60,623 nucleotides of DNA, taken from contig SUXT01000004.1 in the NCBI GenBank assembly GCA_015060835.1, positions 1-60,623 of the forward strand, written 5' to 3'. The DNA comes from Bacteroidales bacterium (GTDB lineage Bacteria > Bacteroidota > Bacteroidia > Bacteroidales > Bacteroidaceae). The notes under the pieces are model-generated. The model was not told where the DNA came from and made no database searches. It was given only the letters and a program-made list of their open reading frames with translations. A program made the translations under genes and the position numbers. The stretch's first letter is position 1. Each line of letters starts with the position of its first letter. Of this stretch, positions 1 to 60,623 are shown piece by piece.

Positions 1-412
1 TCAGTGGTTGGAGTGAAGCACCTTCCATTATGCCGGCTGATGATATTACCATAGATGGTACATTCAGTGCAAACTACTATAGAGTTACTTATGTAGTCGA
101 TGGCGAAGTCTATGCAACCGACAGTATCGCTTGTGGCGACAGCATTGTACTTCTTTCTTCTCCCGAAAAAGAGGGCTACACGTTCAGTGGTTGGGGTGAA
201 GCACCTTCCATTATGCCGGCTGATGATATTACCATAGATGGTACATTCATTGTAAATTACTATAGAGTTACTTATGTAGTCGATGGCGAAGTCTATGCAA
301 CCGACAGCATCGCTTATGGCGACAGCATTGTACTTCTTTCTTCTCCCGAAAAAGAGGGCTACACGTTCAGTGGTTGGGGTGAAGCACCTTCCATTATGCC
401 GGCTGAGGATAT
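1..412 (+). repeat. 183-bp in-frame tandem repeat
   Basis: The units starting at 30, 213 and 396 are nearly identical at DNA level; for example the stretch reading GGTGAAGCACCTTCCATTAT recurs at exact 183-bp spacing. Because 183 is a multiple of three, gain or loss of units keeps the frame and changes only protein length. Confidence 0.93.
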
Positions 413-650
413 TGTGGTAAGTGGCGCGTTTGTTCTTACAGCCATTGATGGTGTTTTAGCAGATGCTATAGTGAATGTAAATGGAAACAGTATTTCAATA
501 TCTGGTGTAAATGGTATGAATCTTAAAATTTATACATTAAATGGAACACTTGTTGAATCTGTTGATAGCTACGATGGTGAGATGATAATCTTAGAGAAAG
601 GTGTTTACATAATTTATGTAGGCAATGATAGAATAAAAATAAATCTCTAA
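1..650 (+). CDS. Secreted repeat protein, C-terminal part (Listeria-Bacteroides repeats)
   Basis: The reading frame is open from the first bases of the window, so the N-terminus lies upstream. The visible part has two full 61-residue repeats (from bases 30 and 213) and the start of a third (396), each with the YRVTYVVDGEVYATDS and GYTFSGWGEAPS motifs. This is the pattern of the Listeria-Bacteroides repeat (InlB B-repeat-like), a small beta fold found in surface proteins. The last ~70 residues contain LKIYTLNGTLVESV and end in KGVYIIYVGNDRIKINL, resembling a short type A sorting domain of type IX secretion, so the product is probably exported through T9SS and anchored at or released from the cell surface. 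The binding target cannot be read from this part. Confidence 0.8.
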   Translation, partial: SGWSEAPSIMPADDITIDGTFSANYYRVTYVVDGEVYATDSIACGDSIVLLSSPEKEGYTFSGWGEAPSIMPADDITIDGTFIVNYYRVTYVVDGEVYATDSIAYGDSIVLLSSPEKEGYTFSGWGEAPSIMPAEDIVVSGAFVLTAIDGVLADAIVNVNGNSISISGVNGMNLKIYTLNGTLVESVDSYDGEMIILEKGVYIIYVGNDRIKINL

Positions 651-676
651 GGTCTGATATTCAAACAACTTCTAAA

Positions 677-715
677 AATCCGCCCGAAAAACCTTTATGG
701 TTCTTCGGGCGGATT
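677..715 (+). terminator. Rho-independent terminator after the repeat protein
   Basis: A 12-bp stem (AATCCGCCCGAA / TTCGGGCGGATT), lengthened by an AACC/GGTT pairing, begins 27 bases after the stop codon and is followed by CAATTTGTG. The T-run is weak, but position and stem strength support termination of the upstream gene. Confidence 0.65.
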
Positions 716-743
716 CAATTTGTGTTTCCAACTACTCCAGATT

Positions 744-1021
744 ATTGGTGTCTGGTAAACGTATTTAACGCCAGTTCGATATAAGCAACGCAATGGTTGG
801 AACTCCCTCCCCCTACTAAGCATCGCAAGCTCGGCACTCCTTTGATGTTATCGAAACTATGCTTCGCTCGTTGTAAATGTAAGTAAACTTCCATTCACTC
901 GCTTGCTAAAAACATTTTGAAGAAATTCCTCCTCTTGAAGAGGAGGTGGATTCAAAAACTTTGTTTTTGAAGACGGAGGAGTTCAAAACATAAGCAGAAC
1001 AAAAATTAACAGGACACCAAT
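744..1021. mobile_element. MITE-like element, ATTGGTGTC family, copy 1
   Basis: The ends are inverted repeats: ATTGGTGTCTGGTAAA at 744-759 and TTAACAGGACACCAAT at 1006-1021 (13 of 16 positions pair). The ~280-bp interior has no gene but has the hairpin words CTCCTCTTGAAGAGGAGG and GACGGAGGAGTT that recur elsewhere in the window. A copy in opposite orientation lies at 412-748 of the 42-kb region. No transposase is present, so this looks like a non-autonomous element. With the terminator before it, it fills the gap between the first two genes. Confidence 0.65.
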
Positions 1022-1036
1022 AACTCCAAATACGCA

Positions 1037-1747
1037 TCAAATGAATTTCTCGCGTTTTTGCAGGTTAAGCAGTCCCAGCATCATCCACACTACGCTGCCT
1101 ATGGCAAGGAATATGCGGTTTTTCAGCACTGTGCTGCTCCATATTACGGCGTGCACATTTTCGGGCATTGTAAGGGGGTTGAGCGTAATGTCCCACATGC
1201 TGTTCTTGGTGAGGTCGGCCGAAAGGACTGTCGCCACTATTCCGCAGATGATTATGAGTATGGCTGTCGCGTTACCGTTGCGTGTTACAGTGGAGAAGAA
1301 GAATGCAAGGTTGCCCATGAACAGCACCGGATACATCAGTTCGTAGGCTATCTGGAACTGATTGACGGGGTATATGAGGTATTTTGCTATCCATGCGTAC
1401 AACACCAATATGAAGAATATCTCCACATAGATGAGTATGAGCCTTGCCATCCACACCTTGTACTTGTAGTTGGGGATGCCGAAGAGTATCTCCAGTATGC
1501 GGTTGTCCGCATCGTTCTGTATGCCGAATACTGCCGGATAGAATATCAGCAGCAACGACGGGAAGAAGAGAAAACGGTAGATGTGCTCGTCGCCGGGAAC
1601 CTCGCCGCGGTAGGCGCTGTCGAACATGAAGTAGGCGAACAGCGCAAAGGCGGTGAGAAGGAACCATATGAATTTCCCTCCGAAGATAATCTTCATATTG
1701 TATACCGACAGGCGTAAGTAGGCTTTGCAGATATTTATTATATTCAT
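1037..1747 (-). CDS. ABC-2 type transporter permease
   Basis: This 236-residue protein is mostly membrane: about six hydrophobic segments (near residues 25-43, 60-75, 103-122, 138-152, 160-178 and 212-227), the layout of an ABC-2 permease. There is no ATPase motif and no signal peptide. It is the last gene of the leftward export operon, 25 bases after the RND-ABC fusion gene. Since that fusion ends in an ABC ATPase domain, this protein is the natural candidate for its membrane partner, although the fusion also brings its own extra helices. Substrate unknown. Leftward transcription leaves the gene into the repeat element at 744-1021. Confidence 0.75.
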   Translation of the reverse strand: MNIINICKAYLRLSVYNMKIIFGGKFIWFLLTAFALFAYFMFDSAYRGEVPGDEHIYRFLFFPSLLLIFYPAVFGIQNDADNRILEILFGIPNYKYKVWMARLILIYVEIFFILVLYAWIAKYLIYPVNQFQIAYELMYPVLFMGNLAFFFSTVTRNGNATAILIIICGIVATVLSADLTKNSMWDITLNPLTMPENVHAVIWSSTVLKNRIFLAIGSVVWMMLGLLNLQKREKFI

Positions 1748-1772
1748 GTTTCTTTTTGTTTATAGGTAGATT

Positions 1773-4700
1773 CTATAAATTCTTAAGCAGACAGAGGTAG
1801 GCATCTTCGAGGTTGGCCTCTACCCTTTCGGCATTTTCGTGGGGTTTCTCTATGGAAATGTAACGCACTCTTATCTTGTCGCCGTTCATCATGTTGTTCA
1901 CTATGAGCTTCTCGTCGAGCGTGTCGAACTTCTCGGGCTCGATGTCGAACACCCACACCTTGTTGTCGGCAAACTTTGTCATGTCCGCAGGGTCGCCATA
2001 GTATTTGAGCTCTCCGCGGTTGATTACTGCCACTTGGTTGCAGGAGCTTGCAATGTCCTCGATGATGTGTGTCGAGAAGATGACGATGCGGTCGCGGCTG
2101 AGTTCCACAAGCAGGTTGCGGAAGCGTATGCGCTCGCGCGGATCGAGTCCTGCGGTAGGTTCGTCCACCACAAGTATGCGTGGCAGGTGCAGCAGTATCA
2201 GGGCAATGCCTATGCGCTGCTTCATACCTCCTGAGAAGGAGCCTATCTTGTGGTCTTTCCTCTCGTACATGTGTACGGCTTTAAGCACATATTCGAGTCG
2301 CTCCTTGCGCACAATGGGGTCGGTAATGCCCTTGAGCATTGCCTGGTAGTCGAGAAATTCCCAAGAGGTCATGCTCTCGTACATACCAAATTCCTGAGGC
2401 AGGAAGCCTATGAGACTCTGAAGTTCCTCGCGGTACTCTTTTGTGTTCATTCCGTTTATCCACACTGTTCCGTAGCTCTGCTCCAGAATACCTGTGATGA
2501 TGCGCATCATGGTAGATTTTCCGGCACCGTTGGGGCCGAGCAGACCGAACATACCTGTCTTGATGCTGAACGATACGCCCTTGAGTGCCATGAAGGGGGT
2601 GCGGCGTTTGCCGATGATGGGGATGCTCTTGACGATGGTGAAGAGTGTTCTTCGTGTCTCGGCAAATTTTCCGGTGAGACGTTCGATGTTTATTCTATGT
2701 ACATAGATGTAGTCCGATGTCAGCTTAACCGCTATTCCCAAAGCCCACAGGAAGCCTATCACTATTGTGGCAGGGGTGTTGTCTATGCGGTCCGAAATGA
2801 GCATAAGCGTTGCAAAGGGCAGTGCGAAGAAGACTACCTTGTGCAGTATGTTCACTATCCTCTTGTGGTTGTTGCTCTTGTACTTCAGGTAATCCCTGAC
2901 TTTCTTCCACAGGTCGTAGAACCCGGCGCATACGGCAAACGACAGAGCTATAATCCAGAATTTGTGCTCAAGATAGCAGGTTACCATGTAGAGCAGGAAC
3001 AGGTAGACTACAACCTGCCACAGTACAGGGATAAAATCCCTCAACCTGTGGAATTCGCTGTGCAGTCCCAATCGTTTGCGCAGTTTTATTCCGCTCTCCC
3101 ATTGGCGGGTGAATTTGTTTGACCAGTCGTATATCTTTACAAGATTCTTTATCTCTATTACAATCTCGTCGTCCCTCTTTATTATCTTGTTGTCGGCAAT
3201 GCGTATCGAGGTCTTTATGAAGTATGTGCAACCGGGGATGAGCACTGTGAGCACCATAAGGTAGAGCAGCTGTGTGAAGGCTCCGTATACAGAGAAGTAT
3301 ATATATAGCGCTCCGCAGACAAATATTACCATATGCAACAGGTGCATGGGACGGCTCAGTGAACGATACCATTTGAGTATGTTCTCCAGCGAGAGGTAGA
3401 CGGTGGGTATGAGTATGAGCGTCAGCAGTGCCGAGAACGAAAGACCGCCGATAACGGTTACTGCAAAGGGTGCTCCGATTGCTCCTGCATAGTCTGTGTT
3501 GCCCATGGCCATAGGCAGCAGTGCTATCACAGTGGTGGCTGTGGTGATGAGTATCGGTCGCAGACGAGAATATCCGCTGGTGATGAGTGCCCTGTTGCGG
3601 CTGTAACCCTTGCGACGCAATATGTTGGAGTAGTCAATGAGTATGATACCGTTGTTGACCACCACTCCGAGGAGTATGAGGAATCCGGTCATGGTGTTTG
3701 CGTTCATCAGGCTGTTGCCGGTGATGAAGAGGCCGAGCAACGAACCAATGGCTGCCAAAGGTATTGTGAATAGCAGCACGAACGGTGTGGACACCGACTC
3801 GAACACCGATGCCAATATCATGAATATCAGTATCAGCGATGCAAGGATGAGGAAGTTGAATTCGCTCAACGACTCCTCGGTGCGTATCGTCTCTATCGCA
3901 ATGCCGCTGGGTATGTTGTACCCGGCTATAAGTTCGTCAATCTCGTCGCGGTAGCCTTCGAGTACATCCTTAGGCAGCTCCTCGCTCTGTGTTATTCCAT
4001 AGAATATGGTAATTTCGCGGTCGCGGTTCACACGGCGTATGCTTGCAATGTCGCGTGTCTGCCTGATGGATGCAATCTGTTGCAGTTCGTGCAGACCGCC
4101 ATTGGCATCGGGAATCATCACACGGCGCAGGTCTTCAATGGATTTTTGTATTTTCTTCTGCTTTTTCTCCTCCTCTTCGCTAAGGTCCTCCTTTATTACT
4201 ATTGCATATTCATCGTTGTTCAACTTAAGATAGCTGTTTGTGGTAAGCTCCTTGTTTAGTGAACTCAGTCCGTTGAGAATATTCTGGCGGGTGATGTTGT
4301 ACGATGCAAGCAGTATCGGGTCGAAGATAAGGTGTATCTCGTTGCGACGGCCGGGGTTTGTTGCCCAGTTCCATGCGACAAAGTCCATTTCGCGCAGGTT
4401 GTAGCGTATGTTGTCGGCGACGATGTCCATCATGTCAAAGTCGGAGCCTTTGATAACAATGCGCTCGCTGTTGTCGCCCACGCCCAACACTCTCATGAAG
4501 TTGTTCATGGCTGATGCTGCACCGTTCTGTCCGCCACCCGATGAGCCTGTGGTTATGCGCATCTCCACGTTGGGCAGTTGCGCAAGTTTACTTAGCTCCT
4601 CCACAATGGATGTGATGCTTCGGTTCTTATGGTAGTCCTCCTTCAGCACCATTGTTATTGAGGCTGCGTCCTCCTGTATGCGGCAGATAAGTTCCTCCTT

Positions 4701-6458
4701 TTCGGGGAAACTGTCGAGTTTCTCTTCGAGTATGGATACCATTCTGTCCGAATATTCCAGTGTGCTCGACGAGGGCATTGTCAGTGTCATGTTCACCCTA
4801 TCGGTGTTAACGGGCTTGCTGCTGTCGCTGTTGGTGGAGAGGACCATCATCCACAATGAAACAAGCACCACAATGCAACCGGTGATACAGATGGCGGGCT
4901 TGCGAAGGCTGGTCTTCAGCAGCACTGTGTATATCTGTATGGGGCGTTGGTTAATCGACAGTTTGTCGTGGAATACGCTTCCTCCCTTGTTCTTTTTCAG
5001 CATCACGTATGTGGCCATAGGCACGAAGAGCAGTGCCACAGTAAGCGAGAATACCAGCGTTGCAATGATGGAGATTCCGATGTGTTCGCCTATCAGTTTG
5101 ATGAATACCTCTTCGGAAAAGAGGAAGGGCAGGAATACGGTGATTGTTGTCAGAGTGGCTGCGAGGATTGATTTCCACACTTCGCGCGTGCCTTGCGTTA
5201 CGGCAACTTCGGCACTCTTGCCATGCGTGAATAGTCGGTAGATATTTTCGAGCACCACAATGCTGTTGTCGAGCAGCATACCTATTGCCAGTGCCATACC
5301 TATGAGCGTGAGGCTGTTTATCGAAATGTTGTAGTAGTAGAACAGATTGAATGCAGCCAATATTGATATAGGCATCGAAAGGGCTATGAAGAATACCAGA
5401 TGTATGTTGCGCAGGAAGAACCACAGTACGGCAATGGCAAGCAGGGCACCGCTTATTGCAAGTTCCACCACCTGGTCGATGTTCTTCTCGATTTCGTCGG
5501 CGGAGTTTGACTGCACCACAAGCTCGATCTCCTGTGCCTGGAATTCTTGGTTGAGCGCCTCGATGCGCTGCTTTGTCCTGTCCGACAATTCCAGCAGGTT
5601 CACCTGAGCATCGTTGACGAGGGCTACAGATATTGCCTCCTTGCCATTTACGCGGCTCAGTGTGGTCTCCTCCTTCATGTCGAAGAATACGGTTGCAATG
5701 TCCTTCAGGTAAATGGGGCCGGGGGCCACAATCACATTCTCTATCTGCGAAATGTGGTCGTAGTTTGCGTCAAGATGTACATAGTAGCGTATGTCGGGCG
5801 AATTTACATAGCCGAGGAATGTGCGTTCCTGATTGTATTGTGCAAGAATGTCCCTTATGTGGGCAGGGGTGAGCTTCAGTGCCGAGAGTGCTGCTTCGTC
5901 GAAGCGTATCTCTATGGCCTTTTCGCGTCCGCCGTATACGTTTACGGCAGCAACGCCGTCGACATTTTCAAGTTGCGGCTTTATATCCTTGTCTACGATG
6001 GCACGCAGTCTGTCTACTCCGCCGGTGCCACGCACCTGTATGGTCATGAAGTTGTTGTTGACTCCATTGACATTTGCCCTCTCTATGTTCACCGTAAAGC
6101 CGTCGGGCAGCGAGGGGAGTATGCTGTTTATCCTCTCCTGCAGCTTCAAGGTGATGTATTTGAGGTTAATACCCTTCTTGAAGTCGACGCGTATCTCGCC
6201 CTGTCTGTTCCTTGCAGTGGCCTCGATGTTCTCTACGCCCTCCACGGTGCTGATAACGCCTTCGAGCGGGATTACGGCCTTTGACTCCATGTATGCGGGG
6301 GTAACATCCTTGTCCGAGGATACCCTGACAAAAAGCATGGGCAGCTCAGCATTGGGCAGCATCTCCACTTTCAGCTGTTTATAGGAGACATATCCCAACA
6401 GGGAGATGGCTATGAACAGCATGCATATTGTTATCTTTCGTTTTATAATGAAGTTCAT
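1773..6458 (-). CDS. RND efflux pump fused to an ABC ATPase (split nucleotide-binding domain)
   Basis: A 1,561-residue inner-membrane protein. Residues 1-1025 are a full AcrB-type RND pump: TM1 at ~9-28, two large periplasmic loops (~35-335 and ~545-865), and GMLLDNSIVVLENI in TM4 with Asp397 as the likely proton-relay acid. Two extra membrane segments follow (~1038-1080). Residues 1098-1110 (EIVIEIKNLVKIY) look like the first strand of an ABC domain. Four hydrophobic segments then intervene (~1143-1163, 1167-1184, 1203-1221, 1231-1250) before the domain resumes at ALKGVSFSI (~1291). All ABC motifs follow: Walker A GPNGAGKST 1308-1316, Q1355, SGGMKQ 1409-1414, VDEP with D1432/E1433, and H1464. 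An even helix count puts the ATPase in the cytoplasm. The frame is unbroken. It lies 16 bases after the other RND gene. Each half is clear; substrate and coupling are unknown. Confidence 0.85.
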   Translation of the reverse strand: MNFIIKRKITICMLFIAISLLGYVSYKQLKVEMLPNAELPMLFVRVSSDKDVTPAYMESKAVIPLEGVISTVEGVENIEATARNRQGEIRVDFKKGINLKYITLKLQERINSILPSLPDGFTVNIERANVNGVNNNFMTIQVRGTGGVDRLRAIVDKDIKPQLENVDGVAAVNVYGGREKAIEIRFDEAALSALKLTPAHIRDILAQYNQERTFLGYVNSPDIRYYVHLDANYDHISQIENVIVAPGPIYLKDIATVFFDMKEETTLSRVNGKEAISVALVNDAQVNLLELSDRTKQRIEALNQEFQAQEIELVVQSNSADEIEKNIDQVVELAISGALLAIAVLWFFLRNIHLVFFIALSMPISILAAFNLFYYYNISINSLTLIGMALAIGMLLDNSIVVLENIYRLFTHGKSAEVAVTQGTREVWKSILAATLTTITVFLPFLFSEEVFIKLIGEHIGISIIATLVFSLTVALLFVPMATYVMLKKNKGGSVFHDKLSINQRPIQIYTVLLKTSLRKPAICITGCIVVLVSLWMMVLSTNSDSSKPVNTDRVNMTLTMPSSSTLEYSDRMVSILEEKLDSFPEKEELICRIQEDAASITMVLKEDYHKNRSITSIVEELSKLAQLPNVEMRITTGSSGGGQNGAASAMNNFMRVLGVGDNSERIVIKGSDFDMMDIVADNIRYNLREMDFVAWNWATNPGRRNEIHLIFDPILLASYNITRQNILNGLSSLNKELTTNSYLKLNNDEYAIVIKEDLSEEEEKKQKKIQKSIEDLRRVMIPDANGGLHELQQIASIRQTRDIASIRRVNRDREITIFYGITQSEELPKDVLEGYRDEIDELIAGYNIPSGIAIETIRTEESLSEFNFLILASLILIFMILASVFESVSTPFVLLFTIPLAAIGSLLGLFITGNSLMNANTMTGFLILLGVVVNNGIILIDYSNILRRKGYSRNRALITSGYSRLRPILITTATTVIALLPMAMGNTDYAGAIGAPFAVTVIGGLSFSALLTLILIPTVYLSLENILKWYRSLSRPMHLLHMVIFVCGALYIYFSVYGAFTQLLYLMVLTVLIPGCTYFIKTSIRIADNKIIKRDDEIVIEIKNLVKIYDWSNKFTRQWESGIKLRKRLGLHSEFHRLRDFIPVLWQVVVYLFLLYMVTCYLEHKFWIIALSFAVCAGFYDLWKKVRDYLKYKSNNHKRIVNILHKVVFFALPFATLMLISDRIDNTPATIVIGFLWALGIAVKLTSDYIYVHRINIERLTGKFAETRRTLFTIVKSIPIIGKRRTPFMALKGVSFSIKTGMFGLLGPNGAGKSTMMRIITGILEQSYGTVWINGMNTKEYREELQSLIGFLPQEFGMYESMTSWEFLDYQAMLKGITDPIVRKERLEYVLKAVHMYERKDHKIGSFSGGMKQRIGIALILLHLPRILVVDEPTAGLDPRERIRFRNLLVELSRDRIVIFSTHIIEDIASSCNQVAVINRGELKYYGDPADMTKFADNKVWVFDIEPEKFDTLDEKLIVNNMMNGDKIRVRYISIEKPHENAERVEANLEDAYLCLLKNL

Positions 6459-6473
6459 CTTTTCTTGTGGGCT

Positions 6474-9400
6474 TTATCTTTTGAACGATGCTTTCATTTG
6501 CTCAAAAAGGTAATATACACAGGGTATTACAACGAGGCTGAGCAGGGTTGAGGTTACAAGACCGCCTATTACGGCTATTGCCATAGGTGCACGCAACGAT
6601 GCGCCGTCGCCGAAGGCTATTGCCATGGGCAACAGCGACAGGATGGTGGTGATGCTTGTCATAAGGATGGGCCTTATACGTTGCTGTGCAGCCTCCACAA
6701 TGGCCTCTGTGAGCGACATTCCTGCCTCTTTCAGCTGGTTTATTCTGTCGACGAGTATGATGGAGCTGTTTACTGCAATACCCGAAAGCATTATTATACC
6801 GATTACACCCATAATATTTATCGTGGTGCCGGTGATGAAGAAGAGCAGTATTGCGCCTACAAGTGCCAACGGAATTGTAAGCAGGATGGTGAAGGGGTGC
6901 AACAATGACTCGAACTGCGATGCCATAACCATGTACACGAGCACTACAGAGAGTACAAGTGCAAATATCAGTCCTCCCATAGACTCCTCGCGTTTCTCCT
7001 CTTCGCCGGTGATGTTTATATTGTAGTTTGCGGGAAGCTCTATGGCAGCGAGGGCTGTGCGCAACTCCTCGGATACTTGGCTGAGTGTGTAACCCTCTTC
7101 GATATTGGCCGTTACCTTTGCTATGCGGCTCTGGTTGCGGCGGAATATCTCTTTCGGTGCCACATCGCGGCGTATGTCGGCAAGTTCGGCAAGGCGGAAC
7201 TGCTTGTTGTTGTGTGTGATTACAATGTCGTTGAGCTGCGAAAGTGGTATTTCGGGCACTTTAATCATAATGTCGCGCATTTCGCCCTTGTAGTCCATCT
7301 GTCCTGCATTCTTGCCCGACAGCTGTTCCTGTATCTGTGTTACGATGGTCGTTACGTTCAGGTTGTTCATGCCGGCGAGTGCGCGGTTTACGGTGATGAC
7401 CATTTCGGGTGCTCCGTTCTCTATGGAATTGCTCACATTGAAGAGCCCCGGAACACTTGTCGCAATCTCTGTTGCCTTTGCGGTAATGTCGGCAATTTCG
7501 TCAAGTTCCTCGCCCTTTACCTCTATCACAATGGGTGCATCCTCGCTGCCCATGAGCGAGCCGAGCGAGTTGCGGTCCTGCATGAACGAGAGTTCGAGAC
7601 CTTCGATGTCGGCTGTATTTGCGATGAGCTCCTCCATAAGTTCTTCGGGAGCGTATCGTGAATCGGGCGAGAGTATAACCTTCAGCGTAGCTGTGTTGTC
7701 GCCCGAGAATATGTTGCTGCCCGAACTGTAACCCGGTCCTATGTGGCTGTATACGGTGCAGAGCGAATCCTGTGTGATAGAGTAGATCAGATTCTCTATT
7801 GCCTCGGCTGTGGATGCTGTACGTTCAAGGCGTGTGCCCTCCTGCAATTTTATCTCCACGCTGAAGGAGTTGTTGTCGGCCTTAGGCATAAATTCGGCTC
7901 CAATGAAGGGTAGCAGGCAGTATGTTCCTACAACCAGCAGCAGTGATGCTCCTACCACTGCCCAGCGGCGCTTCAGAATAGTGCGCAACAGATTGGAGTA
8001 ACCCTTTATTCTTACGGACGAATCGGTCTGTATGGCTTTCTTGTCCTTCTCTTTGTTCTTGCGGAACATTCTTTCGTAGAGTGTGGGTATCACAAGTATG
8101 GCCACAAAGAGCGACGATACGAGTGAGAATGTTACCGTCCATGCCTGATCTTTGAAAAGTTCGCCCGATGCTCCGTGTAGGTAGACGATGGGCAGGAACA
8201 CCACAATGGTGGTGAGGGTGGATGCTGTTACTGCTCCACCAACCTCGCTTGCGCCCTGCACGACAGCCTCTTTTACCGACATGCCTTTTTCTTGGTTTCT
8301 AAAGATGCTCTCTATCACCACTATGGCATTGTCTACAAGCATACCTGCACCCAATGCGAGACCGCCGAGTGTCATTATGTTCAGCGTAAGGTCGCCGAAG
8401 AACATAAGGTTGAAAGTGGCGATTATGGATATAGGCATTGCCAATGAAATTACGAGTGTAACCTTCAGACGGCGCAGGAACAGATAGAGCACAATCACTG
8501 CCAACAGCACACCCAAAATGGCGCTGTCCTTAACCTCGCCAATGGCGCTGTTGATGAATGTTCCCTGATTGCTCACAACCTCGAACTTGTAGCCGGGCAG
8601 TGCCTTTTCAATCTCTGCGAATCGCTTTACAACACCTTCCACTGTCTTTACGGTGTTGTGCTGCATCTCCTTGTAAACCGATAGTCCTATGCAACGACGG
8701 CCGTTTATGCGCACGATATTTTCGGGGCGCTCATTCTCAAATGAAATTTCGGCAAGCTCTTTCAAGTATATGGGTGCCATATCCTCGCCCGAGGCATTCT
8801 GTGCAGCAGCATTTGCCGTACCGTTAGCGGCGGTCTCCGTCCTTTTGTAGCTTACGATTATGTTGCCGAAGTCCTCTTCGCTTTTCAGAATGTTCACTCC
8901 GCTGACAATATACTGCTCGCCCATCTCCACCACGCGACCGCCTGCGAGACGCTGGTTCTCCTCCTCAATCTGCTTGCTTATGGCATCAATGGTGAGGTTG
9001 TATGCCGCCAGTTTATAGGGGTCGGTCTTAATCACAAGGTTGCTCACTTCGCCGCCTGTCAGTGTAACATCGGCCACACCCTCCACGCGGATAAGCTCGT
9101 TGCGTATGTACGAGTCGGCAATCTTGCGCAGTTCGGCCATGTTGGTTATATCGTCGTGCGACATTCCCACAAGGACTATCGGGTCGGTGTTGGGGTTGTT
9201 CTGTGTAATTTCGAGCTTTGTAAGCTTCTCGTCCTGTGCTATGGTGTTCATAGCCTTCTGCAGGTCGAGGAAAGCCTCGTCCATGTCCTTGTTCCATGTG
9301 TACTCAACAGTCATCTGAGCCATTCCCGCCTTTATTACAGAGGATACGGTCATGACGTCGCGCTGGCGTATGGCCATCGATTCCATTCTCTTCACAAAGA

Positions 9401-9587
9401 GTTTTTCAATCTCTTCGGGCGGGCGTTCTCCGGCGGTAATGTCTACATACAGCTTAGGATTGTTCAGGTCGGGAAGAAGGTCGACGCTGAGTTTGTCGTA
9501 TGATATTTTGCCAAGCAACATTATACCCAATACGGCCATTAGGATGGTTATAGGGTTGTTGACGGCGAATGTGATTATTTTCTTCAT
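6474..9587 (-). CDS. RND family efflux pump, inner-membrane permease
   Basis: At 1,037 residues this is the standard AcrB/MdtB size. It has TM1 (~8-27), a first periplasmic loop, TM2-6 with GAGMLVDNAIVVIESI (proton-relay Asp), a second periplasmic loop and TM7-12 ending in LVVIPCVYYLFEQMKASFKR. It should exchange protons for drugs, bile acids, lipids or other amphiphiles as a trimer docked to the adaptor and outer-membrane channel encoded just upstream. It is 16 bases before the RND-ABC fusion gene and 60 bases after the adaptor gene, all on one strand. The fusion's RND half and this protein could form homotrimers, or a mixed trimer as in MdtB2C; the sequence does not say which. Substrate unknown. 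Confidence 0.92.
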   Translation of the reverse strand: MKKIITFAVNNPITILMAVLGIMLLGKISYDKLSVDLLPDLNNPKLYVDITAGERPPEEIEKLFVKRMESMAIRQRDVMTVSSVIKAGMAQMTVEYTWNKDMDEAFLDLQKAMNTIAQDEKLTKLEITQNNPNTDPIVLVGMSHDDITNMAELRKIADSYIRNELIRVEGVADVTLTGGEVSNLVIKTDPYKLAAYNLTIDAISKQIEEENQRLAGGRVVEMGEQYIVSGVNILKSEEDFGNIIVSYKRTETAANGTANAAAQNASGEDMAPIYLKELAEISFENERPENIVRINGRRCIGLSVYKEMQHNTVKTVEGVVKRFAEIEKALPGYKFEVVSNQGTFINSAIGEVKDSAILGVLLAVIVLYLFLRRLKVTLVISLAMPISIIATFNLMFFGDLTLNIMTLGGLALGAGMLVDNAIVVIESIFRNQEKGMSVKEAVVQGASEVGGAVTASTLTTIVVFLPIVYLHGASGELFKDQAWTVTFSLVSSLFVAILVIPTLYERMFRKNKEKDKKAIQTDSSVRIKGYSNLLRTILKRRWAVVGASLLLVVGTYCLLPFIGAEFMPKADNNSFSVEIKLQEGTRLERTASTAEAIENLIYSITQDSLCTVYSHIGPGYSSGSNIFSGDNTATLKVILSPDSRYAPEELMEELIANTADIEGLELSFMQDRNSLGSLMGSEDAPIVIEVKGEELDEIADITAKATEIATSVPGLFNVSNSIENGAPEMVITVNRALAGMNNLNVTTIVTQIQEQLSGKNAGQMDYKGEMRDIMIKVPEIPLSQLNDIVITHNNKQFRLAELADIRRDVAPKEIFRRNQSRIAKVTANIEEGYTLSQVSEELRTALAAIELPANYNINITGEEEKREESMGGLIFALVLSVVLVYMVMASQFESLLHPFTILLTIPLALVGAILLFFITGTTINIMGVIGIIMLSGIAVNSSIILVDRINQLKEAGMSLTEAIVEAAQQRIRPILMTSITTILSLLPMAIAFGDGASLRAPMAIAVIGGLVTSTLLSLVVIPCVYYLFEQMKASFKR

Positions 9588-9646
9588 TATTCAGAAGTGT
9601 TCAATTTAAAGTTTCTGTGAATTCCGAAAGAGGTTCAAACATCTTC

Positions 9647-10705
9647 CTATTTCTGTATCTTTATCTTACTGTTGTCGCGCAGTGTCTCGTATCCTCTGAC
9701 AATCAGCTGGTCCTCTACCTTAAGGCCGTTGAGTACCTCTATGTTGTCGTTGTCCTCGATACCGGTCTTTATGTCGCGCACCTTTGCAAAGCCCTTCTCG
9801 GCGATATATACATATTTGCGGTTGCGGTTGCTCATTACAATCTCCTTGGGAATTACAATGGTATTCACAGCCTTCTTCACCACAATGTCGGCCTTGACGA
9901 ACATACCGGGACGCAACTTCATCTTCTCGTTGTCTATGACGAGCTTGCCTTTGAATGTGCGTGTTTCGGGGCTGATGGCAGGCGAAAGTTCGCTGACAGT
10001 GGCTTTTACTGTGTCGTTGGGAAGTGTGTAGTGTGTGATGAATACCTCCTGTCCTGTCTTTACTTCGTTGATTGCACTTTCGGGGAGGTTAATCTCCATC
10101 ACCATCTTAGAATAGCTCATGATCGAGACGATGGATGTTCCCGATGCCAACTGCACCGAGGGAGTGTAGTGGGGCAGATTGACGATTACACCGTCGAAGG
10201 GTGCTTTTATGCTCATCTTTTCGAGGTTGAGCTTGGCATTCTCGTAGCTGTATTTTGCGTTGGTGATGGCAACTTCGGCATTACGCAACTGGCTCAGTGT
10301 TACACCGCCCTTTTCGTATATGGCACGGTTCTTTATCTCCTCCTGTTCGGCAATTTCGAGGCTCAGACGCTTGGAGTCTATTGCAATCTCATTTTCATAC
10401 TCCTTGTTCTCGAACCTAACGATTGTCTCGCCTGCCTTCACCTGATCGCCGAGCTTGTAGGGAGCACCTGTGCGGGGATTCCTCTGCAATTTGTACTTAC
10501 CGGCTACTTCGGACTTCAGCTCTACCTCTGAGTTTGAGAGCGCTGTACCCGATGTGCTGTTATATTTGCTGATGCTGCTTTTGCTGACCTCTGTAACTGA
10601 TACGGGTGATGCAATCTCCGACGAGCCTCCCTGCTGGCGTTTTTCGCACGCTGTCAGTGCCAATGTAGTTGCTGCTATCAATAGTATGGTTCTATTTATC
10701 TTCAT
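9647..10705 (-). CDS. RND periplasmic adaptor (membrane fusion protein), lipoprotein
   Basis: This 352-residue protein starts with a lipoprotein signal (MKINRTILLIAATTLALTAC, lipid on Cys20). The rest follows the AcrA/HlyD plan: a barrel-sandwich half with GTALSNSEVELKSEVAGKY, a helical hairpin around residues 100-160 (EQEEIKNRAIYEKGGVTLSQL), the returning lipoyl half (IKAPFDGVIVNLPHYT), then beta-barrel and membrane-proximal parts. It would bridge the RND pump to the TolC-type channel across the periplasm. It sits between tolC-like and RND genes, with 38 and 59 bases between them, as in typical tripartite operons. It is the only adaptor here, so both RND proteins may share it. Confidence 0.92.
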   Translation of the reverse strand: MKINRTILLIAATTLALTACEKRQQGGSSEIASPVSVTEVSKSSISKYNSTSGTALSNSEVELKSEVAGKYKLQRNPRTGAPYKLGDQVKAGETIVRFENKEYENEIAIDSKRLSLEIAEQEEIKNRAIYEKGGVTLSQLRNAEVAITNAKYSYENAKLNLEKMSIKAPFDGVIVNLPHYTPSVQLASGTSIVSIMSYSKMVMEINLPESAINEVKTGQEVFITHYTLPNDTVKATVSELSPAISPETRTFKGKLVIDNEKMKLRPGMFVKADIVVKKAVNTIVIPKEIVMSNRNRKYVYIAEKGFAKVRDIKTGIEDNDNIEVLNGLKVEDQLIVRGYETLRDNSKIKIQK

Positions 10706-10743
10706 GGTATTTGATCTTTATATTGTTTGGGTATATTGTTTTC

Positions 10744-12237
10744 TTATTTTTCTGATGCGGGTACAACGCTCATGGGTATCAGCGCCTTGTTGTTCTCGAA
10801 GTCGTAGAGTGTCAGTATCTTCATGTTGAGCAACTCTTTCTTGTATTCGATGATGGTGGATACATACGACATTTTCTTGTTTGATAACTGTGTCTGGAAC
10901 TGGTTCATCTCCATACCTGTGAGCTCTCCGTTGCGGTATCTTTCGGCGTTGAGATCATAGGTGAGCTGTGCGTTCTTCACACTCTGTTCGGCTATTGAAA
11001 TTTGTGTGAGCAGGTTGTTGAGGTTGCGGTAGCTCTTGCGGATTGCAATCTCTATGGCTTTGCGCTCTTCGTCTGTTTCGAGGTTGTGCATCTCTATTGC
11101 AATCTCCTGTGCCTTGATGCGTGCCTTTCTTTCGCCCCAGTCGAAGATGGGTACGTTGAACGAGAGGGATACGCGGGGATTGTTGGTGGGGGTGCGGTAG
11201 ATGTCGTTGAGCCTTTCGTTGTCGCCGGTGATACCTATCGACATCGACAATTCGCCGTTGAAGCTGTTGCTCTCCTTTATCTGTTTCATCTGCATGTCGA
11301 GCTCTGTGCGCGAAATTTCGCGTTGCTTAAGTTCGAGACGCGAGCTGAGTGCGTTTGATATTGCTTTCCCGAGGTCTACGCTCACGGGCTTAGCCTCCAC
11401 CTGTGCGATAATCTCCAGGTCTGTAGAGAGGTCTATGCCGAGGATTTTCTTAAAATCGTCTTTGGCATTTTCGAGCGCAACGACGCGGTTGTCGACTGTG
11501 CTTCGGGCTGTTGCGAGGTTAAGTTCGGCCTGATAGAGTTCGTCCTTTGTCGACAGGTCGGCGTCTACTTTGTTCTTTATCACATTGTAGTTAGCCTCGG
11601 CATCCTTTAGCTCGGCTTTGCTTATTTCGAGGTTGTTCTGTGCTGTGTATACGTTGTAGAACTGGTTGGTGATGGAGTTTTCGAGGTTGAGACGGCGCAG
11701 CGAGTAGTTGATAAGCGCATTCTCGTAGTCAAGCTCTATGCTCTTGAGGTCGAACTTTATCTGGTTGTAGCGGAACAGAGGCTGTGTGATGCTCAGATAG
11801 AGGTCGTTGCTGAAGGCCCTGTTGTCGTTGTCTACTCCGCCCGTAATACTCGATTTGTTGTTCTGCCAGCCGAATTTGTTGTTGAGCGATACGGTGGCTC
11901 CTGTCCAGATGATGGGCTGCGAAATGCTGAATGTTCCCGAAGTTGAGAATGATTCATTGGTGTACCACTCCGAGAGGCGATTCTCGAAGTATCGGTTTCT
12001 GCTGTAGCTGACGGGATTGAGCGTCAGTGAAAATCTCGATTTCAGCGATGCTCTTTGGGCATCGAGGCTGAATTTGTAGCGCCGCAGGTTCATCAGCGCT
12101 GTCTGCAGTTCGGGACTGTTCTCTATGCTGTAGTTGAGCGCATCATCGAGCGTCATGCTTATTTGTGCACCGGCGTTCATGCTCAGCAGGCATAGGAGTG
12201 ATGCTATCCACATCCATCTGTTCTTTTGTCGTAGCAT
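10744..12237 (-). CDS. TolC-family outer-membrane efflux protein
   Basis: A 497-residue protein with an N-terminal signal sequence (WIASLLCLLSMNAGA) and two repeated halves rich in long amphipathic helices (for example around residues 215-260 and 390-450), separated by strand segments with alternating hydrophobic residues. The start ISMTLDDALNYSIENSPELQ is the characteristic TolC/OEP opening. It would form the trimeric channel that lets the pumps of this operon discharge outside the cell. It is 27 bases after the ABC permease/peptidase-like gene and 38 bases before the adaptor gene. As the only outer-membrane channel in the operon it may serve the RND and ABC parts alike. Confidence 0.92.
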   Translation of the reverse strand: MLRQKNRWMWIASLLCLLSMNAGAQISMTLDDALNYSIENSPELQTALMNLRRYKFSLDAQRASLKSRFSLTLNPVSYSRNRYFENRLSEWYTNESFSTSGTFSISQPIIWTGATVSLNNKFGWQNNKSSITGGVDNDNRAFSNDLYLSITQPLFRYNQIKFDLKSIELDYENALINYSLRRLNLENSITNQFYNVYTAQNNLEISKAELKDAEANYNVIKNKVDADLSTKDELYQAELNLATARSTVDNRVVALENAKDDFKKILGIDLSTDLEIIAQVEAKPVSVDLGKAISNALSSRLELKQREISRTELDMQMKQIKESNSFNGELSMSIGITGDNERLNDIYRTPTNNPRVSLSFNVPIFDWGERKARIKAQEIAIEMHNLETDEERKAIEIAIRKSYRNLNNLLTQISIAEQSVKNAQLTYDLNAERYRNGELTGMEMNQFQTQLSNKKMSYVSTIIEYKKELLNMKILTLYDFENNKALIPMSVVPASEK

Positions 12238-12264
12238 AATATATGTGGCGGGTTATATTGGTTA

Positions 12265-15200
12265 TTATTCTTCTTTTCTCTTTATAAGTTTTACGGCATC
12301 GGCTGTTATGTATCGCAGTCGTGTCTTATTGGTAAGGGTTACATACATTGTGTCGCAGTTGGCCTCGAATGTTCCGAGCATTGCCCAACCGTTGTCGGCG
12401 CGACGCATATTCAGTTCGTTTACCTCCTTGTTCTCGCCTGTCTCTACTATGAAATTGTACATACGGCGACCTCTGTTGTGCCATCCGCCCCAATGGAGTT
12501 CCATTGGTTTGCGAACGTAGTAGTATAGTTCGTAGCGTCCGGGTTCGGGGATGGGGATTTTCCATTTTGCATATTCCTCGCCGCCGCCTGAGCGTATCAC
12601 GGCTGCCGAGCGTATGGATTTTCCGTAGAATCCGCCGTCTGTGGTCAATGTCCAGCGCATGGGCGGGTTCCACTCCCTGAAGCCTGAGTATTTGAAGTCC
12701 TCGTCAATGCTCTTCTGCTTTATCCATTCGTTGAGAAGTCCTGAGGGCGGGGGTACGGATAGTTCGAAGAATTGTTCTCCATCCTCGTTGTCTACGATTA
12801 TTTCGTCCTTTTCGAGCAAGAAATCCGATGACAAGGGGTATTCGCCTTCGGGGGTAAGTGTCTTGACGGTCTCAACCTTTCCGCTGTGTGTGGCTATGTG
12901 CATGGGCAGATTCTTGGAGAATAGTGCTGTGCAGGCAAACATATTGGGTGTCTCTTCCCAATGGGTTATTATGCGTTTGGTCTCTTTGGGGCCGAAACTG
13001 ATTACCCATTCGTTGGGCTTCTTCTCGCCATCGAATGTCTGGTTGTCGCCGTTGCGTGTCCAGAAGATGAGCTTCATGTTCACATTGCCGGGCTTGTCGG
13101 ATATGTTGGAGATTACAATGTCGCCCTGGAAAACATCTTTCTTGTTGGTGGTTACCTTTGTTACGCTGGGGGTACCGAAAAGGAATTCTGCCACTTCTGT
13201 GGGCTTGTCCCACTCCTTGAGATTGCTGCGAAGGTCGCTTTTTGTCAACCGTCCCATTGTATCGAGCATTGTTTCGAATGAGAGGTTCTGGAATGCGTGT
13301 GCCTTTACGTAGTTGAAAAGCGTGTCGCGGAAAGCTGACACTCCCAATGCCTTTTCGGCATCGAGGAAGAGCTTTTTACCCTGTACCTCTATGATGTTGT
13401 TCATAAGGTTGCGCAGTTCAGTGTCTTTAAGCAACTCCTTGAACGAGCGTTCCTGCAACAGCAACACGCATTTTTCCTCGTTGCTTAGTCCGTTGACATT
13501 GCGTTGCAAGAAGTTGTTCCACCATGGCATTCTGTTGAGACGTATCTCTATGAGTCTGTTTGCCACCGACCACTCCGATGAGTATATATTGTACTTGAAG
13601 TTGTACATCTGAGGGAATATGTAGTAGGGGCTCTCTTCTATGGTTATCGACCTTCGTCCCATGCGTCCCTCGTCGAACTTCACACCACCATTCTGGTCGA
13701 GCAGCAGTCCTTGGAAATGTTGGAACACCTCAGCCTGTATCTGGGTGTTGGTGAGTATTTTGCCGCCGTGGTTCTTATTGTGTTCGCGTCGGTCTTCGCG
13801 CCATTTTATGTGCCACCTGAAGTCGAATTGCCACAGCCCGAAACCTCTTTCGGGGAGGAATAGCATTTCGGGCTGCTGGCGCTCCTGTGCGCGTGTCCAT
13901 GTGCGAGAGAAACTTGCAAAATGCACGGGTACCTCTACAAACGAGAATCGCTTGAAGGGGTAGGGCAGCTCCACCTCCTTTTCAATGTTGCGGCGCATAT
14001 CCTTTATGAGTTTGGGCAATGTGTCCTGCAATGAGTCGAAGCTCTGTGTGAAGTAGTCGTGTCCTTCGAGGTACCACACAGAGTAGAGTGTGCTGTCCGA
14101 CTCTACCGACAGGGTGCGGTAGTCGCCTATGAGCAGCGAGAGTGATTGCAGGGGGTATTCGAGTGTGAAATGCGTGGTCAGCGAGTCTTCGCTCAGTTTT
14201 ATGTTGCCTTGCGACAGGGGTGTCTTTCCTGCGTTTGGCGTTACGTTCATGCTGAAGTGTGTGAAGTAGTTCTGCTGCCAGTCGGGGCTTTCGTCGCTGT
14301 AGCATACGCCGGGACGGGGGTACCAATAGCTTTCGGGGGTGAGCATGGTGAATTCTGTATCCTGAAAGGCATAGCGCTTGCCCATCTTGTATCTGCTGAA
14401 GTCGCCACTCTCCACAAGCAACTCCTCGGGAATATCAAGGTAACAGATGCGTTCGTCTATCGTACCGTTGTATTTAAGCGTAAAACTGATGGTGTCCTCA
14501 GTCGTCTTCTCTTCGGGGAATGTTACTTTTACAAGATGCTCTTCGCGTTCCACAGCCAATGGTGTGCCCCCCAGAACAGCCTCTGTAACCACGTATCCGG
14601 GGTTGAGGGTAAATGTGAATTGTTGGGATTTTTTTGTGGGGCGACCGGTTATTCTTGTCTCGAAGAAGAGCTTTTCGCCCTGCTGCACCACATCTATATT
14701 GCAGCTGTCGGTTACTATCTTGGGGTTATTTACATTCTTGTTGTTCAGTGTTATCAGGTTGGTTCTGTAATTGTCCTTTACAGTGTAGTTGCTCACGTGC
14801 AGATAGCCCAAAAACATTGTTGCCATGAAGATAACGACAGCAAATGTTCCCCACGGTACCAGCGCATAGTGCGAATTGGGTAGACGGCGGAACATCAGTA
14901 TGCTGAACAGGATGAAACTGAATCCCATGAGCAAATACATCGTACGGTGTATGATGAGCGTGGGAAGGTCGGCAAAGCCTGTTATGGTCGACTCCATCAG
15001 CGGGATATTGTAGCACATGTAGTCGAACAGATAGTAGAATTTGTCGCCTATGTAGAAGATTGTCAGGCCAATGTAACCTAATAGTATTACAAATGTAAGT
15101 GCTTGATTCTTAATAATCAACATCAGCAGTGTCGAGAGGCCTATGATGTATATGAGCGTAGGCAGATTTATCAGAAAGAAGTATTTGAAGAAGCTGCCTA

Positions 15201-15615
15201 TGTCTACTGCCGTGCCCAGCTTGGTGTATCCGCAGATGGTGCCTATTATTATCACAATCAGGTTGAGAAGCAGGAATACGCGTATGGTTCCCCACATTTT
15301 TCCCAACAGATATTCGGCATTGCTCAGCGGGCGCACATAGAATATTTCGGATGTGTCGAGCTGTTTGTCGCGTTTGAGGTATTCCGATGCAAGGAATATC
15401 GATACTATTGCCTGCCCTATGTTGAATGTGAGCATCAGCGAGTAGCCGAGCAACGTGGGGATACTCTCCACATGGCGCGACTCGTTGAGTGTTGCAATGG
15501 CAGTGAAGATGGTTGCAATCACCGTTAGGGTGGCAAACACTTTGAAGAACCAGCTTCTGTAAAGAAGTTTTGATTCGTATTTCGAGACGGATTGTATGTT
15601 TTTCAGAAAGAGCAT
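12265..15615 (-). CDS. ABC permease with periplasmic M1-peptidase-like and golvesin-type domains
   Basis: A 1,116-residue protein in three parts. Residues ~24-273 hold seven hydrophobic segments (24-42, 54-77, 108-130, 141-168, 172-195, 223-241, 251-273), an ABC-2 permease core ending on the periplasmic side. Residues ~280-880 resemble M1 aminopeptidase folds found on Bacteroidota ABC permeases, but there is no HExxH: the region where it would be expected reads AEVFQHFQG (628-636), so zinc-peptidase activity is unlikely. The last ~150 residues (GRYELYYYVRKPMELHWGG, then ITADAVKLIK) look like a golvesin C-terminal-like beta domain, usually carbohydrate- or surface-binding. The stop is 27 bases before the tolC-like gene and the start 42 bases after the ABC ATPase gene, its likely partner. 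The domain calls for the middle and end are inferences. Confidence 0.78.
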   Translation of the reverse strand: MLFLKNIQSVSKYESKLLYRSWFFKVFATLTVIATIFTAIATLNESRHVESIPTLLGYSLMLTFNIGQAIVSIFLASEYLKRDKQLDTSEIFYVRPLSNAEYLLGKMWGTIRVFLLLNLIVIIIGTICGYTKLGTAVDIGSFFKYFFLINLPTLIYIIGLSTLLMLIIKNQALTFVILLGYIGLTIFYIGDKFYYLFDYMCYNIPLMESTITGFADLPTLIIHRTMYLLMGFSFILFSILMFRRLPNSHYALVPWGTFAVVIFMATMFLGYLHVSNYTVKDNYRTNLITLNNKNVNNPKIVTDSCNIDVVQQGEKLFFETRITGRPTKKSQQFTFTLNPGYVVTEAVLGGTPLAVEREEHLVKVTFPEEKTTEDTISFTLKYNGTIDERICYLDIPEELLVESGDFSRYKMGKRYAFQDTEFTMLTPESYWYPRPGVCYSDESPDWQQNYFTHFSMNVTPNAGKTPLSQGNIKLSEDSLTTHFTLEYPLQSLSLLIGDYRTLSVESDSTLYSVWYLEGHDYFTQSFDSLQDTLPKLIKDMRRNIEKEVELPYPFKRFSFVEVPVHFASFSRTWTRAQERQQPEMLFLPERGFGLWQFDFRWHIKWREDRREHNKNHGGKILTNTQIQAEVFQHFQGLLLDQNGGVKFDEGRMGRRSITIEESPYYIFPQMYNFKYNIYSSEWSVANRLIEIRLNRMPWWNNFLQRNVNGLSNEEKCVLLLQERSFKELLKDTELRNLMNNIIEVQGKKLFLDAEKALGVSAFRDTLFNYVKAHAFQNLSFETMLDTMGRLTKSDLRSNLKEWDKPTEVAEFLFGTPSVTKVTTNKKDVFQGDIVISNISDKPGNVNMKLIFWTRNGDNQTFDGEKKPNEWVISFGPKETKRIITHWEETPNMFACTALFSKNLPMHIATHSGKVETVKTLTPEGEYPLSSDFLLEKDEIIVDNEDGEQFFELSVPPPSGLLNEWIKQKSIDEDFKYSGFREWNPPMRWTLTTDGGFYGKSIRSAAVIRSGGGEEYAKWKIPIPEPGRYELYYYVRKPMELHWGGWHNRGRRMYNFIVETGENKEVNELNMRRADNGWAMLGTFEANCDTMYVTLTNKTRLRYITADAVKLIKRKEE

Positions 15616-15657
15616 GCTCTCTTTTTTCTGTTTTATAGTGTTAGTAAATGGTGTTTC

Positions 15658-16551
15658 TTAGTCGTTCATCCACAGGTTAAGGCTTCTTTCCATGAAGTAA
15701 ACGTATGCATGTTCGAGGTTGGGCGGCATATTCTCGGCCTTGTATTCATCGAATTTGTCAGCAACCACCTGTATGTCCCACATATCCCCGTTGGGTATTG
15801 TGGCAATGATGGGGTATTTCCGGTTTATGGCCTTGTAGTCTTCGTCATTCACGCACAGACGCCACACCTTGCCCTCGGCACGTTTGAGCATCTCTTCGGG
15901 TGAACCTCTGAATGAAATTTCGCCCTTGTTGAGCAGCGCCATGTTGTTGCACGAACTTGATACGTCGCCCACAATGTGCGTAGAGAGGATGATGGTGGTG
16001 TCGTTGCCGCTCACATGCGTCAGCAGGTTGCGGAAGCGTATACGCTCTTCGGGGTCGAGTCCGGTTGTCGGTTCATCGACTATAATCACTTTCGGCTCGT
16101 GGATAAGTGCCTGTGCAATGCCCAAGCGACGTTTCATACCTCCCGACAAGTTCGCTGCATAGCGCTCGCGCACCTCGTAGAGTCCCACCTTTTCGAGCAT
16201 GTCGGCAACCGCTTTCTTGCGGCTCTTGCCGTCGTTCATGCCCGACAGACGTGCTGCGTAGTCAAGGAACTCTGCCACCTTGTACTTTGCAAAGAAGCGG
16301 AAGTCCTGCGGCAGATAGCCCAATATGCGTCTTACCTCCCTGCGCTCTTTAAGCAGATTACAGCCGTACATCTCAATTTCACCTGATGATGGCTCCATGA
16401 GTGCCACAAGTATGCGCATGAGTGTGGACTTGCCGGCGCCATTGGGCCCCAACAAGCCGAACATACCCGATGGTATCTCCAAATTTATATCCTTAAGGGC
16501 ATGATTGCCATTGGGGTATACTTTATTCAGATTCTTTATTTTTATCGACAT
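15658..16551 (-). CDS. ABC transporter ATP-binding protein
   Basis: This 297-residue ATPase has every expected motif: Walker A GPNGAGKST (35-43), Q82 in GYLPQDF, LSGGM (135-139), Walker B with D159/E160 and H192 in STHI. Residues ~225-297 are a C-terminal extension. It opens the seven-gene export operon and is followed 42 bases later by the permease it most likely drives. Its sequence is close to the ATPase half of the RND-ABC fusion: both have GMFGLLGPNGAGKST, RIRFRNLL, a THI switch and SSCN, and both end with LEDAY or LEHAY near the C-terminus, pointing to a duplication inside the operon. There is no insertion between strand 1 and ALKDINLEI here, unlike in the fusion. Confidence 0.93.
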   Translation of the reverse strand: MSIKIKNLNKVYPNGNHALKDINLEIPSGMFGLLGPNGAGKSTLMRILVALMEPSSGEIEMYGCNLLKERREVRRILGYLPQDFRFFAKYKVAEFLDYAARLSGMNDGKSRKKAVADMLEKVGLYEVRERYAANLSGGMKRRLGIAQALIHEPKVIIVDEPTTGLDPEERIRFRNLLTHVSGNDTTIILSTHIVGDVSSSCNNMALLNKGEISFRGSPEEMLKRAEGKVWRLCVNDEDYKAINRKYPIIATIPNGDMWDIQVVADKFDEYKAENMPPNLEHAYVYFMERSLNLWMND

Positions 16552-16587
16552 TCCGAAAATGCTGTGATTATTCCAATAATATGACTA

Positions 16588-16620
16588 TAAAGGTAGCACT
16601 AAGTTTAATATTTAATACAA
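16588..16620 (-). promoter_or_regulatory. Candidate promoter of the export operon
   Basis: On the minus strand a TACCTTTA -7 box (16588-16595) lies 22 bases from an upstream TTG (16618-16620), close to the Bacteroidota pattern TTG-N19-21-TAnnTTTG. The -7 box is 36 bases before the ATG at 16551. The last base differs from consensus, so strength is uncertain. Confidence 0.5.
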
Positions 16621-16744
16621 GGTTTTATTAAATTTAACATGGAAAATGCACAATTTGTAAACTTTTTGCAAATATTCTTAGAAAGCAGCGCTTTTGTCAG
16701 GCGAAAAGTGTGTTTGTTGTTGTCTTTCCTGTGGTTAAGGCAAA

Positions 16745-16781
16745 CAAAAAAGCCTGCCCTTGCATTAGCAATTGGGCAGGC
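16745..16781 (-). terminator. Terminator of the alpha-galactosidase operon
   Basis: Read leftward, the stem GCCTGCCC / GGGCAGGC (16752-16759 with 16774-16781) is followed by a T-run (TTTTTTG). It is about 300 bases beyond the GH110 stop codon, with the repeat element 16802-17089 between them, and stops leftward transcription before the export operon promoter. Confidence 0.75.
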
Positions 16782-16801
16782 CTCAAAATGGGTTTCAATG
16801 G

Positions 16802-17089
16802 GTTAATCTAACGCGAATTCGAAATAAGGGAAATACTCTCCCTCTTGGATAAGAGGGAGTACCCGAAGGGGGAGGGAGTTTGAATGAAGACGCAAGCAAA
16901 TGTTTCAAACTCCTCCGTCTTCAACCGCTTTTGCGTTTGAATAGACCTCGCAAGCTCGGCACTCCTTTAGGGAGCTAAAGCTCCCGTCGTCGCAAACATT
17001 GCTTATTACGCAATGTCCTCTTATCCAAGAGGAGGAGTTTATGCTAACGATTGAAGGGCAGAGTGTCTTATATCGAACTCACGTTAATC
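16802..17089. mobile_element. MITE-like element, mosaic repeat family
   Basis: The ends are imperfect inverted repeats: AACGCGAATTCGAAATAAG near 16810-16828 pairs with CTTATATCGAACTCACGTT at 17067-17085. The interior has the recurring words AACTCCTCCGTCTTCAA, GCAAGCTCGGCACTCCTTT and CCTCTTATCCAAGAGG. The right end overlaps the last codon and stop of the GH110 gene. The same AACGNNAGTTCGATATAAG word occurs at the left end of the element at 744-1021, so the two are related. Confidence 0.55.
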
Positions 17090-18775
17090 TATATTCAGAT
17101 TCTCCACGCTTTTTGTCTCAACAGCCATGCCGCAACCCTCCACGCGGTTACGTTTAACCTCGATGTTGCGTGCATTTCTTATGGAGATACCGCAACGGTT
17201 CTCTCCTGTGCCAATGATGGTGTTGTCAAGAATCTTCACTCCATCGTGCAGGGTGGTGCCTTTGGTGTCGGGTGCGCCAATCACGACAGCTATGCCCGAT
17301 GCACCATACTGGCAGCCGGCACCCAGTCCGCAGTTGATAATCATGTTGCGTGCTATGAGCAGGTCTTTTGCGTGTGTACCCTCTTTCCAGTGCGACTCGG
17401 CGCCTACGTGTATGGCTGTGCCGGTGCTTCCACGGAAGATATTGTCCTCGATGACCACTCCGCGTGTCTTTGCCAACACTCCGCGGGCAAGGTTACCCCA
17501 AACTACCGAGCGGCGGAACTCAAGACGGGGGAGCTTCGATGTGTTGAAAAGGCAGAATTTTTCATAATCCTTAGGCAACTCGCAGTTCAGACGAACCTTT
17601 ACATCCACCTGCTTGCCTTCGTGCTGCACATCGGTAACCTCGGCAATGCCCTCCACTTCGAGTGTGGATATGCGTACAATCTCCATCTTGTCGCCTATGC
17701 GGGGAACATCGGCCACCTGTATGTGGGTAAATGCGGGGGATTTCAGTGTAAGTGTGGCCCATCCATCCTCGATGGATGCAATGTCGTGGTAATATCCGTG
17801 AACATTGGTTGCATCGTCGCCCTGTCCGCGGAACATGCAGCCGTCGAAGCCTATTGTGCCCTCGCAGCAGGCAAAGTGGGTGGCATCGGTGTTTGTTGAG
17901 AATGTGTAGCCCGGTGCGGGTATAATCGAAAGACCTTTCATGAATATGTCGCGGCTGTCGAAGCCTACAATACCCATGCCGCACTGCGAGTGTATGGTTA
18001 CACCCTCAATGTTGGTGTTTGTTGAGCGCCACACTAAAATTGCGGGGCGGAAGTGGAAAGAGTGGGGTGCAGCCACCGGTGCGCCCATCATATACTCTGC
18101 CAACTTGCCTTTGAAGACAACCTTGTTGTCGGGCAGTACCTCCTGACGCGAAAAGTAGTAGGGCGAGCGGTAGATGCCTCCTATCTTGTTGTCCCACAGC
18201 ATCACACGGGGAAAGGGAGTACCCTCGTCAATCTTGCGCTCCCCGCCGAACTGCACTGTGAATGTGCCGTCGCCGATGGCACACACGCGTCCTTCGGAGA
18301 AAGGCTTACGCTTGTAGTCGATGGTGAGCCCGCGAAGGGTAAAGTCGGTGCTGCCGCATATTGAGAAGGGTTCCATCCATCCTTCGCACATGAGTATGGC
18401 ACCGCGTGCCTCGATGGTTGTAGACTTGCTGCCCTCGAAGTTCAATCCGCTAACGTATGGGTAATATGGGGTAAACACTGTATTCTCGGGGCTTTGTCCC
18501 ATTTTGCCGGTCATAGCCTCGTTCTCAAGACGCTCGGCATCGGCATCGCGCAGACGGTAGACACCGGCGGGCATCAGCAGGGTGGTACTCGGATTCTTGC
18601 GGCAATACTCCGCTGCACGGCGCAGTGCCTTTGTGTCGTCCTTGCCGTCGTCGGGCTTGGCGCCAAATTCGGTTACGCAGATTGTGCCTCCTTCACTCTT
18701 TGCATTCTCTGCCGCATTTGCAGAGGATAGCGCCAGGAGTGCGGCGAACGCTATCATCAGTATTTTTCTTATCAT
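17084..18775 (-). CDS. GH110 alpha-1,3-galactosidase
   Basis: A 563-residue secreted protein (signal ILMIAFAALLALSSANA) with the opening of a right-handed beta-helix enzyme (TEFGAKPDDGKDDTKALRRA). The GH110 core is clear at residues ~291-327: TNTDATHFACCEGTIGFDGC followed by FRGQGDDATNVHG. Asp297 and Asp320/Asp321 have the same spacing as the catalytic acids reported for characterised GH110 enzymes (D321 and D344/D345 in a Pseudoalteromonas enzyme, as I recall). GH110 enzymes remove terminal alpha-1,3-galactose, including that of blood-group B or linear alpha-Gal epitopes; which one applies here cannot be told. It is 21 bases after the GH97 gene, in the same operon. Its stop codon lies in the inverted-repeat end of the element 16802-17089. 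Confidence 0.85.
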   Translation of the reverse strand: MIRKILMIAFAALLALSSANAAENAKSEGGTICVTEFGAKPDDGKDDTKALRRAAEYCRKNPSTTLLMPAGVYRLRDADAERLENEAMTGKMGQSPENTVFTPYYPYVSGLNFEGSKSTTIEARGAILMCEGWMEPFSICGSTDFTLRGLTIDYKRKPFSEGRVCAIGDGTFTVQFGGERKIDEGTPFPRVMLWDNKIGGIYRSPYYFSRQEVLPDNKVVFKGKLAEYMMGAPVAAPHSFHFRPAILVWRSTNTNIEGVTIHSQCGMGIVGFDSRDIFMKGLSIIPAPGYTFSTNTDATHFACCEGTIGFDGCMFRGQGDDATNVHGYYHDIASIEDGWATLTLKSPAFTHIQVADVPRIGDKMEIVRISTLEVEGIAEVTDVQHEGKQVDVKVRLNCELPKDYEKFCLFNTSKLPRLEFRRSVVWGNLARGVLAKTRGVVIEDNIFRGSTGTAIHVGAESHWKEGTHAKDLLIARNMIINCGLGAGCQYGASGIAVVIGAPDTKGTTLHDGVKILDNTIIGTGENRCGISIRNARNIEVKRNRVEGCGMAVETKSVENLNID

Positions 18776-18796
18776 AGTATGTGTTGTTTGTGTTTT

Positions 18797-20743
18797 CTAT
18801 TGGTTTATGACAGCTGCAAATCCACCGTTGCGTGCCATTTTTATGTGCAGTTTGCTTCCGCTGTTTACAGCAGACTTTTCGCAGCGGTAATCCATTGCCA
18901 TGCGGTTGGCATTCACACCATCCACGAAAGAGATCATCTGCATGTTCTTGCCTTCGGGCAGGAAGTCGAGTGTTACATCCACTTCGCGGCGATGCTCGTT
19001 GGTGATTCCGCCGATGAACCACTTGTAGCCCTTGCGCTTGGCCATGACAATATATTGTCCTGCCTCGGCTGCAAGTACACGTGTCTCGTCCCAGTTGACA
19101 GGAACAGCTGTGATGAAGTCGCGGCAGTCGGGCCACATGTCGTAGCGGCAGGGGTTGTCCATCAACATCTGCAAATGGCTCTCGAAAAGTACGAAGAGTG
19201 CCAGATGGTAGGCCTTTGTTCCTACACCGGCGCAGATGGGGCGGTTGCCATGATGATTCTCAGGCTGGTAGCAGAGCATTGAACCGGGGGTGAAGTCCAT
19301 GGGGCCTACGGCATTGCGCAGGAAGGGGAACCAGATGCTGTTCTTGGGCTTGCAACTGCCGTTGAATTCCATTCCGCGTACACCCTCATATGTCAATACA
19401 TTTGGGTAGCGATACTCCAGACCGCTCGGGTGGAATGCTCCGTGGAAATCTATCATTATATGGTGCTCGGCGGCCTCTTTTGCCGCCCGTTCGTAGAAGT
19501 CGACCATCCATTGGTCCTGACGGTCCATGAAGTCGATTTTTGTTCCTACGATGCCCCACTCTTCAAACTTTTCGAAGAGGTCCATGTTGTGCTCTACGGT
19601 GAGCCACGGCAACCACACAAAGATGCCTACGTTCTTCGATTTTGCGTATCTGATAAGTTCGGGCAGGTTCACTTTGGGATTTGTGCGATAGGGGTCGCGG
19701 GTGTTCAAGGCCCAACCCTCGTCCATTATTATGTAGGGGATACCATTGCGCGATGCAAAATCCACAAAGTATTTGTATGTGTCGAGGTTGATGCCTCCCT
19801 CAAAGGTTACGTCCGGTCCGTAAGGGATGCCGTTTAGCCAGTCCCAGCAGGTCTGTCCGGGCTTAATCCATGAGGTATCCTCTATCTTGCATTTCGGCGC
19901 CAGGCGCATAGGCATCTTGTTCTCGGCCAAGCGACCATCCTCGCGGGTGATGAGCATATAGCGCCACGGGAAGGTGCGGGTGCCGCTTGTCTTGGCTATG
20001 TAGTCGGCTTCCTTGAGTATGCGCTGGCTGCGGTCGCCTCTGTCCTCATACTCCAGCGGTGTCTTGGGCTGTGTGGCTGTCAGAGTGTTGTCGGCATTGC
20101 CTTTGAGGAATAGTCCTGGGTAGCTGTAGAGGTCAAATTCACTGAGCAGAATCTTCTGGTTCTTGCCCATGATGAGTATGGGAAGCTCGGTCATCCGGTC
20201 CTCCTTCTTCCACTCGCTGCTCTTCACGAAGGAGTACTCCTCCTCGCAGCCGGTCTTGAAGCCGCCGGGCTGTTGCAACACAAGGTTGCAATCATCTGCC
20301 AGTTGGAATATTGTGTTCTCCTGCATCACCTCAATCTCGCCGGGGAGAGATGTAGTCATGCGGAAAGCAACGCCGTCGTCGTATATGCGGAACTCCACAG
20401 CATAGCTACCCTTCATGTTCAGTGTAAGCAGTGTGTAGTTGTTGTCTACTTGGCTGAATTTCAGAGGGAAGAGTGGTGTTACGGTCTCTTTGATGTTGCG
20501 TACGCTTTTCTTCTTGAGAACGGGGTTGGCACCCAGTGTCCTGTCGCTCAACTGCATGCCTATCACGCTCTGCTTGAGCAATGTCTCACCGTGGCTCACT
20601 ACATCGTAGTAGATGCGGTCGGAGAGTGTTACGCTCACCGTTGTCTGTTTGTCGGGGCTCTGTGCGGTTATCACCTTACGGGCGTATGCCGACAGACAGA
20701 TTGTTGCCATAAGAATAAAGGATAGTAGTCTTGTTGCTTTCAT
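18797..20743 (-). CDS. GH97 glycoside hydrolase, probable retaining alpha-galactosidase
   Basis: A 648-residue protein with a signal peptide (LLSFILMATICLSAYA). An N-terminal beta-sandwich (~25-280) precedes a (beta/alpha)8 barrel: CWDWLNG (299-305), DEGWALN (341-347), GIFVWLPW (373-380), GTKIDFMDR (400-408), LTYEGVRG (450-457). Asp404 is at the position of the nucleophile of retaining GH97 alpha-galactosidases such as B. thetaiotaomicron BT1871, and Glu453 fits the acid/base; SusB-type inverting alpha-glucosidases lack that Asp. It begins the operon with GH110, so the two could strip differently linked alpha-galactose from host or dietary glycans. Promoter boxes lie 32 bases upstream. Confidence 0.87.
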   Translation of the reverse strand: MKATRLLSFILMATICLSAYARKVITAQSPDKQTTVSVTLSDRIYYDVVSHGETLLKQSVIGMQLSDRTLGANPVLKKKSVRNIKETVTPLFPLKFSQVDNNYTLLTLNMKGSYAVEFRIYDDGVAFRMTTSLPGEIEVMQENTIFQLADDCNLVLQQPGGFKTGCEEEYSFVKSSEWKKEDRMTELPILIMGKNQKILLSEFDLYSYPGLFLKGNADNTLTATQPKTPLEYEDRGDRSQRILKEADYIAKTSGTRTFPWRYMLITREDGRLAENKMPMRLAPKCKIEDTSWIKPGQTCWDWLNGIPYGPDVTFEGGINLDTYKYFVDFASRNGIPYIIMDEGWALNTRDPYRTNPKVNLPELIRYAKSKNVGIFVWLPWLTVEHNMDLFEKFEEWGIVGTKIDFMDRQDQWMVDFYERAAKEAAEHHIMIDFHGAFHPSGLEYRYPNVLTYEGVRGMEFNGSCKPKNSIWFPFLRNAVGPMDFTPGSMLCYQPENHHGNRPICAGVGTKAYHLALFVLFESHLQMLMDNPCRYDMWPDCRDFITAVPVNWDETRVLAAEAGQYIVMAKRKGYKWFIGGITNEHRREVDVTLDFLPEGKNMQMISFVDGVNANRMAMDYRCEKSAVNSGSKLHIKMARNGGFAAVINQ

Positions 20744-20774
20744 CCGAGTTGTATTTCGTTGTTATTATGTTTGG

Positions 20775-20804
20775 TAAAGGTAGCTTAATTGGGGTAAATT
20801 TCAA
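20775..20804 (-). promoter_or_regulatory. Promoter of the GH97-GH110 operon
   Basis: Read leftward: TTG (20802-20804), 19-base spacer, TACCTTTA (20775-20782), then 31 bases to the ATG. Spacing fits the Bacteroidota housekeeping promoter; only the last base of the -7 box departs from TAnnTTTG. Confidence 0.6.
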
Positions 20805-20905
20805 AATTTTTGCATGATGCAAAGTTTGAATAGATGACTGCTGTTATTGAAAAATACCGAAATGGTGCTATTGCTGCCGGAAATTTATAAAATAACGTGA
20901 ATATA

Positions 20906-21311
20906 AGAAGCTGTTTGAATTTTATTTTAATAAGATAGGCTGCACTCGCTGTGTAACCTGCAAGTAAACTTGCGTTACGCTCGTTTGCACTATCTTTCGG
21001 AATTATTTGAGAGCTATTTTGAGTAGATTTTCTTTCGCATTTTGCAGGGAATAGCGGGCTATTTCCAAAAAATAAGAAAGAAAAGATGCCAAAAGTTGCG
21101 ATTAAACGAGCGCAATGTGAACTTGTTCACAAATTGCAAAGCGAGTGAAAGCAACTTCAATAACATTAAATAGACTCAATCGACGCCAAGCCGAGTGCCA
21201 TACAAGCTTGCTTGATATGGTTGAGGCGCGAAGGAGATAAACTCCGTTAAATAAGCCGAAATAAACAGCGCAAATATAGAATTATTTTCTAATAAAATTC
21301 AAACAGCTTCT
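20906..21311. mobile_element. MITE-like element, AGAAGCTGTTTGAATTT family, complete copy
   Basis: Perfect 21-bp terminal inverted repeats (AGAAGCTGTTTGAATTTTATT at 20906-20926 and its complement at 21291-21311) enclose 406 bp in total. The interior is itself partly inverted: GCGTTACGCTCGTTTGCAC near the left is mirrored by AAACGAGCGCAATGTGAAC near the right. There is no gene inside and no obvious target duplication. A half copy lies at 38399-38530 and a bare pair of ends at 40211-40237. It accounts for most of the gap upstream of the GH97 gene. Confidence 0.8.
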
Positions 21312-21570
21312 AAGGCACTTGCCATAGAGAGTACTTATGTATAAAGTCTTTTTAATCATTTGCCACACCTTATTTTACAGTCTCGGATAATATTTTGACT
21401 TCAAAGAGCGGTATTGTCAGTCCGCCCATTTTCTTGCAAAAAGCGGTCAGGACAGCGTTTGGGCAGTGCTTGGGCAGTCCCTCGCCCCTCAATTTACTAC
21501 TCCTCTTTTTAGGAGGATTTGGTAGTAGTTCAGGGCAGTATTTGGGCAGTCTCGCCTCATTTTCGGGCCG

Positions 21571-21690
21571 TTTTGGGGCAGTATTTAGACAAAAAAGACC
21601 GAGGGGACTGCCCCGTCGGTCTTTGTAAATTGTTGATATTTAGGTGATTTGCCTTAATTGAATGTTTAATACTCCTCCTCGTCAAAGAAA
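21571..21690 (-). repeat. Left boundary repeat of the island (DUF2795 3' end copy A)
   Basis: This ~120-bp stretch is nearly identical to 29741-29860: shared GGGCAGTATTTAGAC, the terminator hairpin, TTGTAAATTGTTGATATTT and TAATACTCCTCCTCGTC. On the minus strand it encodes the tail FFDEEEY and stop of the DUF2795 protein but no more of that gene. Just left of it (21360-21570) are several GGGCAGT words and another CTACTACTCCTC piece, with no gene. Confidence 0.88.
21591..21624 (-). terminator. Terminator (duplicated) closing the island operon
   Basis: Stem AAAGACCGA / TCGGTCTTT with a T-run on the minus strand (AAAAAA at 21591-21596 of the plus strand). It is the duplicate of the DUF2795 terminator at 29761-29794 and now stands 185 bases after the last gene of the leftward defence cassette, so it probably ends that transcript. 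Confidence 0.75.
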
Positions 21691-21808
21691 ATTGTTGTCA
21701 TTGTTTATCAATATGTTATACATCTCACAGCGAGTTATTGTGTTAGTTATTTAGTCGCAATCTTCTTTAAAAGTCCGAATCGCAACATCTAATCACACAA
21801 ACTCTGTG

Positions 21809-22252
21809 CTATTGTAACGCATTTTTATGTTTTATTAATGCACCCAATTGTTCTACAGCAAGAGAATAATACTTAAAACGTAATTGAATAACACCAACGG
21901 TAAGTTCTGTTAATTCCGATAAAGATAAATTAGCTAGAGCTTCTGCGGAAACAGTACTGATTTTATATATCTCTGTGGTTTCATTGATGAAATCTTCAAT
22001 CGTATTTGCTTGTCTTAACATTTGTAATAATGCATTGATAGCATTTTCATCTGTTTGAAAAACTTTCATCCATTCTTTATATATTTTCTTACCCTGTAAA
22101 GCCCAATGGTAAAATTCCTCGATGTTTTTATAAAGAGCTGTATAATCCGCTTCATCAATACGAACATGTCCATTCTCGTTAAACATGAGCATGAGTTTCT
22201 CTTTTGCCATTTTGCCATCGGTATTATGGTAAATAATTTCTTTCTTTTTCAT
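21809..22252 (-). CDS. Small helical protein of the DUF262 cassette, unknown function
   Basis: I do not recognise this 147-residue protein. It appears soluble and mostly alpha-helical, without a signal peptide or membrane segment; HVRIDEADYTALYKNIEEFYHW and the C-terminal LSELTELTVGVIQLRFKYYS suggest two helical bundles. It is the last gene of the island operon, 43 bases after the 301-residue protein. Its base composition is AT-rich like its neighbours and unlike the core genes. The position suggests an accessory or immunity role for the DUF262 proteins, but that is inference from context only. The start MKKKEI is the first ATG in the frame. Confidence 0.6.
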   Translation of the reverse strand: MKKKEIIYHNTDGKMAKEKLMLMFNENGHVRIDEADYTALYKNIEEFYHWALQGKKIYKEWMKVFQTDENAINALLQMLRQANTIEDFINETTEIYKISTVSAEALANLSLSELTELTVGVIQLRFKYYSLAVEQLGALIKHKNALQ

Positions 22253-22295
22253 ACCATTTTATTATGGACTATTATGTTTGATTCTTATATTGAAC

Positions 22296-23201
22296 TCATT
22301 CTTCTAATTCTTTTAGCATGTAATCAAAATCAATTTTTAGTTTTAATTCATCAACAAGTTTTTTTAGTTGTGGAAACTTATTGATTAAATTTTCCATAAT
22401 AGATTCATGCAAGTTGATTCCGATATATTTAAGAATTATGCGATATGCTCTCATGTTAAATTCCCAATCAAGCAGATTTCTTTGTTGTAGTTCTTTCCAT
22501 TCGTGTGAATTATTCATTATTTGCTTAACCGATTCACACCATTCTGAGAAGTCTGACACTGTTGGTTCTATTCCCATTTCATTAACATAATATAATGCAC
22601 GCCCCAGTTGTCTTATTCTCTGCGGATATAATTCTGTAATACGACCTTGTTCTGAAGGTCTCAAATCAAGATCATTTCTGTAATAATTCAAAACAGCATC
22701 TATTGCTATTTCATATAACCAAGCTTTAGCTTCATTCGGCTGTATTCCTATACCGAGACGATAATGAACATAGAGAACATCTTCTGGTTTGAGTTTTTCT
22801 TTTTCTATGACAAATCCTTCATCCAAACCAAATCGAAGACAAATAAACATATAATTACGTTCATAGTTCAACAAATGAAGATTATTGAAAATATAACCTT
22901 TCGGGAAATAGCGAATAATAATCCACGAGCATCGCTCTTCATGAAATGTTTCCCAAATTTCCTGAACACAAGGTTTAAAACTATCATCCCAATAATTAAG
23001 CAGGAGAGGATAAGCCCATTCTCTGTCTGATTTTGAAGACTTTAGATGTGCAACTAGAACCTTCTTCTGTATGTTCCAGTCTAATCCATAAAATCGTCTT
23101 TGCAACTCTTTTCTTGCTTCAACGACTTTACCTTTTTGACGTTCAATGTATTCTTTAAGAACGGTATTAATTGGACGATTATGCTTGGTTATATTTTTCA
23201 T
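22296..23201 (-). CDS. Uncharacterised protein of the DUF262 cassette
   Basis: A 301-residue soluble protein I cannot assign to a family. It is rich in charged helices (YIERQKGKVVEARKELQRRF near residue 18) and aromatic residues (WAYPLLLNYWDDSFKPC; CSWIIIRYFPKGYIFN). The spacing of helices could fit a HEAT/ARM-like repeat, but no repeat is clear. Its start overlaps the end of the 869-residue DUF262 gene by 23 bases, implying translational coupling and a shared role. No nuclease, helicase or methyltransferase motif is visible. It may be a partner or regulator of the DUF262 enzymes. Confidence 0.6.
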   Translation of the reverse strand: MKNITKHNRPINTVLKEYIERQKGKVVEARKELQRRFYGLDWNIQKKVLVAHLKSSKSDREWAYPLLLNYWDDSFKPCVQEIWETFHEERCSWIIIRYFPKGYIFNNLHLLNYERNYMFICLRFGLDEGFVIEKEKLKPEDVLYVHYRLGIGIQPNEAKAWLYEIAIDAVLNYYRNDLDLRPSEQGRITELYPQRIRQLGRALYYVNEMGIEPTVSDFSEWCESVKQIMNNSHEWKELQQRNLLDWEFNMRAYRIILKYIGINLHESIMENLINKFPQLKKLVDELKLKIDFDYMLKELEE

Positions 23202-25788
23202 AGCTGTTGTATTCTGTTTTATATCGCTCTATCGTTAGTTTCATTGTTGACACAAGTACATCAATATCATTAACTATTGATGTTGTGTCATCTTCTGTAA
23301 TGACATATTCACCCATGCCATCACCCCAACGAATCTCGCAGTTGTGGTTAGGTATGCTTATAACCAAACCATGAGAACCAAGCGACTTTGAGTCCTGCAA
23401 TTCTACAATTACATCTTTCATCCACTTTTTCTCTTCTTTATTATAGAATACATCAGCAGCAAGTGACTTAATATAACTTAGCATTGGATCTAAGCAATGG
23501 CTATCCGTTGTCTTCTGCTGAGCAAAAATGATATGTCCTTTATCTTCATAGAATCTCTTTCTCCAAGATTCCCAGATAATATGAGGACGCTGTTTGAAAT
23601 ACTTTACCCATCCTGTGTTGTTTGTTGAATCAATGGTGTGTTTGCAGAAGTCCTCCAATGTAGCTTGAATATTCCAATCAATCCAAGTCTTTATGAACAC
23701 ACGAACAGATTCACCAAATTCTGGTTCCTCTCGCAAATAACGCTTCATACTATTGTCTCGGTCTCTATTAAATTCATAAAGTCGATTCTTAGATTTCCAG
23801 CAATCCGGCTGTAAGCATAACATAGCGTTATAATACAGTTCTTGTTTATCCCATTGTCTATCAAGATTTATCCACTTTGTCAAGCAGTTAGAATAAGCAA
23901 TAAATGTTTCCAGGTTACCATTTGCCCAATGTAACAGACATCGTATTTGTCCCCATAAATATGGATTCCTTTCAGCATTTCTTATTGCATCTGTCCAGGA
24001 AACATTAATAATACCTTCGTTGTCAATAAGTCGCAATTTTGCCTTATCCTCTTCTTCCTCCAAAGACTTATTGTCAATACCCTTGTATGGGTGATTAAGT
24101 TGTTTGAGGAATAACAATACTGCAGCATTGTTTTCATAAAGGTCTATACCATTATCTTCATGATAGCGTTTCATATCCGAAACCATACTGAATACAGCTC
24201 CAAATGCATCCGAAGCATCCTTCCGTTTATTGATACGGTCAGTATTGTTATCGAACTTAAATACGTTTCGAGACATACGTGTCCATTCCTCAAAGTTCAA
24301 GCACCAAGCCTCCGAGTCGGACCTATATGGGTAGAGCTTCAGGAAGCATTGCAATGAATACAATGTGGCAAGGGTATCATTACTAATGTTATCGCCAACT
24401 AAATGAGAGAAATAGGTATACTCATTGTTATCGAAGAACGAATCCAGAGGCAATAATGTTGTTACATCCGTATATTGCCCTTCACCTTTATCAATAATCC
24501 ATAAGTTAATATCATTTATGAGCTCTCTGAAATCAATGATTGTGCAATAACTAGGCAATATATTGCTGTCGCTACTTCTCCAGTCAACGAGATAATTCTG
24601 GTATGCGATTAACAAATCATCTAGATCTGATTCATTGACATTATATGAAGACTCAAACAGGGTTTCATGCAAATTATATATACTATTCTTTCTGATTTCA
24701 TATAGACGCATTGCTTCCTCGTCATCATCATCTGGTTTCTCAAAGTCATTCGACAAATCTATGCTAGGTACTTTTGCAAACAACTGCATTGCAATCATAC
24801 GCAACAGAAATATCTTCAATCTTTTTTCAGTTTCCTTTGCAGCGGCAAGTCTCTCTTTTTTATTATCATCAGAAGGAATCTGCGTCATAACTGCACTTGC
24901 ATACTTCTGCCAAAACAAATCTATCCACTTTCCATCCATATTCTCACGCCAAGCATGTTCTATGTATGAATCAGCAAGTTTCTTGCCATCACAATTCACT
25001 TCTCCTTGCTGCAATTGAATTTCTTCCTCAAGTGTAGATTTCAACTTGTCAAAATCAGAGAGAAGCTTTCCTCTTGCATTCATCTTGATGAACAACTCAT
25101 CAGACATGCCCATCTCGCCCAAGTCAAGATGATTAAAGGTGATATTGTTCAATCTAGCCTGACAAGTATCCAAATCCAATGTCCAATCCATCTGTTCACA
25201 GATAGTGTCTATCATTACAAGCATAGAGTTGATGGTAGGATCAAAACGCCATCCCCATTGGAACCAATCTCTATTTTGGATAATTTCAGATGGTGTATGG
25301 ATATGTGCTTTCAGTTTTGAGGTATCACGCTGCTCTTCTGGTTTACTTCTTTCTTCATCAGCTTTTTTCTTTGACTCTTTTGTCTTTTCAGCAGCTTCAT
25401 TCACAAACTGCTTTGCATTATGGTGAACCAATTCTTTACAGAACGCCTCTGAGGTATTACGAGTTTCATATGTCAATATAGATTCACCTTCGGCTGTCTG
25501 CAAATCGACGTCTAACACCCAATGCAGGATAAACAAGGTAGTCAAACGCTGCTGACCATCGAGAGGTTCAAAAGCGTTTTTTCTATCACTACCATACACA
25601 AAGTCAAGTTGTGTTTCAGCCTTTTTGCCTGTTACTACAAGCAAAAGGCTACGTACAAAATGGTTACGGATTTCCTTCACCTCTTTGTTCTTACGTCCCT
25701 GTGCATAGTCACGTTGTATCTGTGGTATGCGTATCTTACCTTTCTTAATAAGATCAACGAAACACATTTTATCTATATTATCGCTCAT
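23179..25788 (-). CDS. DUF262 (GmrS-like) protein without the HNH domain
   Basis: An 869-residue protein starting at MSDNIDKM (25788), preferred to an ATG 45 bases earlier because it overlaps the previous gene by only 11 bases. The N-terminal DUF262 domain is clear: IPQIQRDYAQGR (21-32) and DGQQRLTTL (77-85), the ParB-like nucleotide-hydrolysing motifs of the GmrSD/SspE/BrxU group. The long C-terminal part has no recognisable HNH (DUF1524) site. An internal charged stretch (KTKESKKKADEERSK) separates the motifs from the rest. It is coupled to the full DUF262-DUF1524 gene upstream and the unknown gene downstream. Family members restrict modified phage DNA; whether this one does is inference. 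Confidence 0.82.
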   Translation of the reverse strand: MSDNIDKMCFVDLIKKGKIRIPQIQRDYAQGRKNKEVKEIRNHFVRSLLLVVTGKKAETQLDFVYGSDRKNAFEPLDGQQRLTTLFILHWVLDVDLQTAEGESILTYETRNTSEAFCKELVHHNAKQFVNEAAEKTKESKKKADEERSKPEEQRDTSKLKAHIHTPSEIIQNRDWFQWGWRFDPTINSMLVMIDTICEQMDWTLDLDTCQARLNNITFNHLDLGEMGMSDELFIKMNARGKLLSDFDKLKSTLEEEIQLQQGEVNCDGKKLADSYIEHAWRENMDGKWIDLFWQKYASAVMTQIPSDDNKKERLAAAKETEKRLKIFLLRMIAMQLFAKVPSIDLSNDFEKPDDDDEEAMRLYEIRKNSIYNLHETLFESSYNVNESDLDDLLIAYQNYLVDWRSSDSNILPSYCTIIDFRELINDINLWIIDKGEGQYTDVTTLLPLDSFFDNNEYTYFSHLVGDNISNDTLATLYSLQCFLKLYPYRSDSEAWCLNFEEWTRMSRNVFKFDNNTDRINKRKDASDAFGAVFSMVSDMKRYHEDNGIDLYENNAAVLLFLKQLNHPYKGIDNKSLEEEEDKAKLRLIDNEGIINVSWTDAIRNAERNPYLWGQIRCLLHWANGNLETFIAYSNCLTKWINLDRQWDKQELYYNAMLCLQPDCWKSKNRLYEFNRDRDNSMKRYLREEPEFGESVRVFIKTWIDWNIQATLEDFCKHTIDSTNNTGWVKYFKQRPHIIWESWRKRFYEDKGHIIFAQQKTTDSHCLDPMLSYIKSLAADVFYNKEEKKWMKDVIVELQDSKSLGSHGLVISIPNHNCEIRWGDGMGEYVITEDDTTSIVNDIDVLVSTMKLTIERYKTEYNSYEKYNQA

Positions 25789-27712
25789 AAGTTTCTGTAG
25801 AATTAGAGTTAAACACATTGAAGATAACATCAACCGTGTTGTGTATCTCCCTTAGATAGCCATCAAAGTCAGGCATACTCCATCGCATTGCATCTATGAA
25901 GGATGATTCTGTGTTAGAGTTCGAGTAGTATTTCAAGAATACATTTCGTGTACCTATAGGCATAAAGCGTTTTCCGGCTTTATCTTCGCGGATAATGCAG
26001 TGGCGCTTATATGGGAATGGTGCATCTTGATACTCTCTATTAGTCTTATAATCAAGCAAAGTCAGATTGCCTATACTATCCTTATTCTTTATTGCACCAT
26101 CACCGGCAGAGAAGTATTCAAGTACTTCTTTACAGAAATCGGTGTATTGTTTGTCAATGCCAGTTCCCCTAAGATTAGCTTCATACTTTGGAATAAAATC
26201 CATGCATTTATCGTATAGTGGCTTTGCTGTTGCCTTTCTTTCATTCAGTTTTGATTCTATTCCAAGAATATAAGCCACATTATTCAACCAGCGCAAACGG
26301 TCTTCGTGTTCAACTAATGATGCGTTGTTCTGAGAGTCAATATGTTCAATGTCCCATTTTTCTTTCTTGAATGAGTCGAATGCAAAGCGCTGTCCCTTCT
26401 GGCGACTTGTCTCTACATTGAACAAAAGCAATAGACGGAACACATACTTTGAGCCGTATTCAAAACCGTCAATGCTGGCTGCGTTGAGATAATTACCTTT
26501 GTCTTTGAAGCTATCCATAATTAGTTTATGGAACTCTTTCTCGGTATCATCATTTGTCCACTCTCTGCCAGAAAACTGTTGCTTGGCGTATTCTAGCTTA
26601 TTGTAGATATCAAGAGGTTGATTGCCAATACTTACCAGATAACCAACATAGTGATAGTATAAGTTGTTTTCGTACCAGGCAATCAACCTGTCATTAGTTT
26701 TTATGACATGCTCCCAAGCAGCACGCATGTTGTCAATACCGTGTTTCTTCCATAGTTGTTTAAGTTCTACAGAATCATCTTTACGTTCTTGTGCTCTGCA
26801 ATAGTCATATAGGTTCTGGAATAGACGATACGAATAATCTTTATCCGCGTGGTCAGTTGGTTTCTCTGTTACAAAGTCAAACAATACATCTATTCTCGTC
26901 TGATGACTATCATTGCTGTTGCTAATAAAGTACCAGAACTTATCATCCTGAAACTGACGCTCCATGATGTTCCAATCCAATGCCAGTTTGTCAGCTTCGA
27001 CTCGATCGTTATTAGATAGGATATTTCTATCCATGATAAACAATGCCTTGATAAGTTCTGAACTTGTAAGACTGATTTTTCCTTTGTTAAGTCTGTTAAA
27101 CACCTGTATGCTTTCAATGGCTTGCTTCTCTTCTGAAACCACATACCAAATGAACTTTACTTGCTTGCTATTATTAGGAAGAAGTAAACAGTCTTTGATT
27201 GAATTCATTACACCGTCATAGATGTGATTCGTAAACCATTTCTCAATCACATTCTTGGCAACAGCCAGATAGTAACTGTCTATGTTGTCTTGAGGTTTGG
27301 GGTTTTCAAAATCCAACTGAGGGCGATTAGTATAGGTCAGATTGTAAATCTTATCGGGTGTGAATATCTTCTTTTCTAAAGGCATCAAACCATATTCAAA
27401 TATGAACATCAATATCAATCTAAGGGTGGTTAAACGTTGCTGCCCATCCAAAACTTCCCAGGCATCAATCTGTACGCCATCAGTATCTGTCCACTTGCAA
27501 GGTTTTACGACGAGTGGCTGTAGGTAATAACTATCCTCTGTATCCTGTTTAGCAAACTCACAAATGTCTTCCAATAGGTCAATAACCTGTTTTTCCTCCC
27601 AACGATAACCACGCTGGTAGGAAGGGATGACAAAGTGATACTTTGTCGTGATTAACTCTGCAACAGGTTTTGGGCAGAAGTTAGAGTTTGATGTGTATTG
27701 AGTGTTACTCAT
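25778..27712 (-). CDS. DUF262-DUF1524 (GmrSD-type) restriction protein
   Basis: A 644-residue protein with both GmrSD domains. DUF262: IPSYQRGYRWEEKQV (29-43) and VLDGQQRLTTL (88-98). DUF1524, an HNH-type nuclease: WDIEHI with His457, then IGNLTLLDYKTN (547-558) and APFPYKR before the C-terminal helices. Single-chain GmrSD enzymes are type IV-like systems that use NTP to cleave DNA with modified bases such as glucosylated hydroxymethylcytosine; other relatives sense phosphorothioates (SspE), but no ssp or dnd genes are seen. It is the first gene of the cassette, two bases after the stop of a C-terminal gene remnant (27715-27882), and overlaps the second DUF262 gene by 11 bases. Confidence 0.88.
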   Translation of the reverse strand: MSNTQYTSNSNFCPKPVAELITTKYHFVIPSYQRGYRWEEKQVIDLLEDICEFAKQDTEDSYYLQPLVVKPCKWTDTDGVQIDAWEVLDGQQRLTTLRLILMFIFEYGLMPLEKKIFTPDKIYNLTYTNRPQLDFENPKPQDNIDSYYLAVAKNVIEKWFTNHIYDGVMNSIKDCLLLPNNSKQVKFIWYVVSEEKQAIESIQVFNRLNKGKISLTSSELIKALFIMDRNILSNNDRVEADKLALDWNIMERQFQDDKFWYFISNSNDSHQTRIDVLFDFVTEKPTDHADKDYSYRLFQNLYDYCRAQERKDDSVELKQLWKKHGIDNMRAAWEHVIKTNDRLIAWYENNLYYHYVGYLVSIGNQPLDIYNKLEYAKQQFSGREWTNDDTEKEFHKLIMDSFKDKGNYLNAASIDGFEYGSKYVFRLLLLFNVETSRQKGQRFAFDSFKKEKWDIEHIDSQNNASLVEHEDRLRWLNNVAYILGIESKLNERKATAKPLYDKCMDFIPKYEANLRGTGIDKQYTDFCKEVLEYFSAGDGAIKNKDSIGNLTLLDYKTNREYQDAPFPYKRHCIIREDKAGKRFMPIGTRNVFLKYYSNSNTESSFIDAMRWSMPDFDGYLREIHNTVDVIFNVFNSNSTETYER

Positions 27713-27714
27713 AG

Positions 27715-27882
27715 CTATTCTTTGTTTCTATAGAGTTGATTTAATGTTTTAGCTTTCTTCTTATCAATATTGCTTATCCAAGCTGACCAACCGTTCGAAG
27801 AACGACCCAGACAGAATACTGCAGCTCCACTTGGTGAGATATGCGTTTTAATCAGAAAAAAGGTGTTATATAATCTTTGAAG
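27715..27882 (-). pseudogene. C-terminal gene fragment, DUF4357-like
   Basis: Open frame bounded by stops, with no start of its own. It reads HISPSGAAVFCLGRSSNGW then SAWIS and ends TLNQLYRNKE, resembling the DUF4357 domain found at the C-terminus of some restriction-related and GIY-YIG proteins. It is fused almost directly to the truncated hsdM end on one side and abuts the DUF262-DUF1524 start codon on the other. It is best read as what is left after a deletion within an older restriction-modification locus. Confidence 0.55.
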
Positions 27883-27887
27883 TTAGC

Positions 27888-28022
27888 TTAGTTTACAGGA
27901 CCACGCAATATGTTGCATGCCTCAAATAGGAAGTTGTACAGATTCTGTACGCCTTCCATTTTAAGGGTTTTCTCGTCTTTGGGAACCAGAGATTCTTCTA
28001 CTTTATTTTTCTTTTTTGCCAT
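27888..28022 (-). pseudogene. Truncated type I restriction methylase gene (first 44 codons of hsdM)
   Basis: The minus strand encodes MAKKKNKVEESLVPKDEKTL and continues to FLFEACNILRGPVN before a stop. The ILRGPVN word is the start of the conserved N-terminal helical domain of HsdM, normally followed by DEFKxYIxPLLFxKR; here it is cut off. A full HsdM has roughly 500 or more residues, so over 90% is missing. It lies 30 bases after the XRE regulator, probably its original partner. The short peptide may still be made but cannot methylate DNA. Confidence 0.7.
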
Positions 28023-28052
28023 AATATATTGCTATCATATGAAGATAGAGGA

Positions 28053-28253
28053 TTATTTTGTAGAGTTAAGAAGCTCTTTTACATCTATATCGAGTACTCG
28101 AGCTATTTCTCGGAGTGTTGCCACATCGGGCTGGGATGTATTAGTACACCATTTAGAAATTGTTGCAGGGTTTTTGCCTAAAACTTCCGCAAGCCATTTA
28201 CTAGTTTTCTTCTTTTCTACAAGAACTACTTTTATTCTATTCATGTCGTTCAT
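28053..28253 (-). CDS. XRE-family (Cro/CI-type) small regulator
   Basis: A 66-residue helix-turn-helix protein: TSKWLAEVLGKNPATISKWC forms helices 2 and 3 and DVATLREIARVLDIDVKELL the rest of the fold. This size and position match regulators that head restriction-modification operons. It is followed by the hsdM remnant and then the DUF262 cassette on the same strand, so its promoter (28279-28311) may now drive the whole cassette. Whether it represses or activates cannot be told; no clear operator palindrome is seen. Confidence 0.85.
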   Translation of the reverse strand: MNDMNRIKVVLVEKKKTSKWLAEVLGKNPATISKWCTNTSQPDVATLREIARVLDIDVKELLNSTK

Positions 28254-28278
28254 GACGTAATTTTTATTGCTTTAAACG

Positions 28279-28311
28279 CAAAGATAATTAAAAGCTATTA
28301 AAAATCAGCAA
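28279..28311 (-). promoter_or_regulatory. Promoter of the island operon
   Basis: Read leftward: TTG (28309-28311), 22-base spacer, TATCTTTG (28279-28286), then 25 bases to the regulator's ATG. The -7 box is a perfect TAnnTTTG. It is the only strong promoter match I see upstream of the DUF262 genes. Confidence 0.65.
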
Positions 28312-28397
28312 TTCTTAATAAGTAAAAAAAAGGGAAATAAGTTTGTCTTTACTTATTTCCCTTTTGAATATCAGCTATTTATATTCTGATGAAATTC

Positions 28398-28425
28398 TAA
28401 TACTCCTCCTCGTCGAAGAAGTCTT
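28398..28425 (-). repeat. DUF2795 3' end, copy B (internal)
   Basis: The minus strand reads WAQDFFDEEEY followed by a stop, matching the tail of the DUF2795 protein over TAATACTCCTCCTCGTCGAA. The terminator part is absent. About 120 bases further on (28540-28560) the minus strand has a similar tail, HEEEE and stop. There is no complete gene between 28254 and 28618. Confidence 0.7.
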
Positions 28426-28618
28426 GGGCCCATTTTACTCCCCTGATAGACAATTATATATAACTGACTATCTCGTTGGGGCAGTCTCTGGTATATTGGA
28501 CAGTGCCGAAACGCCTTTTTAATTACTCTAAAATTGTCTCAAAATCTACTACTCCTCTTCTTCGTGGAGGATAAACCAACAAAAAAATAATTATTTTTTT
28601 TATACACTGAAATATTTT

Positions 28619-29617
28619 TCAGTTTCGTTTCTTCAACTCCTTCTCTAAATCCAAAAGGTCTAACATATCCTCTCTGTCCGCCTCCTCTGCTTCGAACTGC
28701 TTACGTCTTTTATCGAACTCATCATAAACCTTATGAACAAAGGATTCCATTTGCAAGTTGCTCACACTACCTGCACCGACAAGTAATTTTTGGTCGTTTG
28801 ACAAAAGAATCTTATCAACATTCTCTCTCCAAAAATCCATTGTCAGACCTTGACGGTTCTTTGCTCTGAACTCGGCAGTTTCAAGAAAGATAACTACAAG
28901 TCTGTTCAACGAATCAAGTTCATCTTCATTAAGGTAGTTCTTAGCAATTATTATATCTTGCTTTCTGACAATATTGCCTTTCCAAGATGTCAATCCCATA
29001 TTGGCACTATTCGCATCTGCTCTGCTTGTAATGATTTCAGCGGCTGTCTGTCCTGTAATGGCATATAAAAGTTTGTTCTGGGTAGTAGCATAGAACATCT
29101 GTGTTGCCTTGTCTGTCTTGTCATAATCCACACTCAGCGCAAACAAATCCCTAACCTTTTGATAGAATCGCTTTTCCGATGCCCTAATATCCCTGATACG
29201 AGCAAGCAACTCATCAAAGTAGTCGGGACGACCATCGGGGTTCTTCAAACGCTCATCATCAATAATGAATCCTTTTTGCAAGAAATCCCTCAAATGTTGG
29301 TTTGCCCACTGTCTGAACTGGACACCCCTTACTGAACGCACTCTGAAACCGAGTGCCATTATCATTTCCAAAGAGTAGAACTTAACCTTATAATTCTTGC
29401 CATCAGAGGCAGTTGTTAAGTAATCCTTAATAACTGAATTAGCATCTAACTCTTTGTCCTTTAATATATTCGTTATGTGAATATTGATATTGGGTTTAGA
29501 GGTGGCAAAAAGTTCTGCAAGTTGTGATTGGTTCAACCACACAGAACCATCACGTGCAAACAATGACACTTTTATATTGCCATCACCCGATTCGTATAGT
29601 ATTATATCTTCTTTCAT
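28619..29617 (-). CDS. RhuM family protein
   Basis: A 332-residue protein of the RhuM family: N-terminal DNA-binding-like part (VWLNQSQLAELFATSKPNIN), then the KNYKVKFYSLEMIMALGFRV and VRSVRGVQFRQWANQHL motifs that typify the family, and a C-terminal charged helix (LDLLDLEKELKKRN). The name comes from a Salmonella pathogenicity-island gene, but in gut Bacteroidota these genes mostly sit inside type I restriction-modification loci; their biochemical role is unknown. Here it starts 17 bases after the stop of a C-terminal remnant (29635-29739), so it was probably part of a larger restriction operon whose rest has been lost. No promoter is evident close upstream. Confidence 0.85.
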   Translation of the reverse strand: MKEDIILYESGDGNIKVSLFARDGSVWLNQSQLAELFATSKPNINIHITNILKDKELDANSVIKDYLTTASDGKNYKVKFYSLEMIMALGFRVRSVRGVQFRQWANQHLRDFLQKGFIIDDERLKNPDGRPDYFDELLARIRDIRASEKRFYQKVRDLFALSVDYDKTDKATQMFYATTQNKLLYAITGQTAAEIITSRADANSANMGLTSWKGNIVRKQDIIIAKNYLNEDELDSLNRLVVIFLETAEFRAKNRQGLTMDFWRENVDKILLSNDQKLLVGAGSVSNLQMESFVHKVYDEFDKRRKQFEAEEADREDMLDLLDLEKELKKRN

Positions 29618-29634
29618 ATTGTTGTCAATATTAT

Positions 29635-29739
29635 TTAGATTACACCGAAATATTTCTCAAAAAATACCTTCAACTTCTCTATCACGGTCTTCTTTTTCTC
29701 CTGTCGGTTGCCACCACCGAAGCGGGACATTGCTTGGCA
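29635..29739 (-). pseudogene. C-terminal gene remnant upstream of rhuM
   Basis: On the minus strand an open frame without a start reads MSRFGGGNRQEKKKT followed by VIEKLKVFFEKYFGVI and a stop. It joins the duplicated DUF2795 end abruptly near 29740. The placement next to rhuM, together with the hsdM remnant at 27.9 kb, suggests the tail of a type I restriction subunit, but I cannot identify the family from 34 residues. Confidence 0.45.
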
Positions 29740-29740
29740 G

Positions 29741-29868
29741 TTTTTGGGCAGTATTTAGACAAAAAAGACCGAGGGAACTGCCCCGTCGGTCTTTGTAAAT
29801 TGTTGATATTTTGGTTATTTACCTTAATTGAATGTTTAATACTCCTCCTCGTCGAAGAAAAAGTCCTC
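29741..29868 (-). repeat. Right boundary repeat of the island (DUF2795 3' end copy C)
   Basis: This is the intact copy of the ~120-bp repeat also found at 21571-21690; it contains the real 3' end of the DUF2795 gene and its terminator (29761-29794, stem AAAGACCGA / TCGGTCTTT with a T-run on the minus strand). Differences from copy A are few (for example TTGGTTATTTACC versus TAGGTGATTTGCC). Confidence 0.88.
29761..29794 (-). terminator. Terminator of the DUF2795 gene
   Basis: Leftward stem-loop AAAGACCGA...TCGGTCTTT followed by TTTTTTG, 42 bases after the DUF2795 stop codon. Confidence 0.8.
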
Positions 29869-30060
29869 ATTGCTGCTGGGGTAATCGGGCCAAATGTCCT
29901 CGATGCTTTCGTATGTTTCTCCTTCGTCCTCTATCTCCTGAAGGTTCTCTATTACTTCCATAGGTGCGCCCGAACGTACTGCGTAGTCGATGAGCTCGTC
30001 TTTTGTTGCGGGCCAGGGTGCATCCTCCAATTTCGATGCAAGTTCAAGTGTCCAATACAT
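29836..30060 (-). CDS. DUF2795 small acidic protein
   Basis: A 74-residue, strongly acidic protein with the conserved start MYWTLELASKLEDAPWPATK and the tail EDIWPDYPSSNEDFFFDEEEY. It matches the DUF2795 family, widespread and single-copy in Bacteroidales; function unknown. It has its own promoter inside the end of the adenosyltransferase gene and its own terminator. Its 3' end is the sequence duplicated at both edges of the accessory island, so the gene marks an insertion site that leaves the coding sequence intact. Confidence 0.85.
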   Translation of the reverse strand: MYWTLELASKLEDAPWPATKDELIDYAVRSGAPMEVIENLQEIEDEGETYESIEDIWPDYPSSNEDFFFDEEEY

Positions 30061-30142
30061 ATCTTTAATTAAATTATCTTGTTATTAAATATTTGTTCCT
30101 AAGCATCTTTGCCTAAACAGGCTATGTGCTTAAATGAGTTTG

Positions 30143-30172
30143 CAAAAATATAGCATTTTGCCTTATTTGCAA
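30143..30172 (-). promoter_or_regulatory. Promoter of the DUF2795 gene
   Basis: Read leftward: TTG (30170-30172), 19-base spacer, TATTTTTG (30143-30150), an exact Bacteroidota match. The TTG lies within the last codons of the adenosyltransferase gene. It implies a leader of ~75 bases. Confidence 0.65.
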
Positions 30173-30702
30173 GGACTTTTCCATATTTTTTCGTTGCCGG
30201 ATGCAAGTTGGCGCGAAAGCAGGAAAAAATAGTCCGAAAGGCGGTTCATATATTCCGTCAGCAACGGTGGAATATTTTCACTGTGGGCAAGGGTTACTAT
30301 GCGTCTTTCGGCTCTGCGGCACACTGTGCGGCAGAGGTTTGCCCATAGTGATGCGCCAACAGGGGAGGGGAGGGCGAATCCTTTCAACGGTGGCAGTGTC
30401 TCTTCGAGGCTGTCAATGGCTCTCTCCAGTGCTTTTACCGCTTCTGTGCCTATGGCTGCTTCGGGGCAGGCTGTGTCTGAAAGTGTGGCAGCTATGGCGA
30501 AGAGATTATTCTGTACTTCGGCAAGCATTGCCGAGCAGTTGTTGCCCTCCGTTTCGGCTTGCAGGAATCCGAGTACAGCCGACAGTTCGTCCACTGTGCC
30601 GTAGGCCTCCACGCGGATGCTGTCTTTCGGCACTCGCTCGCCATGTAGCAGCGAGGTCTCGCCGCAGTCGCCCTTTGTGGTGTATATATGCGCCTTTTTC
30701 AT
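30163..30702 (-). CDS. PduO-type corrinoid adenosyltransferase
   Basis: A 179-residue protein with the PduO/MMAB signature: KKAHIYTTKGDCGETSLLHG (2-21) for ATP binding and RVEAYGTVDELSAVLGF (30-46). It transfers the adenosyl group of ATP to cob(I)alamin to make coenzyme B12, needed in gut Bacteroidales for methylmalonyl-CoA mutase in propionate formation. The family's Cys/His corrinoid pocket is not distinctive, so the subtype rests on the N-terminal motifs. It is third in the metK operon, 13 bases after the methyltransferase-like gene, and therefore probably under the SAM riboswitch. Confidence 0.85.
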   Translation of the reverse strand: MKKAHIYTTKGDCGETSLLHGERVPKDSIRVEAYGTVDELSAVLGFLQAETEGNNCSAMLAEVQNNLFAIAATLSDTACPEAAIGTEAVKALERAIDSLEETLPPLKGFALPSPVGASLWANLCRTVCRRAERRIVTLAHSENIPPLLTEYMNRLSDYFFLLSRQLASGNEKIWKSPCK

Positions 30703-30715
30703 TTGTTTCTTGCTA

Positions 30716-31360
30716 CTACATTTTCAGTGTGTAGTGCTGTTTTTTGTACTTCTTGTCGAAGAATAGTATGCCCATGCTGTAGAGGTCGTAGCTTACTACC
30801 ACTGCGGGATGCTCCTTGATGCTTTGCCACCATTTTGTTATTTCGGGTGTCGTGTGTATCTCCTCTACGATAATAACAGAGTCGGGGGTGGTATGTTTGA
30901 TGGCCTCCTCAACTACCGATGCATAGGAGAATGAGCGACCAACATAGAGCAGTCCTATCTGTTTCTCTTTTTCGAGCACCGGTCCTATGTCGCCGCTGTG
31001 CTTGGTGCATCCGCGCTCATCGAGAATCTTTGCCGCTTCGGGGCTGTTGGCTGTCCCTTTGGCATTGAGGATGTATGCGGGTACATTGCTTGCGGCAGAG
31101 CTTATGGCGCAGGCAGCGACACCTTGCGGTGCGAACATTATTATGTTGCACGGCCGGGCATAGTTGGTTATGCGGAACAGCATTCTGCAATGCGAGGCTC
31201 TGCCACCGCACTTTGATGCAATGCTGTTTATCTGTCTGTAGGCGTAATAAGGATGCTTCTCCCTGAGTACGGATGTGACGAAATGAAAGGCTTTCGGAGA
31301 TTGCACTCCGAAGCCTTTGTTGTGTCTGTATCTGTTTATCAGGTCTTTAAGTCCGAGCAT
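30716..31360 (-). CDS. SAM-dependent methyltransferase-like protein
   Basis: A 214-residue soluble protein with a Rossmann-like pattern: YARPCNIIMFAPQGVAACAI (~67-86) replaces the usual glycine-rich SAM loop, IGLLYVGRSFSY holds a later strand, and DSVIIVEEIHTTPEITKWW resembles the end of class I methyltransferases. Close relatives are found next to metK in Bacteroidales and annotated as methyltransferases. The weak glycine motif leaves open that it is inactive. It lies 24 bases after metK and 13 before the adenosyltransferase gene, so it shares their transcript. Substrate unknown. Confidence 0.6.
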   Translation of the reverse strand: MLGLKDLINRYRHNKGFGVQSPKAFHFVTSVLREKHPYYAYRQINSIASKCGGRASHCRMLFRITNYARPCNIIMFAPQGVAACAISSAASNVPAYILNAKGTANSPEAAKILDERGCTKHSGDIGPVLEKEKQIGLLYVGRSFSYASVVEEAIKHTTPDSVIIVEEIHTTPEITKWWQSIKEHPAVVVSYDLYSMGILFFDKKYKKQHYTLKM

Positions 31361-31384
31361 TCCTCTCTGTTTATTGATTGCCTG

Positions 31385-32683
31385 TTAGATAGCCAGCGAG
31401 AATGCCTCCTTGATTGCATCTACATAGTCGAGCTTCTCCCATGTGAAGAGCTCTACTTCCATTGTCTTTGAGGGAAGGTAGGGCGATGTGAAGGTCTTTG
31501 TTACAACCTCGGGTGTGCGTCCCATGTGGCCGTATGCTGCTGTCTCGCTGTAGATGGGGTTGCGCAGTTTCAGGCGCTCTTCGATGGCTTTGGGGCGCAG
31601 GTCGAACAGCTGTGCTACCTTCTTTGCAATCTCTCCGTCGCTCATGGCAACTTTGGCTGTGCCGTATGTGTTTACGAATACGCTTACGGGCTGTGCAACA
31701 CCGATGGCGTATGAGAGCTGTATGAGCATTTCGTCGGCTACTCCTGCTGCTACCATGTTCTTTGCAATGTGGCGTGCTGCGTATGCTGCGCTGCGGTCAA
31801 CCTTCGAGGGGTCCTTGCCGCTGAATGCGCCGCCGCCGTGTGCACCCTTGCCGCCGTATGTGTCTACGATAATCTTGCGGCCGGTGAGACCTGTGTCGCC
31901 GTGGGGGCCGCCGATTACGAATTTACCGGTGGGGTTGACGTGGTATTTGATGCTCTCGTCGAAGAGGGCGAGCACTGAGGGTGTGTTTATCTTTGCCTTT
32001 ACGCGGGGCATGAGGATGTTTATAACATCTTCGCGTATCTTAGCAATCTGTGAGGCGTCGGCAGCCTCCTGTGTGCCTTCTGCTGTGTCGGCGGGGGCTA
32101 CAAAGTCGTCGTGCTGTGTAGATACAACGATTGTGTCGATGCGTACCGGGCGGTTGTTGTCGTCATACTCCACTGTTACCTGACTTTTTGAGTCGGGACG
32201 CAGATAGGTCATCTCCTTGCCCTCACGACGGATGGCTGCAAGCTCTGTGAGGATGAGGTGTGAGAGGTCGAGCGATACGGGCATGTAGTTCTCTGTCTCG
32301 TTGATGGCGTATCCGAACATCATTCCCTGGTCGCCGGCGCCCTGATCCATAGGATTCTCGCGCTCTACGCCGCGAGAAATGTCGGCGCTCTGCTCGTGGA
32401 TGGCCGAGAAGATGCCGCATGAATTTCCATCGAACATATATTCGCTCTTGGTGTATCCTATGCGGTTGATTACGCGGCGGGCAATCTCTTGAAGGTCGAC
32501 GTATGCCGATGATTTTACCTCTCCGGCAAGTACCACCTGGCCTGTTGTTACCAATGTTTCGCAAGCTACTTTCGACTGTGCATCAAATGCGATAAGCTCG
32601 TCGAGCACTGCGTCCGAAATCTGATCGGCTACTTTGTCGGGGTGTCCCTCCGATACTGACTCTGATGTAAATAGGTATCCCAT
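31385..32683 (-). CDS. metK: S-adenosylmethionine synthetase
   Basis: A 432-residue enzyme making SAM from ATP and methionine. The opening [20 protein letters not shown] is the methionine/ATP-binding start, [12 protein letters not shown] is the active-site hexapeptide region, and [20 protein letters not shown] is the phosphate-binding loop. It is longer than E. coli MetK (384) because of an insertion near [20 protein letters not shown], common in Bacteroidales. It heads an operon with a methyltransferase-like and an adenosyltransferase gene; a SAM riboswitch sits in its 5' leader, so the product represses its own synthesis. Confidence 0.97.
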
Positions 32684-32710
32684 ATTATATAATGAATAAC
32701 TTTGTGCCGT

Positions 32711-32728
32711 ACTTTTTTACGGCGGTTA
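32711..32728 (-). promoter_or_regulatory. Leader hairpin before metK
   Basis: GCCGTA / TACGGC with an AAAAAG loop, between the riboswitch and the start codon (27 bases before the ATG). There is no T-run, so if it is the switch's output it more likely acts on translation or mRNA stability than by termination. The role is a guess. Confidence 0.35.
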
Positions 32729-32788
32729 ATAATTTCGGAATGAAAATATGATCGGGATGCGTGCAGATGTGCAAATAATGTGCCATAT

Positions 32789-32868
32789 GAGACCTTGACA
32801 GACAAGGTTTTTAGCATTTTTTACCGTGGTTGCAAGCAGCCCAAATCTTTCCACACGAAGAGTGTCTC
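32789..32868 (-). promoter_or_regulatory. SAM riboswitch (S-box superfamily, SAM-I/IV-type variant)
   Basis: In the 190-base leader of metK the minus strand shows the S-box core words in order: GTGTGGAAAGATTTGGGCTG, then CTTGCAACC, then GGTAAAAAATGCTAAAAACC. Outer stem P1 pairs GAGAC (32864-32868) with GTCTC (32789-32793), and P4 is ACCTTG / CAAGGT just inside its 3' arm. Gene context (SAM synthetase) fits. The short P2 and the GGAAAGA word point to the variant type rather than classic SAM-I; the subclass is not certain. Confidence 0.72.
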
Positions 32869-32881
32869 TTCTTTTCGGTTG

Positions 32882-32889
32882 CAAAGGTA
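32882..32889 (-). promoter_or_regulatory. metK -7 box
   Basis: TACCTTTG on the minus strand, an exact TAnnTTTG, placing transcript start about 10 bases before the riboswitch. No TTG is found 19-21 bases upstream. The gap 32684-33063 between metK and mlaE holds this promoter, the riboswitch and the mlaE promoter, and nothing else I can see. Confidence 0.6.
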
Positions 32890-33018
32890 ATCTCTTTTTG
32901 TGAATTACGTATGCTTTTTAACGCTTTTTATATAGCAAATTCCACTCCGAAGCTCTGTCAAATGGTAAAATATGTTATTATTGCATGGTTCCCTGCCCTC
33001 TTTACCGATAAAATGAGT

Positions 33019-33026
33019 TACCTTTG
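33019..33026 (+). promoter_or_regulatory. mlaEF -7 box
   Basis: TACCTTTG on the plus strand, 37 bases before the mlaE start codon; the -33 element is not clear. Confidence 0.55.
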
Positions 33027-33063
33027 CGAAAATTTATAGAACCTCCCTAATGCCTTATAGCTG

Positions 33064-33813
33064 ATGATTATTGTCGATTCCATCGGGACTTTTGGTAAGT
33101 ATCTTATTCTGATGAGACGTGTCTTTGCGCGTCCCGACAGTTGGCGTATGTTCTTCAGACAGTATCTGCGCGAGGTTCTTCAGTTGGGTATAAACTCCAT
33201 TCCCATCGTATTGCTGATATCTTTTTTCATAGGCGCTGTAATCTGCATTCAGATGAAACTGAACGTGGAGAGTTCGTGGATGCCCAAATTTGTGGTGGGA
33301 TATGCCACGCGCGAGATTATGCTGTTGGAGTTTTCTTCGTCCATCATGTGTCTGATTCTCTCGGGCAAGGTCGGCTCCAATATCACTTCGGAGATTGGTG
33401 CCATGAGGGTTACGCAACAGATTGATGCCCTTGAGATTATGGGCGTAAATTCGGCCAATTACCTTATATTCCCCAAGATAGTGGCTCTTGTATCCATTAT
33501 CCCGGCGCTGGTCATCTTCAGTATCTTTGCCGGAGTGATGGGTGCTTACGGTATTTGCGCCTTTACGGGTATAATGACGCCCGACGACCTTACGTATGGA
33601 TTGCAGTATGAATTTTCGCAGTGGTTCATCTGGTGCAGCATTATAAAGGCGCTCTTCTTTGCCTATATTATTACATCCGTGGCCTCTTTCTACGGTTACT
33701 ACGTGGGTGGCGGCTCCATAGAGGTGGGTAAGGCAAGTACCGATGCTGTTGTCAGTTGCAGTGTGCTTATACTGTTTGCCGATATTGTATTAACCCAACT
33801 TCTGATGCAATGA
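33064..33813 (+). CDS. mlaE: MlaE-type lipid transport permease
   Basis: A 249-residue inner-membrane protein with about five hydrophobic segments (from LGINSIPIVLLISFFIGAVI near residue 41) and the MlaE motifs GYATREIMLLEF, SSIMCLILSGKVGSNITSEI and GAMRVTQQIDALEIMGVN. MlaE and the ATPase MlaF form the engine that moves phospholipids between the membranes to keep outer-membrane asymmetry. The mlaF start overlaps the mlaE stop (ATGA), so they are coupled. The MlaD substrate-binding subunit is not in this stretch; in Bacteroidales it is often encoded elsewhere. Confidence 0.9.
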   Translation: MIIVDSIGTFGKYLILMRRVFARPDSWRMFFRQYLREVLQLGINSIPIVLLISFFIGAVICIQMKLNVESSWMPKFVVGYATREIMLLEFSSSIMCLILSGKVGSNITSEIGAMRVTQQIDALEIMGVNSANYLIFPKIVALVSIIPALVIFSIFAGVMGAYGICAFTGIMTPDDLTYGLQYEFSQWFIWCSIIKALFFAYIITSVASFYGYYVGGGSIEVGKASTDAVVSCSVLILFADIVLTQLLMQ

Positions 33814-34574
33814 TAAGGCTTGAATCCATATCCAAGAGGTTCGAAAGTCAGGTGGTGCTTGACGATATAAACGCCACCTTCGACAATGGCAAGACCAATC
33901 TGATAATAGGTCTCAGCGGTGCAGGAAAGACTGTGCTACTGAAGTGCATTGTGGGGCTTCTTGTTCCCGATTCGGGCAAGGTGCTTTACGATGGCAGGGA
34001 TATGATTACCCTGAAGAAGAAGGAGCGTCTTATGCTGCGCAGGGAGATGGGTATGCTTTTCCAGAGTGCGGCGCTGTTCGACTCGATGAGTGTGCTTGAG
34101 AATGTGATGTTCCCGCTGGATATGTTCTCCGATAAGCCTTTTGATGACAGGTTGAAGCGTGCGCGTTTCTGCCTCGAAAGGGTGAACCTGCTTGATGCGC
34201 AATACAAAAGCCCTTCTGAACTCTCGGGCGGTATGCAGAAGCGTGCGGCCATTGCAAGAGCTATAGCGTTGGAACCTCGCTATCTTTTCTGCGATGAACC
34301 CAATTCGGGACTCGATCCCAAAACTTCTCTAATAATTGATGAACTTATCCATAATATCACCGAGGAGTATGGTATTACCACCATTGTGAACACCCATGAT
34401 ATGAATTCCGTGATGGGTATCGGCGATAATATAATCTTTCTTGCCGGAGGCCGCAAGGCATGGGAGGGTACCAAAGATGAAATACTTTACAGCAATAACG
34501 ATGTGCTGAATGAGTTCCTTTTCTCGTCCGACTTGTTGCGTAAGGTCAGGGACGGGGCTTTGCTCAAGGGATAG
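33810..34574 (+). CDS. mlaF: MlaF-type lipid transport ATPase
   Basis: A 254-residue ABC ATPase. I start it at MIRLESISKRFES (33810), which overlaps the mlaE stop by four bases; an ATG 54 bases earlier would run deep into mlaE. Motifs: Walker A GLSGAGKT (34-41), the GMLFQSAALFDSMSV Q-loop region, LSGGMQKRAAIARA, the FCDEPNSGLDP Walker B, and THD in VNTHDMNSV. It powers MlaE. The convergent dipeptidase gene overlaps its last 11 bases, so the two transcripts meet tail to tail with no clear terminator between them. Confidence 0.92.
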   Translation: MIRLESISKRFESQVVLDDINATFDNGKTNLIIGLSGAGKTVLLKCIVGLLVPDSGKVLYDGRDMITLKKKERLMLRREMGMLFQSAALFDSMSVLENVMFPLDMFSDKPFDDRLKRARFCLERVNLLDAQYKSPSELSGGMQKRAAIARAIALEPRYLFCDEPNSGLDPKTSLIIDELIHNITEEYGITTIVNTHDMNSVMGIGDNIIFLAGGRKAWEGTKDEILYSNNDVLNEFLFSSDLLRKVRDGALLKG

Positions 34575-35208
34575 CCTTGTAGTTGGCGCGGGCATTGGCG
34601 CGTGTGGTGTAGTTGAAGTGCCACCATTCGCTGCGTAGCGGGCGGAAGCCTGCTTTTTTCATTATTGTGCGCAGGAGTGCGCGGTTGTGTGCAGCTTCGG
34701 ACGATATTTTTCCTTTACTTACAAGTTCCTGCTCCTTGTCTATGTGGCTCAGTGGTGTGAGTGCGTCCACGGTGGTGCCCATTGGCAGGGTGTCGCCGTT
34801 GCTGTCGATGATGCTTATGTCTACCGCAAGGCCGTAGTTGTGCAATCCTCCGCCGTTGGCAGGGTTGCTTACATAGTTCTGCTGAGGGGTGCCTTTTACC
34901 TTGTTCCACATTTTCTGCTGTACGTGCATTGGGCGTGCTGCGTCGTATATTATCAAGCGCAGATGGGGGTGCGTTGTCCGCAGCAGTCTGCTTGCCCGTT
35001 TGAGGGCTTCGGCTGCGTGTGGGTGGAGATAGGCTTCTGTGAAGTTGTACATCTTTTCGCCTACAAAATTGTCGGCCTTTGCGTACATGAGGTCTACAGC
35101 TATTGTGCTGTCGGCCTCTTCTATGTTTATGTAGCCTTTGAATATATCCTGTGCTGTGGCGGTTGCGGTGTATGCGAGCAGCAGGGTGGCGATAAGGTGG
35201 TGTTTCAT
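34564..35208 (-). CDS. VanX-type D-Ala-D-Ala dipeptidase (M15D)
   Basis: A 214-residue zinc dipeptidase with a signal peptide (LIATLLLAYTATATA). Zinc and catalytic residues of the VanX/DdpX family are present: His123 and Asp130 in GLHNYGLAVDISI, Glu194 and His197 in EWWHFN, and Arg92 in DAARPMH. Start chosen at MKHHLIA (35208) since it gives a clean signal peptide and follows the -7 box. As a periplasmic enzyme in a vancomycin-insensitive Gram-negative it probably recycles D-alanine from peptidoglycan fragments rather than giving resistance; no vanH or vanA neighbours are seen. Confidence 0.87.
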   Translation of the reverse strand: MKHHLIATLLLAYTATATAQDIFKGYINIEEADSTIAVDLMYAKADNFVGEKMYNFTEAYLHPHAAEALKRASRLLRTTHPHLRLIIYDAARPMHVQQKMWNKVKGTPQQNYVSNPANGGGLHNYGLAVDISIIDSNGDTLPMGTTVDALTPLSHIDKEQELVSKGKISSEAAHNRALLRTIMKKAGFRPLRSEWWHFNYTTRANARANYKAIP

Positions 35209-35232
35209 TGTGTGTATTTTATAAATGATTAT

Positions 35233-35240
35233 CAAATATA
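35233..35240 (-). promoter_or_regulatory. -7 box of the dipeptidase gene
   Basis: TATATTTG on the minus strand, 24 bases before the chosen ATG at 35208; matches TAnnTTTG. The -33 element is unclear. Confidence 0.5.
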
Positions 35241-35287
35241 TTACCTAAAGTGCAACGTTGCATTGCAATGTCGGTGGAAGTAACTTG

Positions 35288-35530
35288 AAAAGCTGTCCCT
35301 CTTAAAGGGGGGCAACGCGGAATGGAGCGTTGCTTGCGACGACGGAATATTTATATTCCCAAAGGAGTGCCGAACGCATGTGAGGTCTTCCTTTTTTCCG
35401 AGAAAAAAGTTCGGAGGGGGTTCTTAACCCATCGTACTACAATAAACCATACTACGCGAGGAAAACCCCTCCGTCTTCAAAAACAGTCGTTTTTGAATCC
35501 ACCTCCCCTTTAAGGGCAGGAACTTTTTAG
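35288..35530. repeat. Mosaic intergenic repeat (copy shared with the window end)
   Basis: The stretch AAAAGCTGTCCCTCTTAAAG and the ~85 bases from AGTTCGGAGGGGGTTC to CCGTCTTCAAAAAC (about 35409-35481) recur almost exactly at 60500-60623. The words GGAGTGCCGA and GTTTTTGAATCCACCTCC are shared with the elements at 744, 16802, 42412 and 51990. It contains no gene and fills most of the gap 35241-35600. Confidence 0.8.
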
Positions 35531-35608
35531 AATAGTTTTTTATCCATTGAAGGATGGGGTTGTACTTTTTAGGTATAATATCGCATAATCATTTTTCATA
35601 ATTTAAGA

Positions 35609-35638
35609 GGCTGCTCAAATGTGTCTTTGAACAGCCTC
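35609..35638 (-). terminator. gyrB terminator
   Basis: Imperfect stem AGGCTGCTCAAA / TTTGAACAGCCT; read leftward it is followed by CTTAAATT. It begins 16 bases after the gyrB stop codon. Confidence 0.55.
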
Positions 35639-35653
35639 CTGTGGATATTGTGC

Positions 35654-37684
<2,031 letters not shown>

Positions 37685-37814
37685 CTATAAAATAGGGGAA
37701 GCCTGTGGGTGTATGTGTAAAAAAAAGAGTTCCGCTTTCTTCTCTTATTGGGTTATCTGCCGTGCCGAGGTGGTGGTTTGTTGTTTTATTGTTGGAGATG
37801 AGTATCTGTCAATA

Positions 37815-37843
37815 CAAAAAGGCCGGATGAAAATCCGACCTTT
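37815..37843 (-). terminator. rpsT terminator
   Basis: Read leftward: AAAGGTCGGAT / ATCCGGCCTTT (one mismatch) with a TTTC loop and a T-run, 26 bases after the rpsT stop codon. Confidence 0.8.
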
Positions 37844-37869
37844 AGCTTGGTAAATATATTGTATATTAA

Positions 37870-38124
37870 TTAGGCTAATTTTGCGATTGTAGCACACAAA
37901 CCAGACTTGAGGTTTGCAGCCTTGTTCTTGTGAATCAAACCTTTCTTTGCCAATCTGTCAAGCATCTTCTGTACTTCGGGGTATTTAGCCAAAGCTTGCT
38001 CTTTGTCTGTCATAGCACGCAGGCTGCGAACAGCTGAACGCATGTTCTTGCCGTAGTAACGATTGCGAAGGTTTCTCTTCTCTGTCTGTCTGATTCTTTT
38101 AAGTGACGATTTATGGTTTGCCAT
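37870..38124 (-). CDS. rpsT: 30S ribosomal protein S20
   Basis: An 84-residue basic protein: [20 protein letters not shown] opens the S20 three-helix bundle and [20 protein letters not shown] closes it. It binds 16S rRNA helices 9, 11 and 44. It lies 30 bases after tRNA-Glu on the same strand and has no promoter match in between, so it is probably transcribed together with the tRNA. Confidence 0.95.
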
Positions 38125-38154
38125 CTTTAAATTCTGTTTTTTTGATTTTTACTG

Positions 38155-38226
38155 TAGCCCATAGGGGAATCGAACCCCTCTTTCAAGAATGAAAATCTTG
38201 CGTCCTAGCCGATAGACGAATGGGCC
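38155..38226 (-). tRNA. tRNA-Glu (anticodon UUC)
   Basis: The minus strand begins GGCCCATTCGTCTATCGGCT and folds into a cloverleaf: acceptor GGCCCAT/ATGGGCT, anticodon stem CAAGA/TCTTG with loop TTTTCAT (anticodon TTC), T-arm AGGGG TTCGATT CCCCT. CCA is not encoded. A consensus promoter lies 57 bases upstream. Confidence 0.95.
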
Positions 38227-38282
38227 GGCCTTTGAAGTACCTTTCGGTGAATTGCTTTGGCGTTATGTGTCCTAAGCGGATG

Positions 38283-38313
38283 CAAAGGTACAACAATTTT
38301 TATTACCTGCAAA
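38283..38313 (-). promoter_or_regulatory. Promoter of tRNA-Glu and rpsT
   Basis: Read leftward: TTTG (38310-38313), 19-base spacer, TACCTTTG (38283-38290). Both boxes are exact. Confidence 0.75.
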
Positions 38314-38398
38314 TTTTTAGAGCTGTTTTTTTACTCTAAAACTCTGTTTTTGTAGATTTTTCTACATTTTTTTCCTGAAATTCTCTTTTTATCTCTGT

Positions 38399-38530
38399 TT
38401 TAGAAGCTGTTTGAATTTTATTTTAATAAGATAGGATGCACTCGCATTGCAATTGTAAGCAAGCTTACATTGCGCTCGTTTAACCGCAACTTTTGGAGTA
38501 GATTTTCTTTCCTTTTTTTTTGTGCAGTGT
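38399..38530. mobile_element. MITE-like element, AGAAGCTGTTTGAATTT family, left half
   Basis: Identical to the start of the complete copy at 20906 (TAGAAGCTGTTTGAATTTTA then TTTTAATAAGATAGG.TGCACTCGC, and later AGTAGATTTTCTTTC), but the right terminal repeat is missing. The remainder of the gap to 38714 has no recognisable feature. Confidence 0.7.
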
Positions 38531-38699
38531 CGGGCTTTTGTTTTTTTACTCCTCAGGGTTGTACGAATGCTTTTTAGCTGTTACATTTGTAAAGTCGTTT
38601 TGTTGCGTGCGGTGCTTTGCGGCCTAAACCGACAACAATAGTGTCGATGTGTGTGTTTTTATTTGTAATCCCCTCGGTGGGGTGGTGTTTCTTAAAATA

Positions 38700-38707
38700 T
38701 AAGGAGG
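38700..38707 (+). promoter_or_regulatory. Strong Shine-Dalgarno site of the DUF2007 gene
   Basis: AAGGAGGT ends seven bases before the ATG at 38715, a near-full complement of the 16S rRNA tail. The other genes here show A/T-rich leaders without such a site. Confidence 0.7.
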
Positions 38708-38714
38708 TATAATT

Positions 38715-38966
38715 ATGTCAGACAGGAGATCACAGAATAAACTTGTAAAGGTTTTCAGCGGCAGCCTGTGGCAGGCGCAGGTGATACAGGGCTTGTTGGA
38801 GGCGAATCATATTGTGAGTATGTTGGAGAATGAGACGCTCTCGGCGGTAACTTCGCCGTATGCTACTTTGGGTGGTGAGGTTTTTGTGTTGGTGGATATT
38901 AGGGATAGGGATTTTGCAGTTAAACTGATTTCTACAAATTCCCTCTCGTCTGTCCCGTACAATTAG
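38715..38966 (+). CDS. DUF2007 family protein
   Basis: An 83-residue protein with the DUF2007 pattern: KLVKVFSGSLWQAQVIQGLL followed by HIVSMLENET and GGEVFVLVDIRDRDFAVKLI, a small ferredoxin-like alpha/beta fold annotated as a putative signal-transducing protein. Function is unknown. It stands alone, rightward, between the tRNA-Glu/rpsT promoter region and rplS, sharing a terminator with rplS. The unusual feature is its strong Shine-Dalgarno site. Confidence 0.8.
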   Translation: MSDRRSQNKLVKVFSGSLWQAQVIQGLLEANHIVSMLENETLSAVTSPYATLGGEVFVLVDIRDRDFAVKLISTNSLSSVPYN

Positions 38967-39004
38967 AGGATGGAGTTATAAATGGTGTTATAGAACCTTC
39001 CTGA

Positions 39005-39040
39005 ACATAAAAAGCTGCCTTTTGAGGCAGCCTTTTATGT
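39005..39040. terminator. Bidirectional terminator between DUF2007 and rplS
   Basis: ACATAAAAAGCTGCC / GGCAGCCTTTTATGT with a TTTTGA loop: a 15-bp stem with one mismatch and T-rich flanks in both directions. It lies 38 bases after the DUF2007 stop and 15 bases after the rplS stop. Confidence 0.8.
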
Positions 39041-39055
39041 TTTGCGACAGGTAGA

Positions 39056-39406
39056 TTATCGCTTGATCTCTTTGATACGAGCTTTCTTTCCTGTGAGTGC
39101 ACGCAAGTAGTAAAGTTTTGCGCGACGAACACGACCGTACTTGTTGACAGTGATGCTGTCGATAGAAGGTGAGTTCAAGGGGAAGATACGCTCTACGCCT
39201 ACTGTTCCTGACATCTTACGTACAGTGAAACGTTTCTCCTCGCCGTGTCCGCAGATGCGGATAACAACACCGCGATACATCTGAATACGCTCTTTTGTAC
39301 CCTCGATAATCTTGTAAGCTACTGTGATTGTGTCACCGGGATGAAAATCCAACTCGCGTTTAACGTCTGTTGCAAATGCTTCTTTAGCAATTTTAAGTAA
39401 ATCCAT
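39056..39406 (-). CDS. rplS: 50S ribosomal protein L19
   Basis: A 116-residue protein: [20 protein letters not shown] (chosen start, as in Bacteroides L19) then [48 protein letters not shown] and [20 protein letters not shown]. It sits at the interface of the two ribosomal subunits. A longer version from an ATG at 39448 would add 14 residues not seen in the family. Own promoter at 39493-39522; not linked to trmD or rpsP here, as is usual in Bacteroidales. Confidence 0.95.
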
Positions 39407-39492
39407 TGTATTGGTATTAAAAAATTGTTCATCTCTCCAGCGCAACATACCAAGTTACTCTTCCTTGACAGCGATTACGCCGAAAGCGGGTG

Positions 39493-39522
39493 CAAAGATA
39501 GGTAAAATTACTTAATTTACAA
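39493..39522 (-). promoter_or_regulatory. rplS promoter
   Basis: Read leftward: TTG (39520-39522), 19-base spacer, TATCTTTG (39493-39500). Leader of about 80 bases to the chosen start. Confidence 0.7.
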
Positions 39523-39552
39523 TGCAAATGGAGTGATTTTCTGCTTTTCTTG

Positions 39553-40125
39553 AATTTTTTCTGAAATTTTCGAATGTTTCAGATTCTTTTCAGAATCCTT
39601 TCTTTACTTTGCTCACAGAAAGAACAACACAACGAATATAAACCTTTAAAAAATGAATATCATGAAAAGAGTATTATTAGTTACAGCATTGGTTTTCTCA
39701 TTGGGTATCCTCACCGCAAGTGCCGACAGAGATTATGTAATCACAAAGAACGAGCTTCCCGCAAAGGCTCAGCAGTTCATCAACCGGCACTTCGCATCAG
39801 CTAAGGTATCCTACGTAAAAGAGGAGCGCGACTTCCTCGACCGCAACTACGAAATAGTATTCGCCGATGGTGCAAAGATAGAGTTCATAAAGAACGGTGA
39901 CTGGGTTGAGATTGATTGCCGATTCACCGCAATCCCCTCTGCGGCGGTTCCCTCAGCGATAGCCGACTATGTGAAGAAGAACTTCCCCGATGCAAAAATC
40001 CTGAAGATTGAGCGCGAGCGCAGAGACTACGAAGTGAAGTTGTCAAACAAATTGGAACTTACATTCGACAAGAACTTCAAAGTAAAGAATATCGACGATT
40101 GATGCAATCGGTAGAAAAAGCGCCT
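39553..40125 (+). repeat. Duplicated segment with PepSY-like gene, copy 1
   Basis: The ~570 bases from TTTTTTCTGAAATTTTCGA through the gene to the GCGCCTCC hairpin are nearly identical to 42774-43342, including the upstream region and the start of the downstream hairpin. Confidence 0.92.
39653..40102 (+). CDS. PepSY-like periplasmic protein, copy 1
   Basis: A 149-residue secreted protein: signal RVLLVTALVFSLGILTASA, then two similar halves, each with a helix and sheet (LPAKAQQFINRHFASAKVSY and VPSAIADYVKKNFPDAKILK, each followed by YEIVFADGAKIEF or YEVKLSNKLELTF). This is the PepSY-like (BLIP-related, DUF2874) fold common in Bacteroidales; the function is unknown. It differs from copy 2 at only a few residues (INRHF against IDKHF). 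The true start may be the second Met three codons later. A hairpin GCGCCTCCTTTCCC / GGGAAAGGAGGCGC follows the stop. Confidence 0.85.
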   Translation: MNIMKRVLLVTALVFSLGILTASADRDYVITKNELPAKAQQFINRHFASAKVSYVKEERDFLDRNYEIVFADGAKIEFIKNGDWVEIDCRFTAIPSAAVPSAIADYVKKNFPDAKILKIERERRDYEVKLSNKLELTFDKNFKVKNIDD

Positions 40126-40152
40126 CCTTTCCCGTGGGAAAGGAGGCGCTGA
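40117..40152 (+). terminator. Hairpin after PepSY-like copy 1
   Basis: GCGCCTCCTTTCCC GTG GGAAAGGAGGCGC, a 13-14-bp stem beginning 17 bases after the stop; the T-run after it is poor (TGATGTTTATGG). The matching hairpin after copy 2 is shorter (GCGCCTCCTT/AAAGGAGGCGC). Confidence 0.6.
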
Positions 40153-40156
40153 TGTT

Positions 40157-40215
40157 TATGGTGTCTTTAAGGTCTTTAAAGTCTTTAAGGTCTTTAGGGT
40201 CTATAGGGACTTTAG
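40157..40215. repeat. 9-bp tandem repeat GTCTTTAAG
   Basis: Successive units GTCTTTAAG GTCTTTAAA GTCTTTAAG GTCTTTAGG GTCTATAGG. A second array follows PepSY-like copy 2 at 43371-43438. Non-coding. Confidence 0.75.
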
Positions 40216-40237
40216 AAGCTGTTACGCAGCTTCTAAA
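40211..40237. repeat. Bare MITE ends forming a perfect palindrome
   Basis: TTTAGAAGCTG TTACG CAGCTTCTAAA: the outermost bases of the AGAAGCTG element in both orientations with nothing between. It begins just after the stop codon of the leftward fasciclin-type gene and could act as its terminator. Confidence 0.6.
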
Positions 40238-40239
40238 TT

Positions 40240-41073
40240 TCAGTGCCTATCTTCGGGTTTGATGGGGTTGTTTACTATGTGCAAAGGTACCAATTCTAAA
40301 TAATCGAAAACAAAGCTTTCGCAATTCTCATTCAGATTCTTGAATCGCAACCAATGTTCTCCTTCGCCAAGATAGGCTTTGGTTACAATCTTCCGTAGAT
40401 CGCTGCTACAGGTGCGCGAGGGTATATATTCTCCACTGCTGAATATTTTGAATGAGTCGGGTCCTTTCATCCATTCGCGGTTTCGCATCTGACGGTCATT
40501 CTCCACGCCATTGTCAACAGTTGCACTATCTGCCTTCCAACCTACTTTGGGATTGTAGTACGACAATCTTGTATCTATCGGGAGCGAGCAAGGCTTGTCA
40601 TCAAGATAGGGCTGCATGACAGCATTTGTCCATTGAAAATCGTTCGACTGAAGATGCACGCTCAAACGTATTTCGTATGTACGGGAAGGCAATTGTGGCA
40701 AACGGAAAGAGATGTCGAACATTTTCTCGGCTCTAATGCAGTCGAATGCCATGCAGGTAGGAATTATTGAATAGACGAAACAGTCTGACGAGTAGGAATT
40801 GTTTACAATTCCCCGGCAATAGGAATAGGGAAGATAAAAAGCATCGGTGTGCCTTATGCCATTGCACGAAAGTTCGGGAAGCAGCGATGAAAAGTCAAAA
40901 CGCATACGTTCGTTAAGGATATTTCCCGACATTTCGTCATCGTTGTAGATGAGCACTCTGTCAATAGGCTGTATTATTCCGTTCAGGGCGTAGGCGTTAA
41001 AATGCGAATACTCTTCCTTTGCCTGTATGAATTCTGTAGGTTCGATGAGACGCACATTCATGTGGCGTCGCAT
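40240..41073 (-). pseudogene. Fasciclin-type lipoprotein, C-terminal half after an in-frame stop
   Basis: A 277-residue frame in the same phase as the upstream 367-residue part, separated by one TAA (41083-41085) and three codons (NHE). Its start NVRLIEPTEFIQAKEEYSHF and NAYALNGIIQPIDRVLIYND complete a FAS1 domain begun before the stop (the IxxIDRVL word normally closes FAS1), and the rest is a beta-rich domain (FDISFRLPQLPSRTYEIRLS, WLRFKNLNENCESFVFDYLE). It lacks a signal sequence, so if translated alone from MRRHMN it would stay in the cytoplasm. Most likely the dead second half of a ~648-residue surface protein. Confidence 0.7.
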
Positions 41074-41082
41074 TTCATGATT

Positions 41083-42186
41083 TTAGATTCGTCCATCCAC
41101 AGGACGATTGATATAGACATAAATGCCTTCAGGAGTACTCAATGGCTTTGTTACCTTCATCAACCGTCCCATCATTGTCTCGAAGTAGTCGTGGCAGTCG
41201 TATCCTTCGACAATATAGTCATTTATGGAGTATTCTCCATTCAATCCCAATCTCAAAGGTATTATTTTGTTGTATGCAAGTTCGCGTGGCACAAAATGGT
41301 AGGCGACGAACTTGTAGAGTGCATTTCGTGGGCTTTTGTAGTTGTCTCTATCCTCGGTGCCGTACCATTTTTCTGCAAAGGCGTAGAGATTCTCAAGGGT
41401 ATATATGCCTGCGCTGTTAAAGACCTCGTCTGTCTCTATGAAAGCTGTGTATTTGTGATATTTCTTCAGTGGAGTGTAGTCTATGTCCAGGGGAGTGTAA
41501 TTGTCGTCAATGAACAGATGCAGTGAGTCGCGTAATCCTGTTGCGTCCAATGCCTTGCTGAAGAGACTGAAGAAACTGTATTCGGCAATCTGCTCCGGCA
41601 GGGTGTTGTTTGTGACCTCGATAACCCTATCGACTATGTGTATTATGCCGTTCTCTACCTGATTGTCGCCGTCGATTATCTTGGATGCAGTATTGACTTT
41701 TATATAAAAACTCTCTTCTGTGGGCTCGAATGATATTCCCAAATAGCGGTCGTAGAAGTTCCATCGCGGTAGTGTACCGTCATCGAAAGAGGCTGTCAGG
41801 TAGTTGCCTTCGACCAAATGATTGCGGACTATGACATTTGCCATCGAATCGCTCAGCTCCTCAACAAACGGCGAAGTTATTCCCGTCCAAATGGGGCTTT
41901 CTGTTTCTTTAGTTGCGTGGTAGATGCTCTCCTTTTCTTGCAGATACTTTTCCACCGCCCCGTTGTCGGGCAAAAACAGTGTGTATTGACCGTATGTATT
42001 TAGCAGACCGAATAGGTCGGCGCGTTGCAGCATGTTGATGAAATGTGAATATTCTTCGTTGCGGTTGAGCAAAAAGTCAGCCATCGTCTCACCTGTGAAA
42101 GTGAAGCGGTTGCTCTTGTCTATGTCGTCGGTGCAGGAGACCAAGAAAAACAGTAGTAATGTATGTGTTAGGATTTTATGCAACAT
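41083..42186 (-). pseudogene. Fasciclin-type lipoprotein, N-terminal half (truncated by TAA)
   Basis: A 367-residue product with a lipoprotein signal (LTHTLLLFFLVSC, lipid on Cys18). Two FAS1-like domains: one around 35-195 (YTLFLPDNGAVEKYLQEK then ENGIIHIVDRVIEV) and a second from ~200 (FSLFSKALDATGLRDSLHLF then AFIETDEVFNSAGIYTLENL) that is cut off by the stop before its final strand. Such proteins are encoded near SusCD loci and are surface-exposed; the ligand is unknown. The shortened protein could still be made as a lipoprotein, but its second domain would be incomplete. No SusC/D pair is nearby. Flanked by the duplicated PepSY-like genes. Confidence 0.72.
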
Positions 42187-42411
42187 GGCTTCTTAAAATT
42201 TTACAAAATAATTCATTAAATAACCGTATAATAACGCAGGTTCGGCATATGTATAGTAAATACTCTTTTACAATCAGTCGAATAACGATGGGGATGTGTA
42301 TTAAGTGCGTTCCGTATCGAACTAATAATCACTATCTAAATGTGTATTGTAACGACACAAAAGTAATATATATATTCAGAAGCTGTTTAAGAAACCGTTT
42401 AAATTTTATTA

Positions 42412-42748
42412 TTGGTGTCCGGTAAATTTTTATTCTGCTTATGTTTTGAACTCCTCCGTCTTCAACCGCTGACGCTGTTGAATCCACCTCCTCTTCAAGA
42501 GGAGGAATGTAAATTTCTGAATATTAAGAATGTATGATATTCTCCCTCTTGAAGAGGGACATTGCGTAATAAGCAATGTTTGCGACGACGAAAGCTTTAG
42601 CTTTCCAAAGGAGTGCCGAGCTTGTGAGGCTTAGCAGGGCGAGGGAGTTCCAATCATTGACTTAAATTTGTCTTAATAATGAATTGGGGCTTTTAGTTAC
42701 TTAAATATTGAACTTTAAACGACTTAAATACGTTTACCGGACACTAAT
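42412..42748. mobile_element. MITE-like element, ATTGGTGTC family, copy 2
   Basis: Inverted ends ATTGGTGTCCGGTAAA (42412-42427) and TTTACCGGACACTAAT (42733-42748) pair at 15 of 16 positions. Interior words AACTCCTCCGTCTTCAA, CTCCTCTTCAAGAGGAGG, GGAGTGCCGAGC and GGGAGTTCCAA are those of the copy at 744-1021 in inverse order. Just left, 42379-42410 looks like the end of an AGAAGCTGTTT element (AGAAGCTGTTTAAGAAACCG, then TTTAAATTTTATTA), so this one may have entered another element. The rest of the gap 42187-42378 has no visible feature. Confidence 0.7.
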
Positions 42749-42773
42749 AAAATTTTATTGGAAAAGTTCCTGA

Positions 42774-43342
42774 TTTTTTCTGAAATTTTCGATGTTTCAG
42801 ATTCTTTTCAGAATCCTTTCTTTACTTTGCTCGCAGAAAGAACAACACAACGAATATAAACCTTTAAAAAATGAATATCATGAAAAGAGTATTATTAGTT
42901 ACAGCATTGGTTTTCTCACTGGGAATCCTCACCGCAAGTGCCGACAGAGATTATGTAATCACAAAGAACGAGCTTCCCGCAAAGGCTCAGCAGTTCATCG
43001 ACAAGCACTTCGCATCAGCTAAGGTATCCTACGTAAAAGAGGAGCGCGACTTCCTCGATCGCAACTACGAAATAGTATTCGCTGATGGTGCAAAGATAGA
43101 GTTCATAAAGAATGGCGACTGGGTTGAGATTGATTGCCGATTCACCGCAATCCCCTCTGCGGCAGTTCCCTCAGCGATAGCCGACTATGTGAAGAAGAAC
43201 TTCCCCGATGCAAAAATCCTGAAGATTGAGCGCGAGCGCAGAGACTACGAAGTGAAGTTGTCAAACAAATTGGAACTTACATTCGACAAGAACTTCAAAG
43301 TAAAGAATATCGACGATTGATGCAATCGGTTGAAAAAGCGCC
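42774..43342 (+). repeat. Duplicated segment with PepSY-like gene, copy 2
   Basis: Counterpart of 39553-40125, same orientation, ~3.2 kb away. Few differences; the downstream hairpin has lost its TTCCC/GGGAA top. Confidence 0.92.
42871..43320 (+). CDS. PepSY-like periplasmic protein, copy 2
   Basis: 149 residues, nearly identical to the protein at 39653-40102; the visible change is IDKHF for INRHF at residues 43-47. Same signal peptide and two-half fold. The upstream ~100 bases are also conserved between copies, so both should be expressed in the same way. Function unknown. Confidence 0.85.
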   Translation: MNIMKRVLLVTALVFSLGILTASADRDYVITKNELPAKAQQFIDKHFASAKVSYVKEERDFLDRNYEIVFADGAKIEFIKNGDWVEIDCRFTAIPSAAVPSAIADYVKKNFPDAKILKIERERRDYEVKLSNKLELTFDKNFKVKNIDD

Positions 43343-43438
43343 TCCTTAAAGGAGGCGCTGATGTCTATGGTGTCTTTAAAGTCTTTAGGGTCTTTAAGGT
43401 CTCTAAAATCCTTAATGCCCTTTAAGCCTTTAAGCTCC

Positions 43439-46006
43439 TTACATTCTTGTCAACTTGCCATCCTTGAACGCTATGCGATAGCTTGTTCCTTTCTTGGTGT
43501 TGAATGACAAGGTTGCATCGCCATATCTGAGATTGCAACGCGAACCGCTCTTCGAAGTTACAACAACCTCGCGGAGCTTGCCCTCCTGCCAGATAATCTC
43601 TACCTCGAATCCTCCTTTGGCGCAGATGCCTGCTATGCGTCCCTCGCTCCATGCGTCGGGCAGTGCGGGGAGCAGATGAATGAATCCCATGTGGCTCTGC
43701 ATGAGCATTTCGGTGATTCCGGCTGTTCCGCCGAAGTTGCCGTCAATCTGGAAGGGCGCGTGTGTGTCCCACAGATTGTCGAGTGTTCCGTTTTTCAGCA
43801 GGTTGCCGAAGAGTGTATATGCGTGGTTGCCGTCGTGCAGGCGTGCCCATTGGTTCAGTTTCCAGCCCATGCTCCAGCCTGTAGCGCCGTCGCCGCGGTG
43901 CTGCAACACAACTTTCGAAGCTTCGGCAAGTTCGGGAGTGGTAACGGGTGATACTGTACGGCCGGGGTGGAGTCCGAACAGATGGTTCACATGACGGTGC
44001 TGGTCTTTGGGGTCGTCGATGTCCTTGCTCCACTCCATAAGCTGTCCGTAACGGCCAATCTTGTAGGGTGCTAAGTTTTTAAGCACGTGTGCCCACTCTT
44101 TGCGCAATTTTGCATCGGTGCCCATCACTTTGCTTGCCTCTATTGCGTCGAGCAGAATTTCGCGGATTACCGCGTGCACATATGTTGCTCCGCTGTCGAT
44201 GGGACCATGTTCGGGCGAGGTAGATGGGGCGGCGGTGTAGCTGCCGTCCTCGCGCTTCCACAGATAGTCGACCGCAAATATTGCGCTGCTCTTTATGATG
44301 TCGTATCCTATCTCTTTCAGGAATTTCTTGTCGCGTGTGTAGTCGTAGTAGTCCCACACGTGTGTGGCGAGCCACGGTCCTGCCATGGGGTTGAAGTTCC
44401 ACGACATATCGTAGCTGCTGAAGGGTGAGGTGAATCCGAAGATGTTACCCGAAATTCCTGCTGTCCATCCGCGTGCGCCGTAGTACGACTGTGCGGTTAC
44501 AGCGCCCGGCTTGATGAGTGTGCGTATGAAGTCGACCAGCGGAAGCACGCACTCGTCGAGGTTTGTGGCACAGGCGGGCCAGTAGTTCATCTGCAGATTG
44601 ATATTGTTGTGGTAGTCGACATGCCAGGGGCCATCGACATTGTTGTGCCACATACCCTGCAGGTTGGCGGGCATGTTGCCGGGGCGCGAGCTTGCGATAA
44701 GCAGGTAACGTCCGAACTGGAAATAGAGACGTTCAAGACCATAGTCGGCTTTTCCCTTGCGGTAACTTGCAAGGCGTTTGGGGGTGGGAAGGTCGTTCAC
44801 TCCGGGATATTCGAGTGTCATCGGCGCGTTGGGGTTGAGGTCCAACTGCACGCGGCCGAAGAGTGCCGAGTAGTCGGCGTAATGTTCCTTGAAGAGAGTA
44901 TCGTATCCTTTTGCAACGGCATTTTTCATCCATTCGCCTGTAGTTTCATCGGGGTTTACGCCAACGTATGCTTTAGGGTCTTTGAAGTCGGGGTCGAAGT
45001 TTATCTTGTAGTCGGTGTCGGCTGTTACATAGAATACAACCTCGTCGGCACCGCTGATGTAGATTTTGCCATCCTTGACGGTTGTTGTGCCACCCTTTGC
45101 AGCGCTCTCTATGCGCAGGGTGTACTGCATGCTGTTGTTGTCGAGTACTCCTTTGTATATAAGGCCCTTCTCACCGCTCTTCTCGATGCTTCCCTCGGAT
45201 ACAGGGTTGGGCTCGTAGCTGAATATAAGGTTCTGCATGCCGGGTTTGTCGGCACTGTATCGCATCACCATTGCATTTGCGGGGTATGATGTGAAGTAGC
45301 GGCGTGTGTAGTTGATTCCGTCCTTTTCGTACTGTACCACGGCGAGTGCCGAGTCGAGTGAGAGTGCGCGTTTGTAGTCGCCCATTCCAACGAGGCTGTG
45401 TCCGGTCTCTATGTAGAATTCGCCCATTGTGGTGAAGTTGCCGAAACGGAAAGGCTTTTCGTCGCCATATTCGTATGACGCTACGCTGTTGAAGTTCTCG
45501 CGTGTGAGCTTGGCTGCTTTGGCATCGTCGCCGTCGATGAATGCTTGGCGTATATCCTTTAATAAATGTGCCGACTTCTTGTTTACGTTCCAATAGTATT
45601 CTGCGCCGCCTGAGGTGTTGGGGCCGCCGCGCCACAATGTCTTTTCGTTGAATGTTATACGCTCAGCCTCTACAGAGCCCATAATGTTAGCACCTATGCT
45701 GCCGTTGCCTATGGGCAATGATTTTGATTCCCACTCCTGGTCGTAGTTCCAGTTAACTCCTCCGGCGGTTTCGGGTTTGTTTCTCTTAAGGCCGTTGCCG
45801 TCGTAGGCAATGCCTTTGAGGTCCCCTGCATTTTCGGGCTTGTCTTTTCCACGCCACAGGTCGGGGCGACCGCCATACCATACGGCGCGTCCTTTGAGGC
45901 TCGTAGGCTGGTCGAACCATATCGACAGTCCGTGTATGTAGTCGGGCTCTGCATTGAGTGACAGTGTGCAGATGATACCAATGATTGGCAATAGTATTTT
46001 CTTCAT
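43439..46006 (-). CDS. GH95 alpha-L-fucosidase (or alpha-L-galactosidase)
   Basis: An 855-residue secreted enzyme (signal ILLPIIGIICTLSLNA). GH95 hallmarks in order: LPIGNGSIGANIMGSVEAER (N-terminal domain), FNEKTLWRGGPN, YHNNINLQMNYWPA with the two Asn of the active site, the APSTSPEHGP loop with the general acid Glu, and QIDGNFGGTAGITEML with the Asp that activates the water. The family inverts at alpha-1,2-linked L-fucose on host glycans (blood-group H, mucin O-glycans); some members prefer L-galactose, and I cannot separate these by eye. An unusual ~70-residue N-terminal stretch (DYIHGLSIWFDQPTSLKGRA) precedes the first domain. It is 77 bases after the M60 peptidase gene. Confidence 0.88.
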   Translation of the reverse strand: MKKILLPIIGIICTLSLNAEPDYIHGLSIWFDQPTSLKGRAVWYGGRPDLWRGKDKPENAGDLKGIAYDGNGLKRNKPETAGGVNWNYDQEWESKSLPIGNGSIGANIMGSVEAERITFNEKTLWRGGPNTSGGAEYYWNVNKKSAHLLKDIRQAFIDGDDAKAAKLTRENFNSVASYEYGDEKPFRFGNFTTMGEFYIETGHSLVGMGDYKRALSLDSALAVVQYEKDGINYTRRYFTSYPANAMVMRYSADKPGMQNLIFSYEPNPVSEGSIEKSGEKGLIYKGVLDNNSMQYTLRIESAAKGGTTTVKDGKIYISGADEVVFYVTADTDYKINFDPDFKDPKAYVGVNPDETTGEWMKNAVAKGYDTLFKEHYADYSALFGRVQLDLNPNAPMTLEYPGVNDLPTPKRLASYRKGKADYGLERLYFQFGRYLLIASSRPGNMPANLQGMWHNNVDGPWHVDYHNNINLQMNYWPACATNLDECVLPLVDFIRTLIKPGAVTAQSYYGARGWTAGISGNIFGFTSPFSSYDMSWNFNPMAGPWLATHVWDYYDYTRDKKFLKEIGYDIIKSSAIFAVDYLWKREDGSYTAAPSTSPEHGPIDSGATYVHAVIREILLDAIEASKVMGTDAKLRKEWAHVLKNLAPYKIGRYGQLMEWSKDIDDPKDQHRHVNHLFGLHPGRTVSPVTTPELAEASKVVLQHRGDGATGWSMGWKLNQWARLHDGNHAYTLFGNLLKNGTLDNLWDTHAPFQIDGNFGGTAGITEMLMQSHMGFIHLLPALPDAWSEGRIAGICAKGGFEVEIIWQEGKLREVVVTSKSGSRCNLRYGDATLSFNTKKGTSYRIAFKDGKLTRM

Positions 46007-46083
46007 GTTCTATTTTGCTTCTAAACATTTCAAGGCGGCCTCCGTGGGGTTGCCTTGAAATGTATGTTGTTTATTTGAGTTCG

Positions 46084-60623: not shown

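Follow-up and report, generated by a model that had tools for sequence, protein, structure and literature searches.

A predicted RND pump–ABC ATPase fusion with a membrane insert in its ATPase domain, conserved across many Bacteroidota

Architecture of the fusion gene

In the window (the whole stretch of 60 623 nt that was analysed) we observed a minus-strand frame starting with ATG at position 6458, ending with a stop codon at 1773–1775 and having no internal stop in 1561 aa. The original prediction had seen here an unbroken frame with a complete RND pump, two extra helices and an ABC ATPase with all motifs, leaving the strand unstated; the frame itself, Pfam searches and hydropathy confirmed this description. 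The RND permease family ACR_tran (PF00873) matched in full length at residues 2–1024 (E-value 7e-149, 497.9 bits versus the gathering score of 28), and residues 1292–1436 belong to the ABC ATPase family ABC_tran (PF00005; E-value 2e-26, 94 bits versus the cut-off of 25). Among the matches listed (25 of 193 models), the best NCBIfam multidrug RND model for the fusion scored 459.8 bits, below its cut-off of 1250.

By hydropathy the two helices following the pump lie at residues ∼1040–1058 and 1063–1085. The segment proposed as the first ABC strand, EIVIEIKNLVKIY (residues 1098–1110), is separated from the next strand, ‘ALKGVSFSI’ (beginning at residue 1291), by 180 residues with four hydrophobic peaks, which agrees with the predicted distance of ∼180 residues and four helices; in the stand-alone ATPase of the same locus, for which a gap of a few residues had been claimed, we found ∼5 residues. 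The features of the locus are collected in Table 1.

Table 1. Coordinates of the fusion gene, its parts and the neighbouring genes in the window
Feature	Position	Strand	Residues or description	Basis
RND–ABC fusion gene	1773..6458	-	1561 aa	Frame, Pfam, orthologues
RND (ACR_tran) pump module	3384..6458	-	1–1025	
Two extra hydrophobic helices	3204..3341	-	1040–1085	Hydropathy
First ABC ATPase strand with A-loop Tyr1110	3129..3167	-	1098–1110	Profile test, conservation
Insert between first and second ABC strands	2589..3128	-	1111–1290; 180 residues, four hydrophobic peaks	
Insert helix 1	2979..3035	-	1142–1160	Hydropathy
Insert helix 2	2907..2963	-	1166–1184	Hydropathy
Insert helix 3	2793..2849	-	1204–1222	Hydropathy
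Insert helix 4	2715..2771	-	1230–1248	Hydropathy
Remaining ABC ATPase	1776..2588	-	1291–1561; Walker A 1308–1316, Q1355, SGGMKQR 1409–1415, D1432/E1433, H1464	
Stand-alone ABC ATPase	15658..16551	-	Closest to the fused ATPase within this genome	
Large protein	12265..15615	-	ABC-2-like membrane part, M1-peptidase-like part, Golvesin_C	Pfam
TolC-family outer-membrane channel (OEP)	10744..12237	-		Pfam
Periplasmic adaptor (RND_mfp)	9647..10705	-	RND efflux kind	Domain match
Second RND pump, without ATPase	6474..9587	-	1037 aa	Pfam; conserved neighbour
Membrane protein	1037..1747	-	236 aa, six hydrophobic peaks; directly downstream of the fusion	

Operon and neighbouring genes

The fusion is the sixth of seven genes that lie on one strand with spacing of 15 to 59 bases, in the order stand-alone ABC ATPase, large protein (ABC-2-like/M1-like/Golvesin_C), TolC, adaptor, second RND pump, fusion and 236-residue membrane protein. 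The last six of these genes were found in this order in 59 of 79 loci with the fusion (for the choice of loci see the next section). Fourteen of the remaining 20 loci reach only a part of the operon (L027, L048, L053, L062, L070, L083, L094, L039, L045, L073, L075, L051, L078 and L093), five have broken genes (L019, fusion; L071, fusion and TolC; L072, TolC; L079, RND; L084, ABC-2/M1-like gene and TolC) and one, L058, has no ABC-2/M1-like gene that could be recognised. Twelve more divergent loci keep the operon order as far as their sequence reaches, with the stand-alone ATPase present in four of them (L121–L124).

In the large protein only Golvesin_C scored above the Pfam cut-off, while the ABC-2 and M1 matches were below; Golvesin_C was also the only domain found in its counterpart from L124. 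The HExxH zinc motif was absent from the large protein and likewise from five relatives inspected for it, of which one is partial. Such a protein may be a dead peptidase serving as a periplasmic scaffold. As it is a conserved neighbour in the operon, and as the best PDB sequence matches of the fused ATPase are ABCA lipid transporters, one could think of an envelope maturation device in which the fusion, together with the M1-like/Golvesin_C protein, exports or extracts a lipid or lipoprotein and not a drug. Against this, the adaptor belongs to the RND efflux kind and the channel to the OEP family; we regard this reading as very unlikely.

The 236-residue protein was recognised, whole or cut, directly downstream of the fusion in 78 of 79 loci; in the other one, L093, the contig ends 100 bases past the fusion. 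Neither this protein nor the seven-gene operon was part of the original prediction. A profile of this protein matched 4 of 198 genomes of the phylum, and all four also have the fusion. Six hydrophobic peaks are seen in the window protein and six to nine over 40 family members. Pfam matches were few: ABC2_membrane_3 in three of the 40 members (best E-value 0.004), ABC2_membrane_2 in one and the unrelated Acyl_transf_3 in four (best E-value 0.0009). A PDB search gave no solved relatives, and hhalign comparison with the other candidate permease (12265–15615) gave no significant match (E-value 0.23). The protein is likely to be an ABC-2-type permease acting as partner of the ATPase, with weak support for its identity as such.

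At the window edge (30–650, plus strand) we also saw a gene for a protein with near-identical Listeria–Bacteroides repeats (Flg_new).

Orthologues and their integrity

In named records 309 stretches were matched, 187 of them encoding a relative; the best 80 of the 187 were taken and represent 79 distinct loci. The whole fusion was found as a single frame in 70 loci, was cut by contig ends in seven and was broken in two, so the claim that the RND and ABC parts are joined in one polypeptide holds, and orthologues encoded as two genes, which would have spoken against it, did not appear. One of the broken copies (L019) has a frameshift in the RND part. The other (L071, a Parabacteroides draft) has a frameshift near residue 250 as well as an in-frame stop exactly at the junction of the RND part and the helices, next to a broken TolC gene; either a degraded copy or a poor assembly would account for it. 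Named records with the fusion include Bacteroides faecis, B. faecichinchillae, B. bouchesdurhonensis, Parabacteroides gordonii, P. goldsteinii, P. faecis, Tannerella and Proteiniphilum; some of the records are from isolates, e.g. those of B. faecis and P. gordonii. With Bacteroides, Parabacteroides and Tannerella among the records, some from isolates, the family is open to study in culturable commensals.

In genome samples, which overlap each other, a profile of the insert matched 53 of 393 genomes of the order (one a weak chance match), 8 of 395 of the class (three weak chance matches), 6 of 395 of the phylum, 23 of 301 of the family and 38 of 118 genomes of the family of G632. The weak matches, in G528, G831, G1048 and G1111 (E-values from 7e-5 to 1e-3), were judged on inspection to be due to chance. 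A search of Bacteroidales for RND–ABC chains of the same length had been suggested as a check; short frames aside, the strong insert-profile matches lie in frames of 1515–1670 aa. In the order sample there were eight short frames: five run off a contig end, as do those of G047 and G058, and the one in G517 has the coordinates of L048 with its contig-end cut. In the sample from the family of G632 there were four: the 541 aa frame of G1517 coincides in coordinates with the stop-containing copy L071; contig C297 of G1491 fits L094, cut by a contig end; the contigs of G1465 and G1479, 4123 and 3355 bases long, could not hold the whole gene. Split orthologues were rejected on these insert-profile matches. 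Outside Bacteroidota the analysis covered a plasmid collection. Among the 5000 best records of a tblastn search in plasmids, the single record with at least 80% coverage consisted of two pieces over separately annotated genes.

The window comes from a draft genome of 158 contigs, and the copy in L071 is interrupted by a stop codon at the junction, which could raise the suspicion that two genes were joined by a sequencing or assembly error. Against this stand the 70 whole single frames among the 79 loci, isolates included, and the frames of 1618 aa with the fusion in G1466 and G1483, each listed with one contig. The orthologues refute an artefact, which we consider practically excluded; the predicted RND–ABC fusion is conserved across many Bacteroidota.

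Residues of the two motors

We aligned the fusions to solved RND pumps. The proton relay of AcrB consists of two Asp in TM4, a Lys in TM10 and an Arg in TM11. The TM4 residue Asp397 is kept in 66 of 67 aligned fusions, and at the place of the second TM4 Asp there is Asn in 45 fusions and Ser in 22, i.e. one Asp only is kept in TM4. Arg965 and Arg967 of TM11 are kept in all 72 aligned fusions, with Arg965 facing Arg971 of AcrB; Asn935 takes the place of AcrB Lys940 (72/72). In the second RND pump of the operon we saw by eye likewise one Asp, and Asn there.

On the ATPase side, the A-loop Tyr1110, Walker Lys1314, Gln1355, Asp1432, Glu1433 and His1464 are invariant in all 73 fusions aligned, and the ABC signature was found in the window protein and in the 12 divergent loci. 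Judging by these positions, both motors keep key residues. A fused domain which merely senses ATP or positions the pump, doing little mechanical work, would fit with the fusion being a tether by construction; still, seven ATPase positions counted were invariant in all 73 aligned sequences, and the ATPase from the second strand on was the best conserved of ten segments measured (mean entropy of 0.51 in an alignment of 78 fusions). Such a regulatory or scaffolding role looks quite improbable to us.

First strand and insert

To the original prediction the segment at residues 1098–1110 was the first strand of the ATPase sheet. From 14 ABC sequences (10 other ABC genes of this genome, the stand-alone ATPase of the operon and its three counterparts from other genomes) we derived a first-strand profile of ten columns and slid it over the 282 residues preceding Walker A in 85 fusions, one of which, holding X, was dropped. 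The top-scoring window was the N[LV]VK[IV]Y segment in all 84 fusions scored. In the window protein its score was 19.6; when this region was shuffled, the best window scored 5.3 on average, and none of 5000 shuffles reached 19.6; by sequence, the segment looks like an ATPase strand. In the alignment of 78 fusions the mean entropy was 0.79 for the first strand versus 1.75 and 1.53 for its flanks and 1.16 for the RND part. The 79 loci were retrieved with patterns from both ends of the insert, thus these ends are favoured in that set; the 12 divergent loci, obtained in a profile search without patterns, carry the same first strand. The distance between strands 1 and 2 was 176–183 residues in 73 of 73 aligned fusions and 113–229 in 83 scored, rather than the usual ABC spacing of a few residues. 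An ATPase sheet with its first strand parted from the rest by a membrane insert is supported as a prediction from sequence.

Hydropathy counts in 83 fusions (two of 85 were skipped) gave two pre-strand helices in every case, and four insert peaks in 76 fusions, three in five, two in one and one in one. With a stricter cut, the window sequence retained three of the four insert helices and the family mean only two. The mean numbers of K+R were 3.0, 12.4, 5.0 and 10.6 in the predicted cytoplasmic loops and 0.2, 0.3 and 1.5 in the predicted periplasmic ones; this positive-inside bias places the first strand and the ATPase in the cytoplasm. The lowest peak counts were in L115 and L116 (L115 has a single insert peak above the cut), where by alignment the insert is 113 residues long and lacks the first helix pair, with the strand and the ATPase kept. 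The loss of the first two helices together fits both ends of the insert being on the same side of the membrane. A Pfam search of the insert sequence gave nothing useful. The idea that the ATPase is anchored in the membrane through its own fold is partly supported by these predictions. A membrane domain within the first hairpin of an ATPase would be a striking case of insertion tolerance and of membrane coupling of ATPase domains.

Two of the loci, L117 and L118, have extra hydrophilic stretches, ∼30–50 residues in length, in the insert between the first ABC strand and the first insert helix, G/S/D-rich in L118. Separately, a weak match was seen in an ABC ATPase of L134 (3300–4574), which looks to be of polysaccharide kind and has an insertion of ∼40 residues at the same site between strands 1 and 2.

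Origin of the fusion

The stand-alone ATPase has the fused ATPase as its nearest relative in this genome (43%, E-value 8e-73; next E-value 2e-24). In a tree of 29 ATPase rows, with a long-branch warning among the other rows, the fused and stand-alone ATPases grouped together (100/98), and within this clade the 15 fused ones stood on one side (94/94). The RND parts of 11 fusions also made a single clade (100/100) apart from the 11 second-RND proteins. The simplest reading of these trees would be one origin of the fusion along with duplication of the ATPase inside the operon.

Comparison with known systems

The original prediction knew of no described example; in open-licence PubMed Central we likewise found no description of an RND–ABC fusion chain, and none of the papers listed there dealt with such a fusion by title. 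With tripartite pumps of the RND (HAE) type the fusion shares the complete ACR_tran domain, the adaptor and TolC in the same operon, with MdtB as the best solved match; unlike them, it adds C-terminal helices and an ABC ATPase and has a single TM4 Asp and Asn935 for AcrB Lys940. MdtABC/MuxABC form a mixed RND trimer, MdtB2C1 (PMC7015380). Two paralogous RND genes with one adaptor are present here too, so that the gene content would fit such a system; however, the paralogues here are far apart (28–31%) and one of them carries an ATPase.

The ABC-2-type ATPases DrrA, GldA and ABCA resemble the fused ATPase in having all motifs (GldA and DrrA models matched below cut-offs; in the PDB, ABCA1/ABCA4 matched), but in the fusion the first strand is cut off by a hydrophobic insert of ∼180 residues and the domain stands behind an RND pump. 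In Wzt and TarH the connection between the first two ATPase strands is extended by a gate helix, which lies on the cytosolic side at the membrane (PMC6379404). The site of insertion is the same; still, the gate helix is one cytosolic helix, whereas the fusion has ∼180 residues with four predicted membrane helices and falls outside the gate-helix group. The MacAB-TolC system also combines an ABC ATPase with an adaptor and TolC. The ATPase of MacB is joined to its own permease (PMC8277102), and in the fusion the ATPase is joined to an RND pump.

Possible mode of action

Proton-driven and ATP-driven exporters have been treated as separate superfamilies; with a conserved chain joining the two, their working in series and the ratio between them become testable. 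Read from the genes, an RND pump, two helices and a putative insert-split ABC ATPase are in one conserved chain, alongside an adaptor, TolC, a second RND pump, a second ATPase and two membrane proteins. We propose, with about an even chance of being right, that the seven genes of the operon make up one composite exporter of the envelope, with the fusion as core subunit, in which the ATPase drives an ABC-2-type exporter tethered to the RND pump, the two working in series. The fused ATPase would not drive the RND pump directly; it would pair with a second ATPase domain, that of another fusion copy or the stand-alone ATPase (15658–16551), and the pair would power an ABC-2-type permease, namely the 236-residue protein (1037–1747) and/or the membrane part of the large protein (12265–15615). 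The ABC half would carry an amphiphilic substrate into the inner membrane on its periplasmic side, from where the tethered RND half (the fusion and the second RND pump, possibly as a mixed trimer like MdtB2C1) would take it to the adaptor and TolC. The insert would hold the ATPase beside the RND helices and fix its position under the permease. The fusion may be a two-engine export machine.

The series exporter is supported by the anatomy and motifs, the conservation of both motors, the strand profile, the charge bias, the shortened inserts of L115 and L116, the gene order, the co-occurrence of genes and the ATPase clade. It is weakened by the weak ABC-2 identity of the 236-residue protein, by the family mean with only two clear insert helices and by the stop in L071.

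One could instead imagine a direct dual-energy pump, in which ATP binding and hydrolysis pulls the RND helices via the extra helices and the insert, in one cycle with proton flow and with no separate ABC permease. The extra helices and the insert do form a link between the end of the RND module and the ATPase, both motors are kept and the ABC-2 identity of the neighbouring protein is weak. ABC ATPases, however, normally have a cognate permease to act on, and the gene beside the fusion codes for a conserved membrane protein; moreover, RND pumps are trimers while ABC ATPases are dimers. We find such a pump unlikely. Within the series exporter, three pump subunits would be reconciled with two ATPases if a mixed trimer held a single fusion, whose ATPase pairs with the stand-alone one. 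A bolder proposal, which we hold as doubtful, is a new transporter category: ATP hydrolysis and proton flow would be mechanically coupled in one cycle, the ATPase sheet would close only once a membrane domain of four helices had been threaded in between strands 1 and 2, and the pump would be a mixed trimer with one fusion per pump and its ATPase paired with the stand-alone one.

In B. thetaiotaomicron, BT0297-0300 is a bile-induced RND cluster (PMC11078008) in which BT0297 has been named SilC (PMC4380924) and BT0299 is an RND permease (PMC10434189); BT0297-0300 could be the same operon as that of the fusion. A second, distant adaptor–RND pair was seen after the operon in five Bacteroides records (L029, L030, L032, L046 and L050).
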